From the NCBI GenBank assembly GCA_944325325.1, contig CALUZP010000110.1, positions 1 to 50,377 of the forward strand: a DNA stretch of 50,377 nucleotides, read 5' to 3'. Position numbers and translations under genes: made by a program. Each line of letters starts with the position of its first letter. Within the stretch, counting starts at the first letter, position 1. Below, piece after piece: positions 1 through 50,377 of the stretch. The notes beneath the pieces were generated by a model. That model did not search any database. It was not told the DNA's origin and saw only the letters and a list, made by a program, of their open reading frames with translations. This DNA is from an uncultured Desulfovibrionaceae bacterium (GTDB lineage Bacteria; Desulfobacterota; Desulfovibrionia; Desulfovibrionales; Desulfovibrionaceae).

Positions 1-56
1 TTGAACAGCGTGGACTTGCCCACGTTTGGACGGCCGAGAAGAGCGATTTTCTGCAT
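1..56 (-). CDS. der: GTPase Der (EngA), N-terminal fragment
   Basis: Only the first 18 codons, plus two bases of the next, are inside the window. They read MQKIALLGRPNVGKSTLF, which places the Walker A/G1 motif (GRPNVGKS) within the first 15 residues. That is typical of Der, the double-GTPase 50S ribosome assembly factor; Era and MnmE have longer or different N-termini. The ATG is at 56-54. A promoter-like pair lies upstream at 294-323, which would give a leader of about 230 nt. The rest of the gene lies off the left edge, so the second GTPase domain cannot be checked. Confidence 0.75.
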   Translation of the reverse strand, partial: MQKIALLGRPNVGKSTLF

Positions 57-293
57 GATGGTTTCCGGAAGAGGGAATGATTTGGTTGGACGGTTTGGGT
101 CGGTATACGCCTTCCGTCGGGACGGCATTGCCAGACGCGTGATGTCCTGCGGGCATTCGGCCATGGGGAGAATCGGGGCCTGTGCTCATGTGCGGGCAGC
201 AGACGCCCGGGAGCCGCGAGTGCCGCCGCGCCATGCCGGCCGCATCGGCAGGCATGGCGCGGCAATGCCCGGGACGCGACACGTCAAACAGGC

Positions 294-323
294 AATATAC
301 CGCGTATTGTATCAGAAAGGCAA
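294..323 (-). promoter_or_regulatory. Putative sigma70 promoter of der
   Basis: On the minus strand TTGCCT (323-318) is followed after 18 bp by TATATT (299-294). It points towards der. The remainder of 57-395 between the divergent der and rnhA genes shows no other convincing feature. Confidence 0.35.
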
Positions 324-395
324 GTGTTTTCGCGTCGTTTGCCGTGCTGGAATTTTCCCTTTTCCTAACAGGCCGGCTCAGCTACAAGAACGTCC

Positions 396-863
396 ATGAA
401 ACACGTCACAGCATTTACCGACGGATCCTGTCTCGGTAACCCCGGGCAGGGAGGCTGGGCGGCCATTTTGCGGTATGGCGGCCATGAACTGGAGCTTTGC
501 GGGGGCTATGCCCTGACGACGAACAACCGGATGGAAATCCTGGCTGCGATCGCTGCGCTGGAGAAGCTGCGCGAGCCCTGCGAGGTGGAGCTGTTCACCG
601 ATTCGCAATACCTGCGGCACGCGGTGGAAAAGGGCTGGATTGCCAACTGGATGAAAAACGGCTGGAAAACTGCGGCGAAAAAGCCTGTGAAGAACCGGGA
701 TCTCTGGGAGAGGCTGCAGGTGCAGCTGGATCGGCATGACGTGCGGTTCAGCTGGGTGCGCGGCCATGCCGGGCATGCCGAAAACGAACGCTGCGACGCG
801 CTGGCGCGCGGCTGTGCCGGCGGGCGTAACCTGCCCTGTGACACGGGGTTTTCCAACGACTGA
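396..863 (+). CDS. rnhA: Ribonuclease HI
   Basis: This 155-residue protein is a complete type 1 RNase H, which cleaves the RNA strand of RNA-DNA hybrids (R-loops, Okazaki primers). The catalytic acidic residues are visible: D9 (FTDGS), E47 (NNRMEI), D69 (FTDSQY) and D134 (ERCDALA), with the flexible-loop His at H124 (VRGHAGH). Length matches the E. coli enzyme. The basic handle region [20 protein letters not shown] (about residues 85-104) is also present. It is read away from der and lies 147 nt upstream of rpsA. The ribosome-binding site before the ATG is weak. Confidence 0.95.
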
Positions 864-947
864 TTGGAGCACCTGCGGCCTGTTGCGGCAGGCCGGACAA
901 CACGGGGCTGGACGAGTTTTTGCTTGTCTTCCCTCTGGTTATGTGGT

Positions 948-976
948 AGGGAGGTAATCCTCTCTCTAAGAGAGGG
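948..976 (+). promoter_or_regulatory. rpsA leader: two mutually exclusive hairpins
   Basis: The segment CCTCTCT (959-965) can pair upstream with AGGGAGG (948-954, one G-T wobble, loop TAAT) or downstream with AGAGAGG (969-975, loop CTA). Both stems are 7 bp and share the same strand, so they exclude each other. They lie 35-60 nt before the rpsA start codon. Autogenous control of S1 through leader structure is known in E. coli; that this leader works similarly is inference. Confidence 0.45.
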
Positions 977-1010
977 TAAATTTTGCTCGTTGTGGGCTGG
1001 AGGCTAATGA

Positions 1011-2732
1011 ATGGTGGATAACAAGGAAACGACGGAAATGCACGGCAACGAGGCGGAGTTCGACTTCGCCAGCGCGCTGGACGGCTATCTGAACACCGAT
1101 TTTGGGGATCTCGAGGAAGGGACCATCGTCAAGGGCGAGGTCGTCCGCGTCGATGACGACAACGTTCTCGTGGACGTGAACTTCAAGTCGGAAGGCCAGA
1201 TCCCCGCTGCCGAGTTCAGGGATGCCGAAGGCAACCTGACGGTCAAGGTGGGCGACCGGGTGGATGTGTATGTGGCGCGCAAGAACGAGCAGGAAGGGAC
1301 CATCACCCTCTCGTTCGAAAAGGCCAAGCGGATGCAGCTCTTCGATCAGCTTGAAGAGGTGCAGGAAAAGGGCGGCGTCATCAGAGGCCGCATCCTGTGC
1401 CGGATCAAGGGCGGCTATACGGTGGATCTGGGCGGCGTGGAAGCGTTCCTCCCCGGTTCGCATGTGGATCTGCGGCCTGTGCCGGACATGGACGCTCTGG
1501 TCAACCAGGAGTTCGATTTCCGCGTGCTCAAGATCAACCGCCGCCGGAGCAACGTCATCGTGTCCCGCCGCGTGCTGCTTGAGGAAGAACGTGATTCCAA
1601 GCGTCAGGAACTGCTCCAGACGCTGGCCGAAGGGCAGATCGTCACCGGCAAGGCGAAGAACATCACCGAATACGGCGTGTTCGTCGATCTGGGCGGCCTT
1701 GACGGCCTGCTGCACATCACCGACATGTCCTGGAAGCGGATTCGCCATCCCCGTGAAATCGTCACCCTGGGCCAGGAACTGCAGCTCAAGGTGCTTTCCT
1801 TCGACCGTGAAAACCAGAAGGTTTCTCTCGGCCTGAAGCAGCTGGTGCCCGACCCCTGGCAGGACATCACGGCCCGCTTCCCCGAAGGCTCTCACCATAC
1901 GGGCAAGGTGACCAACCTTGTCGACTACGGGGCATTCGTGGAACTGGAACCCGGTGTGGAAGGCCTGGTGCACATTTCTGAAATGTCCTGGACCCGCAAG
2001 CTCCGTCATCCCTCCCAGATGGTGCATCAGGGCGATGAAGTCGAAGTCATTATTCTTGGCGTCGACTCCGAAAAGAAGCGCATCTCCCTGGGCATGAAGC
2101 AGGCCAAGCCCAATCCCTGGGAACTGGTCGGTGAAAAGTATCCCGAAGGCACCATCCTTGAAGGCGTGATCAAGAACATTACCGAATTCGGGATGTTCAT
2201 CGGCATCGAAGACGGCATCGACGGCCTTATCCATGTGTCCGACATCAGCTGGACCAAGAAGATCCGTCATCCCAACGAACTGTACAAGGTGGGCGACACC
2301 GTGCAGGCCAAGGTGCTGACCGTGGACCAGGAAAACGAAAAGTTCACGCTCGGCATCAAGCAGCTGCATGACGACCCGTGGTCGAACGTGCCCGCAGCCT
2401 ATCCTGTGGGTGGCATCGTCAAGGGCGTGATCACCAACATCACTGACTTCGGCCTGTTCGTGGAAGTGGAAGAAGGCATTGAAGGCCTTGTCCATGTGTC
2501 CGAACTGAGCTCCAAGAAGGTGAAGTCGCCGGCCGAACTCTACAAGGAAGGCGAAGAAATCCAGGCCAAGATCATCCATGTGAGCGCTGAGGATCGCCGC
2601 CTCGGTCTGTCCATCAAGCAGCTCAAGGAAGATGAAGAACGCCGCAAGCCCCGTGAATACAGCCGTTCCGGCCCTGAAGCCGGCCAGTCGCTGGGCGATC
2701 TGCTCAAGCAGAAGCTCGAAAGCGCCGAATAA
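1011..2732 (+). CDS. rpsA: 30S ribosomal protein S1
   Basis: This is a 573-residue S1 protein, which binds mRNA at the platform of the small subunit and promotes initiation on structured messages. Six S1 (OB-fold) repeats can be followed, beginning near residues 36, 120, 205, 290, 377 and 464. The last four carry near-repeated motifs such as ITEYGVFVDLGGLDGLLHIT and LGLKQL..DPW. The length is close to that of six-repeat S1 proteins. The ATG at 1011 is preceded by GGAGG with 7-nt spacing. It is monocistronic, with a hairpin leader upstream and an intrinsic terminator downstream. Confidence 0.97.
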   Translation: MVDNKETTEMHGNEAEFDFASALDGYLNTDFGDLEEGTIVKGEVVRVDDDNVLVDVNFKSEGQIPAAEFRDAEGNLTVKVGDRVDVYVARKNEQEGTITLSFEKAKRMQLFDQLEEVQEKGGVIRGRILCRIKGGYTVDLGGVEAFLPGSHVDLRPVPDMDALVNQEFDFRVLKINRRRSNVIVSRRVLLEEERDSKRQELLQTLAEGQIVTGKAKNITEYGVFVDLGGLDGLLHITDMSWKRIRHPREIVTLGQELQLKVLSFDRENQKVSLGLKQLVPDPWQDITARFPEGSHHTGKVTNLVDYGAFVELEPGVEGLVHISEMSWTRKLRHPSQMVHQGDEVEVIILGVDSEKKRISLGMKQAKPNPWELVGEKYPEGTILEGVIKNITEFGMFIGIEDGIDGLIHVSDISWTKKIRHPNELYKVGDTVQAKVLTVDQENEKFTLGIKQLHDDPWSNVPAAYPVGGIVKGVITNITDFGLFVEVEEGIEGLVHVSELSSKKVKSPAELYKEGEEIQAKIIHVSAEDRRLGLSIKQLKEDEERRKPREYSRSGPEAGQSLGDLLKQKLESAE

Positions 2733-2757
2733 TCCCGGCTGACACTTGTCTGTAACG

Positions 2758-2803
2758 AAGCGGCAGTGGCCTGCTGAAGGCTGCTGCCGCTTTGTGCTAT
2801 TGT
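2758..2803 (+). terminator. Intrinsic terminator of rpsA
   Basis: A perfect 9-bp stem AAGCGGCAG / CTGCCGCTT (2758-2766 with 2784-2792) is followed by a weak T-rich tail (TTGTGCTATTGTG), 25 nt after the rpsA stop. Confidence 0.7.
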
Positions 2804-2895
2804 GTGTAGAGAGAGCCGGTCTGTCCGTATGGAGTGCAGACAATCCGGCACGTTCGGGGGAATATAAAAAATCAAAAAAATATGACTGTAAATAA

Positions 2896-2923
2896 TTACC
2901 TAATATTGCTTTTATTTTAATAT
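2896..2923 (+). promoter_or_regulatory. Promoter-like element in an AT-rich island
   Basis: TTACCT (2896-2901), a 16-bp spacer and TAATAT (2918-2923) lie within an extremely AT-rich stretch (about 2863-2935) that stands out from the GC-rich surroundings. It would start a transcript with a leader of about 160 nt before the transporter gene at 3089. The leader can form TGCAGG/CCTGCA (2955-2960 with 3026-3031) enclosing GGGG/CCCC (2966-2969 with 3010-3013). Confidence 0.4.
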
Positions 2924-3088
2924 GAGATTTTTTGTACAAGCAGCGTTTCTCAGATGCAGGATCCTGGGGTACAGGCTTGATTTTCCCGCAGTATTAAGGT
3001 TATCGTCAGCCCCGTAGGTTTTTTGCCTGCACGCTTCATGCGATGTCCCACCCCCCATTTCCCCGCCTTTTTAAAGGAGTCGTAGTTC

Positions 3089-4507
3089 ATGAAACGTATT
3101 GGCTGTACCCTTGGAGGGCTGCTTGCCCTGCTGCTCCTTCCCGTTGTTGCGTTGGCCGCTGGCGGACACCATGACCTGAAGGGCGAAGAGTTGTCCATCT
3201 TCTGGGTCATTCCGTTCGTTTGCATGCTCCTGTCCATTGCGCTGGGGCCCCTGCTGACGCCGCACTTCTGGCATCATCATTTTGGCAAGGTCGCTGTTTT
3301 CTGGGGCCTTGCCTTTTTAGTGCCCTGCGCCATCGCCTTCGGTGTTCCAACCGCCATTTACCAGCTGCTGCATGCCGTGCTGCAGGAATATGTGCCGTTT
3401 ATCATCCTGCTGTTTGCTCTGTTTACGGTGGCTGGCGGTGTGCGCCTTAAAGGAACCCTTGTCGGTACACCGGTTGTGAATACAGGGCTGCTGGCCGTCG
3501 GTACAATTCTGGCCAGCTGGATGGGAACCACTGGCGCAGCCATGTTGCTGATTCGTCCCCTGCTGCGCGCCAATGCACACCGGCGCTATCGTGTGCATTC
3601 GGTCGTGTTCTTCATTTTCCTCGTGGCCAATATCGGCGGCTCTCTGACGCCGCTGGGCGATCCGCCACTGTTCCTGGGATTTTTGAAGGGCGTGGATTTC
3701 TTCTGGACAATGAAGCATCTTTTTGAACTCACGCTTCTGCTGTCTGTGATTCTTCTGGCCGTGTATTTCGTCGTTGACACAATCCTTTACGCGAAGGAAG
3801 GCCGTCCGGTCGTCGAGCACTCCAGTGACGAAAAGCTGGGCCTTGACGGCAAGGTCAACCTGCTTCTGCTCCTGTGCATCGTGGGTGGCGTGCTGTTCTC
3901 CGGCATGTGGAATCCTGGCGTGCAGTTCAGCATCTACGGCGTGACCGTGGAACTGCAGAATCTGGTTCGCGACATCTTCCTGCTGGGTGTGGCTGGCGCT
4001 TCCATGAAGCTCACCACGACGGAATGCCGTCAGCTCAACAACTTCACCTGGGATCCCATTCTTGAAGTGGCCAAGCTGTTCATCGGCATCTTTGTGAGCA
4101 TGATCCCGGCGATCGCCATTCTGCGTGCCGGTGAATCCGGCGCGTTGGCGAGCGTGATTTCGGCGGTGTCCGAGAACGGTCAGCCGGTCAACAGCATGTT
4201 CTTCTGGTGCACCGGCCTGCTCTCCTCCTTCCTGGACAACGCGCCGACCTACCTCGTGTTCTTCAACACGGCCGGTGGCGATCCTGTCCATCTGATGGGT
4301 GAATGGGCCATGACGCTGACGGCTATCTCTGCGGGTGCAGTGTTCATGGGCTCCGTGACCTACATCGGCAACGCCCCCAACTTCATGGTTCTTTCCATCG
4401 CAAAGGAAAATAAGGTGCCCATGCCCAGCTTCTTTGGCTATATGATGTGGTCTGTGGGCATCCTGTTCCCGCTGTTCGCCCTGCTTACCTGGATTTTCTT
4501 CATTTAA
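3089..4507 (+). CDS. Ion transporter of the CitMHS/NhaD-like (IT) superfamily, probable Na+/H+ antiporter
   Basis: This 472-residue polytopic inner-membrane protein begins with a cleavable-looking signal segment (LALLLLPVVALAAGG). It then has roughly eleven or twelve hydrophobic segments. Conserved-looking features of the ion-transporter superfamily are the paired loops GTILASWMGTTGAAMLLIRP (about 134-153) and SVTYIGNAPNFMV (about 421-433), the SLTPLGDPPLF motif (about 185-195), and LDNAPTYLVFFN. Proteins like this are annotated as sodium:proton antiporter or putative citrate transporter; substrate cannot be read from sequence. The start has AAAGGAG upstream. It is monocistronic, with its own AT-rich promoter region and terminator. 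Confidence 0.75.
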   Translation: MKRIGCTLGGLLALLLLPVVALAAGGHHDLKGEELSIFWVIPFVCMLLSIALGPLLTPHFWHHHFGKVAVFWGLAFLVPCAIAFGVPTAIYQLLHAVLQEYVPFIILLFALFTVAGGVRLKGTLVGTPVVNTGLLAVGTILASWMGTTGAAMLLIRPLLRANAHRRYRVHSVVFFIFLVANIGGSLTPLGDPPLFLGFLKGVDFFWTMKHLFELTLLLSVILLAVYFVVDTILYAKEGRPVVEHSSDEKLGLDGKVNLLLLLCIVGGVLFSGMWNPGVQFSIYGVTVELQNLVRDIFLLGVAGASMKLTTTECRQLNNFTWDPILEVAKLFIGIFVSMIPAIAILRAGESGALASVISAVSENGQPVNSMFFWCTGLLSSFLDNAPTYLVFFNTAGGDPVHLMGEWAMTLTAISAGAVFMGSVTYIGNAPNFMVLSIAKENKVPMPSFFGYMMWSVGILFPLFALLTWIFFI

Positions 4508-4531
4508 CCCGGTATACTGATTAAGAGTCTT

Positions 4532-4575
4532 AAGCCTGTCCCGGAGAGGATTCGGGGCAGGCTTTCTGTTTTGTC
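4532..4575 (+). terminator. Intrinsic terminator after the ion transporter
   Basis: The stem AAGCCTGTCCC / GGGGCAGGCTT (4532-4542 with 4554-4564, one T-G wobble) is followed by TCTGTTTTGTCT, 24 nt after the stop codon. Confidence 0.85.
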
Positions 4576-4856
4576 TCTCCGGCAGCGGGTATGGAGGCAC
4601 GGCACACCGGCAGTGTCTGAAGATTCCGGCCGGCGTCGTGCGTTTTCAGGGGGCAGACGGCATGCGCCTTTGCAGCCCCTGCAGCCCCCGCCTGCACCGG
4701 ATTTCCTGTTATGCTCTGTGCCAGCGGGGACGGCGTGAGCGGGATCGATGCGCCGCACATGGCAGAACGCTGAGACCGAACCTTGCCGCCGGGAGTGCAG
4801 GCCCTCTTGCGGGTATTAGTGTTTTCATGTCTGTCAGCGGAGTTGGAACACTTCTT

Positions 4857-5008
4857 TTAGAGCATGTTCATCAGTTTGAAACGCGTTGCGTTTTAAACCA
4901 TACGCCCTGTCGCTTCGCGGAAAAACGCGGTTTTTCCGTTCATGTTTGGCCGGGCGGCGCTGTGCTGCCGCCTCGCGTTTTGCCTTGTTCAATGGCAAAG
5001 CGTTTTAG
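4857..5008 (+). repeat. Dispersed ~150-bp MITE-like element, copy A
   Basis: This copy starts with TTAGAGC (4857-4863) and ends with a decayed right end (GCGTTTTAG instead of CGCTCTAA). Inside are the family's hairpins: TTTGAAACGC/GCGTTTTAAA, a GGAAAAAC/GTTTTTCC stem, the GGCGGC/GCCGCC core, and TTTGCC/GGCAAA near the right end. It lies in an 800-bp gene-free gap between the ion transporter and rlpA. It is the most diverged copy by eye and encodes nothing plausible. Confidence 0.8.
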
Positions 5009-5383
5009 GCTGGAGGCGAAGGGAGCGTCTGTCCATCGTGCAGATCCCGGAACACGAAAGACGTCGCGCAAAGGAAGGGAGTCACCTGCCTGCCGAACGC
5101 TGTACCCTGCCAGTCAAAGGAAGACAGGAAGCAGTCCAGTGCCGCGTAGGAAGTATTGTGTGGCGTCCCCGGAAAAAAACACAGGAGGGGGAAGGGGGCC
5201 ATACAGTCTGGACTGTTGCCGTTGCAGGGTTTGTGGATGGCATCAGAAGCGGGACAGTGTGGCCTGTGCGGCCGGGGAGGCTGTTGCCGTGCGGAAGAAG
5301 CTGGAAAACCGTAACAGCCTGTCAGGAAAGCGTCTTTGTGGCGTTAGGCCGTGTCGGGAGGGGAAGGCGGCTTGCAGCCTGCC
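5009..5383. other. Gene-free stretch between repeat A and rlpA
   Basis: No ORF here resembles a protein family and no RNA gene or promoter was recognised. The same holds for 4576-4856 on the other side of the repeat. Open frames crossing this stretch run through the repeat and look like chance translations of GC-rich DNA. Confidence 0.6.
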
Positions 5384-5902
5384 TTAGCGGGTGTCTATGG
5401 CTTCGATGCGCACTCTGCCGGTGCCGGCGGCAAGAATACCCAGACGTGCGGCGGCTGTTTTGCTCAGATCGATAACCCGCCCGGGGATGAACGGCCCCCG
5501 GTCGTTGATGCGGACGTGGATGGAGCGGCCCGTGCGCAGGTTGGTGACGCGGACGGTGGTGTTCATGGGCAGGAGCTTATGGGCTGCGGTCATGGCGTAC
5601 ATGTTATAGCGTTCGCCGTTGGCCGTGCGCTTGCCGTGGAACCCCGGACCATACCAGGAGGCAATGCCTGTTTCCCTGAACCCGCGGGCCGAGACAAGCG
5701 GGTAGTACGTCACGCCGCGGATGGTGTATGGCCGGCCGCCGCCAATGCCGCCCGTATAGTTGCCTGTATAGACTTCGTTGCCCCAGTCAAAGGGGTTGAG
5801 CGAGAACCCGCCGCATCCCGCGCAGCAGACCGTCAGCAGGACGGCCACCAGCAGGCGGACGAGGCCGCCTGCCGGAGATGCTGTGCGGGACGGGATGATC
5901 AT
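5384..5902 (-). CDS. rlpA: RlpA-family septal ring lytic transglycosylase lipoprotein
   Basis: The protein has 172 residues from the ATG at 5902. A signal peptide ([17 protein letters not shown]) ends in a lipobox-like Cys at position 30, suggesting an outer-membrane lipoprotein. The mature part is a double-psi beta-barrel: [21 protein letters not shown], then [18 protein letters not shown]. These are the RlpA signature segments with the catalytic-type His and Asp (H in FHGKRT, D in NDRGPF). No SPOR domain follows, so this is a short RlpA. It starts 4 nt after the hisF stop, so it may be co-transcribed with hisHF. An upstream in-frame ATG at 5941 would overlap hisF and is less likely. Confidence 0.85.
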
Positions 5903-5906
5903 GCGT

Positions 5907-6686
5907 TCACCAGCAGGTTCTTGCGGGGACGCCAGCGTCACTCAGCGCCTGCTTGAGGTCTGAAATGGTATAGCGCCCGTAGTGGACGATAGAGGCGACC
6001 AGAGCGGCTGAAGCGCCGCCTTTGGTTACGGCGTCCACAAGGTGGCGTGGTTCGCCTGCGCCTCCGGATGCGATGACGGGGATGCGCACGGCATCGCTGA
6101 TCATACGGGTCAGAGTCAGTTCATAGCCGTCACAGGTGCCGTCGGCATCGATGGAGTTGAGGCAGATCTCTCCGGCGCCGAGTTCTTCGGCGCGGATGGC
6201 CCAGGCCCGGGCATCGAGCCCGGTGGGCCTGCGTCCGCCGTGGATGACAACTTCATACCCGGAAGGAATCTCAGCCGTGACAGCCGTCTTACGGACGTCC
6301 ATGCCGAGCACGATGGCCTGAGCGCCAAAGGCGTTTGCTCCTTCGCTCAGCAGCGCGGGATTTTTGACAGCTGCCGAGTTGACGGACACTTTTTCTGCGC
6401 CGGCAAGGAGCGCGGCGCGCATGTCGCTGACCGAGGCAATGCCGCCGCCTACCGAGAAGGGGATGAAGATTTCTGCGGCAACCCTCTCCACAACGTCCAG
6501 GAAGATGCCCCGGCCTTCGGCGCTGGCGGTGATGTCGTAGAAAACGATTTCGTCCGCACCTTCTTCGTAGTAGCGCCGGGCTGTTTCCACGGGATCGCCG
6601 ATGTCCTGATTGCCCTGGAATTTGATACCCTTGGTCAGCTTGCCATCCCGGACGTCAAGGCAGGGGATGATGCGTTTGCTCAGCAT
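5907..6686 (-). CDS. hisF: Imidazole glycerol phosphate synthase, cyclase subunit
   Basis: This 259-residue (beta/alpha)8 barrel closes the imidazole ring in histidine synthesis, using ammonia channelled from HisH. The catalytic pair is present: D11 (PCLDVRDG) and D130 (VLGMDVRK). The phosphate-binding segments GGGIAS and ASGGAG are also intact. The ATG at 6686 has GGAGG upstream and overlaps the end of hisH by 7 nt, so the two subunits are probably translationally coupled. The N-terminal wording ([22 protein letters not shown]) resembles the form I associate with Desulfovibrio; this is recall, not a search. Confidence 0.95.
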
Positions 6687-7336
6687 GACGCCACCTCCGG
6701 AGCGTTGGATTGGACACCGCAGAACCGGGCAAAGTTCGCCAGAATGCGCAGGCCGGGACGCCCGCTTTTTTCCGGGTGGAACTGCAGGGCCCACAAGCCG
6801 TTGCGGCCATACACCGAACAGAATTCTGCACCGTAATGGGTTGTGGCGATGACGTTTTCCCGGGAGGTTTCGATGTAGTAGCTGTGCACGAAATAGAAGA
6901 AGGCGTTTTCGGGCAGGCCTTCAAGCAGTGGGCTTGGTATGCGGATGGACAGCGTGTTCCAGCCCATGTGCGGAATGCGGATGGGCCGGCCTTCCTCGTC
7001 AACCCACGCCGGATCAAACCGGCGGCAGACACCGCGGACAAGCCCCAGGGTCGGTGTGTCGTTTTCTTCGCTGTGGTCAAGCATAATCTGGCAGCCAAGG
7101 CAGATGCCGAGCACCGGCCTGGCTTCATGCACGGCGCGCCGGAGCACGTTGTCAAGCCCAGAGGCGGTAAGCTGGGCCATGGCCTGTCCGGCGGCGCCCA
7201 CGCCAGGGAAGATGATCCCGGCGGCAGAGAGGGCGGTATCCGGGTCTGCCGTAATGCAGCAGGGAATGCCCAGATGTTCCAGGGCGCGGCGTACGCTGGT
7301 CTGGTTGCCGGCCTTGTAGTCCAGAATGGCAATCAT
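6680..7336 (-). CDS. hisH: Imidazole glycerol phosphate synthase, glutamine amidotransferase subunit
   Basis: This 218-residue class I glutamine amidotransferase provides ammonia to HisF. The nucleophile is C79 in GICLGCQ, and the His-Glu pair is in LQFHPEKSG near the C-terminus. The ATG at 7336 follows GAGGAT. It is first in hisH-hisF, with rlpA directly behind. No other his genes are in the window, so histidine genes are scattered. The opposite strand across 7337-7628 carries the structured leader of tsaE-lysC. Confidence 0.95.
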
Positions 7337-7422
7337 TGGAAATCCTCGATAGATAGGCAAGCGGTGAACGTAAAGGGGTCCGCAGCGGGCGCTTTGGGCT
7401 GTTTTTTGCAACATACAACAAG

Positions 7423-7507
7423 AGGCTCTGCTCCTGCAAGACGTGCCGGTATGCGCTCGCGGGGCAGCCGCAACACGGCAGATGCGTCACAGGTGCAGGA
7501 AGAGCCT
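7423..7507 (+). ncRNA. Candidate structured leader RNA upstream of tsaE-lysC
   Basis: A long stem pairs AGGCTCT (7423-7429) with AGAGCCT (7501-7507) and CCTGCA (7433-7438) with TGCAGG (7494-7499), 13 bp with a small internal loop. It encloses a second stem, GACG/CGTC (7440-7443 with 7485-7488) plus TGCCG/CGGCA (7444-7448 with 7476-7480). About 45 nt downstream is an intrinsic terminator, and no plus-strand gene lies upstream. I do not recognise a lysine riboswitch core, SRP RNA or 6S RNA. Confidence 0.4.
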
Positions 7508-7551
7508 GGCGCGTGGCAGACCGCAACAGGCGCTTGCACGACGTGCTTGGG

Positions 7552-7604
7552 AAGAGCTTCACCAGCGCACAGGGCGCTGAAGACGGCTCTTTTCTTTCTT
7601 TCTG
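7552..7604 (+). terminator. Orphan intrinsic terminator upstream of tsaE
   Basis: AAGAGC (7552-7557) pairs with GCTCTT (7586-7591), and inside it CAGCGC (7563-7568) pairs with GCGCTG (7574-7579). The T-rich tail TTTTCTTTCTTTCTG follows. No plus-strand coding gene precedes it, so it either ends a small RNA or acts as an attenuator for tsaE-lysC, which starts 25 nt later. Confidence 0.6.
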
Positions 7605-7628
7605 TTTAACGCTATGAATTGACACATT

Positions 7629-8162
7629 ATGTTGACACAACCTGTTACTACATTCCAGGTTACCCTGCCGGACGTGGAAGCCACGCTGGCCTTTGGTGCG
7701 GCCCTGGGAACACGGCTTCATGACGCGCTGCGTGAACGGCGGCCTGTCCGCGTTGTCCTGCTGTATGGCGAGCTTGGCTGCGGCAAGACCACGTTGACGC
7801 GCGGCCTGGCTGCGGCGCTTCCCGGAGGCGAGGCCGCCGAGGTGTCCAGCCCGAGCTTTACGGTCTGCAACGTGTATCCGACCCAGCCTGAGATTATCCA
7901 CTGCGATCTGTACCGTTCGGACAAGGCGGACGGCTTTGCAGACGGCCTGCCGGAAGAGGCTGAGGAGGCCCTTGATCGCTCTGGCAGCGCCTGCGTGCTT
8001 GTGGAGTGGGCTCAGCGGCTGGCTCCCGGGGATATTCCGCCAGAACGGCTGGACATCCATATGAAATCATGCCATGAAATGCGCTCGGTGACGCTGTGCG
8101 CCTACGGCAGTGCAGCTTCCCGGCTGCTTCAGGAACTGGCCGCCGATACGGCGGCGTCATAG
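7629..8162 (+). CDS. tsaE: tRNA threonylcarbamoyladenosine biosynthesis ATPase TsaE
   Basis: This 177-residue P-loop ATPase of the t6A pathway modifies A37 of ANN-decoding tRNAs together with TsaB, TsaC and TsaD. It has Walker A GELGCGKTT (47-55), SSPSFTVCNVY, a switch-like HCDLYRSD, and VLVEWAQR, all in the usual TsaE order. Length is slightly above the family norm because of a C-terminal extension. The ATG at 7629 has no clear Shine-Dalgarno sequence. A TTGACA six bases upstream cannot be its -35 box at that spacing. It is followed after 15 nt by lysC. Confidence 0.9.
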   Translation: MLTQPVTTFQVTLPDVEATLAFGAALGTRLHDALRERRPVRVVLLYGELGCGKTTLTRGLAAALPGGEAAEVSSPSFTVCNVYPTQPEIIHCDLYRSDKADGFADGLPEEAEEALDRSGSACVLVEWAQRLAPGDIPPERLDIHMKSCHEMRSVTLCAYGSAASRLLQELAADTAAS

Positions 8163-8177
8163 ATAAGGAAAGAACCT

Positions 8178-9392
8178 ATGCGTATTCTGGTGCAAAAATT
8201 CGGCGGCACCTCGGTTGCGGACATCGATCGGCTGAATATGGTGCGCGAAAAGGTCATGGCAGCGCTGGATCGCGGCTACAAGGTGGTTGTGGTGCTTTCG
8301 GCGCGGGCCGGAAAAACCAACAAACTGCTTGCGCAGGCTGCCCGCTGGGCCGATGAGCCGGATCCTGCCGAGGTGGATTCCCTGCTTTCCACCGGAGAGC
8401 AGGCTTCCGTCACGTTGTTCAGCATGCTGCTCAAGGGACACGGCATCAAGGCCCGTTCCGTGCTGGGCTGGCAGATCCCCATTACCACGGACGACGCCTT
8501 TGGCTCAGCGCGCATCCACTCCATTGACGGCGATCATCTGCGCCGGATGCTTGAAACGTATGACGTGCTGGTTGTGGCTGGTTTTCAGGGGGTTACCGAA
8601 GACGGCCGCATTACGACGCTCGGTCGTGGAGGATCGGACACTTCGGCCGTAGCCCTGGCCGCAGCGCTGGGATCGTGCGAGTGCGAAATTTATACTGACG
8701 TGGACGGCGTGTACACCACAGACCCGAATCTGTGTTCCACAGCCCGCAAGCTGGATCGCATCTGCTACGACGAGATGCTGGAGATGGCTTCCATGGGGGC
8801 CAAGGTCCTGCAAATCCGTTCCGTGGAGTTTGCCAAGAAATATAACGTGCCCGTGCACGTCCGCTCGACGTTCAACAACAATCCCGGAACCATGGTTGTT
8901 CAGGAGGATCCCGCAATGGAAGCTGTGCTTGTTTCCGGCATCGCCTATGATAAGGACCAGGCCCTCATTTCTCTGACCGGCGTGCCGGATCGGCCCGGCA
9001 TTTCTGCCACACTGTTCACCCCTCTGGCCAAGGAAGGCATTGTGGTGGATATGATTATCCAGACGGCCAGCCGCAACGGCCGTGCCGACATGGCTTTCAC
9101 CGTGCCCCGCAAGAGTCTGGAAAAGACCGTGAAGCTGATGGAAAGCCTGCACGACATCATTGACAACCAGGGCATTGAAACTTCGGCCAAGGTTTCCAAG
9201 GTGTCCGTCATCGGTGTGGGCATGCGCAACCACACGGGGGTGGCCTCCAAGGCGTTTGACGCGCTGAGCAAGGAAAATATCAACATCCTCATGATCAGCA
9301 CCTCTGAAATCAAGATTTCCTGCCTGATCGAGGAAAAATACACCGAACTTGCCGTGAGCACCCTGCACGACGTCTTTGAACTGGGCAAGTAG
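8178..9392 (+). CDS. lysC: Aspartate kinase
   Basis: This 404-residue monofunctional aspartokinase phosphorylates aspartate, the first step towards lysine, threonine, methionine and diaminopimelate. The N-terminal kinase domain shows KFGGTSV (8-14), STGEQ, and the nucleotide/aspartate segments TTLGRGGSDTSAVALA and EIYTDVDGVYTTDP. The C-terminal third holds two ACT regulatory domains (roughly 265-400; SLTGVPDRPGISATLF and SVIGVGMRNHTGVA), so feedback inhibition is expected. The ATG follows AAGGAAAG. It is co-directional with tsaE and ended by a terminator. Confidence 0.96.
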   Translation: MRILVQKFGGTSVADIDRLNMVREKVMAALDRGYKVVVVLSARAGKTNKLLAQAARWADEPDPAEVDSLLSTGEQASVTLFSMLLKGHGIKARSVLGWQIPITTDDAFGSARIHSIDGDHLRRMLETYDVLVVAGFQGVTEDGRITTLGRGGSDTSAVALAAALGSCECEIYTDVDGVYTTDPNLCSTARKLDRICYDEMLEMASMGAKVLQIRSVEFAKKYNVPVHVRSTFNNNPGTMVVQEDPAMEAVLVSGIAYDKDQALISLTGVPDRPGISATLFTPLAKEGIVVDMIIQTASRNGRADMAFTVPRKSLEKTVKLMESLHDIIDNQGIETSAKVSKVSVIGVGMRNHTGVASKAFDALSKENINILMISTSEIKISCLIEEKYTELAVSTLHDVFELGK

Positions 9393-9408
9393 CCCCAGGT
9401 CTCTCGTG

Positions 9409-9455
9409 TCTGCGGCGTCCTTTCCTGGTGGAGGGGCGCCGCAGATACGTTTGTC
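9409..9455 (+). terminator. Intrinsic terminator after lysC
   Basis: TCTGCGGCG (9409-9417) pairs perfectly with CGCCGCAGA (9437-9445), followed by a short T-containing tail (TACGTTTGTCT). Confidence 0.65.
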
Positions 9456-9549
9456 TCCCCGGAAGGCCGAGGGGAAAGGCCGTCGTCGTGCGGCAGAAAC
9501 GGACGTCCCCACGCGTGTCGGAAAGGGGGTTGCGGGGGCGGAGCGGCGC

Positions 9550-10119
9550 TCAACGCGGCAGGAGCCCCCCCTGATCGAGCATCAGGCGTACCACCGGCGA
9601 TACGCTTTCAGGCAGCGTCCGGACGAGCCCGGACATCTCGTCGGCATCCAGAAGCATGTCCTGGCCGGCAGAAAGGTATGGCTGCACAGGCCCCCCGCGA
9701 AACAGCGTCAGGCATGCCCGACCGAACCGTGATGACGGGAGAACCGAGGCAAGCGTTCCCGGCGGGTAGGTAGCGAACAGGCGCAGCCGGGGCGTCTCCA
9801 CACCAAAGACGGCAAACAGGCGACGTGCGGCGTCAAGCGGCGTTTCACCAACCTGCAGCGGGCCAAGGACGGGCAGTTCCCACAGGCCCGGGAACAGGGC
9901 ATCTTCGGCCTGTGCCCGGCGCAGCACCACGCGCGGTTCGCCTCGGCGGTTTCCGCTGACCAGCAGCGACGCGCCGACAAAACGCCATGCAAGCCCTGTC
10001 CGGGGGGCAGACTTCCGGCTGGTGACCAGCAGGGGCCTGCCGTGCGTGTCCAAACATTCCACGGCATCCGGGGCGAGCTCCGGAGGCCGGATAAAGGGGG
10101 AAAACGGGTGCCATTGCAT
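9550..10119 (-). CDS. Nudix-fold protein similar to the MutY C-terminal domain, degenerate Nudix box
   Basis: This 189-residue protein carries one recognisable domain. RRAQAEDALFPGLWELPVLGPLQ matches the 'FPGLWELP' strand typical of Nudix folds and of the 8-oxoG-recognising C-terminal domain of MutY. The following Nudix box GETPLDAARRLFAVFG lacks the REUXEE glutamates needed for metal binding, so hydrolase activity is doubtful. The ATG at 10119 gives the best start. Upstream in-frame codons would run antisense through the rimI-like gene. It is divergent from the acetyltransferase, with the 5' ends overlapping slightly. Function is unknown; a binding or regulatory role is inference. Confidence 0.6.
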   Translation of the reverse strand: MQWHPFSPFIRPPELAPDAVECLDTHGRPLLVTSRKSAPRTGLAWRFVGASLLVSGNRRGEPRVVLRRAQAEDALFPGLWELPVLGPLQVGETPLDAARRLFAVFGVETPRLRLFATYPPGTLASVLPSSRFGRACLTLFRGGPVQPYLSAGQDMLLDADEMSGLVRTLPESVSPVVRLMLDQGGLLPR

Positions 10120-10572
10120 GCCGGGACCGCTCCATATTGTTGCAGGCGCCTTGCCAGGGACTTCGCACCAGCCCTTGCGGAACTGGAGGCGCTGTGCTTT
10201 GCGCATCCGTGGTCTGAAGTCGAAATGGCTACAGCCTTTGACCAGCCGGCGTTTCATGCCTACGGGCTGGTTGACGGCAACGATGCGCTGCTTGCCTACA
10301 TCACCCTGTACCATATTGCCGATGAACTGGAAATCATCAATATTGCCGTCCGTCCGGACGCCCGCCGCCAGGGGCTTGGCTGGCAGCTTCTTGATCACGC
10401 CTTGCGCGAGGAAGTCAAACTGGGCATACTGACCATGTTCTTGGAAGTACGGACAAGCAACATGCCTGCCATCAGACTCTATGAGCGAGCCGGTTTCCGG
10501 CCTGTAGGGCGTCGCCGCGGCTATTACACCGCTCCCGTTGAGGACGGGCTTGTCTATGAAAAGCGGCTGTAA
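10108..10572 (+). CDS. rimI: GNAT acetyltransferase, RimI-like
   Basis: The encoded protein of about 154 residues is a GNAT N-acetyltransferase. The features LEALCFAHPWSE near the N-terminus, ELEIINIAVRPDARRQGLGWQLLDHAL (acetyl-CoA pyrophosphate loop), LEVRTSNMPAIRLYERAGF and the RRGYYTAP ending match RimI, the ribosomal protein S18 N-terminal acetyltransferase. The start is uncertain. GTG at 10108 has an AAGGGGG sequence upstream, while TTG at 10114 or ATG at 10042 are alternatives. The gene overlaps the 5' end of the divergent Nudix gene by about 12 nt with this choice. It is followed 27 nt later by tpiA. Confidence 0.8.
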   Translation: MPLHAGTAPYCCRRLARDFAPALAELEALCFAHPWSEVEMATAFDQPAFHAYGLVDGNDALLAYITLYHIADELEIINIAVRPDARRQGLGWQLLDHALREEVKLGILTMFLEVRTSNMPAIRLYERAGFRPVGRRRGYYTAPVEDGLVYEKRL

Positions 10573-10599
10573 GGCCGTGCAGCTGGAGGAAGATCATTC

Positions 10600-11352
10600 A
10601 TGCGTACGCTGATTGCTGCCAACTGGAAAATGTTCAAGACCCGCGCGGAAGCGCAACAGACAGCCCGTGAACTGATTGCACTGATGCAGGACGACTGGCC
10701 CGCAGAACGGGATGTTGTGCTATTTGCCCCGTTCACGGCGCTGGCCGCCACCGCCGAAGCCGTGGCAGGCTCTCCGGTGGCCGTGGGCGCCCAGGATGTC
10801 TATCCGGCGGCGGAGGGGGCTTTTACCGGGGAAATCTCTCCAGGTATGATTCTTGATTGCGGCGCCTCATGGGTGATTGCCGGCCACTCCGAACGGCGGC
10901 ATATCCTTGGTGAATCGGCGTCCTTTGTGGGGAAAAAGACAGCGTTTGCGCTGGAGGCGGGACTTTCAGTCATGCTCTGCATCGGCGAAACGCTGGAAGA
11001 GCGCGAGGCAGACAAGCTCGAGGCCGTCCTGCGCGCACAGCTTGAACAGGCTGTGCGCGGCCTTTCGGCTGACGCCTGCCTCAAGGGGCTTGCCGTAGCC
11101 TATGAGCCGGTTTGGGCCATCGGGACAGGCAAGGTGGCTTCTGAGGCGGATATCCTGGAAGCCCATGCGATGGTGCGCAATATTCTGGGAGTGATTCTGG
11201 GTTCTACGGCCGGAAGCCTGCCTATTTTGTATGGCGGCAGCGTCAAGCCCGAGAACGCGTCGTCGATTCTTGCCCTTGACAATGTCAATGGTCTTCTGGT
11301 AGGTGGAGCTTCTTTAAGGGCGGAAAGTTTTAGTAAAATTATCCGGGCCTGA
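10600..11352 (+). CDS. tpiA: Triosephosphate isomerase
   Basis: The 250-residue TIM-barrel enzyme interconverts dihydroxyacetone phosphate and glyceraldehyde 3-phosphate. The active site is intact: K10 (AANWKMF), H96 (AGHSERR) and E169 (AYEPVWAIGTG), together with the phosphate-binding LYGGSVKPEN. The start has GGAGGAAG upstream. It sits between the rimI-like gene and secG, all on the plus strand. The tpiA-secG pairing is common in bacteria. Confidence 0.97.
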   Translation: MRTLIAANWKMFKTRAEAQQTARELIALMQDDWPAERDVVLFAPFTALAATAEAVAGSPVAVGAQDVYPAAEGAFTGEISPGMILDCGASWVIAGHSERRHILGESASFVGKKTAFALEAGLSVMLCIGETLEEREADKLEAVLRAQLEQAVRGLSADACLKGLAVAYEPVWAIGTGKVASEADILEAHAMVRNILGVILGSTAGSLPILYGGSVKPENASSILALDNVNGLLVGGASLRAESFSKIIRA

Positions 11353-11362
11353 TCGCCGCGCG

Positions 11363-11380
11363 TGTCCGCAGCTGCGGACA
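11363..11380. repeat. 18-bp perfect palindrome between tpiA and secG
   Basis: TGTCCGCAGCTGCGGACA reads the same on both strands without a spacer. It lies 11 nt after tpiA and about 80 nt before secG. A second, shorter GC palindrome (CGCCGCGCGGCG) follows near 11430. It could be an operator or a processing hairpin; no tail of T residues follows, so it is not an obvious terminator. Confidence 0.5.
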
Positions 11381-11458
11381 TGCGTTCATTCGCGTCCGGA
11401 GCCTGAATATCATGCTGCGTTCTGTCGCGCCGCCGCGCGGCGGATCAAGGAGTTGCTA

Positions 11459-11929
11459 GTGGAAAGCCTTATCCTGTCCCTGCATGTGGTTGTCTGCGTG
11501 GTTCTTATAGTCCTTGTCCTGCTCCAGTCGGGCAAGGAAGGCATGGGCGTGATTTTCGGAGGCGGCAACGCTTCCGTGTTCGGAAGCTCTGGCGCCGGGG
11601 GCCTGCTCAGCAAGCTGACGGCGTTTGTAGCCCTCATTTTTGTCGCGACCTGCCTCAGCTATAACATCCTGACCAGCACGGCCTCCCAGCAGGAGTCGAC
11701 CATCCTGGATGTCCGTCTTGAAGAAGTGCCGGCGCAGGCTCCCGCCGCTGAGCCGGCCGCGCCCGCAGCACAGGCTCCGGCTGTTGAGGGCGCTGCTTCT
11801 GCCGCACAGCCCGCAGCACAGACTCCAGCTGCAGAACCGGCGGCTCCCGCCGAGCAGTCTGCCGTGCAGGCTCCGGATGCCGGACAGCCTGAGCCCGCGG
11901 CACAGCAGAATCCTGCCTCTGCCAACTGA
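11459..11929 (+). CDS. secG: Protein translocase subunit SecG with long Ala/Pro-rich tail
   Basis: The product has 156 residues. The N-terminal 80 are a standard SecG: a first membrane helix (SLHVVVCVVLIVLVLLQ), the SGKEGMGVIFGGGNASVFGSSGAGGLLSK loop, and a second helix (LTAFVALIFVATCLSYNIL). SecG assists SecYEG channel function in the inner membrane. About 65 further residues form a low-complexity Ala/Pro/Gln/Glu tail with repeated APAAEPAAPA-type units. The GTG at 11459 is chosen because AAGGAG ends 6 nt upstream; a TTG at 11453 directly abuts that sequence. A terminator follows. Confidence 0.93.
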   Translation: MESLILSLHVVVCVVLIVLVLLQSGKEGMGVIFGGGNASVFGSSGAGGLLSKLTAFVALIFVATCLSYNILTSTASQQESTILDVRLEEVPAQAPAAEPAAPAAQAPAVEGAASAAQPAAQTPAAEPAAPAEQSAVQAPDAGQPEPAAQQNPASAN

Positions 11930-11951
11930 CGTGCCGCTAAAGCAATTATAG

Positions 11952-12004
11952 AACGCGAAGGACTTTATCGCATGATGTGCGATGAAGCCTTTCGCGTTTT
12001 TCTG
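11952..12004 (+). terminator. Intrinsic terminator after secG
   Basis: AACGCGAAGG (11952-11961) pairs with CCTTTCGCGTT (11988-11998, one bulge). An inner TCGCA/TGCGA stem and a TTTTTC tail support it. Confidence 0.75.
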
Positions 12005-12116
12005 TTGCCATGGTGGCGGACAAAACAGCGCTGAGAGCGGTGCTTGCACAGGATGCCGCTCTCTGGTACCTTTACACATTCCTTTTCACCGCAACACCAT
12101 TCAGGGGACATCCGCA

Positions 12117-12860
12117 ATGAAAAAGTTTTCTCTTCTTGCCGCGGCTGCCATGCTTGCCGTGGTCCTGCTCCCGGTCAGCGGCCAGGCCAAGTCCTATATC
12201 AATGGGATTGACGCCAACTATCCGCCTCATGCCTATGTTGACGAAACGGGCAAGCCCGCCGGCTTCGACGTGGAGGCTCTGGACTGGATTGCCAAGAAAA
12301 TGGGGTTTGAAGTCAAGCATCAGCCCATGGACTGGGACGGGATCATTCCTGCCCTGCTGGCCAAGAAGATCGACATGGTCTGTTCCGGGATGAGTGTTTC
12401 CGAAGAGCGCAAGCGCAGCGTGACGTTCTCTGACCCCTACTGGTCCATCAAGAAGGTGTTTGTGGTCAAGAAGGGCACCAAGACAAGCGTGGACGAAATC
12501 CGCAAGGGCAACAAGCGCGTAGGTGTCCAGCGCGGCACCAACGAGCACGAACTGCTTGAAAAGGAAGTGGAAAACAAGACTTCCAACTTCACTCTGCGTT
12601 TCTATGACTCCGGCCCCATGGCTATTGAAGACCTGCTGAATGGCCGTGCCGACGCCGTGGCCATGGACAGCGCTCCGGCCAACGACGCCATCGCCAAGGG
12701 CAAGCCTGTTGAGATCGTCGGCGAATTTGCTCCGAACGATGACTTTGCTGTGGCGACGCGCAACGAGGATCAGGAACTGCGTGACACGCTCAACAAGGGC
12801 TTTAAGCTGCTGATGGCCGATCCCTACTGGAAGGAACTGCAGGCCAAGTACTTCAAATAA
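12117..12860 (+). CDS. Amino-acid ABC transporter periplasmic binding protein (family 3)
   Basis: This 247-residue solute-binding protein has a signal peptide (KKFSLLAAAAMLAVVLLPVSGQA). The type II periplasmic fold of polar amino-acid binding proteins follows: GFDVEALDWIAKKMGFEVKHQPMDWDGIIPALLAKKIDMVCSGMSVSEERKRSVTFSDPYW is the family 3 signature region, and the C-terminal lobe ends with a repeated LLMADPYWKEL. The ATG at 12117 has AGGGG upstream. It is the first gene of a four-gene transporter set (binding protein, permease, ATPase, permease). The hairpin right after the gene may give it higher mRNA levels than the membrane genes. The exact amino acid cannot be told. Confidence 0.9.
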   Translation: MKKFSLLAAAAMLAVVLLPVSGQAKSYINGIDANYPPHAYVDETGKPAGFDVEALDWIAKKMGFEVKHQPMDWDGIIPALLAKKIDMVCSGMSVSEERKRSVTFSDPYWSIKKVFVVKKGTKTSVDEIRKGNKRVGVQRGTNEHELLEKEVENKTSNFTLRFYDSGPMAIEDLLNGRADAVAMDSAPANDAIAKGKPVEIVGEFAPNDDFAVATRNEDQELRDTLNKGFKLLMADPYWKELQAKYFK

Positions 12861-12877
12861 CCGGATGGAAGTTGTAC

Positions 12878-12905
12878 GCCGCGCCCCTTTTTCCCGGGGC
12901 GCGGC
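12878..12905 (+). terminator. Strong intercistronic hairpin between binding protein and permease
   Basis: GCCGCGCCCC (12878-12887) pairs perfectly with GGGGCGCGGC (12896-12905). No poly-T tail follows. Such hairpins after binding-protein genes often stabilise the upstream mRNA or partly terminate transcription; which applies here is inference. Confidence 0.5.
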
Positions 12906-12996
12906 CTGTCCCGCGTGAAGCTTCCGGGGCCTCGCGCGGCATTGTTGCGCCCTTCCCCGGAGTGCTGGTTGCAGCCGTTTGTCTGCCGGAGCTTTC

Positions 12997-13692
12997 ATGA
13001 CCGAACTGTTGCTGGCGAAACTGTCCGTAATTCTCGACGCCCTCCCCTATATTCTTGAGGGAACGCTGGTAACCATTCTCACGGTTGCCGGTTCGCTGGC
13101 GCTGGGCTTTGTCGTGGGGGTTCCCATGGCCGTGCTGGAAGTGTACGGGCCCCGCTGGAGTCGTTGCCTGATCCGGACATATGTCTGGTTTTTCCGGGGC
13201 ATGCCCATTCTTCTGCTGCTGTTCCTGTTTTATTTTGGCCTGTTTGAGCTCATTGGCCTGAATCTTTCGACCATTGCCGCATCATGCCTGGTGCTGGGCA
13301 TGGCTTCGGCCGCCTATCAGTCCCAGATCTTTCGCGGATCGATCCAGAGCCTGCCTGCCGGGCAGCTGCGGGCGGCGCTGGCGCTTGGCATGCGCGAGTC
13401 CGAGGGGATTCTTTATATCGTGCTGCCACAGGCGCTGCGGCTTTCAATCCCCGGCTGGTCCAACGAATTTTCCATTCTGCTTAAGGATTCGGCCATGTGC
13501 TTTGTGCTGGGAACGCCTGAAATCATGGCCAGGACGCATTTTGTGGCTTCGCGCACCTATGAGCATCTGGCGCTGTATCTGACGGCTGGTGTCCTGTACT
13601 TCTGCATTACCCTGGTAGGTGTGAGCCTGCTGCGCTGCCTTGAACGCAAGGTCCGCATCCCGGGCTATGCTTCGGTTAACGGCTCCTTCTAG
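12997..13692 (+). CDS. Amino-acid ABC transporter permease (HisM/GlnP family), first copy
   Basis: This 231-residue inner-membrane permease has about five hydrophobic helices. The EAA loop lies in the second half (ALALGMRESEGILYIVLPQALRLSIPGWSNEF, roughly 129-160), which contacts the ATPase. The family segment RTYVWFFRGMPILLLLFLFYFG is also present. The ATG at 12997 has a GGAG upstream at good spacing; an upstream GTG would be preceded by no such site. It pairs with the second permease at 14519, so the channel is probably a heterodimer. Confidence 0.9.
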   Translation: MTELLLAKLSVILDALPYILEGTLVTILTVAGSLALGFVVGVPMAVLEVYGPRWSRCLIRTYVWFFRGMPILLLLFLFYFGLFELIGLNLSTIAASCLVLGMASAAYQSQIFRGSIQSLPAGQLRAALALGMRESEGILYIVLPQALRLSIPGWSNEFSILLKDSAMCFVLGTPEIMARTHFVASRTYEHLALYLTAGVLYFCITLVGVSLLRCLERKVRIPGYASVNGSF

Positions 13693-13724
13693 TCCGTCTG
13701 TCCATCCGTTTGAGGAATCCGTTC

Positions 13725-14498
13725 ATGACAGTTTCGCTTTCTCCTGTCCTTTCCGCCCGGCACATTTCCGTCAACCTTGGCGGCAAGCAGATTCTTGACG
13801 ACGTGTCGATCGATGTGTCGCCGGGCGAACTCAAGGTCCTTATCGGCCCTTCTGGCGCGGGCAAGAGCACGTTTTTGCAGTGCCTCAATTTTCTGATTCC
13901 TCCGGACACGGGGATCATCAGTCTTGAATCGCATGAAATTGATGCCAAAAATCCGCGTGCGCTGAGTCTCTACCGCCGGCAGGTCGGGATGATTTTTCAG
14001 GACTTCAATCTGTTTGATCATCTGACGGCGGTGGATAACGTAGCTATTGCTCTGCGCAAGGTGGCCGGCCTGTCGCGCGATGAGGCGCGCCGGCGGGCCA
14101 TGGCTGAACTGGACCGGGTCGGGCTGTCGCAGAAGTCGGGCCTGTACCCGGCGGAACTTTCCGGCGGGCAGAAGCAGCGTGTAGCCATTGCCCGGGCGCT
14201 GGCCATGGATCCTAAAGTCATGCTGCTTGACGAGCCCACTTCAGCGCTGGATCCGGAGCTCGTGGGCGAGGTTTTGGCGGTCATTCGTGATCTTGCCGCA
14301 GGGGGCATGACCATGATCATGGCCACCCACCAGATGGATTTTGCGCAGGCCTTGGCAACGGAAATCCTGTTCATGGAGCAGGGACGCATCATCGAGCAGG
14401 GTTCTCCGGCCGAACTGCTGGCCCCCGGCTCGGGAACCCGTACGGGCGACTTCTGCCGCCGCCTGCTGGATGCCGCCCCTGCTGCGGCAAAGGACTGA
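13725..14498 (+). CDS. Amino-acid ABC transporter ATP-binding protein
   Basis: The 257-residue ATPase belongs to the polar amino-acid uptake group (GlnQ/HisP-like). It has Walker A GPSGAGKST, the Q-loop IFQDFNLFDHLT, signature LSGGQKQRVAIARAL, Walker B VMLLDEPTSALDPE and the switch His in MATHQMDFAQ. The ATG at 13725 has TGAGGA upstream; a TTG at 13710 overlaps that site. It lies between the two permease genes and overlaps neither. Confidence 0.94.
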   Translation: MTVSLSPVLSARHISVNLGGKQILDDVSIDVSPGELKVLIGPSGAGKSTFLQCLNFLIPPDTGIISLESHEIDAKNPRALSLYRRQVGMIFQDFNLFDHLTAVDNVAIALRKVAGLSRDEARRRAMAELDRVGLSQKSGLYPAELSGGQKQRVAIARALAMDPKVMLLDEPTSALDPELVGEVLAVIRDLAAGGMTMIMATHQMDFAQALATEILFMEQGRIIEQGSPAELLAPGSGTRTGDFCRRLLDAAPAAAKD

Positions 14499-14518
14499 CC
14501 GTGCAGGAGCTGACTGAA

Positions 14519-15184
14519 ATGTCGTTTATTGTCGACAGGGTCATCCCGGCGCTGAATGACGGGTTGATCATGTCGCTGGCGCTTATTGTGCCGTCGTCGA
14601 CCATCGGCTTTGTGCTGGGCGTCTGCACCGGGGTGGCCAGGGTGTTTGGTCCCCGCTGGCTGCGCAGCCTTGGCAACGCCTTCACGACGCTGTTCCGAGG
14701 AGTGCCGCTCGTCGTGCAGCTGATGATCCTGTATTTCGGCCTGCCCAACCTTGGCATCTACCTGGAGCCGTATGCCGCCTCGGTAATCGGCTTTATCCTG
14801 TGCACAGGCGCGTACCAGTCCGAGTATGTGCGTGGTGCGCTTCTGTCTATCAAGCAGGGGCAGATCAAGGCCGCCTCCGCCCTGGGCTTTACCCGCCTGC
14901 AGACCATTCTGTGGATTGTCGCGCCACAGGCTGCCCGGCGTGCCCTGCCCGGTTGCGGCAACGAGATTATCTACCTGATCAAGTATTCGTCGCTTGCCTA
15001 CGTCATTTCCTGCATCGAGCTGACCGGAGAGGCCAAAATCCTTGTATCGCGCACCTTCCGTCCTACGGAAGTCTACCTGGCGGCCGGCGTCTACTATCTG
15101 GTCATGGTCAGCGCGGCCACCTGGATCCTGCACAAGCTTGAAGAACGCTTTGCCGTTCCCGGTTTTTGCGGCGCTAAAAAGTAG
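14519..15184 (+). CDS. Amino-acid ABC transporter permease (HisQ/GlnP family), second copy
   Basis: This permease of 221 residues has about five membrane helices and the EAA loop [35 protein letters not shown] (roughly 119-153). The protein resembles the first permease in layout but is clearly a different paralogue. The ATG at 14519 has AGGAG 9 nt upstream. A GTG at 14501, 3 nt after the ATPase stop and also preceded by AAGGA, would add six residues and cannot be excluded. lepA follows 25 nt later, but this is likely coincidental read-through rather than a functional link. Confidence 0.88.
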
Positions 15185-15209
15185 TCTTTTGCGGAGCAAC
15201 ACGATCGCC

Positions 15210-17015
15210 ATGCCCAAACAGGAACATATTCGTAACTTCTGCATTATCGCCCATATCGACCATGGCAAGTCGACCCTTGCCGACCGCATTCTGGAAAAGA
15301 CTCATCTTGTTTCGGAGCGCGAAAAACGCGATCAGTACCTGGATAAGATGGATCTTGAGCGCGAACGGGGCATCACCATCAAGGCCCAGAGCGTGCGCAT
15401 TCCCTATCAGGCTGAGGATGGAAAAACCTATATCCTGAACCTGATTGACACGCCGGGCCATGTGGACTTCAACTATGAAGTCTCCCGCTCCCTGGCCGCC
15501 TGTGAAGGCGCCCTGCTCGTTGTGGACGCCACCCAGGGGGTCGAGGCACAGACACTGGCCAACGTGTATCTTGCGCTGGATCACAATCACGAGATCATCC
15601 CGGTACTGAACAAGATCGATTTGCCCAGCGCCGATGTGGAACGGGTCAAAAAAGACATTGAGGAGTCCATCGGCCTCAACTGTGACGAGGCCCTGCCCGT
15701 CAGCGCGAAGACCGGCGAAGGCGTGGACGCCGTGCTTGAGGCCATTGTGCACCGCCTGCCCGCACCGGAAGGCGATCCGGACGCACCGCTGCGTGCGCTG
15801 ATTTTCGACTCGTGGTATGATTCATACCAGGGCGTTGTCACGCTGTTCCGCATTGAGGACGGCAGGCTGCGCCGGGGCGATCGGATCCGCCTGTTCGCCA
15901 CAGGCAAGGAATACGAAGTGACCAGGCTTGGCGTCTTCTCGCCGGAAAGCAAGGATATGGACAGCCTGGCGGCAGGCGAGGTCGGTTTCTTGTGCGCCAA
16001 TATCAAGGAGCTTGGCGACGCCAAGGTCGGCGACACCATCACGCTGGCGGACAATCCCTGTGCCGAGCCGGTTCCCGGCTTCAAGGAAGTCAAGCCGGTC
16101 GTCTTCTGCGGGCTGTACCCCTCGGATCCCAGCGATTACGAGGCGCTCAAAAGTGCCCTGGAAAAACTTCAGCTCAATGACGCGGCTTTTTCATGGGAGC
16201 CCGAGACCTCACAGGCACTGGGGTTCGGCTTCCGGTGCGGTTTTCTCGGACTGCTGCACATGGAAATCATCCAGGAGCGCCTGGAACGCGAGTTTATGGT
16301 CGATCTCATTGCCACCGCGCCGTCAGTCATCTACCGCGTGGAGACAACGGACGGCAAGGTTACCGAAATCGACAACCCGTCGCTGCTGCCCGACCCGTCG
16401 CGTATCGCTTCGCTTGCGGAACCGTACGTCCGTATCGACATTCATGTGCCTGGCGAATATGTGGGCAACGTCCTCAAACTGTGCGAGGAAAAGCGCGGCA
16501 TTCAGAAAAATTTGCACTACATGAGCACCAACCGCGTGGTCGTGACCTACGAGCTGCCGTTTGCAGAAATCGTGTACGATTTCTTTGATCGGCTCAAGTC
16601 GGCCACCCGCGGGTATGCCTCCATGGATTACGAGATGGTGGATTACAGGGCGTCCAATCTTGTGCGTCTGGATATCCTGCTCAATGGCGAGCCCGTGGAT
16701 GCCCTGTCGGTCATCGTGCACAAGGACCGTGCCTACCCTTATGGCCGCGCGCTGGCGCTCAAGCTCAAGCGGACCATTCCGCGCCAGCTCTTTGAAGTGG
16801 CCATTCAGGCAGCCATCGGACAGAAAATCATTGCGCGCGAGACGGTTTCGGCCCTGCGCAAGAATGTGACCGCCAAGTGCTACGGCGGTGACATCACCCG
16901 CAAGCGCAAGCTCCTTGAAAAACAGAAGGAAGGCAAGCGCCGCATGAAACGCATGGGCAATGTGGAGCTGCCGCAGGAAGCCTTCCTGGCAGCACTGCAG
17001 GTGAGCGACGAATAA
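15210..17015 (+). CDS. lepA: Elongation factor 4 (LepA)
   Basis: This 601-residue translational GTPase, associated with ribosome back-translocation and assembly, is complete. G1 is [10 protein letters not shown]2 [10 protein letters not shown]3 DTPGHVDF, G4 NKIDLP and G5 SAKTG. The LepA-specific C-terminal domain follows, ending in the basic [29 protein letters not shown] segment. The ATG at 15210 matches the usual N-terminus ([19 protein letters not shown]). A longer in-frame reading from 15042 would overlap the permease and is rejected. Only a distant GGAG precedes the start. Confidence 0.97.
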
Positions 17016-17167
17016 TCCCGCCGCTGCAGGCGGCACGGCAAATCTGTGTCCACAGATCTCGATGGAGAGAGGGCGGGCTGTCCCGCGGAGAGCGGGCCAC
17101 CTGCACGCCGCCTGCAAAGGGAGGCGCGGCTGCCGTGATGCAGAGGGCCGGTGCTGTGCCTTGGCCC

Positions 17168-17316
17168 CAGAGTATTTTTGGGTTGAAACGCAAAGCGTTT
17201 CAACCCATACGGCCTGTCGTTTCGCGGGAAAAGCGCGGTTGTTCCGCTCAGGTATGGCCGGGCGGCGCTGTGCTGCCGCCTCGCGTGGTATCTTTTTCAA
17301 AGATAAAACGCTCTAG
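17168..17316 (+). repeat. Dispersed ~150-bp MITE-like element, copy B
   Basis: The left end is CAGAGT, where other copies have TAGAGC, and the right end is CGCTCTAG. The left hairpin is a perfect 12-bp stem (GGGTTGAAACGC / GCGTTTCAACCC) and the right-hand hairpin has TATC/GATA where others have TGCC/GGCA, so paired positions changed together. The CTA at 17313-17315 is the stop codon of the adjacent minus-strand thioesterase gene. The 17016-17167 stretch before it holds only GC-rich inverted repeats. Confidence 0.85.
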
Positions 17317-17723
17317 GCGATCAGTTCAAGCAGCCACACCGGCATGCGCACGGGCCTGCCTTCAAGATTGGTGCAGGCGTGCTCGGTAAAGCCCTCGGCG
17401 CGGACAACAGAACGTTCAGCGTCAGTCAGCTGGTAGACAAAGCGCATGGACGCCCTGCCGTGCTCAGCCAGGCCCACGCGGATCCAGATCAGTTCGTCAT
17501 AGCGCGAAGGGATCCGATACCGGCATCCGGCTTCGCGGACAGGCAGCATCAGCCCTTTTTCCTCGACCAGCGCGTAGCTCATGCCCAGCTGACGGATGTA
17601 GGCGCTGCGGCTGCGTTCGAAAAGATGCAGGTATTCGGCGTAATACAAATAGCCCATGGCGTCGGTTTCGCCATAGGAAACTCTGTGTTCCATCCATACG
17701 TCCTTGGCAGGAAATGCTTGCAT
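17313..17723 (-). CDS. YbgC-type acyl-CoA thioesterase (hot-dog fold)
   Basis: The 136-residue protein is a 4-hydroxybenzoyl-CoA thioesterase/YbgC-like hot-dog enzyme that hydrolyses acyl-CoA thioesters. The N-terminal VSYGETDAMGYLYYAEYLHLFERSRSAY carries the catalytic-type Asp (TDAMG) and the helix that follows. The ATG has GGAGG at 8 nt. Its stop codon TAG (17315-17313) lies inside the right tip of repeat copy B, so the element inserted at, or created, the 3' end of the gene. It is divergent from mltA. The physiological acyl-CoA substrate is not known. Confidence 0.85.
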   Translation of the reverse strand: MQAFPAKDVWMEHRVSYGETDAMGYLYYAEYLHLFERSRSAYIRQLGMSYALVEEKGLMLPVREAGCRYRIPSRYDELIWIRVGLAEHGRASMRFVYQLTDAERSVVRAEGFTEHACTNLEGRPVRMPVWLLELIA

Positions 17724-17848
17724 GACTGGGGTCCTCCAGATAAAAACATCATTGTTGACGGCACGATTCCCGGATTGAGCGGGCCCCGCCGCACGCCGCC
17801 GGCTGCGGGCGGGGAGGGACGCTGTCGCCCATAAGGATACGGTACGCT

Positions 17849-19027
17849 ATGAAACACGCTGCTCTCAAGGGCTTTTTGGCCATGGTGCTCTGCATCACGC
17901 TCCTGGGATGCGCCGACAGGCAGGTTGTGACGCCACTGCTTGCTGACGAAGCGTCAGCCGTTGCCCAGCAGGCAGCCGGGGAGCTGTCGCCCGCCGGGCA
18001 GGGCTTGTCCTCGTGGAATGATCTTGCGCCGGCTGTCAACGCGAGCCTGGAGTATGTGGCTTCCAAGGATCCCGAAGATATTGCCGTTGCACAAGACGAC
18101 GTGGCGGTCACCTGGGCTGAGGTCGCCCAGAGCCTGAACCGGCTGCGCGCCCTGCTGCCCCGGCTTGACGCCAATCCCGGGCTGCTTGCCGAACAGTTTC
18201 GCTGGCTGCGCCTTAATGGCGGCGCGCACTTTTCGGGGTACTATGAGGCCGAAGTGAAGGCAAGCCGCAAGGCCTCCGGAACGTTTTGTCATCCGCTGTA
18301 CCGTCGCCCGGCAGACCTGCATACCGTGATGCTGGGTGACTTTGCGCCTGAACTTATTGGCATGCGTCTTGTCTACCGCATCCGTGAAGGCGGGGGCATT
18401 GTGCCTTACTACAGCCGTTCTGAAATAGAGGAAGGTGTGCTCAAGGGGCAGGAGCTCGCCTGGCTCAGCAGCGCACTCGACGCATATTTTTTGCAGATTC
18501 AGGGCTCTGGCCGACTGCGCTTTGAGGATGGCACCGTACTGAGCGCCCTGTATGACGGAGACAACGGCCGTCCCTATCGCAGCCTTGGCCGCAGGATGAT
18601 TGACGAAGGGTTGATCCCGGCAGATGAGATCAGCATGCAGAGCATCCGTGCCTGGCTTGAAGCGCATCCTGACCGGCAGGATGAAATGCTCAACTACAAC
18701 CCCCGCTATGTGTTTTTCAGGCTGCGCAACGAACCTCTGGTCGGTGCGATTGGACGGCCTCTTACCCCTTATGTGACGCTTGCCGTCGACAGAACCACGT
18801 TTCCCCTTGGCGGAGCCCTTGTATACAGGACAACCCTGCCCCGGCAGCATGAGGACGGTTCCCGTGCAGAGCCGCGGCCGGTTACAGGAATAGGCCTGGC
18901 TCAGGATACAGGGGGGGCCATCAAATACCGGCGGATCGATCTGTTCTGCGGGAGTGGTGACAAGGCCGCCTATGAGGCCGGACATCTTAATACGGCTGGG
19001 GACGTCTGGCTGCTGCTGGCCCGGTAG
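17849..19027 (+). CDS. mltA: Membrane-bound lytic murein transglycosylase A
   Basis: This 392-residue outer-membrane lipoprotein cleaves peptidoglycan glycan strands with formation of 1,6-anhydromuramic acid. A signal peptide with lipobox LLGC puts the lipidated Cys at about residue 21. The MltA-specific domain covers roughly 115-310 (FSGYYEAEVKAS, then IQGSGRLRFEDG), followed by the 3D domain (VDRTTFPLGGALV, and GIGLAQDTGGAIKYRRIDLFCGSG). D353 of DTGGAI corresponds to the catalytic acid region. The ATG follows AAGGATACGG. Its nearest plus-strand neighbour is an uncharacterised acidic protein. Confidence 0.93.
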   Translation: MKHAALKGFLAMVLCITLLGCADRQVVTPLLADEASAVAQQAAGELSPAGQGLSSWNDLAPAVNASLEYVASKDPEDIAVAQDDVAVTWAEVAQSLNRLRALLPRLDANPGLLAEQFRWLRLNGGAHFSGYYEAEVKASRKASGTFCHPLYRRPADLHTVMLGDFAPELIGMRLVYRIREGGGIVPYYSRSEIEEGVLKGQELAWLSSALDAYFLQIQGSGRLRFEDGTVLSALYDGDNGRPYRSLGRRMIDEGLIPADEISMQSIRAWLEAHPDRQDEMLNYNPRYVFFRLRNEPLVGAIGRPLTPYVTLAVDRTTFPLGGALVYRTTLPRQHEDGSRAEPRPVTGIGLAQDTGGAIKYRRIDLFCGSGDKAAYEAGHLNTAGDVWLLLAR

Positions 19028-19201
19028 CAGGCATGGTTGATGAATCGCCCTGTGGCGGGTGCGGGGTGGCAAAAAATCTTGAGAGCCCCTCGCGCCAGTG
19101 AATACGGGCAGCATATGTTTTGAAATGACGCAATTTCAGGCATCAGCCGTCCCGGAAACCGTCCAGAGGGCGGGCAGACTGCCTGGCTGCACGAGGTACG
19201 C

Positions 19202-20056
19202 ATGAACAGGCCCGATACGGCACGGATGGCGCAGAGCCCGCACGACGACATTATTGAGTTGATCGAAATTGTCCGGGAAGATGAGGAAAAGACCGCTGAA
19301 GCGGACTCGGATTCTGGACAGGATGCGGACATCATCGAACTTGATGACGCCATTGAAGATTTCCCCCAGGAAGAAAGCCTGGTGACGCCTGTTGGCAGCG
19401 GTTCTGCCGGCGGCAGGCCGCTCCTGGCTGCTCCGGCTGATGCAGCCAGTGAAGAGCCTGCTGGAACCAGCTCCCCGGCGGATGAGACCGCGGTCATGCC
19501 GGAAGAGACCGGATCCGTACAGGTTGCCTGTCCTCCTCCCGCGGCGGATTTGCCTGAAGACGTCACGGCCGCTCTGGAGACCGCTGTATCTGCTCCTGTG
19601 GCGTCCCGCACGGAGGACGGAGCCGGTTTTTCCGCTGAAGAGCAGACGCTGCTGCTGGAGCGGATCCATACGCTTGAAGAGAATCTAGCCCAGGCCGTCA
19701 GGGAGAACGATGAGTTCCGCCTGCGCCTGGAGGATCTGGAGCAGCGCATGGCCGAATGGCTGGGGCGCCTTGAGCGGGAACTGGTTCTTCTTGAGGATCG
19801 GACAGCCGCTCTGGAGGCCGTACCTCAGATTTCGCTTGATTCGGTACAGGCCGCCATGGATTCACTGAGCGGCCAGCTCAATGCCTCCCTGGATGCCATG
19901 CAGGGCAATCTTGACGCCGTACAGCGTGAACTGCATGCGGACGAAACACTGACTGAACTGAGCTCACGGCTTGAACCGACGATTGACAAGGCGGCCGCCC
20001 AGGCTGCTGCGCGTGTCATCCGTGAGGAAATCAGCCGGATGATGGCCCAGGCATAG
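19202..20056 (+). CDS. Uncharacterised acidic protein with C-terminal coiled coil
   Basis: I do not recognise this 284-residue protein. It has no signal peptide or membrane helix. The first 60 residues are highly acidic and contain DIIEL twice (16-20 and 43-47). Residues 60-140 are low-complexity Ala/Pro/Glu. From about 142 to 215 there is a strong heptad pattern (LLLERIHTLEENLAQAV, then RLRLEDLEQRMAEWLGRLE). The C-terminus ends with QAAARVIREEISRMMAQA, a helix of the kind found at oligomerising tails. Codon use is like its neighbours. It may be a cytoplasmic scaffold or polarity protein, but that is speculation. It lies downstream of mltA with a 174-nt gap. Confidence 0.7.
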   Translation: MNRPDTARMAQSPHDDIIELIEIVREDEEKTAEADSDSGQDADIIELDDAIEDFPQEESLVTPVGSGSAGGRPLLAAPADAASEEPAGTSSPADETAVMPEETGSVQVACPPPAADLPEDVTAALETAVSAPVASRTEDGAGFSAEEQTLLLERIHTLEENLAQAVRENDEFRLRLEDLEQRMAEWLGRLERELVLLEDRTAALEAVPQISLDSVQAAMDSLSGQLNASLDAMQGNLDAVQRELHADETLTELSSRLEPTIDKAAAQAAARVIREEISRMMAQA

Positions 20057-20317
20057 ACGTCTGGTCTGCGAACTGTCCCGGTGTGCCGTCTTGTGCACGC
20101 CTGCCGGACAAGTTTTTGCCGGCGTTCCCTGCCGCAGGTTCTCGCAGGGATGTGCTCAAAACAGGGGCTGTGTGCGCGCTCTGCCGGACAGGTAAATGTG
20201 CACCGGGATGGAGGCGCTGCTGCCTGTGCGCTGGCCAGATAGACGCAGCGGACAAATCAGAGCAGGGATTCCGGCAGGCAGACATTCATGGCTTGGCTAT
20301 AGCGTTTTTTGCAGCAT

Positions 20318-20359
20318 AAAGGGGCTGTGAACCGTCTCCTCGTGGTTCACAGCCCCTTT
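20318..20359 (-). terminator. Long perfect hairpin terminator
   Basis: AAAGGGGCTGTGAACC (20318-20333) pairs perfectly over 16 bp with GGTTCACAGCCCCTTT (20344-20359). Because the arms begin with A and end with T it can serve both directions. It most likely ends the small minus-strand gene at 20458-20607, and possibly also the plus-strand transcript from the coiled-coil gene. The 20057-20317 stretch before it holds no recognisable gene. Confidence 0.85.
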
Positions 20360-20457
20360 CCTTATGTAACCTTGAAAGCCCCACAGGCAGGGCAGCAGGG
20401 AGCTTTTTTTCAGGTGCTGTTCGTGTATTGTTGACCTTGCAGTTCGTGTGCCGTTGT

Positions 20458-20607
20458 TTACCGGCACTGTGAAGAGTTTTTGGAGCCGCACCCCTTGCAG
20501 CCGCATCCGCAGCTGCAACCGCCTCCGTTCCGGCTTGTCCGGTAGAAGCGCCGGATGCAATATACTGCCGCAGCAATGACGCATACCGCCACGAGGATTT
20601 CTTCCAT
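20458..20607 (-). CDS. FeoB-associated Cys-rich membrane protein (49 residues)
   Basis: This short gene encodes one N-terminal membrane helix (MEEILVAVCVIAAAVYCIRRFY), then a Gly/Cys tail (GGGCSCGCGCKGCGSKNSSQC) with six Cys and the pattern CxCxCxCKGC. That layout matches the small Cys-rich proteins usually found beside the ferrous iron transporter gene feoB. The ATG has GGAG 7 nt upstream, a promoter with consensus hexamers lies at 20638-20664, and a 16-bp terminator follows. So it is an independent transcription unit here, with no feoB in the window. A metal-binding or iron-delivery role is inference from the family. Confidence 0.8.
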   Translation of the reverse strand: MEEILVAVCVIAAAVYCIRRFYRTSRNGGGCSCGCGCKGCGSKNSSQCR

Positions 20608-20637
20608 AATAGAACTCCGTGTTGATTTTCTTTTTCA

Positions 20638-20664
20638 ATTATAGCCGATTCAAACGGATGTCAA
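20638..20664 (-). promoter_or_regulatory. Promoter of the small Cys-rich protein gene
   Basis: On the minus strand both hexamers match the sigma70 consensus exactly: TTGACA (20664-20659) and TATAAT (20643-20638). The spacer is only 15 bp, shorter than the 17 bp optimum, which may make it dependent on an activator or unusually supercoiling-sensitive. Confidence 0.6.
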
Positions 20665-20735
20665 CCGGAGGATGATGGCGGCGTGGAGAACGTCAGGCAT
20701 GGCAGTTCCGGGGAGGATCGCTGTCCTGACTGTGG

Positions 20736-20769
20736 AAAACCGGACAGGGCTGTCTGCCCTGCCCGGTTT
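20736..20769 (-). terminator. Terminator after thiE
   Basis: AACCGG (20738-20743) pairs with CCGGTT (20763-20768) and continues through CAGGGC/GCCCTG after one mismatch. On the minus strand it is followed by TTTTCC. It closes the thiSFGHE operon. Confidence 0.7.
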
Positions 20770-20803
20770 GTTTCTGGAGACATACGTGTGAGGAAACCCT
20801 GAG

Positions 20804-21424
20804 TCATGCCTGCGCAGGTTCGGCATTCCAGACCTGTCTGCATGCGGCGATCAGGGCGGCCGGATCTGCAGCCTGCATCAGTCCGGACATGATGCACGCG
20901 CCTGCCGCACCTGCCGCGCGCACACCGGCAAGAACCTGCGGTGTGATGCCGCCAATGGCGTATACAGGCACGTCAACAGCGGTGCAGACAGCGTGCAGGA
21001 ACGAAAGTCCTCTGGGGGCAAGGCCTGCCTTGCACGCTGTAGGGAACACATGGCCGGCGATCAGTCTTGTGGCGCCCAGGTCTGCCGCTTCGCGGGCCTC
21101 GTCCGGGCTGTGTACCGAGGTGCCGAGGCTGACAAACTGCCGCCGCGTCTGCCGTGAGGTTGCGCGCAGCGCCGGCAGGGGCAGGTGCACAGCCGTGCAG
21201 CCCAGTTCGCAGGCCAGATCCAGCGGACCGTTGAGCACAAAGGGCACCCCTCCTGCCGCGCATACACCGGCAATCTTCCTGGCCAGGCTTTTGAGGGCGG
21301 CTGGTGCCAGGTCTTTTTCACGCAGGATAACGGCTGACGGCCGGCCCGCAACGATGCGTTCAATCCTCCGGGCCAGGGGCTCGGTGCACAGGGCCTGGCA
21401 GGTCACGCAGACAATGTCAGACAT
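20804..21424 (-). CDS. thiE: Thiamine phosphate synthase (ThiE/TenI family)
   Basis: The 206-residue TIM-barrel protein belongs to the ThiE/TenI family. ThiE joins the thiazole and pyrimidine halves into thiamine phosphate. The features are VILREKDLA near the N-terminus, GHVFPTACKAGLAPRGLSFL (diphosphate loop, about residues 123-142) and YAIGGITPQ. Some family members are thiazole tautomerases (TenI). The 'CKxGxxPRG' wording is seen in both groups, and the sequence is somewhat short for ThiE. It is last in the thi operon; the start overlaps the thiH stop by 8 nt, so the two are coupled. Confidence 0.8.
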   Translation of the reverse strand: MSDIVCVTCQALCTEPLARRIERIVAGRPSAVILREKDLAPAALKSLARKIAGVCAAGGVPFVLNGPLDLACELGCTAVHLPLPALRATSRQTRRQFVSLGTSVHSPDEAREAADLGATRLIAGHVFPTACKAGLAPRGLSFLHAVCTAVDVPVYAIGGITPQVLAGVRAAGAAGACIMSGLMQAADPAALIAACRQVWNAEPAQA

Positions 21425-22598
21425 AGATGGTGTCGCTCATGACAGGCTGCAGGCCGCGGGCAAGGACGGCTGCCCTGACTTCAGGGACTGACCGGCCGTC
21501 GGAGATTTCGAACTGACCGTCACCGCGGTCGCTGCTTTCGTCACTGTGGCCGCCGATGCCCACATCCACACCGGCAGAGATCTTGGTGGCCGCCATACCG
21601 ATGACGTGATCGCGGAACCCTGCCCGCTCACGGGTGGAAATGGTGATCCCGGCAAAGGGCATGAACAGGCGGTAAGCCAGGATGACCTGCAGCAGCTGGC
21701 GCTCGTGGACGTCTTTGGGGTTGATGGTGTCGTCGTTGATGATCGGCCGCAACCGGGGGCATGAGAACGCGATTTCCGCATGCGGGTATTTTTTCTGCAG
21801 CAGCCATGCGTGCATTCCCGTGGCCAGGGCGTCCTTGCGGAAATCCGAGAGGCCGAGCAGCGCGGCAAAGCCCACGCCGCGCATGCCGCCGCGCAAAGCG
21901 CGTTCCTGGGCGTTCACCCGGTAGGGGAAGATCCGCTTGTGCCCGGCCAGATGGAGCTGCTCGTACCGGTCGGAATCATAGGTTTCCTGAAAGACCGTCA
22001 CATAATCCGCCCCGCACTGGTGCAGGTAGGCGTATTCCTCAGTATTGAGCGGATAGACTTCAAGTCCTACGGCGCGAAAGTACTTGCGCGCCAGGCGGCA
22101 GGCTTCGCCAATGTATTCCACGCTCGACGAGGAGCGGCTTTCGCCGGTCAGAATAAGGATGTCCTGCAGGCCTGTGGCCGCAATGGCGCGCATTTCGCGA
22201 TCAATCCCCGCAGGATCCAGCTTGGCCCTGTGGATCCGGTTGTGCCGGTTGAATCCACAGTAGACACAATAGTTTTCACAGTAGTTGGAAATATAAAGCG
22301 GTGTAAACAGGGTCACGGCATTGCCGAACCAGCGCTGTGTTTCGGCCGTGGCAAGCCTGGCCATTTCCTCAAGCATGGGATCGGCGGCCGGCGACAATAG
22401 CGCCGCAAAGTGCCTCGGCGTGCGCGTTCCGGCGGCCAGCGCCTCGCGCACGTCGGCCGTGCTGAACGCTTCCGGCGTGTAGGCCTGCTGCGCGGCCAGT
22501 ACCTGTTCCATGACGTCCGAATCGATGACTTCCATGTCCGGAAGGTAGGCCATGTGATCAATGCGGTTCCTGGGATCCAGTTCCCTGATGTGTTTCAT
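21417..22598 (-). CDS. thiH: 2-iminoacetate synthase (tyrosine lyase) ThiH
   Basis: This radical SAM enzyme of 393 residues cleaves tyrosine to dehydroglycine and p-cresol for thiazole assembly, the oxygen-independent route. The cluster ligands are C107, C111 and C114 (NYCENYCVYCGFN). Downstream GGMRGVGFAALLGLSDFR and the C-terminal biotin/ThiH-associated region are typical. The ATG at 22598 has AAAGGA 7 nt upstream; a TTG directly before it is also open. It follows thiG after a 190-nt gap. Use of ThiH rather than ThiO fits an anaerobe. Confidence 0.95.
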   Translation of the reverse strand: MKHIRELDPRNRIDHMAYLPDMEVIDSDVMEQVLAAQQAYTPEAFSTADVREALAAGTRTPRHFAALLSPAADPMLEEMARLATAETQRWFGNAVTLFTPLYISNYCENYCVYCGFNRHNRIHRAKLDPAGIDREMRAIAATGLQDILILTGESRSSSSVEYIGEACRLARKYFRAVGLEVYPLNTEEYAYLHQCGADYVTVFQETYDSDRYEQLHLAGHKRIFPYRVNAQERALRGGMRGVGFAALLGLSDFRKDALATGMHAWLLQKKYPHAEIAFSCPRLRPIINDDTINPKDVHERQLLQVILAYRLFMPFAGITISTRERAGFRDHVIGMAATKISAGVDVGIGGHSDESSDRGDGQFEISDGRSVPEVRAAVLARGLQPVMSDTIYV

Positions 22599-22789
22599 CA
22601 AAGCATCCTTTGTGGTTTGCGGCCGTCCCTGCTCTGGGAGGCCGGCCTGCCAGAAGGCGGCAGAAGCCGAGGGAATCGTATTTCTGGCCGTTGCAAGGCG
22701 GTTGAGAGGCTGTGTTTTTCTGCGGCTGCAGCCCAGGGGCGGGCCGGCCGGAAATACGGCGGCCCTGCCCCAGGCAGTATGCCGGGAGA

Positions 22790-23575
22790 TCAGCTGCGGA
22801 CGAAGCCGGTCAGCGGATCCGAGGCTTCGCCGCCGCAGGACAGCACACGGCCAAGCCGGGCCAGATAGGCTGCACGGCCGGCCCTGATGGCCAGACCAAA
22901 GGCTTCCGCCATCAAGGGCACGTCGCCGGCCGTGGCAATGCCGGTGTTGGCCATCACGGCGGCCACGCCCATTTCCATGGCTTCGCAGGCCTGCGAAGGC
23001 CGCCCGATGCCCGCGTCAACGATGATGGGCAGCTTGATTTCGTTGACCAGGATCTGGATGAAGTCGCGGGTACTCAGACCACGGTTGGAACCGATGGGTG
23101 CGCCAAGCGGCATGATGGCTGCTGCGCCGGCTTCGACGAGATCGCGGGCCACATAGAGATCCGGATACATGTAGGGCAAAACGACAAAGCCTTCGTGGCT
23201 GAGGCGTTCGGTAGCACGGATGGTTTCGGCGTTGTCCGGCAGCAGGTAGCGGGTGTCGCGCATGATTTCGAGCTTGACAAAATCACCGCAGCCCATTTCG
23301 CGGGCCAGCCGGGCGATGCGCACAGCCTCATCGGCGTTGCGCGCGCCGGAGGTGTTGGGCAGCAGCGTCACTTCCTTGGGAATGTAGTCCAGGATGTCGT
23401 CCGCGCCGCCAGGATTGGCCCGCCGCACGGCCAGCGTCACGATTTGTGCGCCGGCCCGATCCACCGCCGCACGGATGAGATCCAGCGAGTACTTGCCGGA
23501 ACCGAGAATGAAGCGGGAAGAAAAAGTCTTGCCGCCCAGAGTCAACGTATCATTGCATTCCATAACTGCTTCCAT
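22790..23575 (-). CDS. thiG: Thiazole synthase ThiG
   Basis: The 261-residue TIM barrel builds the thiazole phosphate ring from deoxyxylulose phosphate, dehydroglycine and ThiS-thiocarboxylate. The characteristic run is [15 protein letters not shown], then [21 protein letters not shown] with the Schiff-base Lys, [10 protein letters not shown], and [20 protein letters not shown]. The ATG at 23575 has AGGGG 8 nt upstream. A second ATG at 23563 would remove four residues and has only a weak site. It lies between thiF and thiH in the operon. Confidence 0.95.
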
Positions 23576-23773
23576 GGCTGCTGCCCCTGAAAAGTTGAAA
23601 GCTGGCCCGCATCTGGCGCGGGCTCTTGTGACAGGCCTCTCCGCACGCGCATGCGCCTGGGGAAGCCTGCCGGCGCGCCTTGTTCTGGCGCGTTTTCCCA
23701 TGTCCCTGGGCGTGGATTTGATTCCGCGCCCTTCAGAAGGTTCAGTCTGACGCTGAACCAGTTTACAGGCCGG

Positions 23774-24601
23774 TCAGGCGTCTGTTTCCCCGGCAATGAG
23801 CCGCAGAATCATCAGGGCCTGATGTCCGGCGCAAAGCATCACCCGCGGGGCCATCAGCCCCACGCCGTAGCCTGCCTCGCTTTCCCCGTCGCCGCACAAG
23901 TAAAAGCGATCAGTGATTTTTCTTGTTACCAGGGTGTTGCCGGAGGCGTATCCTGCCATGCCCGACGCCGCGACCAGCGTTGCGCACGGCAGGCTTCCAA
24001 GCACGGCATCTGCCAGCATGGCTTTGGCTGCGGGATCGTCAAACGCTTCACAGACGATGTCATCACCGGCAAACAACCTGGGCGCGTTGGCGGCATCTAT
24101 CCGGATCTGATCGGCCGTCACCTCGCAATAGGGCGCAATGTCGGCAATCTCACGCCGCAACGCCTCTGTCTTTGGCAGTCCCAGATGAGCAAGACGGTAC
24201 GCCTGCCGGTTGAGGTTGCTTGGCTCCACCACGTCAAAATCCACCAGATGCAGATGGCCGACACCCGTGCGGGCCAGGGCTGTCGCCACATGGGAGCCGA
24301 GGCCGCCCAGCCCGGCAATGCCCACACGCGCCCGGGTCAGTCTGTCTGCCAGCCCCGGCGTGTTGCGCGCGGCCAGCATGGCCTTAAGTGCCCGGGGAGA
24401 CGGATAGACGCCTCTGGGCACAAGCACGACCTGATCGCCTTCGTGCAGCAGCGGGTTGTCTTCTGTCTGGTACCCGTTCAGAATGCGGATGAGTCCCGTG
24501 TGCGCACCATCTGGCTGGACGGTCAGATCGCGCAGCCGTGTTCCCTCCGGCGTCTCGGCAGGATCGCCGTTGAGCCGGATGCGGATTCTGTCCAGAGCCA
24601 T
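23774..24601 (-). CDS. thiF: ThiF-family adenylyltransferase with N-terminal ThiS-like domain
   Basis: This 275-residue E1-like protein activates the C-terminus of ThiS as an acyl-adenylate for sulfur transfer. The Rossmann fold starts at GIAGLGGLGSH (95-105), followed by VDFDVVEPSNLNRQAY (120-135) and KTEALR, the usual ATP and adenylation residues. The first 65 residues (IRIRLNGDPAETPEG and LIRILNGYQTEDNPLLHEGDQVVLVPRG) look like a second beta-grasp ThiS domain, but without the terminal Gly-Gly. The ATG at 24601 has GGAG 9 nt upstream; an ATG two codons earlier is too close. It follows thiS after 136 nt. Confidence 0.9.
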   Translation of the reverse strand: MALDRIRIRLNGDPAETPEGTRLRDLTVQPDGAHTGLIRILNGYQTEDNPLLHEGDQVVLVPRGVYPSPRALKAMLAARNTPGLADRLTRARVGIAGLGGLGSHVATALARTGVGHLHLVDFDVVEPSNLNRQAYRLAHLGLPKTEALRREIADIAPYCEVTADQIRIDAANAPRLFAGDDIVCEAFDDPAAKAMLADAVLGSLPCATLVAASGMAGYASGNTLVTRKITDRFYLCGDGESEAGYGVGLMAPRVMLCAGHQALMILRLIAGETDA

Positions 24602-24737
24602 TGGCATGTTCTCCGCAGGCAGCGCCTGCCAGTTTTTTGCCGCATGACAGCGGCACATGATGCATTTGAACCGGAGCACGCGCGCAGCGTTTTTTTTGTG
24701 CGCCTGCCCTGCCAGAGACCGTTCAGGCTGACCGGCT

Positions 24738-24932
24738 CTAGCCGCCTCCCACAAACCGCACGATTTCCACACGGTCGCCATCCTGCAGCACTGTGTCCGC
24801 ATAGCGGGCGCGTGGCACGATTTCGCCGTTGCGCTCCACAGCCACCCGATCGCGTGGCAGCCCTTCCTGAGCAATCAGGGCCTCTACGGTCAGGCCGTCC
24901 GCGTTGCGCTCCGTGCCGTTGACTTGCAGCAT
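24738..24932 (-). CDS. thiS: Sulfur carrier protein ThiS
   Basis: The 64-residue beta-grasp protein ends in VRFVGGG, the Gly-Gly tail that is adenylated and thiocarboxylated to donate sulfur to the thiazole ring. [31 protein letters not shown] and [21 protein letters not shown] follow the family layout closely. The ATG at 24932 has GGAGGGGAAC upstream. It is the first gene of the thi operon, and its start is only 33 nt from the end of a strong terminator, so expression depends on reading through that structure. Confidence 0.93.
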
Positions 24933-24964
24933 TGTTCCCCTCCACAGGGCGTGTTGTATCCAAC

Positions 24965-25024
24965 AAAAAAAGGCCGCACGAAAGGATACTACACCCGAGG
25001 TGGTGTACCCCTTCGTGCGACCTT
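24965..25024 (-). terminator. Intrinsic terminator in the thi operon leader (probable attenuator)
   Basis: CGCACGAA (24975-24982) pairs with TTCGTGCG (25012-25019), extended by AAGG/CCTT (24970-24973 with 25021-25024) and inner GG/CC pairs, with an apical part containing CACCTCGGGTG. Reading leftwards it ends in seven U (24971-24965). It lies between the promoter at 25056-25083 and thiS. It could also end read-through from hypE. Confidence 0.8.
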
Positions 25025-25055
25025 CACTCGCAGAAGCGTCTGCACTCTGAAAAAG

Positions 25056-25083
25056 AGTTTAGCGGTTTTTCACAAAACGTCAA
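25056..25083 (-). promoter_or_regulatory. sigma70 promoter of the thi operon
   Basis: On the minus strand TTGACG (25083-25078), a 16-bp spacer and TAAACT (25061-25056) form a good promoter. The transcript would begin near 25049, form a small GCAGA/TCTGC hairpin (25030-25043), then meet the terminator. No THI-box sequence (such as CTGAGA or the ACCTGATCTGG region) is visible. Confidence 0.6.
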
Positions 25084-25273
25084 GCACGGGTGCCGGTGCC
25101 CAGTGCAGGAGCCCGGCAGTGGCGGATGCTGGCAGCATACCGGTTCCTGAATCCAAGGAGACCGTCCGTCTGGAGAACCGGCTGCGCCCCGCAGGACTGG
25201 ACGTCGCGTGCTGTATGGCGTGGCGTCTCTGTGACGTTCGTATCTCCTGAAGGCATGACAGGCCGGTGGCGTG

Positions 25274-26290
25274 CTAGCAGATGCGCGGCAGCTGCGCGCC
25301 TTCAGCCATGGCAAGCAGCCGGCGCCCGCCGATGGCCGTCTGCAGTACCACCTGTCCCGGTTTAAAAGGCGCTTCAGGGGCCTGCACCGTGCCGATACGC
25401 GCGGCTTCCTCGCCATAGGGGAGGCTCCGCAGCACGCGCAGTGCGGCGTCGGCCTTTGCTTCCGGCAGGATGCAGATCAGCTTGCCTTCGTTGGCCAGGT
25501 ACAGAGGATCGAGCCCCAGCACGTCACAGCCTGCCGCTACGGCTGGATGGATCGGGATGGCCTCCTGTTCGATCAGGCACGCCACGCCGGACTGTCCGGC
25601 AATTTCGTTGAGTGTTGTCGCAAGGCCCCCGCGGGTGGGGTCGCGCAGCACATGGATGTCGCCAACCTCAAGCATCAGGGCCTCAACCAGACCGTTGAGC
25701 GGGGCGCTGTCACTTTCAATCCCTGACAGGAATGACAGGCTGTCGCGCTGGCCAAGCACAGCCAGGCCGTGATCGCCCATAGCCCCGCTGATCAGGATGG
25801 CGTCGCCAGGGCGGGCCCTGCTGCCAGATGGCGCGGGTTCGGCCAGCCGCTCGCCGATGCCTGTGGTCGTGACAAAGAGTTTGTCGCACATGCCTCGGGG
25901 CACCACCTTGGTGTCACCGGACACGATCTGCACGCCTGCCCGCCTGGCCGCGCGGCCCATGGATGCGGCCACACGCTCCAGAATGTCCAGATCAAGCCCT
26001 TCCTCGAGGATAAACGCGCACGTCAGCCATAGCGGCCGCGCGCCCAGCATGGACACGTCGTTCACCGTGCCGTGGATGGCCAGGGAACCGATGTCGCCTC
26101 CGGGAAAGAACAGCGGCGTAACGGTATAGCCGTCTGTGCTCATGGCCAGGCGGCCGTGCGGCAGGGTCAGGCTGGCCGCATCGTCCATCGTGCGCAGCAC
26201 GGGGTTGTCGAAATGCCGCAGGAACACGTCGCCAATCAGGCGTTGCGAGGCCCTGCCTCCACTGCCGCAGTCAAGAAGAAGCGTGTTCAT
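25274..26290 (-). CDS. hypE: Carbamoyl dehydratase HypE
   Basis: The 338-residue protein dehydrates the carbamoyl group carried on its own C-terminal Cys to form the cyanide ligand of [NiFe] hydrogenases. The C-terminus is PRIC, exactly the modified tail. The N-terminus LLLDCGSGGRASQRLIGD and the AIRS/SelD-like ATP segments (STDGYTVTPLFFPGGDIGSLAIHGTVNDVSMLGA, then DPTRGGLATTLNEIA) are intact. The ATG overlaps the TGA of the upstream MFS gene as ATGA, so the two are translationally coupled. No other hyp or hydrogenase gene is in the window. Confidence 0.93.
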   Translation of the reverse strand: MNTLLLDCGSGGRASQRLIGDVFLRHFDNPVLRTMDDAASLTLPHGRLAMSTDGYTVTPLFFPGGDIGSLAIHGTVNDVSMLGARPLWLTCAFILEEGLDLDILERVAASMGRAARRAGVQIVSGDTKVVPRGMCDKLFVTTTGIGERLAEPAPSGSRARPGDAILISGAMGDHGLAVLGQRDSLSFLSGIESDSAPLNGLVEALMLEVGDIHVLRDPTRGGLATTLNEIAGQSGVACLIEQEAIPIHPAVAAGCDVLGLDPLYLANEGKLICILPEAKADAALRVLRSLPYGEEAARIGTVQAPEAPFKPGQVVLQTAIGGRRLLAMAEGAQLPRIC

Positions 26291-27747
26291 GGTCTTGCGT
26301 CCGTTGTCATGCGCGGACGGCGCAGAAGACGCCAGCTGAGGACAAGGGCAATGCAGTTCAGCAGGCTGAATATGCTGAAGTCCCAGCGCATGGCCTTGAT
26401 GAACAGTTCCACATTGTCCTGGCTGACGGCACCGTCCCCGAAATAGATGTTCATGGTCAGAGACACGGTGACGAGGCTTGTCATCATGCCCATGGTCCGC
26501 ATGGTGCCCACAATGCCCGAGGCCTGACTCAGATAGGCGCCCTGCACGCTGCCCATGATGGCGCTGGTGTTGGGTGCGCCGAAGAAACCGAGCCCGATGC
26601 CGATGAACCCGAGGCAGCAGGCCGTGATCCAGACGGGCGAGTCCAGACCGAGAAAACCTGCAATAAACAGGCCGATGCCGCACAGCACAAGGCCTGCCGT
26701 GGCCACCGGGACAGGGCCGTGTCTGTCACCAAGCCGTCCGGCCACCGGGGCAAGGATCAACTGGGCCAGAGGCTGGATGCTCAGCAGGATGCCTGCCTGC
26801 ATCATGCTTAACCCCTGCGCAAACTGTGCATAGAGGCTGAAAAGAAAAACCTGCCCCAGAACCGTGCTGTAATTGATGAGTGAAATCAGTCCATTGAACA
26901 GAAACTGGCGGTTATGGGCCACCATGTTCAGGTCGAGCACCGGCATGCCTCCCTGTCGCAGCACGCGCCACTCTGCCCGGAAAAAAAGCACGAAAAAGAG
27001 AATGCCCGCAGCCATCATCAGCCAGGCCCAGGCGCCGTTGCGGATCCAGGTGATGCCGCATACCAGCCCGGTCATGCCGAAAAACCAGCAGGCTGCCCCT
27101 CGCCAGTCGTAGGGACTGTCAGGATGGCTTGTCCATTCGTCTTTGACGGTAAAGGCCATCAGTCCCCAGGCCACGAGCCCGATGGGCACAACACCCCAGA
27201 ACAGCCATTTCCAGCCGAGGGTGCTGGCTACAAAGCCACCAATGGCCGGCCCGCACGAAATACCGGCGAATACACCGATTGTGGCGATGCCGATGAGCCT
27301 TCCGCGCACGGCCGGCGGTGCACAGGCGACCAGGATGGCCAGCACAGAGGTGTTCATCATGGCTGTGCCTACGGCCTGAGTAAAGCGCAGACACAGGAAA
27401 ATGGTCATGTTTGGCGAGAAAGGCAGCAGTGCCGCCATGCACAGAAAGATGCTCAGGCCCGTCATGAACAGCCGCCGCCGGCCGATTATATCGCCCATGC
27501 GGCCGGCCAGCAGATGGAAAATCGCCAGGGACAGGGAGTATACAGCGCCCACAAGCCCCAGTTCCATAGCGCCGGCGGAAAGATCCGTGCCGATGGCAGG
27601 CAGCATGGGGGTCAGGCCGGAAACCATGAACGGCAGAAGAAACTGGGCGACCCCTGCTGCGATGACGACGGCGCGCAGTTCCGGTGCAGATGAAAAGGCC
27701 CCGCCCGTATTACCGGAACGGGACGGCACAGGAAAATGAAGCGGCAT
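26287..27747 (-). CDS. MFS transporter, probable drug/metabolite exporter (DHA2-like)
   Basis: This 486-residue protein has about fourteen predicted membrane helices, as in the EmrB/QacA type. Loop 2-3 carries GRMGDIIGRRRLFMTGLS (about 81-98), the MFS motif A. Motif-C-like glycine-rich text IGVFAGISCGPAIGGFVAS lies in helix 5. The second half has a repeat of the A motif (GRLGDRHGPVPV). A GGGGGAG stretch directly precedes the ATG. It is coupled to hypE through an ATGA overlap, which is unusual for a gene of this type. Substrate unknown. Confidence 0.85.
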   Translation of the reverse strand: MPLHFPVPSRSGNTGGAFSSAPELRAVVIAAGVAQFLLPFMVSGLTPMLPAIGTDLSAGAMELGLVGAVYSLSLAIFHLLAGRMGDIIGRRRLFMTGLSIFLCMAALLPFSPNMTIFLCLRFTQAVGTAMMNTSVLAILVACAPPAVRGRLIGIATIGVFAGISCGPAIGGFVASTLGWKWLFWGVVPIGLVAWGLMAFTVKDEWTSHPDSPYDWRGAACWFFGMTGLVCGITWIRNGAWAWLMMAAGILFFVLFFRAEWRVLRQGGMPVLDLNMVAHNRQFLFNGLISLINYSTVLGQVFLFSLYAQFAQGLSMMQAGILLSIQPLAQLILAPVAGRLGDRHGPVPVATAGLVLCGIGLFIAGFLGLDSPVWITACCLGFIGIGLGFFGAPNTSAIMGSVQGAYLSQASGIVGTMRTMGMMTSLVTVSLTMNIYFGDGAVSQDNVELFIKAMRWDFSIFSLLNCIALVLSWRLLRRPRMTTDARP

Positions 27748-27795
27748 AACTCCCCCTGTCTCTGCCAGAATGAGAATGAAGCACGGTCGTATTTA

Positions 27796-28908
27796 CTACT
27801 TTGTGTAGGCTTGAACGGCAGAATCGTCAAGCAAGGCGGCGGGGGAACAGGCGTGTCCGGAGGCAAGGCGGCGTCGCAGGAGATCCAGAGCCGTGTCCAG
27901 AACGGCCTCGGGCTGCAGTTCGCGCAGGCACTGGAAATTTTTCTGACAGTTGTCGCCCCGGCAGGGCTGGCAGGGCAGCCCCAGGCGCACGGTCTGATGC
28001 CAGGGGGATGGATATGTCCAGGTATCGTTTGAAGCGCCAAGCACGATGCATGACGGTGTGCCCACTGCCACCGCCATGTGGCGCGGGGCCGAACAGTTGC
28101 CTATGTGCAGGCAGGCTTCAGCGATGCAGGCCGCCATGCGCCGCAGTGTGGGGGCGTACTGCACAAGGAGGGTTGCCGCGCGTGCAGCCGGGGACATGGC
28201 GGCAATGAGTCTGTCCACCGTATCCTTTTCACCAGGGCCCCACAAGGGGAGGAAGGCAATGCCCGGTTCGGCCTTGATCATCGCGTCAGCCAGACGGGCA
28301 TAGTGCTCGGCCGGCCAGCGCCGGGCGTTGTCCTTGTGTGTGACGCCCAGGGTCACGATCGGCTGACCGGGAACGCGTCCGAGCTGCGCGAGGTGCTTCC
28401 TTATTTCGAGGCGCTCTGATTCGGCAAGATAGATTCGTGGCGGCTCGTTGTGGCATTCTATGCCCAGCGGTTCCAGCAGGCTGGCCTTATGGGAGGCGGA
28501 ATAGGCGTGCCTGAGGGGTACCATGTCCGTATAGAGAAGCCGGTTGTACCACGGCGCTGTAAAGGACAGACGCACCGGCGCGCCGCTGAAGCCCACAATC
28601 CAGCGGCAGCGCGGCAGCTGCTGAAAGTCGATGACAAGGTCAAAATGCTGTCGTGCGACGTTCCAGTACCAGGCCAGTTCGCGATGGAACGGTGACAGAG
28701 CGGCTTTATCCAGTTCCCAGATGGTATCGATATGCGGGTTGCCATAGAGCACTGGCGCGCATTTTTTTTCGGTGACGACATGCAGCGCCGCCGCCGGAAA
28801 ACGTCGCTTGAGCAGCTCGATTGCCGGGGTGGCCAGAATCACGTCGCCGATCTGCCTGAGCTGGCAGACAAGGATGCGCGCAGGGTGCAGCGAGGCCAGA
28901 TCGCTCAC
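27796..28908 (-). CDS. Glycosyltransferase family 9 (heptosyltransferase-like)
   Basis: The 370-residue protein starts with ILVCQLRQIGDVILATPAIELLKRRFP, the classic start of ADP-heptose:LPS heptosyltransferases. It continues with VTLGVTHKDNARRWPAEHYARLAD and the C-terminal HIGNCSAPRHMAVAVGTPSCIVLGASN donor-binding segment. A Cys cluster (LPCQPCRGDNCQKNFQC) near residue 320 is a feature of one GT9 branch. Its likely role is in lipopolysaccharide core assembly at the inner membrane. It starts with GTG, overlapping the metF stop as GTGA, so it is coupled to metF despite no metabolic link. Confidence 0.88.
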   Translation of the reverse strand: MSDLASLHPARILVCQLRQIGDVILATPAIELLKRRFPAAALHVVTEKKCAPVLYGNPHIDTIWELDKAALSPFHRELAWYWNVARQHFDLVIDFQQLPRCRWIVGFSGAPVRLSFTAPWYNRLLYTDMVPLRHAYSASHKASLLEPLGIECHNEPPRIYLAESERLEIRKHLAQLGRVPGQPIVTLGVTHKDNARRWPAEHYARLADAMIKAEPGIAFLPLWGPGEKDTVDRLIAAMSPAARAATLLVQYAPTLRRMAACIAEACLHIGNCSAPRHMAVAVGTPSCIVLGASNDTWTYPSPWHQTVRLGLPCQPCRGDNCQKNFQCLRELQPEAVLDTALDLLRRRLASGHACSPAALLDDSAVQAYTK

Positions 28909-29780
28909 AGCAGTCCGGCCTCCCTGGCAATGCGCAGACAGAGTGCTGACTTGTTCAGTGTATACAGATGGATGCCCGGAGCGCCGCCGTCAAGGAGCCG
29001 GCGGATTTGTTCCACGGCGTAGCGGGTTCCGACTTCGCGCACGGCTTCAGCGCCGCCCCGTTCATGGGCAGCCTCCATTTCAAGATAGAGCTTGCCCGGG
29101 ATGTTGGCCCCGCACATGGACAGGATGCGCCGGAGCGATTCAAAGTTCTGGATGGTCATGATGCCAGGGATGACCGGAACATCCACCCCCAGTTCGTGCA
29201 GCCGTTCGACAAAGGAAAAATATTCCCGGACATCAAAAAACATCTGTGTGACGACAAAGTCTGCACCTTCGCGAATTTTGCCTACTGTATGGCGCCAGTC
29301 GCTGGAGAAGGAGGGGGATTCCGGATGCGGAGCCGGGTACCCCGCGACGCCAATCCCCATATGCGGGAAGCGCGCCCGCACAAAGCGCACCAGATCGGAC
29401 GCGTGCAGAAATGGCGAATGCGTCCAGTCAACTGCGCCGTCATGGGGCGGATCGCCGCGCAGAGCCAGCACGTTGTCCACGCCTGCCGCCTGAAGCTGTG
29501 TGATAAAGTCGGTAATGCGCTGTTCCGAGGCGGCCACACAGGTCAGATGCGCCATGATTTCCAGCTGAAAGGTTTTCTTGAGGCGGATCACCATGTCCAG
29601 CGTCGAATCCTGGCGGGAGCCGCCTGCACCGTAGGTTACCGAGGCGAACAACGGTTTCAGTTCGCAGATGCGGCGCGCTTCTTCAAGAAACGGCTCCCAC
29701 TGAGCTTCGTCACGGGGAGGAAAAAACTCCACAGAACAGAAGGGAGTGCTGCGTTGCGCGATGAGCTTGGCAATGTTCAT
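28905..29780 (-). CDS. metF: 5,10-methylenetetrahydrofolate reductase
   Basis: The 291-residue FAD-dependent TIM barrel reduces methylene-THF to methyl-THF for methionine synthesis and one-carbon metabolism. SVEFFPPRDE (catalytic Glu region, about 17-26), VTYGAGGS, HLTCVAAS, LALRGDPP, VAGYPAPHPES and the FVVTQMFFD strand follow the family. The ATG at 29780 lies about 35 nt from a promoter-like element. A short 291-residue form without a C-terminal regulatory domain is normal in bacteria. A GT9 gene follows with a 4-nt overlap. Confidence 0.95.
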   Translation of the reverse strand: MNIAKLIAQRSTPFCSVEFFPPRDEAQWEPFLEEARRICELKPLFASVTYGAGGSRQDSTLDMVIRLKKTFQLEIMAHLTCVAASEQRITDFITQLQAAGVDNVLALRGDPPHDGAVDWTHSPFLHASDLVRFVRARFPHMGIGVAGYPAPHPESPSFSSDWRHTVGKIREGADFVVTQMFFDVREYFSFVERLHELGVDVPVIPGIMTIQNFESLRRILSMCGANIPGKLYLEMEAAHERGGAEAVREVGTRYAVEQIRRLLDGGAPGIHLYTLNKSALCLRIAREAGLL

Positions 29781-29816
29781 GGTGCGTCCTCTGGTTGTAT
29801 CTTGTGTCGTTGGAAC

Positions 29817-29844
29817 AGTATAATATGGACGGCGCTGCCGGCAA
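29817..29844 (-). promoter_or_regulatory. Promoter-like element of metF
   Basis: On the minus strand TTGCCG (29844-29839), a 16-bp spacer and TATACT (29822-29817) point into metF. Confidence 0.4.
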
Positions 29845-29906
29845 GTGCAAACCGTGCCGCCAGCCGGGCAAGCCGGTGCAGAAGCATACAGGGCTGCGGC
29901 AGCGCC

Positions 29907-30419
29907 TTATCCCATCATTCTTTTGGCAAAACGGAAGTAATAGTCCTTTCCCGGCACAGTCATATCCGTGCACTCTTCTGCCCTGTGCCGGGGATTGAAG
30001 AATTCCACGATGCAAAAGCCGCATTTGTTCACATAGAAGTGGATATTGCGCTTTTCAAAGTAGGGAGTGATCGTTTCCCAGACGAGTGTATCCGGATAAG
30101 TCGCCTCGATCAGTTTCCAGGTCTGCAGGCCCAGGCCCTTGCTGTGTACAGCCGGATTGATGAACAACAGCTCCAGTTTGTTGTGTCTGGTTGCCCTGTC
30201 GATGATGAGTACGACGCCGCCTGCTTTTTGGCCATTTGCCATGATATGAAAGGACTCGGCGCCGCAGGCGTCCAGAGATGCCTCGATTTCATGTCTCGGG
30301 ATGAGGTCTGCGGCCTGTTCTCCGTAGGTTTCGACAAGCGCCACGGCAAACGATTCTTGCAGATCGTGAATGAATGTCTCCCGGTCGGCTGGCTCGAGCG
30401 GGCACAACTCGATGGTCAT
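29907..30419 (-). CDS. GNAT-family N-acetyltransferase
   Basis: This 170-residue single-domain GNAT protein has VVLIIDRATRHNKLELLFINPAVHSKGLGLQTWKLIEATYP as the core, with the SKGLGLQ pyrophosphate loop, then ETITPYFEKRNIHFYVNKCGFCIVEFF. The C-terminal part, YYFRFAKRMMG, is similar to many small acetyltransferases of unknown substrate. Base composition is visibly lower in GC than neighbouring genes and the upstream region is AT-rich, hinting at recent acquisition. The promoter at 30479-30507 suggests independent transcription. Function beyond acetyl transfer is not assignable. Confidence 0.75.
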   Translation of the reverse strand: MTIELCPLEPADRETFIHDLQESFAVALVETYGEQAADLIPRHEIEASLDACGAESFHIMANGQKAGGVVLIIDRATRHNKLELLFINPAVHSKGLGLQTWKLIEATYPDTLVWETITPYFEKRNIHFYVNKCGFCIVEFFNPRHRAEECTDMTVPGKDYYFRFAKRMMG

Positions 30420-30478
30420 AGGGCATATTCCTCTGGGTTTTCCTGAGAGCCGTGATGGGTGCAGCCGTTCAAAAAGGC

Positions 30479-30507
30479 ATTATATCCAGTTGTATTGGTT
30501 ATAAAAA
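30479..30507 (-). promoter_or_regulatory. Promoter-like element of the GNAT gene
   Basis: A consensus TATAAT (minus strand, 30484-30479) lies 60 nt before the ATG, with an AT-rich region (to about 30520) upstream; the -35 hexamer is only TTTTTA. Confidence 0.4.
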
Positions 30508-30554
30508 ATAATGCAATGCGGTTTGATGGCAGGACGCTTCCCGGCAACGTGGAG

Positions 30555-30704
30555 CTGGAGCGTTTTGCCATTGAAAAAGGCAAAACGCGAGGCGGCAGCA
30601 CAGCACCGCCCGGCCAGAAGTGAGCGGAAAAACCGCGGTGTTTGCGCGAAACGACAGGCCGTATGGCTGGAAACGCAACGCCTTTCAAACTGAAAAGGCT
30701 CTAA
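30555..30704 (-). repeat. Dispersed ~150-bp MITE-like element, copy C
   Basis: This copy lies in the opposite orientation to A, B and D. Its left tip reads TTAGAGC on the minus strand (30704-30698) and the other tip is decayed (CTGGAGC). The right-end hairpin is a perfect 10-bp stem, GCGTTTTGCC / GGCAAAACGC. By eye it differs from copy D at about six of 150 positions, so these two are recent relatives. It lies between the GNAT gene promoter and the 3' side of recR. Confidence 0.88.
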
Positions 30705-31099
30705 GACGCCCATGTCCGGCTGGCCAAATGTCCTGGGGATGGAACGCACGGCAGAGCGCAGAGCAGGAAAGGGGAAGCAGATGCGCATATTGTGTTCCCA
30801 TGCTGCCCCGGAGTGTCTGGCTGACTTTTCCCGCAGACCGGAGGCAGGTGGGCAGCGCCAGAACAGCAGTGCTGGTGCCGTATTATTCACTGGAGTCCCG
30901 CGGGGCAGATCCCCCACGGGGCTGCTCCGGCCTGTGCGGCAAACTTTCTGAAGCCGGCCCCCTGCTGTCGCTGCTGCAGACCTTCCAGAAAGAAAGGCAG
31001 AAGTTCCGCGGGACAGGTTTGCTGCTATCTGGGCTTGTCTTTCTGTGAGGAGCGGTTCCATGCAAACTCTGTCTGGGGTGACAGCGGGCTGTACCGTAA
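30705..31099. other. Gene-free stretch between repeat C and recR
   Basis: No convincing ORF, RNA or terminator was seen. Open frames here extend from or into the repeat and do not resemble any protein family. Confidence 0.55.
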
Positions 31100-31705
31100 T
31101 CAGAAATCCTGACGGTACTGAAGCGCCTGACGCAGCGTTTCGCGATCCATGAACTTGACTTCTGCGCCCAGAGGAATCCCCTGGGCCAGGCGGCAGACCC
31201 TGATGCCCGGGAAACGCCGGGTCAGCTTTGCCCTCAGGTAGGCTGCCGTGTTCTCGGCCTCGACAGTGGCGCCCAGTGCCAGAATGACTTCCCTGATCTG
31301 TCCTTCAGCAATCCGGGATTCAAGATGCTGGATGTCAGGCTGTCCCTCTTCCTGAGCCCCGAGCGGTGAAAGCAGGCCGCCAAGGATGAAATAGCGGCCC
31401 TTGAAAAAGCCGCCTTCTTCCAGCGTCAGCATGCTGTCCCACTCGCTGACGACGCAGAGCTGCTCGTCATTCCGCGACGGATCAGTACAGATGGCGCAGG
31501 GATCGGTTTCGGTCAGCGCGCCGCAGCGGGAGCACAGATGCAGTTCATCACGCAGCCGGGCGATGCTTTCACCAAGCTGGCGTGTCTCTGCTTCAGGCCA
31601 CTTGAGCAGCGTCATGGCGACGCGCATGGCTGACTTGGGCCCCAGACCTGGAAGACGGCCGAGACGGCGCACAAGCGCCTGCAATGGTTCAGGAATACGT
31701 TCCAC
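31100..31705 (-). CDS. recR: Recombination mediator protein RecR
   Basis: The 201-residue protein forms a DNA clamp with RecO and RecF for loading RecA at gaps. The helix-hairpin-helix is LGRLPGLGPKSAMRVAM (15-31). A four-Cys zinc finger uses C58, C61, C70 and C73, and a Toprim domain follows (LCVVSEWDSMLTLEEGGFFKGRYFILGG...). The start is GTG at 31705 with AAGGG upstream. recR normally follows dnaX-ybaB closely. Here 394 nt separate it from ybaB, filled with repeat D, a large palindrome and a terminator-like hairpin. Confidence 0.95.
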   Translation of the reverse strand: MERIPEPLQALVRRLGRLPGLGPKSAMRVAMTLLKWPEAETRQLGESIARLRDELHLCSRCGALTETDPCAICTDPSRNDEQLCVVSEWDSMLTLEEGGFFKGRYFILGGLLSPLGAQEEGQPDIQHLESRIAEGQIREVILALGATVEAENTAAYLRAKLTRRFPGIRVCRLAQGIPLGAEVKFMDRETLRQALQYRQDF

Positions 31706-31721
31706 AAAACACCCTTGAGAC

Positions 31722-31750
31722 GAAAATAAGGCCGGAGTGCTCCTCCGACC
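31722..31750 (-). terminator. Terminator-like hairpin directly before recR
   Basis: On the minus strand GG-CGGAG pairs with CTCCG-CC (31749-31750, 31743-31747 with 31733-31737, 31730-31731) with one mismatch, followed by TTATTTTCG. It lies 17 nt before the recR start and would reduce read-through from dnaX-ybaB. Confidence 0.5.
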
Positions 31751-31770
31751 TCGGATAAGTGTATGAAATT

Positions 31771-31825
31771 CGCTGCGCTGGCAACACGCGTCGCCGGTTG
31801 GCCTACGGGTGTTGCCAGCGCAGCG
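31771..31825. repeat. 55-bp near-perfect palindrome beside repeat D
   Basis: CGCTGCGCTGGCAACAC (31771-31787) is the exact reverse complement of 31809-31825, a 17-bp perfect stem. Within the 21-nt spacer CGT/ACG and GCC/GGC can pair too, giving a long hairpin or cruciform. Its right side ends 4 nt before repeat D. No T-run follows on either strand. Confidence 0.75.
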
Positions 31826-31829
31826 TCCT

Positions 31830-31979
31830 CTAGAGTCTTTTCAGTTTGAAAGGCGTTGCGTTTCCAGCCATACGGCCTGTCGTTTCGCGCAAACACCGCG
31901 GTTTTTCCGCTCACTTCTGGCCGGGCGGCGCTGTGCTGCCGCCTCGCGTTCTGCCTTTTTCAATGGCAAAACGCTCTAA
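31830..31979 (+). repeat. Dispersed ~150-bp MITE-like element, copy D
   Basis: The tips are CTAGAGT (31830-31836) and GCTCTAA (31973-31979). All the family's internal hairpins are present and it is almost identical to copy C in the opposite orientation. It sits in the ybaB-recR gap, which in most bacteria is only a few nucleotides long. Confidence 0.88.
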
Positions 31980-32099
31980 CGCGGCGTCGCCTTAGCGCTT
32001 TCTTGACAGCACAGTGCTGCCTTCCGCAAAGCAGCCTGTTGTGCTTTCCCTCAAGCCTGGTGGGCCGGTTGCCCGCACAGGCCGTTTGGGAAAACGGCG

Positions 32100-32411
32100 T
32101 TACATGATGCCAGGCAGGCGGATACCACCCGTAATGGCGGACATTTCGCGTTCCATGGTGGCCTTGCCAACGCGCAGGGCTTCATTGACTGCCGTCAGCA
32201 CCAAATCCTGCAGCATCTCGGCGTCGCCGCCTTCCAGCGCCTTGGGATCAATGGTGATCGATTTGATTTCCTGCTTGCAGTTGGCCACGACCTTGACCAT
32301 CCCGCCGCCGCTGGACGCTTCGACGGTGTTGTCGGCCATCTGTTGCTGCAGCTTGGCAAGCTTGTTCTGCATCACGTTGGCCTGGCGCAGAATATCGTTC
32401 ATGTTGGGCAT
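32100..32411 (-). CDS. ybaB: Nucleoid-associated protein YbaB/EbfC
   Basis: This 103-residue DNA-binding protein of the YbaB/EbfC family begins MPNMNDILRQANVMQNKLAKLQQQM and includes VEASSGGGMVKVVANCKQEIKSITIDP, LQDLVLTAVNEAL, and a C-terminal ITGGIRLPGIM. The ATG at 32411 has GGAG 8 nt upstream and lies 23 nt after the dnaX stop, so the pair is an operon. It forms dimers that bend DNA; its usual link with RecR and the clamp loader gene is genomic rather than mechanistic. Confidence 0.95.
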   Translation of the reverse strand: MPNMNDILRQANVMQNKLAKLQQQMADNTVEASSGGGMVKVVANCKQEIKSITIDPKALEGGDAEMLQDLVLTAVNEALRVGKATMEREMSAITGGIRLPGIM

Positions 32412-32434
32412 GGAATTCTCCAGAAGGGTGTGGG

Positions 32435-34366
32435 TTAATGGGAAGAGGGCGCGCCTTTGTCGGCAGCTGCCGCTGGTGACAGCGGCAGGCAGCGCAGCAG
32501 CGATGCGCCAAAATGGTCTTGCAGGAGGCGTACGGCTTTGTGCTCGGCCATGCGCTTTTTGCGATCGCCTTCCGTGATAATTGTGCGTTCCGGCGGCAGA
32601 AGCCGGACTTCCACAGGTCTGCCGGCGCGCTGGCAAATCAGATCACGAAGGCAGGCCTGCCTGTCTGCAGCGGCAAGGTTGTCATACTCAATGCGGCTGC
32701 CGACGCGCAGAGTCACCGTGCCGGCCTCGCACTCGCCCCGGACATGCTGCAGATGCATGGAGCGCAGGGGCATGGCCGGTTGCAGGTGCTCAAGGCAGTA
32801 CTGGCGTACATCCTCCCACGGACAGGGCCATAGATCGCTTTCCTGGCTCGACGCGTCCCTGGCGTCGTCTGCCGGTGCATCTGCCGCAGGCGTCTGTGCC
32901 GGTGTTTGTGGCACAACAGGCGGCGCGGCGGACGATGTGGCAGACGTCCGAGGACGGGCGGGAGCCTCAGTGCTGACAGGAGGACGTCCCTGCGGGGGGG
33001 TGGTCAGCTCCGGTGCCTTAGTCCTGTGTTCCTGCGAGGGCTGGCGGACTGCACGGACCTGAGCCTGTGAGGCTGAGGTTGCCGCCACCGGCGCCGCCGG
33101 CCGGGCAGCGGCCTGTGGCTGCGGTGTGCTGGGGCGTTGCGCAGTCCTGGGAGCCTGCGTGGCTGCAGAAGGCGTTCCGGCTGGCAACCGGCTGGCAGGC
33201 GCTGTAACAGCGGTGGCTCCAGAGGAGGATTCACTCATGGCCCTGGCACGCGAGATCAGCTCCATGGAGGCAAGGCGCGGCAGCAGGGAGAGGTTGAGCA
33301 GCAGAAGCTCCAGAGCGGCCGAGGGCTCGAGGCTGGTGAGCACCTGGCGCTGGCCTTCGAGCGTCATCTGCCAGGCCGCATGGATAACGGACAGCTCGAA
33401 GCTTTCTGCCAGCGACAACAGGCGTGCGGCTTCACCTTCCGGCATGTCGATGAGCGGCAGCGCCTGGCTGCCTCCCTGGCGCAGCAGGAACAGATTGCGC
33501 CACAACAGGCCCAGTTCGCGCAGAAAGAACCCGATGTCCGCGCCGGCCTCCAGAAGGCTTCGGGTCAGGGTGGCTACGGCCACGCAGTCCTGCCTGGCGA
33601 TGGCATCCAGCAGCTCGGTATACAGTTCCTGCCCGGCAAGGCCCAGCACAGTGCGCGTGGCGGCTTCGGTCAGCCTGTCTTCACCGAGGGCCAGAGTCTG
33701 GCCCAGCAGCGACATGCTGTCACGGACACTGCCTGCGGCGCGCCGGGCAATGAGCCGGACGGCGGATTCCTCATAGGGCAGGCGTTCGCGATCGAGCACA
33801 TTTTCAAGATGCCTGACAAGCTCCGCCTCCGACAGGGCCTTGAAGACAAAATGCTGGCAGCGGCTGACGATGGTGACAGGAAATTTATGCGGTTCGGTCG
33901 TGGCGAGGATGAACGTGGCGTGTGGCGGCGGCTCCTCCAGCGTCTTCAGCAGGGCATTGAAGGATTCCTTGGTGAGCATGTGGGCTTCGTCGATGATGAA
34001 GACCTTGTAGCGGCCTTCCATGGGCGCGTAACCGATGGTTTCGCGCAACCGCCGGGCGTCGTCGATGCCGCGGTTGGACGCGCCGTCGATTTCGACCACG
34101 TCGACATAGCTGCCCTGGGTGATGCTCCTGCACGCCTCGCACTGATTGCAGGGCTCTCCCACTGGCGCGTGGGCGCAATTGAGCGCCTTGGCAAAAATTC
34201 TGGCAATGGTTGTCTTGCCGACGCCGCGAGTACCGCTGAGCAGATAGGCAGGGGCCACCTTGTCTTCTGCAGCGGCGCGCGACAGGATGGCCTTTACGGT
34301 ATCCTGTCCGGTGACTTCGGCAAAGGTTTGCGGGCGGTAGCGGGCTGCCAGCGAAGCGTGACTCAT
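32435..34366 (-). CDS. dnaX: DNA polymerase III subunit gamma/tau
   Basis: The 643-residue clamp-loader ATPase has Walker A GTRGVGKTT (45-53), zinc-binding Cys C64, C73, C76 and C79, Walker B FIIDEAHML, and the SRC sensor segment VSRCQHF. Domain III extends to about 360. Residues 375-500 form an Ala/Pro/Thr/Gln-rich linker, and a C-terminal tau-like domain follows (PCPWEDVRQYCLEHLQPAMPL and onward). No A-AAA-AAG slippery heptamer was seen at the gamma/tau boundary, so only the tau form is predicted. It begins an operon with ybaB. Confidence 0.96.
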   Translation of the reverse strand: MSHASLAARYRPQTFAEVTGQDTVKAILSRAAAEDKVAPAYLLSGTRGVGKTTIARIFAKALNCAHAPVGEPCNQCEACRSITQGSYVDVVEIDGASNRGIDDARRLRETIGYAPMEGRYKVFIIDEAHMLTKESFNALLKTLEEPPPHATFILATTEPHKFPVTIVSRCQHFVFKALSEAELVRHLENVLDRERLPYEESAVRLIARRAAGSVRDSMSLLGQTLALGEDRLTEAATRTVLGLAGQELYTELLDAIARQDCVAVATLTRSLLEAGADIGFFLRELGLLWRNLFLLRQGGSQALPLIDMPEGEAARLLSLAESFELSVIHAAWQMTLEGQRQVLTSLEPSAALELLLLNLSLLPRLASMELISRARAMSESSSGATAVTAPASRLPAGTPSAATQAPRTAQRPSTPQPQAAARPAAPVAATSASQAQVRAVRQPSQEHRTKAPELTTPPQGRPPVSTEAPARPRTSATSSAAPPVVPQTPAQTPAADAPADDARDASSQESDLWPCPWEDVRQYCLEHLQPAMPLRSMHLQHVRGECEAGTVTLRVGSRIEYDNLAAADRQACLRDLICQRAGRPVEVRLLPPERTIITEGDRKKRMAEHKAVRLLQDHFGASLLRCLPLSPAAAADKGAPSSH

Positions 34367-34416
34367 GTACAGTTCGGTTCCGGGACGGTCGCCTGACTCC
34401 CGGCGTTATGTCCCGG

Positions 34417-34448
34417 CGCGCGCCGGCAGCCGAGACTGCCGGCGCGCG
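34417..34448 (-). terminator. 13-bp perfect hairpin after ilvE
   Basis: CGCGCGCCGGCAG (34417-34429) pairs with CTGCCGGCGCGCG (34436-34448), loop CCGAGA, 12 nt beyond the ilvE stop. The lack of a U-tract leaves open whether it terminates or only protects the mRNA end. Confidence 0.55.
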
Positions 34449-34460
34449 AAGAGACGGCGT

Positions 34461-35384
34461 TTAGAAGGTGTAGTGGGTCAGCCACTGGGCATAGCGGGGA
34501 TCCTGGCCCTTGGCGACCTTGAAGAACGCGGCCTGCAGGGCCTTGGCCACCGGGCCGGCCTTGCCTTCGCCGATGACGCGGTGATCCAGTTCGCGGATCG
34601 GAGTGATTTCGGCGGCGGTGCCGCTGAAGAACGCTTCATCAGCCACATAGACTTCGTCGCGGGTGAAGAGCTGTTCTTCCACGGTGTACCCCATGTCGCG
34701 GGCCAGCTTGATGATCGAGTTGCGGGTGATGCCGTCGAGCACGGAGGTCAGCGGCGCGGTCTTGATGACGCCGTCGCGCACCATGAAGAAGTTTTCGCCC
34801 GTGGCTTCAGACACATAGCCGGCGCTGTCGAGCATGATGGCTTCATCATAGCCGTCCTGCTTGGCTTCAATCTTTGCCAGCACGGAGTTCACATAGTTGC
34901 CGGCGGCCTTGGACTTGCTCATCATGCTGTTTACGGCGTTGCGGGTGAAGGTGCTGGTCTTGACGCGGATACCCTTTTCCAGGGCTTCGGCGCCAAGGTA
35001 GGCGCCCCAGGACCATACGGCGATGATGGTCTGCACCGGATTGTCGCCCGGGTAGACGCCCATGTTGCCAAGGCCCACGAACGACAGCGGACGGATATAG
35101 CCTTCGGCCAGCTTGTTGGCCTTCAGCGTGTCCACAATGCCGTTGAAGATTTCATCGTAGGTATGGGGAATCGCAAAGCCAAGGATCTTTGCCGAGTTGA
35201 AGAAGCGCTTGACATGGGCGTCAAGACGGAACACGGCGGAAGAGCCATCCTGGCACTTGTAGGCGCGGATGCCTTCAAACACGCTTGTGCTGTAGTGCAG
35301 GGCATGGGTGAGCACATGCACCTTGGCTTCATTCCAGGGGACCAGATTCCCGTCGAACCAGATTTTTTCGTTTTCGTGAGCCAT
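34461..35384 (-). CDS. ilvE: Branched-chain amino acid aminotransferase
   Basis: The 307-residue class IV PLP enzyme performs the last step of valine, leucine and isoleucine synthesis. It has ALHYSTSVFEGIRAY (active-site loop), IRPLSFVG, SKSKAAGNYVNSVLAKIEA with the PLP Lys, EAIMLDSAGYVSEATGENFFMVRDG, and LDGITRNSII. Length matches the E. coli protein. The ATG follows GAGGTATTGTC. A promoter-like pair lies about 85-115 nt upstream and a hairpin follows the stop, so it is probably transcribed alone. Confidence 0.96.
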   Translation of the reverse strand: MAHENEKIWFDGNLVPWNEAKVHVLTHALHYSTSVFEGIRAYKCQDGSSAVFRLDAHVKRFFNSAKILGFAIPHTYDEIFNGIVDTLKANKLAEGYIRPLSFVGLGNMGVYPGDNPVQTIIAVWSWGAYLGAEALEKGIRVKTSTFTRNAVNSMMSKSKAAGNYVNSVLAKIEAKQDGYDEAIMLDSAGYVSEATGENFFMVRDGVIKTAPLTSVLDGITRNSIIKLARDMGYTVEEQLFTRDEVYVADEAFFSGTAAEITPIRELDHRVIGEGKAGPVAKALQAAFFKVAKGQDPRYAQWLTHYTF

Positions 35385-35468
35385 GACAATACCTCGTTTG
35401 TCCGAAATTACGCGGGAGCGATCGTCTTCGGCATAAAGGCGATCCGTGAAAACAAGGGAGAAAGGCTT

Positions 35469-35497
35469 ACCCTAGTGTAAAGCGCTATGGCGGTCAA
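35469..35497 (-). promoter_or_regulatory. Promoter-like element of ilvE
   Basis: On the minus strand TTGACC (35497-35492), a 17-bp spacer and TAGGGT (35474-35469) precede ilvE. The -10 match is weak; the -35 match and spacing are good. Confidence 0.4.
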
Positions 35498-35870
35498 GCG
35501 GAGGATCCTCAGACCGCCTCACCGGCGTCTGCCGGAAGGCGATCCGAAGCGGAAAGGCGCATGGCGGTATTCCGGCAACGTTTCTGTGTCCGGCCGCAGC
35601 AGGCAGCTTCCGGTCTCCCCCTATGGATTGCGGTGCGGCTTCCGGCAGCGCTCTTGCGGGGTGACAGGCCGGGGCTGCTGCTCTTGCCGCTCTGTACATG
35701 TCCCGCACTTTGCGCCCCGCGTGTTTCTGGCGCAGCGTCGGCATGCAGCATATGCAGGCCGTGCAGCACGCCGGGGAGGCCAGCAGGGCGGGGCACAGGT
35801 TACGTTGGTGCGCCGCCCTGTCCAGGGCGTTGTGCACAGCGTCAGGGGGCGCTGTTTCCGGCAGGCCGGG
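35498..35870. other. Gene-free stretch between the NlpC/P60 gene and ilvE
   Basis: Several overlapping open frames exist on both strands but none resembles a family, and all are arginine/alanine-rich products of GC-rich DNA. No RNA gene or terminator was recognised. Confidence 0.55.
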
Positions 35871-37283
35871 CTACCTGAGGATTGTCATCCTTGCCATGCG
35901 GTCAAGCAGGAGCGTGCCTGCTTTGACTCTGTCGAGCTCGCGGCCCGGCCGGGTAGAGGTAATCATGGTGCGGCCGAGAATGAACCGGCCGGAAATCTTG
36001 CCATCCCCCTGTGTACGCACGCCCCAGACCGAGTGGAAAATGGCCGGTTCGCCATGCTCCTGGCCGACATACAGCGTGATGTGTCCCGGCAGCCAGAGCA
36101 GTGTGGCAAAGGGTTTGCCCTGCGTAAGAATTCGGTCGATTTTGGCCGAGGGCGAAAGCCCTTCCAGCGAGACGGTCTGCCAGCTGCGGCTTTGCGCCGC
36201 CGAATTGCGCGGCAGCCAGATGCCGAAGGGCACAAACAGATCGCGCAGCATGGATGAGCAGTCCCTGTTGCCGAACATGCCGCCCCAGCCGTAGGGCTGA
36301 CCCATGAACTGATCGCCGATGGCGGCAAGACGTCCGGCGGTCAGGGGCAGCGGCTTGCGCGCGGCCACGTTCGCAGCAAGGCGCACGGTGCTGAACACGG
36401 CGCGGCCTGTCAGCGGATCCCGCGAGGGCACCAGCACGTCGAGCGAGCTGCCGCTCTGTCCGACGATGGGCAGGACTGTGCCGACCCTTGCCATGGTCAG
36501 GAAGGTGCCGATTGCGTCGCACAGGGGCACGTCGTCACGCAGGATGGCCGCATAGGATCCCGTCCGGTATTGGGTCATAGCCTGCTCGTCGACCAGCGCC
36601 ACCGAATCCACGGGCAGCCAGCCGCCGAACAGCGCTGTTTCCACATAAATCCAGGCCCCGTCGCGTGAGGTGTGGGTAATCAGCACGGGCATGCCGGGAG
36701 GCAGCAGCGACATCTGGAACGTGTCAAAGGGAAAACCCTGCCCCGGATGGAAAGGATGGCCGTACCACGGTCGCTCTGTGGGCAGCTCGCGCACCGAGAC
36801 CTGCCTGACCGTGACGCCTTTGTCGAGGCGGGAGGGGAAACGATCGCGCCGGGTGTTGGTGACCAGCGAGTTCCAGCGGGCGCTGTCCCAGAGGCGGAGG
36901 TTTTCGGCATAGCCTTTGGGGTTTTTACTGCGGATCCGCAGCCGGCTGTACTGATCCATGCCGGCAAAGGCGTCTGCCGCCTTGATGCTGGCGCGCTTGC
37001 TTCCCCAGGGGCTGAAGAAGAGCCGGTCAAAGCGCTGGTTGCGTTCGGCCTGGGAAGAGGGGGACAGAAGCAGACGGTCTGCCCCGGCCCTGGCGGCAAA
37101 GACCTCCAGCTGCTGGGGGAAGGCGCGCGCATCGCGCACGTCTGAGAGGTGATCGGCTTCAAGATCAAAAGGCTGCGGCGTCTTGTTTCCGCCGCAGGCG
37201 GCAAGCAGAACTGTCAGAGCAATTGCGGCCAGCAGGCGGGCAGGGGACATACCGCCCCGGACGGGACAGAAAAAGGTTGTCAT
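35871..37283 (-). CDS. SH3-domain NlpC/P60 peptidoglycan endopeptidase lipoprotein
   Basis: The 470-residue protein has a signal peptide ending in a lipobox (LTVLLAAC, lipidated C30). A helical N-terminal domain follows, then two SH3-like domains (about 150-320, e.g. KGVTVRQVSVRELPTERPWYGHPF and GWLPVDSVALVDEQ), and a C-terminal NlpC/P60 domain. The catalytic Cys is C342 (NRDCSSMLRDLF) and the His is H401 (LPGHITLYVG). The architecture fits the Desulfovibrio-type murein endopeptidases that cut between L-Ala/D-Glu and meso-DAP near the stem end. The ATG at 37283 has GGAGG upstream. It is divergent from rpmE. Confidence 0.88.
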   Translation of the reverse strand: MTTFFCPVRGGMSPARLLAAIALTVLLAACGGNKTPQPFDLEADHLSDVRDARAFPQQLEVFAARAGADRLLLSPSSQAERNQRFDRLFFSPWGSKRASIKAADAFAGMDQYSRLRIRSKNPKGYAENLRLWDSARWNSLVTNTRRDRFPSRLDKGVTVRQVSVRELPTERPWYGHPFHPGQGFPFDTFQMSLLPPGMPVLITHTSRDGAWIYVETALFGGWLPVDSVALVDEQAMTQYRTGSYAAILRDDVPLCDAIGTFLTMARVGTVLPIVGQSGSSLDVLVPSRDPLTGRAVFSTVRLAANVAARKPLPLTAGRLAAIGDQFMGQPYGWGGMFGNRDCSSMLRDLFVPFGIWLPRNSAAQSRSWQTVSLEGLSPSAKIDRILTQGKPFATLLWLPGHITLYVGQEHGEPAIFHSVWGVRTQGDGKISGRFILGRTMITSTRPGRELDRVKAGTLLLDRMARMTILR

Positions 37284-37439
37284 GCGTTCCTCCACAGGGC
37301 TGAGGACTGCTCGTTTCCGTGCCGCCTTTTTACGGTGTGTGCGGCCGGACGGGCTGAACGTTCTCCGGCAAGCATAGTCCAAAAGTGGTTCCCGCGCCAG
37401 TCTGTGACGCGCTGCCGTAAAACTTCTTGCCGGGATCAC

Positions 37440-37468
37440 TTGCCAATTGTAACGATTTGATGTATTGC
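37440..37468 (+). promoter_or_regulatory. Promoter-like element of rpmE
   Basis: TTGCCA (37440-37445), a 17-bp spacer and TATTGC (37463-37468) lie 70 nt before the rpmE start in a locally AT-rich segment. Confidence 0.4.
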
Positions 37469-37537
37469 TGCTTGTTCGAATTCGCTTGCGGAAAGGGGAT
37501 CCTTCTTCCCGCATTCAGATACCCGAAGGAGTTTGTC

Positions 37538-37747
37538 ATGAAAGACAAGATTCATCCCAAAGTGTTCAAGGCGAAAATCTGCTGCGCCTGCGGTTTTGAA
37601 GTGGAAGCCCTGACCACCAAGGGCGAAAACGTGCACGTCGAAGTCTGCTCCAACTGCCACCCGTTCTTCACGGGCAAGCAGCGCTTCCTCGACACCGCCG
37701 GCCGTATCGACCGCTTCCGCAAAAAGTACGCCAAGGTTCAGAAGTAG
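37538..37747 (+). CDS. rpmE: 50S ribosomal protein L31
   Basis: This small zinc-type L31 of 69 residues has the CxxC pairs CCACGF (14-19 region) and [10 protein letters not shown]. It begins [19 protein letters not shown] and ends in a basic tail, [12 protein letters not shown]. The ATG has AAGGAG 7 nt upstream. It is followed by a strong terminator and then DUF1385 and prfA, an arrangement (rpmE-DUF1385-prfA) that is common in many bacteria. Confidence 0.96.
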
Positions 37748-37795
37748 CTTATCTTCGCTTTGTTGCGAAGCCGCGCTGTTTTTCGCACGATAACG

Positions 37796-37826
37796 AACCT
37801 CCCCGGGGAAAACCCGGGGAGGTTTT
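37796..37826 (+). terminator. Intrinsic terminator after rpmE
   Basis: AACCTCCCCGGG (37796-37807) pairs perfectly with CCCGGGGAGGTT (37813-37824), loop GAAAA, followed by TT. The symmetric A/T ends also allow leftward use. Confidence 0.85.
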
Positions 37827-37962
37827 GGCGCAGCCGGCTGATGCGCCTGCTGCGGACGTCCGGAGCATTGCTTCCTGAAAACGTCTGCGGCTCTCTGTTG
37901 TGTTGTCTGCCGGCAGCGCTGCCGTGGCCGGACAGCACTGTACAATGATTTCCGGGAGCGCT

Positions 37963-38937
37963 ATGGGGACAATACCGCGGATCGGCGGACAGGCCGTCAT
38001 GGAAGGCGTCATGATGCATCATGGCGAAGCCTGGGCCATGGCCGTGCGCCGGCCTGACGGCTCCATCGCCGTGGAACGGCATCCCTGGTTCCGGCTGACC
38101 GGTTGCGCGCTGCTGCGCCGCCCGCTGCTGCGCGGGTTCCCCATTCTCATTGAAACGCTGGTCAACGGCGTCCGCTGCCTGAACCGCTCGACCTCCTATG
38201 CCGTACAGGGGGAGACAGGTCAGGAACTCAAAAGCTGGCAGCTCATGCTGACGCTTCTGGTGTCGCTGCTGCTTGCCGTAGGGCTGTTTGTGCTTCTGCC
38301 CCATCTTCTGTCCATGGTCATGCACTGGCTTGACCTGGGCGGCGATGTGGATGGCGTTGTCTTCCATCTTTGGGATGGTTTGTTCAAGGTAGTTATTTTG
38401 CTTGGCTATCTTGTGGCCATCGGCTTCATGCCCGATATTCGCCGGGTGTTCTGCTATCATGGGGCGGAGCACAAGACGCTGGCGGCCTTTGAGTCGGGAG
38501 GCGTCGTTTCGGCGGATACAGCCCGCAGGTTCAGCCGGTTGCATCCGCGCTGCGGGACCACGTTTCTGCTGTTCGTGCTGGTTGTGGCCGTGCTGGCGCA
38601 TACGGTGCTTGTGCCGGCGTTGCTGCTGGTATGGACGCCGGAGTCCTTCTGGCTCAAACATGCGCTGACGGTTTTGTTCAAGCTGGCCCTGCTCGTGCCC
38701 ATCAGCTGTCTTTCGTACGAGATCATTCTGTATGCGGCGCGCATGGGGGACGGCGTCTGCGGGCGCTGCCTGCGTGCGCCGGGGCTCCTTTTGCAGCGCC
38801 TGACCACGCGAGAGCCGGACAGGACCCAGCTTGAGGTTGCCATAGCCGCCCTGGCTGCCGTCCTCGGACCGGAAGCGGGCGATCGGCTTGTCGTGCCGCC
38901 GGATGTCATTCATGTCCCTCTTCTCCCACGGAGTTGA
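37963..38937 (+). CDS. DUF1385 membrane protein
   Basis: The 324-residue protein is of unknown function. [32 protein letters not shown] at the N-terminus is the hallmark of DUF1385, and [19 protein letters not shown] in the middle is also conserved. Four to five membrane helices follow residue 80. CYHGAEHKT, a conserved His motif at about residue 165, suggests metal or cofactor binding. The ATG at 37963 has GGGAG just upstream; an ATG at 37945 is an alternative. It lies directly before prfA (2 nt apart), which is a widespread link of unknown meaning. Confidence 0.88.
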
Positions 38938-38939
38938 TC

Positions 38940-40007
38940 ATGTTCGCCAAACTGGAAAGCCTGGAACGCAAATATGAAGATCTGGAGCGCTCGCTTGCCG
39001 CTCCTGACGTCTTTGAGGATCAGGATCGCTATCGCAAGCTGACCAAGGCCCACGCCGATCTGCGTGAAGTGGTCGAGCTGTTCCGCCGCTACAAGAGCCT
39101 GGAACAGAACCTCAAGGACAACCGCGAGCTTGAGCACGACACCGATCCCGACATCCGCGCCATGGCCCAGGAGGAAATCCACGCCATCGAAGCGGAACTG
39201 CCCAGCATTGAGCATGCGCTCAAGGTCGCGCTGCTGCCGACGGATCCGCTGGATGAAAAGAACATCCTGCTCGAAATCCGCGCCGGCACCGGCGGTGAAG
39301 AGGCGGCGCTGTTTGCCGCGGATCTGTTCCGCATGTATTCCCGCTATGCTGAAAAAATGGGCTGGAAAGTGGAGATCATGAGTGAAAGTCCCTCGGACTC
39401 CGGCGGCTACAAGGAAATCATCGCCATGATTTCCGGTGACAAGGTGTACAGCCGCCTGAAGTTTGAATCGGGCACCCACCGCGTGCAGCGTGTGCCCGCC
39501 ACCGAGTCTCAGGGCCGCATCCATACCTCTGCCGCGACCGTGGCCATCATGCCCGAAGCCGAGGAAGTGGACATCGACCTCAAGCCCGAAGATCTGCGCT
39601 TTGACGTCTATCGCTCCTCCGGCCCTGGCGGTCAGAGCGTCAACACGACGGACTCGGCTGTCCGCGTGACCCATATTCCCACCGGTCTTGTGGTCTGCTG
39701 CCAGGACGAAAAGTCGCAGCACAAGAACAAGGCCAAGGGCCTCAAGATTCTGATGTCGCGCCTGCTGCAGATGAAGCAGGAGGAACAGAACGCCGCCCAG
39801 GCTGACCAGCGCCGCGCGCAGGTGGGCTCCGGCGACCGGTCTGAGCGCATCCGCACCTATAATTTCCCGCAGGGGCGGGTGACGGATCACCGCATCAACC
39901 TGACGCTGTATAACCTGCCCAAGGTAATGGAAGGGGAAATTCAGGAACTGGTGGACGCACTCGTCACCGCCGCCCAGACTGAGGCGCTCAAGGCCCAGGC
40001 CGAATAG
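38940..40007 (+). CDS. prfA: Peptide chain release factor 1
   Basis: This 355-residue class I release factor recognises UAA and UAG. The codon-reading motif PATES (187-191) identifies RF1 rather than RF2. The GGQ motif is at 230-232 ([10 protein letters not shown]). The ATG at 38940 has GGAG 7 nt upstream. A TTG two codons earlier is also open but unlikely. It is coupled to DUF1385. The gene for the PrmC methylase does not follow; a strong terminator does instead. Confidence 0.97.
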
Positions 40008-40030
40008 CGCCGCCAGAGGCTGACAGAATA

Positions 40031-40090
40031 CAAAAGCGGGGGGATCCGCCGTGCTGTTGCAGCATGGGGGATCCCCCCGCTTTTGCGCTG
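40031..40090 (+). terminator. Intrinsic terminator after prfA
   Basis: CAAAAGCGGGGGGATCC (40031-40047) pairs perfectly over 17 bp with 40069-40085. An inner GCTG/CAGC hairpin sits in the loop, and the stem ends in TTTTG. The 40086-40296 stretch to repeat E holds no recognisable feature. Confidence 0.85.
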
Positions 40091-40296
40091 TGCAGGGACC
40101 AGCCGTGTCCGGTGCGCCGGCCCATGCCCGGCATCGGCGCCGGACAGGCAGCAGCCTGTCTGGCCGTCTGGCGCGCTCATGCTGTGCTGTGGCATGGGGT
40201 AAGTCCTGCGCAGCGTCCGGGCCGTCAGAACGGCAGGCGTTTGAGGCAGAAAGCGGGACGCACCTTACCTTGGCCTTGGGCCCGGCTGGGGCTGTG

Positions 40297-40444
40297 TTAG
40301 AGCGTTTGCCCTTGAAAAAGGCGGAATGAGAGGCGGCAGCACAGCGCCGCCCGGCCCAAAGTGGGCGGAACAACCGCGTTTTTCTCGCGAAACGACAGGC
40401 GTATGGTTTGAAACGCAACGCGTTTCAAACTGAAAGGGCTCTAA
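40297..40444 (-). repeat. Dispersed ~150-bp MITE-like element, copy E (best-preserved ends)
   Basis: The tips are a perfect TTAGAGC (40297-40303) / GCTCTAA (40438-40444) inverted pair. The tip homology extends imperfectly inward to a shared TTGAAA about 17-22 bases in. The left hairpin is a perfect 11-bp stem, GTTTGAAACGC / GCGTTTCAAAC. The TAG in the tip (40443-40441 on the minus strand) is the stop codon of the adjacent peptidase gene. Confidence 0.9.
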
Positions 40445-41517
40445 AGGATCTCCATACCGTCCTCAGTGACGAGTGCCATATGCTCCCAGCGCACGCCGCC
40501 CCATTCCGGGTAGTACAGGCCCGGCTCCACAGTGATGATCATACCGGGTTCCAGAGGACGTGTGGTGCGGGCGTTGAGTGAAATGGGTTCATGGGTTTCC
40601 AGGCCTACGCCGTGCCCCAGACCGTGAGTAAAGGCCTTTTCGACGCCATGGGCGGCAAAGTGGTTCCATGCAGCAGCAAAGACCTCGCATGCCGGCACGC
40701 CAGGCCGCATGACATCGATGGCTTTCTGCTGGGCTTCCTGCACCAGCGCCAGGGTGCGTGAAAATTCGGGTGACGGCTTGTCTCCAACCCAGAATGTGCG
40801 GGTCTGGTCGGAGCAGTAGCCCTTGAGCCGGCAGCCCACGTCAACAAGCACGGGCCCTTCAGGTACGACGCGCACGTCCGGTGAAGGAATGGCGTGGGGC
40901 AGAGCGGCGTTGGGGCCATAGGCCACAATGCTTGCAAAGGCCAGTTCGGACGCACCGTGTTCCCGAAAATAGCGCTCTACGGCCCAGGCCAGCCCGGTTT
41001 CAGTCAGCCCCTTGTCCAGTTGTGAAGGGAGCCATTCCATCATGCGCTGATTGAGTGCGCAGGATTCACGCATGCGGGCGATTTCATCGGCATCCTTGAT
41101 TTCACGGAACCGGCTGGCCAGACCGTCGGCCGGGCGCAGGGCCAGGCTGCCGAGATTTTCAGAAAAGGTTTGCCAGAAGGCAAAGGACAGGGTTTTGGCT
41201 TCAAAGCCGAGTACGCCCTGAAATCTGGCGCTCAGATGCCTGCCCATTTCGGCTGCGGCGTCTGCGCCGTAAATGAAGATGTGCCCGGGATCCCAGAGCC
41301 GGCGGGCGGCGTCCAGGTATCGTGGATCGGTGTACAGCCAGTCGTCGCCGTCGGCAGACAGGACGAGGTGCCCCGCACTTTCATTGAACTGGGGATCGTG
41401 AAGTTCAAAGCCTGAAAGGTAATAGCGTGTGGCCGGGGAGCTGACAAGCAGCGCGGCAAGCCCGACCTCGCGCATGGTCCGGCGGACGTTGTCCCGGCGA
41501 AGTTCGTATGGCGTCAT
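40441..41517 (-). CDS. M24-family aminopeptidase P (Xaa-Pro aminopeptidase)
   Basis: The 358-residue cytoplasmic metallopeptidase removes an N-terminal residue preceding proline. Metal ligands of the pita-bread fold are visible in LVDVGCRLKGYCSDQTRTF (two Asp), HGLGHGVGLETHE (His), and ITVEPGLYYPEWGGVRWEHM (two Glu). An N-terminal creatinase-like domain covers residues 1-130. The ATG at 41517 has GAGGAAG upstream. The stop codon lies in the outer tip of repeat copy E, so the C-terminus may have been set by that element. The final residues (EDGMEIL) are typical for PepQ/PepP-like proteins. Confidence 0.9.
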   Translation of the reverse strand: MTPYELRRDNVRRTMREVGLAALLVSSPATRYYLSGFELHDPQFNESAGHLVLSADGDDWLYTDPRYLDAARRLWDPGHIFIYGADAAAEMGRHLSARFQGVLGFEAKTLSFAFWQTFSENLGSLALRPADGLASRFREIKDADEIARMRESCALNQRMMEWLPSQLDKGLTETGLAWAVERYFREHGASELAFASIVAYGPNAALPHAIPSPDVRVVPEGPVLVDVGCRLKGYCSDQTRTFWVGDKPSPEFSRTLALVQEAQQKAIDVMRPGVPACEVFAAAWNHFAAHGVEKAFTHGLGHGVGLETHEPISLNARTTRPLEPGMIITVEPGLYYPEWGGVRWEHMALVTEDGMEIL

Positions 41518-41685
41518 GACGACTTCCTCAACAGTGCATAGAAGGTTCAATGTACAAAATTCAGCATGGCGGGGTAGGCTTCCACGCGGGAGCCGCTCCG
41601 GCAGCGCGGCAGTCATGCGTCCGTGCCTGGATCGGGAAAGCAGAGTCCCGGCCCGGGGCGGCACACTCCCTGACGCCGCATGCCG

Positions 41686-42852
41686 TCAATGGCAGAAAAC
41701 AGGCGGCTCAAGCAGGCGGGACAGGATGTCGTTGGAAACAAGCATGCCTTGCCGGGTCAGGCGCAGGACGCGCCCTTCAAGGCTGGCAAGCCCCGCACGG
41801 GCCAGATCCTGCACGAAACGGCCCTGACCGGCAAGCAGATCCTGCCCGGTGGCCGCGGCCAGATCATCCAGGTTCAGGCCGGCGCAGGTGCGCAGGCGCA
41901 GCATGATGCGTTCTTCGGCCAGTACGGCTGCATCAAGTTCCTCCACCTCAGGCTCAGTATGTGCAGCCACGCCGGCGGCCCAGCGATCCAGATCCGCCGG
42001 GTTGCTCAGCCGGCGATGTCCCAGTGTCGAAACGGCGGCCGGTCCGATCCCCAGGTAATCCTTGCCGGTCCAGTAGCCCCAGTTATGGCGGCAGACCGCC
42101 CCCGGACGCGCAAAATTGGAAATTTCATATTGCATGAGGCCATGGCGCTCCAGCAGGGCGCTGCCGGAAAGATACATGTCAGACAGCGTGGCTTCGCCGG
42201 GCAGCGTCAGGCGTCCTGCTTCCACGTCCATGGCCAGAGGCGTCCCGGGTTCCAGGGTCAGGCCATAGGCCGAAACATGATCCGGTTCAAGCGCCAGTAC
42301 GGCTTCAAGCTGATGCAGCCACGTCCTGGCCGTCTGTCCTGGCAGGCCCCAGATGAGATCCACGCCCACATGGCCGAATCCGGCAGAGCGGGCCAGGTGC
42401 ACGGCTGTGCGCACGTCTTCGGGTTGATGAACGCGGCCAAGCAGCGCAAGATCGTTTCTGTCCATGGACTGCGCGCCCATGGACAGCCGGTTGAATCCCG
42501 CGCGGGCCAGAACGCCAAGTCTGCCGGGAGTGATCAGTGATTCCGGATTGCCTTCAAGGGTGATTTCTGCGTCCGCTGCAAAGGGCAGCGCCGCACGCAG
42601 CATGTCCAGCAGTTCGATCAATGCTTCGGCCGGCAGCAGGCTGGGAGTGCCTCCGCCGAAGAAGACGGAGGTTATGACCGGGGGAGTGCCCTGCAGTTCT
42701 GCCAGGCGGGCGCATTTCCAGGCCCATTCCTCACGGATGGCCGTAAGATAGCGCGTCATGCGCTCTGAACTGTCGGGACGCAGAGGCTCTGAATAGAAGG
42801 CGCAGTAACGGCATTTGCTGCGGCAGAACGGGACGTGCACATAAATTTGCAT
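41686..42852 (-). CDS. hemW: Radical SAM heme chaperone HemW
   Basis: The 388-residue protein is related to oxygen-independent coproporphyrinogen oxidase. The [4Fe-4S] ligands are C10, C14 and C17 (VPFCRSKCRYCAF). VFFGGGTPSLLP, GFNRLSMGAQSMD and GVDLIWGLPGQT follow the HemN/HemW family. The short N-terminus that begins at MQIYVHVPFC is characteristic of HemW, which inserts heme into respiratory enzymes, rather than HemN. The ATG at 42852 was chosen because the extension upstream would lack homology. It lies between livF and pepP on the same strand. Confidence 0.9.
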   Translation of the reverse strand: MQIYVHVPFCRSKCRYCAFYSEPLRPDSSERMTRYLTAIREEWAWKCARLAELQGTPPVITSVFFGGGTPSLLPAEALIELLDMLRAALPFAADAEITLEGNPESLITPGRLGVLARAGFNRLSMGAQSMDRNDLALLGRVHQPEDVRTAVHLARSAGFGHVGVDLIWGLPGQTARTWLHQLEAVLALEPDHVSAYGLTLEPGTPLAMDVEAGRLTLPGEATLSDMYLSGSALLERHGLMQYEISNFARPGAVCRHNWGYWTGKDYLGIGPAAVSTLGHRRLSNPADLDRWAAGVAAHTEPEVEELDAAVLAEERIMLRLRTCAGLNLDDLAAATGQDLLAGQGRFVQDLARAGLASLEGRVLRLTRQGMLVSNDILSRLLEPPVFCH

Positions 42853-42934
42853 GGGGCCGGGGAGAAGGCATGGGCTGCACCGGACCGGCATGCTGGCGAC
42901 AGGCCGGCCCGGTGCAGAAGTGGAGGAGGTGAAC

Positions 42935-43639
42935 CTACATGCCCAGATAGGCCCGTCGGACCTGGGGGCTGGACAGAAGCTTGTCGGCAGAGTCTTCCAT
43001 GACGATGCGGCCGTTTTCCATCACATAGCCGCGATGGGCGATGCGCAGCGCCTGGTTGGCGTTCTGTTCGACAAGAAAGACTGTAACGCCGTTCTCGTTG
43101 ACCTTGCGGATGATTTCAAAAATCTGGCTGATGATGATCGGCGCAAGGCCAAGAGACGGTTCGTCAAGCAGCAGGATACGCGGCCGCCCCATGAGCGCGC
43201 GCGAAATGGCCAGCATCTGCTGCTCCCCCCCTGAAAGGGTACCGCCGGTCTGCCTGCGGCGTTCAGCCAGGATGGGGAACAGCGAGAACACATATTCCAT
43301 ATCCTGCCGGATGCCTGCCTCGTCGGTGCGCAGGAAGGCCCCCAGATCGAGGTTTTCCTGTACGGTCATGTCGGGGAAAATGAGACGCCCTTCGGGCACC
43401 TGGCTGATCCCTCTGCGGACAATGGCGTTGGGCGGCAGGGTATGGATCGGCTCGCCGTCAAGCAGTACTTCGCCATGCCGGGGGTGCAGGATGCCGCAGA
43501 TGGTCATCAGCGTGGTGCTCTTGCCTGCACCGTTGGCCCCGATGAGCGTGACGATCTCCCCGTCGCCGATGCTCAGGCTGACGTTGCGCAAGGCCTGGAT
43601 GGTGCCATAGTAGGTATCGACGTCGCGCAGCTCAAGCAT
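42935..43639 (-). CDS. livF: Branched-chain amino acid ABC transporter ATPase LivF
   Basis: The 234-residue ATPase has Walker A GANGAGKST, signature LSGGEQQMLAISRAL, Walker B ILLLDEPSLGLAP and the switch VEQNANQAL that typifies LivF. LivF couples ATP hydrolysis to branched-chain amino acid import with LivG. The start overlaps the livG stop by 8 nt. It is the last gene of livKHMGF. Length and motif wording match other family members. Confidence 0.95.
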   Translation of the reverse strand: MLELRDVDTYYGTIQALRNVSLSIGDGEIVTLIGANGAGKSTTLMTICGILHPRHGEVLLDGEPIHTLPPNAIVRRGISQVPEGRLIFPDMTVQENLDLGAFLRTDEAGIRQDMEYVFSLFPILAERRRQTGGTLSGGEQQMLAISRALMGRPRILLLDEPSLGLAPIIISQIFEIIRKVNENGVTVFLVEQNANQALRIAHRGYVMENGRIVMEDSADKLLSSPQVRRAYLGM

Positions 43640-44417
43640 CGCTTTCCTCCCCGAGATAGGCCTTGATCACCTTGGGATTGTGCCGGATCTGCTCCGGGGT
43701 GCCCTCAGCGATGCATGAGCCGTGCTCCATGACATAAATCCGGTCGGACATGGACATGACCATGTTCATGTCGTGTTCGATCAGCAGCACGCAGAGGTTA
43801 TACTTTTTCCGGATTTCCTTGACCAGGTTTTCCAGCTCGCGGGTTTCAAAGGGGTTCATGCCTGCGGCCGGCTCGTCAAGCAGCAGGACGCTGGGGCCGG
43901 TGGCCAGGGCGCGGGCAATTTCCAGCCGGCGCTGTGCCCCGTAGGGCAGGTTCTTGGCTGTCGAGGCATAGGCGTTGTGCAGATTGACGCTGCGCAGCAG
44001 TTCATAGGCCCGATCCACGGTGTCCTGTTCTTCCCTGCGGGTAGCGGCACTGCGCAGCAGCGCGCCGAGCACGCCGGCCTTTGTCCGGCAGTGCCGGCCC
44101 AGCATGACGTTTTCAAGAACGGTCATTCCCGGGAACAGCCGGATGTTCTGGAAGGTTCTGGCCATGCCCAGCGCTGTGATCTGATGAGGCTTTTTCCCGT
44201 TGAGCCGGGTAGTTTTTTCGCCGTTGTGCAGCAGCACGTCGCCGGCTGAGGGGGTGTAGATGCCGGTTACGCAGTTGAAAAAAGTGGTCTTGCCTGCGCC
44301 GTTGGGGCCGACGAGCGCCACGATTTCGTGCTCGCCCACGGTCAGAGAGATCTCGCTGACAGCCTTCAGACCGCCAAAAAAGCGTGAGAGCCCGCGGACT
44401 TCAAGAACGGGTTTCAT
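43632..44417 (-). CDS. livG: Branched-chain amino acid ABC transporter ATPase LivG
   Basis: The 261-residue protein has FFGGLKAVSEISL, Walker A GPNGAGKTT, the family-typical ARTFQNIRLFPGMTVLENVMLG, Walker B VLLLDEPAAGMNP and the switch region LLIEHDMNMVM. This wording separates LivG from LivF. The ATG at 44417 overlaps the livM stop as ATGA. An upstream in-frame reading to 44753 runs antisense-free but inside livM in another frame and is rejected. Confidence 0.95.
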   Translation of the reverse strand: MKPVLEVRGLSRFFGGLKAVSEISLTVGEHEIVALVGPNGAGKTTFFNCVTGIYTPSAGDVLLHNGEKTTRLNGKKPHQITALGMARTFQNIRLFPGMTVLENVMLGRHCRTKAGVLGALLRSAATRREEQDTVDRAYELLRSVNLHNAYASTAKNLPYGAQRRLEIARALATGPSVLLLDEPAAGMNPFETRELENLVKEIRKKYNLCVLLIEHDMNMVMSMSDRIYVMEHGSCIAEGTPEQIRHNPKVIKAYLGEESDA

Positions 44418-45649
44418 GCGGACAGCTCCTTGTTTTCGGTCGCGCTCTGCCGCTCTGAAGGGATGCGGTAGCGGCGGCGTTCGCTGGAGACAATGCCCTG
44501 CGGGCGGAAAATCATCATCAGCACCATGATGGCGCCGAACAGCAGCATCCGGTATTCCGAGAAGGCGCGCAGATATTCCGGAGCGAGGATAAGCACCATG
44601 GCGGCAATGACCACACCCGTAATCGATCCCATGCCGCCCAGCACGACCATGGAAAGGATCATGGCCGACTCCATAAAAGTGAAGCTTGCGGGATTGATAT
44701 AGGTGGTTTTGGCCGCGAAGATGACCCCGGCAAACCCTGCCCAGCACGAGCACAGCACAAACGCCGAGAGCTTGACGCGCGTGGTGTTGACGCCCATGGC
44801 CTCACAGGCGATTTCGTCCTCGCGCAGGGCCTGCAGGGCAAGCCCCACCCGTGAGTTCTTCAGCCTTGAGATGACGACAATGGTCAGCAGCACGGCCCCC
44901 AGGACCAGGTAGTAGATATAGGTAGTCACCTGATCGAGGGACATTTCCATGCCGAAGAACCCGGGCCTGGGGATATTGGAAATGCCCGCCGGCCCACCTG
45001 TGAGATCGGCCTGGCTCAGGAGCAGCAGCCGCACGATTTCACCAAAGCCGAGCGTCACGATGGCCAGATAGTCGCCGCGCAGCCCCAGGACCGGCAGACC
45101 GAGCAGAAAGCCTGCGATGACGGCGGCCAACCCCCCAAGGGGCAGGCATACCCAGAATGTCAGGCCGAAATATTCGTACAGCATGCCGTAGGTATAGGCC
45201 CCGACAGCATAGAAGGCTGCATAGCCCAGCACCAGCTGCCCGGCCAGCCCCACGACAATGTTCAGCCCCAGCGCCAGCATGACGTACAGCAGCGCGGAAA
45301 TCATGATGTTGGTCTGATAGATGGAGCTGACCATGGGCATGAGGAGCATGCCCATCAGGATGACGGCCGGCAGCCCGCGGCGGAAAAGCGGCCTGGAGGG
45401 CAGACTGTAGGCCGTGTTGACGACCTTGTCCGGCAGCTTGATGAGGGGCAGCCCCAGCGCGCGGCGTTCGAAGCACCAGTGCCAGAGCATGGCAAGCACA
45501 AAAATGCCTGCCCCCAGCATGGCGATACGATCAAAACGCCAGTGAATGACGTTTTCCACCCTGTTGAGCTGAATGCCCATGAGCGGGAACGTCAGGACCA
45601 TGAACCAGACGGACGCCAGAGCGGCTTTGAGCAAACGCTGTTTGAACAT
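44414..45649 (-). CDS. livM: Branched-chain amino acid ABC transporter permease LivM
   Basis: This permease of 411 residues has about ten hydrophobic helices. An N-terminal extension of about 100 residues precedes the conserved core, as in E. coli LivM. The family motifs are LNIVVGLAGQLVLGYAAFYAVGAYTYG, the EAA-like LQALREDEIACEAMGVNTTRVKLSAFVLC, and VVLGGMGSITGVVIAA. It pairs with LivH to form the translocation path. It overlaps livG by 4 nt and follows livH after a gap of 44 nt. Confidence 0.94.
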   Translation of the reverse strand: MFKQRLLKAALASVWFMVLTFPLMGIQLNRVENVIHWRFDRIAMLGAGIFVLAMLWHWCFERRALGLPLIKLPDKVVNTAYSLPSRPLFRRGLPAVILMGMLLMPMVSSIYQTNIMISALLYVMLALGLNIVVGLAGQLVLGYAAFYAVGAYTYGMLYEYFGLTFWVCLPLGGLAAVIAGFLLGLPVLGLRGDYLAIVTLGFGEIVRLLLLSQADLTGGPAGISNIPRPGFFGMEMSLDQVTTYIYYLVLGAVLLTIVVISRLKNSRVGLALQALREDEIACEAMGVNTTRVKLSAFVLCSCWAGFAGVIFAAKTTYINPASFTFMESAMILSMVVLGGMGSITGVVIAAMVLILAPEYLRAFSEYRMLLFGAIMVLMMIFRPQGIVSSERRRYRIPSERQSATENKELSA

Positions 45650-45693
45650 GATACACTCTTTCCGGCTTCGTAAGCAGTGAACGGGAAATGGGG

Positions 45694-46608
45694 CTACACC
45701 TTCTGCACCTTGGCCTTGCCGAGAATGCCATCCGGACGGAAGATCAGGATCAGCACAAGCATGCCAAAGGCCAGCACGTCTTCATAGTCGCCGGAGAAGT
45801 AGCCGGTTGTGAAGCTTTCGCAAAGTCCCAGCACAATACCGCCCACCATGGCGCCCGGCACAGAGCCGATGCCGCCAAGGACGGCCGCGGTGAACGCCTT
45901 GAGGCCGGCCAGAAAGCCGATTGCAAAATTGACCTGCCCCATGTGCGAGGCAATGAGCACGCCGCCAATGGCCGCAAGCCCCGAGCCGATGATGAAGGTC
46001 AGCGAGATGACTTTGTTGGCGTCGATGCCGAGCAGCAGGGCCATGGTCCTGTTCTGGGCTGTGGCCCGCATGGCCTTGCCCATGCGCGAGTAGCGGATGA
46101 ACAGGGTCAATGAAACCATGGTGAGAGTGCTCGTGACCAGAATGATGAAGTCGCTCGGTCCCATGATGTACCCGATATGTTCAAGAAAGGGCAGATCGGG
46201 CAGCAGCTGGGGGAAGGGCACGAAGTCGGAGGTCTGGGCCAGAATGACGTAGTTCTGCAGAAAAATCGACATGCCGATGGCTGAAATCAGCGGGGAAAGC
46301 CGGGACGCGCCGCGCAGAGGCTTATAGGCCACCTTTTCTACGGTGAAACCGTAGGCTGCGGCCCAGATGACCGCCGCCAGCGAGGCGATGACCAGGATGG
46401 CCACGGCCGGGAAGCCGTATATGCCAAGAACACCTGCGACGATGAGCGCCGTAAAGGCCCCGATCATATAGATTTCGCCATGGGCAAAGTTGATAAGCTC
46501 AATGATCCCGTAGACCAACGTATAGCCCAGGGCAATGAGGGCATAGATGCTGCCTCTGGTCAGGCCGCCGAAAAACAGTTCGAGAAAATAGAGCAGCTCG
46601 TCGATCAT
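45694..46608 (-). CDS. livH: Branched-chain amino acid ABC transporter permease LivH
   Basis: The 304-residue permease starts FFGGLTRGSIYALIALGYTLVYGIIELINFAHGEIYMIGA, the LivH signature. It also has YSRMGKAMRATAQNRTMALLLGIDANKVI (EAA loop region) and AAVLGGIGSVPGAMVGGIVLGL. About eight hydrophobic segments are present. GGAAG lies upstream of the ATG. It is the second gene of the operon, separated from livK by 148 nt and a terminator-like hairpin. Confidence 0.95.
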   Translation of the reverse strand: MIDELLYFLELFFGGLTRGSIYALIALGYTLVYGIIELINFAHGEIYMIGAFTALIVAGVLGIYGFPAVAILVIASLAAVIWAAAYGFTVEKVAYKPLRGASRLSPLISAIGMSIFLQNYVILAQTSDFVPFPQLLPDLPFLEHIGYIMGPSDFIILVTSTLTMVSLTLFIRYSRMGKAMRATAQNRTMALLLGIDANKVISLTFIIGSGLAAIGGVLIASHMGQVNFAIGFLAGLKAFTAAVLGGIGSVPGAMVGGIVLGLCESFTTGYFSGDYEDVLAFGMLVLILIFRPDGILGKAKVQKV

Positions 46609-46689
46609 GGTAGTGCTTCCGCGCCATCGGCCTCAGAGTAGCTAGGGCGTGGCAGATCTGTGTCCGCACAAGGCTGCGGACGGCGTTTC

Positions 46690-46718
46690 CTGAAGAAAAG
46701 GGGGCGCAAGGCCCCCTT
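46690..46718 (-). terminator. Terminator-like hairpin between livK and livH
   Basis: AAGGGGGC (46698-46705) pairs perfectly with GCCCCCTT (46711-46718) and, read on the minus strand, is followed by TTTTCTTC. It probably causes partial termination so that the binding protein is made in excess over the membrane components. Confidence 0.7.
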
Positions 46719-46756
46719 GAGCAGGCCTGCCGCAGCAGGCCTGTCATGAGGAACGG

Positions 46757-47887
46757 TTAGTCGAGCATGATGCGGTCTTCAAGTTCCACAAATTCCCCGT
46801 TCTTCACCTGATACATGGCCAGGCCCACGCCCACGGCCTCACCGCGTTCGTTGAAGCGGATGCGGCCCACGGGGGTATCGATGTACTCCTTATGCAGGGC
46901 ATCCATGATCTTCTGGGTGTCAGTGCTGGTGCCGGCCTTTTCCATGGCGTTGATCAGCGCCTGCGTGGCCGCAAAGGCGTTGTAGTAGAACGCGCCGGGC
47001 TCGGCGTTGTACTTGTCCAGATGGAGCTGGCGGGCATGCTTGTAGGCCGGCAGATCGCTCGTGTCCTGAGGCTGGGAGGTATAGATGCCTTCTGCGTCCT
47101 TGCCGGCCATCTTGATGAGGGCGGGGTCCTTCAGGCCGTCAGGGCCGACCATGGGAATGGTCACGCGTTCGCGGCGCATCTGCTGGATGAGCTTGGAGGC
47201 TGTCGGATGATAGCCGCCGAACACCAGTACGTCAGCCTTGGCGCGGCGCAGCTTGCGCACGACAGTCGAAAAGTCCACGGCATCAGGGTTGACCGCTTCA
47301 AAGAGCACGATGTTGGCCTTGTCGCCCAGGTTGTCGCGCACAGCTTCCACATAGCCGCGGCCATAGTCGCCGTTGTCGTGGATCATGGCAATGCTTTTGG
47401 CCTGCAGGCGGTTGGCAATGAAGCCGGCAGCCAGGCGGGCCTGATCGAAGTCATGCGCAATCGTGCGGAAAAAGTAGGGGTATTCGCCGCTCTGGGTCAG
47501 CTGAGGCGTGGTGGCCGAGGGCGACATGGAGATGATTTTGGCGTTGGTGTAGAGCGGCAGCGAAGCTACCGTCGCGCCGGAGCAGATGTGCCCCATGACA
47601 ACGCTCACATGATCAGAAATCAGGCGGGTTGCCGCGTTGGTGGCCAGTTCAGGCTTGCACTGGTCGTCTTGGGCAATGATTTCAAGCTTCTTGCCCAGAA
47701 TGCCGCCACGGGCGTTGTAGTCATCCACGACGAGCTGGGCGGCGCGGAGGCTGGGCACGCCATACGAAGCCAGGTCGCCGGAGTGGGCGCCGGGAACCCC
47801 GATCTTGATGGTGTCTTCACTCATGGCAGGCGTGGCAGAGAGGAGCAACGCGGCACACAGCGCGAGCAGGCGAAGCGGTTTGATCAT
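46757..47887 (-). CDS. livK: Branched-chain amino acid ABC transporter binding protein LivK/LivJ
   Basis: The 376-residue periplasmic binding protein has a signal peptide (IKPLRLLALCAALLLSATPAMS) and the type I fold: TIKIGVPGAHSGDLASYGVPSLRAAQLVVDDYNARGGILGKKLEIIAQDDQCKP is the family N-terminus. ALINAMEKAGTSTDTQKIMDAL near the C-terminus is also typical. The ATG at 47887 has GGAGG upstream; an in-frame extension to 48001 has no support. It is the first gene of the liv operon. Confidence 0.95.
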   Translation of the reverse strand: MIKPLRLLALCAALLLSATPAMSEDTIKIGVPGAHSGDLASYGVPSLRAAQLVVDDYNARGGILGKKLEIIAQDDQCKPELATNAATRLISDHVSVVMGHICSGATVASLPLYTNAKIISMSPSATTPQLTQSGEYPYFFRTIAHDFDQARLAAGFIANRLQAKSIAMIHDNGDYGRGYVEAVRDNLGDKANIVLFEAVNPDAVDFSTVVRKLRRAKADVLVFGGYHPTASKLIQQMRRERVTIPMVGPDGLKDPALIKMAGKDAEGIYTSQPQDTSDLPAYKHARQLHLDKYNAEPGAFYYNAFAATQALINAMEKAGTSTDTQKIMDALHKEYIDTPVGRIRFNERGEAVGVGLAMYQVKNGEFVELEDRIMLD

Positions 47888-47932
47888 GAGAGCTACCTCC
47901 AAAAAGGGTGTATGAAGAACTGCGAAAAAAAG

Positions 47933-47962
47933 ACATTGGCACGGAACAATCTGAAGTGTCAA
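47933..47962 (-). promoter_or_regulatory. Possible promoter of the liv operon
   Basis: A perfect -35 hexamer TTGACA (minus strand, 47962-47957) is followed after 18 bp by a poor -10 (CAATGT, 47938-47933). The weak -10 may imply need for an activator. Confidence 0.3.
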
Positions 47963-48286
47963 TAACGAGTCGGGATCGCTTGATAATGAAGTTTTTTTCA
48001 CAAGAGCGGCCTATGAAAGCGGGTTGCCTGGAACAGACAATACGCTGCAATCTCCACAGGTTTTGTATGAAGATAGGGTGATCTGCCGTCATAGGCCGTT
48101 GCCGGGCTGCGCAGGTCAGACGCTGTTCAGGGACAGCCCGGCCCCAGCAGCCAGACTGTCCGGTTCAAGGCCTCCCAGCTTTCTGGGCATGCAATACAGA
48201 CAATTTTTCAGTCAGGAAACGTTTTGGGGCAGGCCGCGTGCAGTTTCAGTGTCCCGTGCCTCGGTGCCTGCGCCTGGCTGGCCCCA
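47963..48286. other. Gene-free stretch upstream of the liv operon
   Basis: This 320-bp stretch between the liv promoter and the AmmeMemo gene has an AT-richer part (47955-48000) and no recognised ORF, terminator or RNA. Confidence 0.5.
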
Positions 48287-49747
48287 CTAGTGCAGCACCT
48301 GGGCGGTGAACACCATGAACGACGCGCCTTCTTTCCAGTCGTCCGGGGCCAGGCCCGCTTTGCGGGCCAACTGTGTCAGCATGGTGTCCCTGTCCCAGCC
48401 CTGTTCGGTGGCCACCTGGGGCAAAAACACGGCAGCGTGGCCGTGTTTTTGCAGGATAACACCGTGCAGGCCCGGCTGAATGGCTTCCGGTGAGGGAACG
48501 GGCACAGGCGGCGTCAAAACAGACACCTCAACGTCCAGGTCGTCCAGCTCGGCAGGGCTGACAGGATAGAAGCGCGGATCCTCCAGGGCTGCACTGCGGG
48601 CACGGTCGACAACCACGCGGCACAGCGGTCGATCCGGAGCGATTTCGCCAATGCAGCCGCGCAGCTGTCCGTGGCGGTTGAGGGTGACAAACGCGCCCTG
48701 GCAGGCCGACAGTTCGCTCAGGACTGCGGGTGGAAGTTCGATTTCAGGATCGGGTGCGGGCTCGTGCAGGACGGCTGCCTGTACACTTTTACGGGCCAGT
48801 TGCAATAGCGCTCTGCCTGCGGCGGCGGAAAGCGTTTTTTCTGAAGGGGCGGCTTCGGGCCGGGCCGGCTGTTCGAGCATTCTGGCCGGCTGCTGCCAGT
48901 CGGCATGCACGATTGCGGTCAGATAGCTGACACTCTGCTCCCAGTTGCCGGTCAGCCTGCCGGAGGTCGTGTAGCCAAGCCGGGTGCATACCGCCCCGTC
49001 AGGCAGGCATGCCAGGGCAAGCAGCATGGCGGAAGCGCCGCAGACGGTTGCCCGCGTCTGACGCATGATGTCGTCAAACCGCCACGGATCCCCTGAGGCA
49101 AAGGCTTTGAATACAGTGCCGTCCAGCTCCCGGAGGCGGCGTTCGATGTCGCTGCGGAAGGGGACGTAGCCAAAGCCCGCTCCATAGTGGGTAAAGTCTG
49201 TGCTGACGATGACCAGTGTCCGGGGGGTGAGCAGGGCATGCAGGGCCCCGGCCAGTGCGGCAAGCCGTTCGCGGCCTCCTGGTGCATGCAGGCTCAGCTG
49301 TCCGACCAGCAGACCGCCCAGCGGACAGCCGGGCAGAAAGCGGCGGATCAATGGCAGCTGGATGTCCAGGCTGTGTTCCTGTGCGTGAGCGCTGGCAAGG
49401 CACACAGCCCCAGGCAGGCGGCTCAGTGCTTTGTGCAGGGCTGTGTCAAAGGTGACCGGGCCGAGTGGGGTGGCCACTTCGTCAGCCGGTTCCACGCTGA
49501 CCTGTCCTGTGAGCGCCGCGTGATGGCTGGGCGCGAGCAGGATGGCCTGGTCATAGGCCTGCGCGGGCAGCCGCGAATAGGCGGCCGCCGCAAGCTGTCC
49601 CGAATAGGCGTAGCCGGCGTGCGGCACAAGCAGCAGGGCCGGAGGGGGTGAAAAAGGAGGCTCTGAGGATTTCCAGACGTCCAGGAGTCCGCCCAGCGTC
49701 TTTGGATCATCCGGGTACCAATAGCCTGCAATAGCTGGTGTTCTCAT
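48287..49747 (-). CDS. Fused AmmeMemoRadiSam proteins B (Memo) and A (AMMECR1)
   Basis: The 486-residue protein joins two domains of a poorly understood system. Residues 1-281 are a Memo domain related to extradiol dioxygenases: VPHAGYAYSG (H43), LAPSHH (H75/H76), QEHSLDIQLP (H125), STDFTHYG (D184, H187) and TVCGASAML (C236) match the conserved metal-site residues. After a Pro/Ala linker (about 282-303) comes an AMMECR1 domain with the signature LRGCIGEI (362-369). The neighbouring gene, a radical SAM enzyme, ends where this one starts (ATGA overlap), giving the full A+B+radical SAM set. The substrate of the system is unknown. Confidence 0.92.
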   Translation of the reverse strand: MRTPAIAGYWYPDDPKTLGGLLDVWKSSEPPFSPPPALLLVPHAGYAYSGQLAAAAYSRLPAQAYDQAILLAPSHHAALTGQVSVEPADEVATPLGPVTFDTALHKALSRLPGAVCLASAHAQEHSLDIQLPLIRRFLPGCPLGGLLVGQLSLHAPGGRERLAALAGALHALLTPRTLVIVSTDFTHYGAGFGYVPFRSDIERRLRELDGTVFKAFASGDPWRFDDIMRQTRATVCGASAMLLALACLPDGAVCTRLGYTTSGRLTGNWEQSVSYLTAIVHADWQQPARMLEQPARPEAAPSEKTLSAAAGRALLQLARKSVQAAVLHEPAPDPEIELPPAVLSELSACQGAFVTLNRHGQLRGCIGEIAPDRPLCRVVVDRARSAALEDPRFYPVSPAELDDLDVEVSVLTPPVPVPSPEAIQPGLHGVILQKHGHAAVFLPQVATEQGWDRDTMLTQLARKAGLAPDDWKEGASFMVFTAQVLH

Positions 49748-50377
49748 GCAAATCTCCCATAGAGCGGGGTGTTGCAGTCCGGGCAGCGCCCCCCTTGTGC
49801 AAGGCGGTTGAAGACAACGGCAAACCCGTCACGGCGGATGAGCGGCGCGCCACAGGCGGCGCAACGGGTCGTTTCCGCGCGGGTTGTGTTGCCCAGGTAC
49901 ACATGATGCAGCCCCCCGGCCAGTGCCTGCTGTCTGGCTGCGTCCAGCGTTGCTTCAGGCGTTGGAGGCAGTGTGGCAAGGCGATGCCGGGGAAAGAATC
50001 TGGAAAAATGCAGCGGTGTTTCAGTGCCAAGCTCGTCCCTGACAAACCGGATGAGATCCTGTAGTTCTTCAGGACTGTCGTTGCGGCCGGGAATCAGCAG
50101 GTTGGTGATTTCAAGGTGCAGGTTCGCCGCGCGCATTTGCCTGATGGCGTCGAGCACGGGTGCGAGCGTGGCTCCGCAGTTTGTCCGGTAGAACGTATCC
50201 CGCATGGACTTGATGTCCACGTTGGCTGCATCAATGAACGGCAGCAGCGGGGTGAGTGTGTCGGGTTCCACCCAGGCGGCCGTGACCAGCACGTTGCGGC
50301 CGCCTGCCGCACGGACGGCCCGGGCGCAGTCGAGCACATACTCCGGTGCGACGAGCGGTTCGGTGTAGGTATAGGCC
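49744..50377 (-). CDS. AmmeMemoRadiSam system radical SAM enzyme, C-terminal part
   Basis: About 210 C-terminal residues are in the window; the N-terminal part with the CxxxCxxC cluster lies off the right edge. The visible part has AYTYTEPLVAPEYVLDCARAVRAAGG, VDIKSMRDTFYRTNCGATLAPVLDAI, LEITNLLIPGRNDSPEEL and LHFSRFFPRHRL, all typical of the PflA-like enzymes that accompany Memo and AMMECR1. It ends with two CxxC pairs (CAAC, CPDC) forming a small zinc-ribbon. The TGA overlaps the ATG of the fused protein. Confidence 0.88.
   Translation of the reverse strand, partial: AYTYTEPLVAPEYVLDCARAVRAAGGRNVLVTAAWVEPDTLTPLLPFIDAANVDIKSMRDTFYRTNCGATLAPVLDAIRQMRAANLHLEITNLLIPGRNDSPEELQDLIRFVRDELGTETPLHFSRFFPRHRLATLPPTPEATLDAARQQALAGGLHHVYLGNTTRAETTRCAACGAPLIRRDGFAVVFNRLAQGGRCPDCNTPLYGRFA

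Follow-up and report, generated by a model that had tools for sequence, protein, structure and literature searches.

A very abundant MITE-like repeat family in Desulfovibrio and its likely IS630-family partner

What is the non-coding repeat at positions 40297–40444 of this DNA, and what placed it there? The window (the whole 50 377-nucleotide stretch analysed here, from an uncultured Desulfovibrionaceae bacterium) holds five such sequences, which an initial annotation made from the sequence alone took either for a MITE mobilized by an unseen IS630/mariner-like transposase or for a structured intergenic repeat akin to REP/ERIC. We find it very probable that the repeat is a MITE, i.e. a non-autonomous transposon, moved in trans by an IS630-family transposase with a common tip.

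Copy limits include both bordering TA dinucleotides and were set with a profile built on 184 copies. The proposed five-copy family is real: all five window copies align end to end, scoring 142–157 bits, and each was located where it had been annotated, although the limits then given were about one base too wide. The full-length alignment also has the order of parts, the imperfect inverted tips and the TA ends as first described. Alignment and profile delimit copy 1 (4858–5007, + strand; 150 bp, TA to TA) and copy 3 (30556–30703, − strand; 148 bp), and the profile delimits copy 2 (17169–17315, + strand; 147 bp), whose left TA has eroded to CC and whose right border is the TAG stop of a thioesterase gene, and copy 4 (31831–31978, + strand; 148 bp). 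Copy 5, the locus in question (40298–40443, − strand; 146 bp), has the TAG stop of an M24 peptidase gene as its left border; its left tip (40422–40443, − strand) consists of TAGAGC and TTTGAAA, spaced as in the IS630 tip described below, and its right tip (40298–40322, − strand) is GCCTTTTTCAAGGGCAAACGCTCTA, with a subterminal hairpin. Copies 3 and 4 lie in opposite orientation 1.1 kb apart and are 98% identical; a short-range jump not long ago may explain this, or the two may form an inverted pair able to flip the intervening segment. A terminator-like match within these two copies is a hit to the consensus only.

The element measures ∼148 bp from TA to TA (∼144 bp inside the duplicated TA), and its consensus over 184 unique copies is TAGAGCATTTTCAGTTTGAAACGCTTTGCGTTTCAAACCATACGGCCTGTCGTTTCGCGGAAAAAACGCGGTTTTTCCGCTCACTTTGGGCCGGGCGGCGCTGTGCTGCCGCCTCGCGTTTTGCCTTTTTCAAAGGCAAAACGCTCTA, with terminal inverted repeats whose consensus tips are TAGAGCATTTTCAGTTTGAAA and TAGAGCGTTTTGCCTTTGAAA. 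In the same 184 copies the conserved block is bounded by Y-TA-GAGC and GCTC-TA-R, and outside it base composition is that of the background. As annotated, it encodes no plausible protein: translations of the consensus in all six frames are interrupted or unremarkable. Nor does it match a named RNA family: Rfam gave no family above its curated threshold in the window, and only chance-level matches around copy 4. Folded as RNA, the consensus has a predicted energy of −65.6 kcal/mol, and its subterminal hairpins show compensatory changes: pair 123–137 is G-C in 128 copies and A-T in 122, pair 122–138 is T-A in 134 and C-G in 105, pair 22–30 is C-G in 189 and T-A in 69, and pair 118–142 is G-C in 224 and A-T in 32, these figures being counts over related copies rather than independent events. 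The pairs are those of the folded consensus sequence, since alifold on 100 copies gave no structure. Both pairing states of these hairpins occur within several genomes, and no excess covariation was found in the GC-rich core hairpins. The double changes could stem from selection for the hairpin, or from a repair-like process that corrects imperfect palindromes.

The repeat family extends far beyond chance. The best other match in the window's own genome has E=2e-49, and this genome holds at least 40 copies among the matches listed, with 133–147 candidates; a reversed-pattern control gave 0 hits there against 87 with the true pattern. Stretches of this genome (2.18 Mb, 84% complete, a Desulfovibrio relative) contained 30 copies in 391 kb, one per 13 kb, which extrapolates by density to ∼165 copies. 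Duplication of one local locus was ruled out by these genome-wide copies. Their mean pairwise identity of 82% suggests that a burst in this genome would not have been very recent. Whole-genome counts were made with an 18-base core allowing up to 2 mismatches (controls, 0–4): the two richest genomes gave 580 and 454, five gave 177–226, the window's genome 87, one 45, and the remaining four 4, 4, 1 and 0, which is the control level. The sister species (genome G002) has ∼5 copies, the full-length ones confirmed by BLAST, and the richest genome has 209 in 847 kb, from which, as an estimate from large contigs, it would hold ∼815 (about 800), roughly 3.6% of its 3.3 Mb. The family's distribution across Desulfovibrionaceae is patchy, with the core present in 17 of 288 genomes; the 17 span three genera, and a few of them are single weak hits. 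Among the matches listed from named genomes the core occurs only in Desulfovibrio metagenome assemblies, including Candidatus D. intestinigallinarum, D. gallistercoris and D. intestinavium, species names that suggest a poultry-gut origin for several carriers. No copies were found in phage, plasmid or IMG/VR collections.

The annotation had proposed comparing empty and occupied sites, and this comparison shows that the element inserts at TA and duplicates it. In two clean pairs between genomes G059 and G061 (∼97% identity), CATC-[TA element TA]-GACTG corresponds to CATCTAGGCTG, and GCGAA-[TA element TA]-GTGC to GCGAATAGCGC; in both the TA, lying within CTAG or ATAG, is duplicated. Three more pairs at 90–96% identity (L291/L269, L270/L070 and L288_4291/L266) align without gaps at the junction once one TA is removed, the dinucleotide being mutated on one side. 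The window itself has a syntenic counterpart, about 86% identical, in a 110-kb contig of the sister species (G002:C25), and all five window sites fall in this syntenic DNA, which has no copy; at the sites of copies 1, 3 and 4 the intergenic DNA is too diverged for base-level junctions. Copy 5 sits at a synteny breakpoint (window 40011–40444), the left side matching C25 near 101.7 kb and the right side near 49.6 kb. Elsewhere, tandem copies with a single common TA occur at a period of 146, about a dozen direct and one inverted (among others L072 6590–6882, L152 7095–7386, L153 1386–1679 and L254 11179–11472).

A full-length IS with the same tips, the other search that had been suggested, was found in G059 and G061, the two genomes with the most copies. 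Its transposase gene is a 326-codon open frame in G061 (contig C4), and a second copy in G059 (contig C286) is split at eight consecutive A. Against the NCBIfam IS630 model, whose cut-off is 100, the transposase reaches 193 bits, and against PF13358 it reaches 116 bits. The IS is ∼990 bp long, bounded by TA-GAGCAATTCAACTTTGAAATGT and ACATTTCAAAGTTGAAACGCTC-TA; on these two contigs its tips are TAGAGCAATTCAACTTTGAAATGT and TAGAGCGTTTCAACTTTGAAATGTT, with the pattern TAGAGCGTTTTGCC...TTTGAAA. Among 308 element right ends, 67 are identical to the IS end over 21 bases and most have at most 5 mismatches, whereas none of 3728 TA sites in a contig without copies comes closer than 7. In another genus, related transposases ∼55% identical to this one are flanked on both sides by almost the same tip. 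Further IS fragments lie at contig ends in G059, several adjoining elements, as expected where an IS in many copies interrupts assembly, and a third genome (G064) has the IS only as a contig-end fragment. The transposase was not found in carriers other than these three, and no DDE_3 or matching IS630 transposase gene was found in the window's own assembly, which is 84% complete and of a kind from which repeats such as IS copies often drop out. The window copies form part of a sub-type with 4–5 of 21 right-tip positions unlike the known IS tip, and their mobilizer may be a variant, unassembled or lost. MITE interiors commonly derive from an IS by deletion, though this is not required. Here only the tips match, and no match to the element interior was found in the IS open frame, so simple deletion from this IS did not give rise to the element.

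Several observations concern the transposase genes themselves. The A-run at the split has 8 A in L304 (G102/G059:C286) and 7 in L303 (G162/G061:C4), and many relatives are split near the same place (residues 105–118), possibly by programmed frameshifting rather than decay. A second IS630-type gene of 281 codons (L208, G061:C140; L209, G059:C84) has an element copy ∼500 bp downstream in both genomes; it was set aside as the source, no matching inverted ends having been found around the gene. In genome G005 (L210, contig C289, 646–837) an 83-bp stretch 86% like the element interior directly follows ∼100 bp of a different IS630 transposase gene, a fragment that recurs at G005:C1. This fragment too was rejected as the source, since tracing it through 288 genomes led to no complete element whose tips match.

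The M24 peptidase gene (40441–41664, − strand) ends at copy 5 with ATCCTTTAG, where the sister-species orthologue reads ATCCTTTAA with a TAA stop; the thioesterase gene (17313–17723, − strand) ends at copy 2 with ATCGCCTAG, and its orthologue reads ATCGGATAA, with a TAA stop at the same place. Since the element starts with TA-GAGC, a TAA or TAG stop that receives it ends up as TAG. Over 278 copies, a long ORF reaches a border in 139 cases, and 85 of these are in the TAG frame; for control YTAR sites on a contig without copies the corresponding figure is 31 of 89. ORFs were taken as at least 200 open codons and are uncurated, making the size of the bias approximate. The bias probably reflects selection.

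Duplication of TA at empty sites, together with an IS630 gene whose tips match, upholds the suggested MITE with an IS630/mariner-like transposase. We think it improbable that some other TA-inserting element moved the MITE and that the IS630 tip is alike by chance. The window's genome does lack the IS in its assembly, and right-tip sub-types vary between genomes; coincidence, however, would have to produce 67 copies matching the IS end at 21 of 21 positions, a concentration of copies in the two genomes with the IS, and nearly the same tip on IS relatives in other genera. A structured intergenic repeat of REP/BIME/ERIC type, kept for RNA processing, termination or chromosome structure and only secondarily mobile, is not needed given the MITE evidence and appears very improbable. 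It would account for the strong predicted fold, for the paired changes in the subterminal hairpins and for the many copies at gene 3′ ends, but copy number ranges from 0 to more than 580 among related species, orthologous sites are empty, the borders are transposon-like with tips that match an IS630, the GC-rich core lacks excess covariation, and TA in stop codons explains the gene-end position. Membership in the REP/BIME class with a RAYT, in which REP palindromes are tied to a Y1 tyrosine transposase, is likewise superfluous given the TA duplication and the IS630 link. We give next to no credence to an artefact of assembly or binning (contaminating contigs, collapsed repeats): every carrier examined is a fragmented metagenome assembly, yet the copies lie inside contigs amid conserved genes, syntenic with the sister species, a context that makes an artefact very unlikely, and they recur in independent assemblies from different projects.

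For the MITE and IS630 reading, a mechanism can be outlined. The IS630-family transposase would recognize the common tip TAGAGC[A/G][A/T]TT(N4)TTTGAAA, cut and paste the element in trans, and insert it at TA, preferably Y-TA-R, with duplication of the TA. Hits in TAA or TAG stops would be tolerated because the G that comes first after the TA regenerates TAG, and this rebuilding, together with removal of gene-breaking insertions, would leave many copies exactly at gene ends. From the sequence comparisons, either this transposase or a relative lost from, or unassembled in, the window's genome probably moved the copies there, and the family has presumably been active. Against the reading, tandem copies are nearly all direct, whereas random insertion at a border TA is expected to give both orientations equally. 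The failure to find the transposase gene in the window's own assembly and several other carriers, the deviating right tip of the window copies, the interior without a match in the IS and the 82% mean identity also count against it. It is conceivable, if rather unlikely, that the subterminal hairpins are needed for spreading (e.g. as extruded or single-stranded ends recognized in replication), with tip changes compensated in the inner arm, and that the direct tandems with one TA come from a circular or replicative route and not from ordinary cut-and-paste.

The closest described case is RUP, the repeat unit of pneumococcus, with 107 bp, 110 copies, IS630-Spn1-like tips, a TA target and inferred mobilization in trans (PMC3049150, PMC2229807). 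Compared by description, both elements are non-coding, ∼100–150 bp long and present in about 100 or more copies, with tips resembling those of an IS630 from the same species, a TA target and a presumed mobilization in trans. The Desulfovibrio element differs in its unrelated host, its length (148 bp against 107 bp), its GC-rich core (AT-rich in RUP), its load of at least 454 and at least 580 copies in two genomes against 110, its TAG-rebuilding borders and the paired changes in its subterminal hairpins. Correia elements, or NEMIS, of Neisseria are MITEs too: short, bounded by TA, with inverted ends and many copies per genome (PMC2229807); they have a different host and are set apart here by description, not by sequence. 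ERIC/IRU and CIR repeats are short, with TA termini and strong folds, but have no reported source transposase (PMC2229807), unlike the Desulfovibrio element with its empty sites and matching IS630; in that review a matching source IS is reported only for RUP (PMC2229807). No account of a MITE from Desulfovibrio turned up in a literature search. What is new is a very abundant family of the known RUP/IS630-Spn1 kind, together with an IS that is probably its autonomous partner.

Metagenome assemblies of Desulfovibrio probably break up at this repeat. MITE and autonomous partner form a natural bacterial pair, and the load is unusually high: the copies run to hundreds and make up perhaps 3–4% of the genome, and close relatives carry almost none. 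This combination of a high load and near-empty relatives makes burst dynamics, the tolerance of insertions through stop-codon reuse, and the matching of tip to transposase directly testable.
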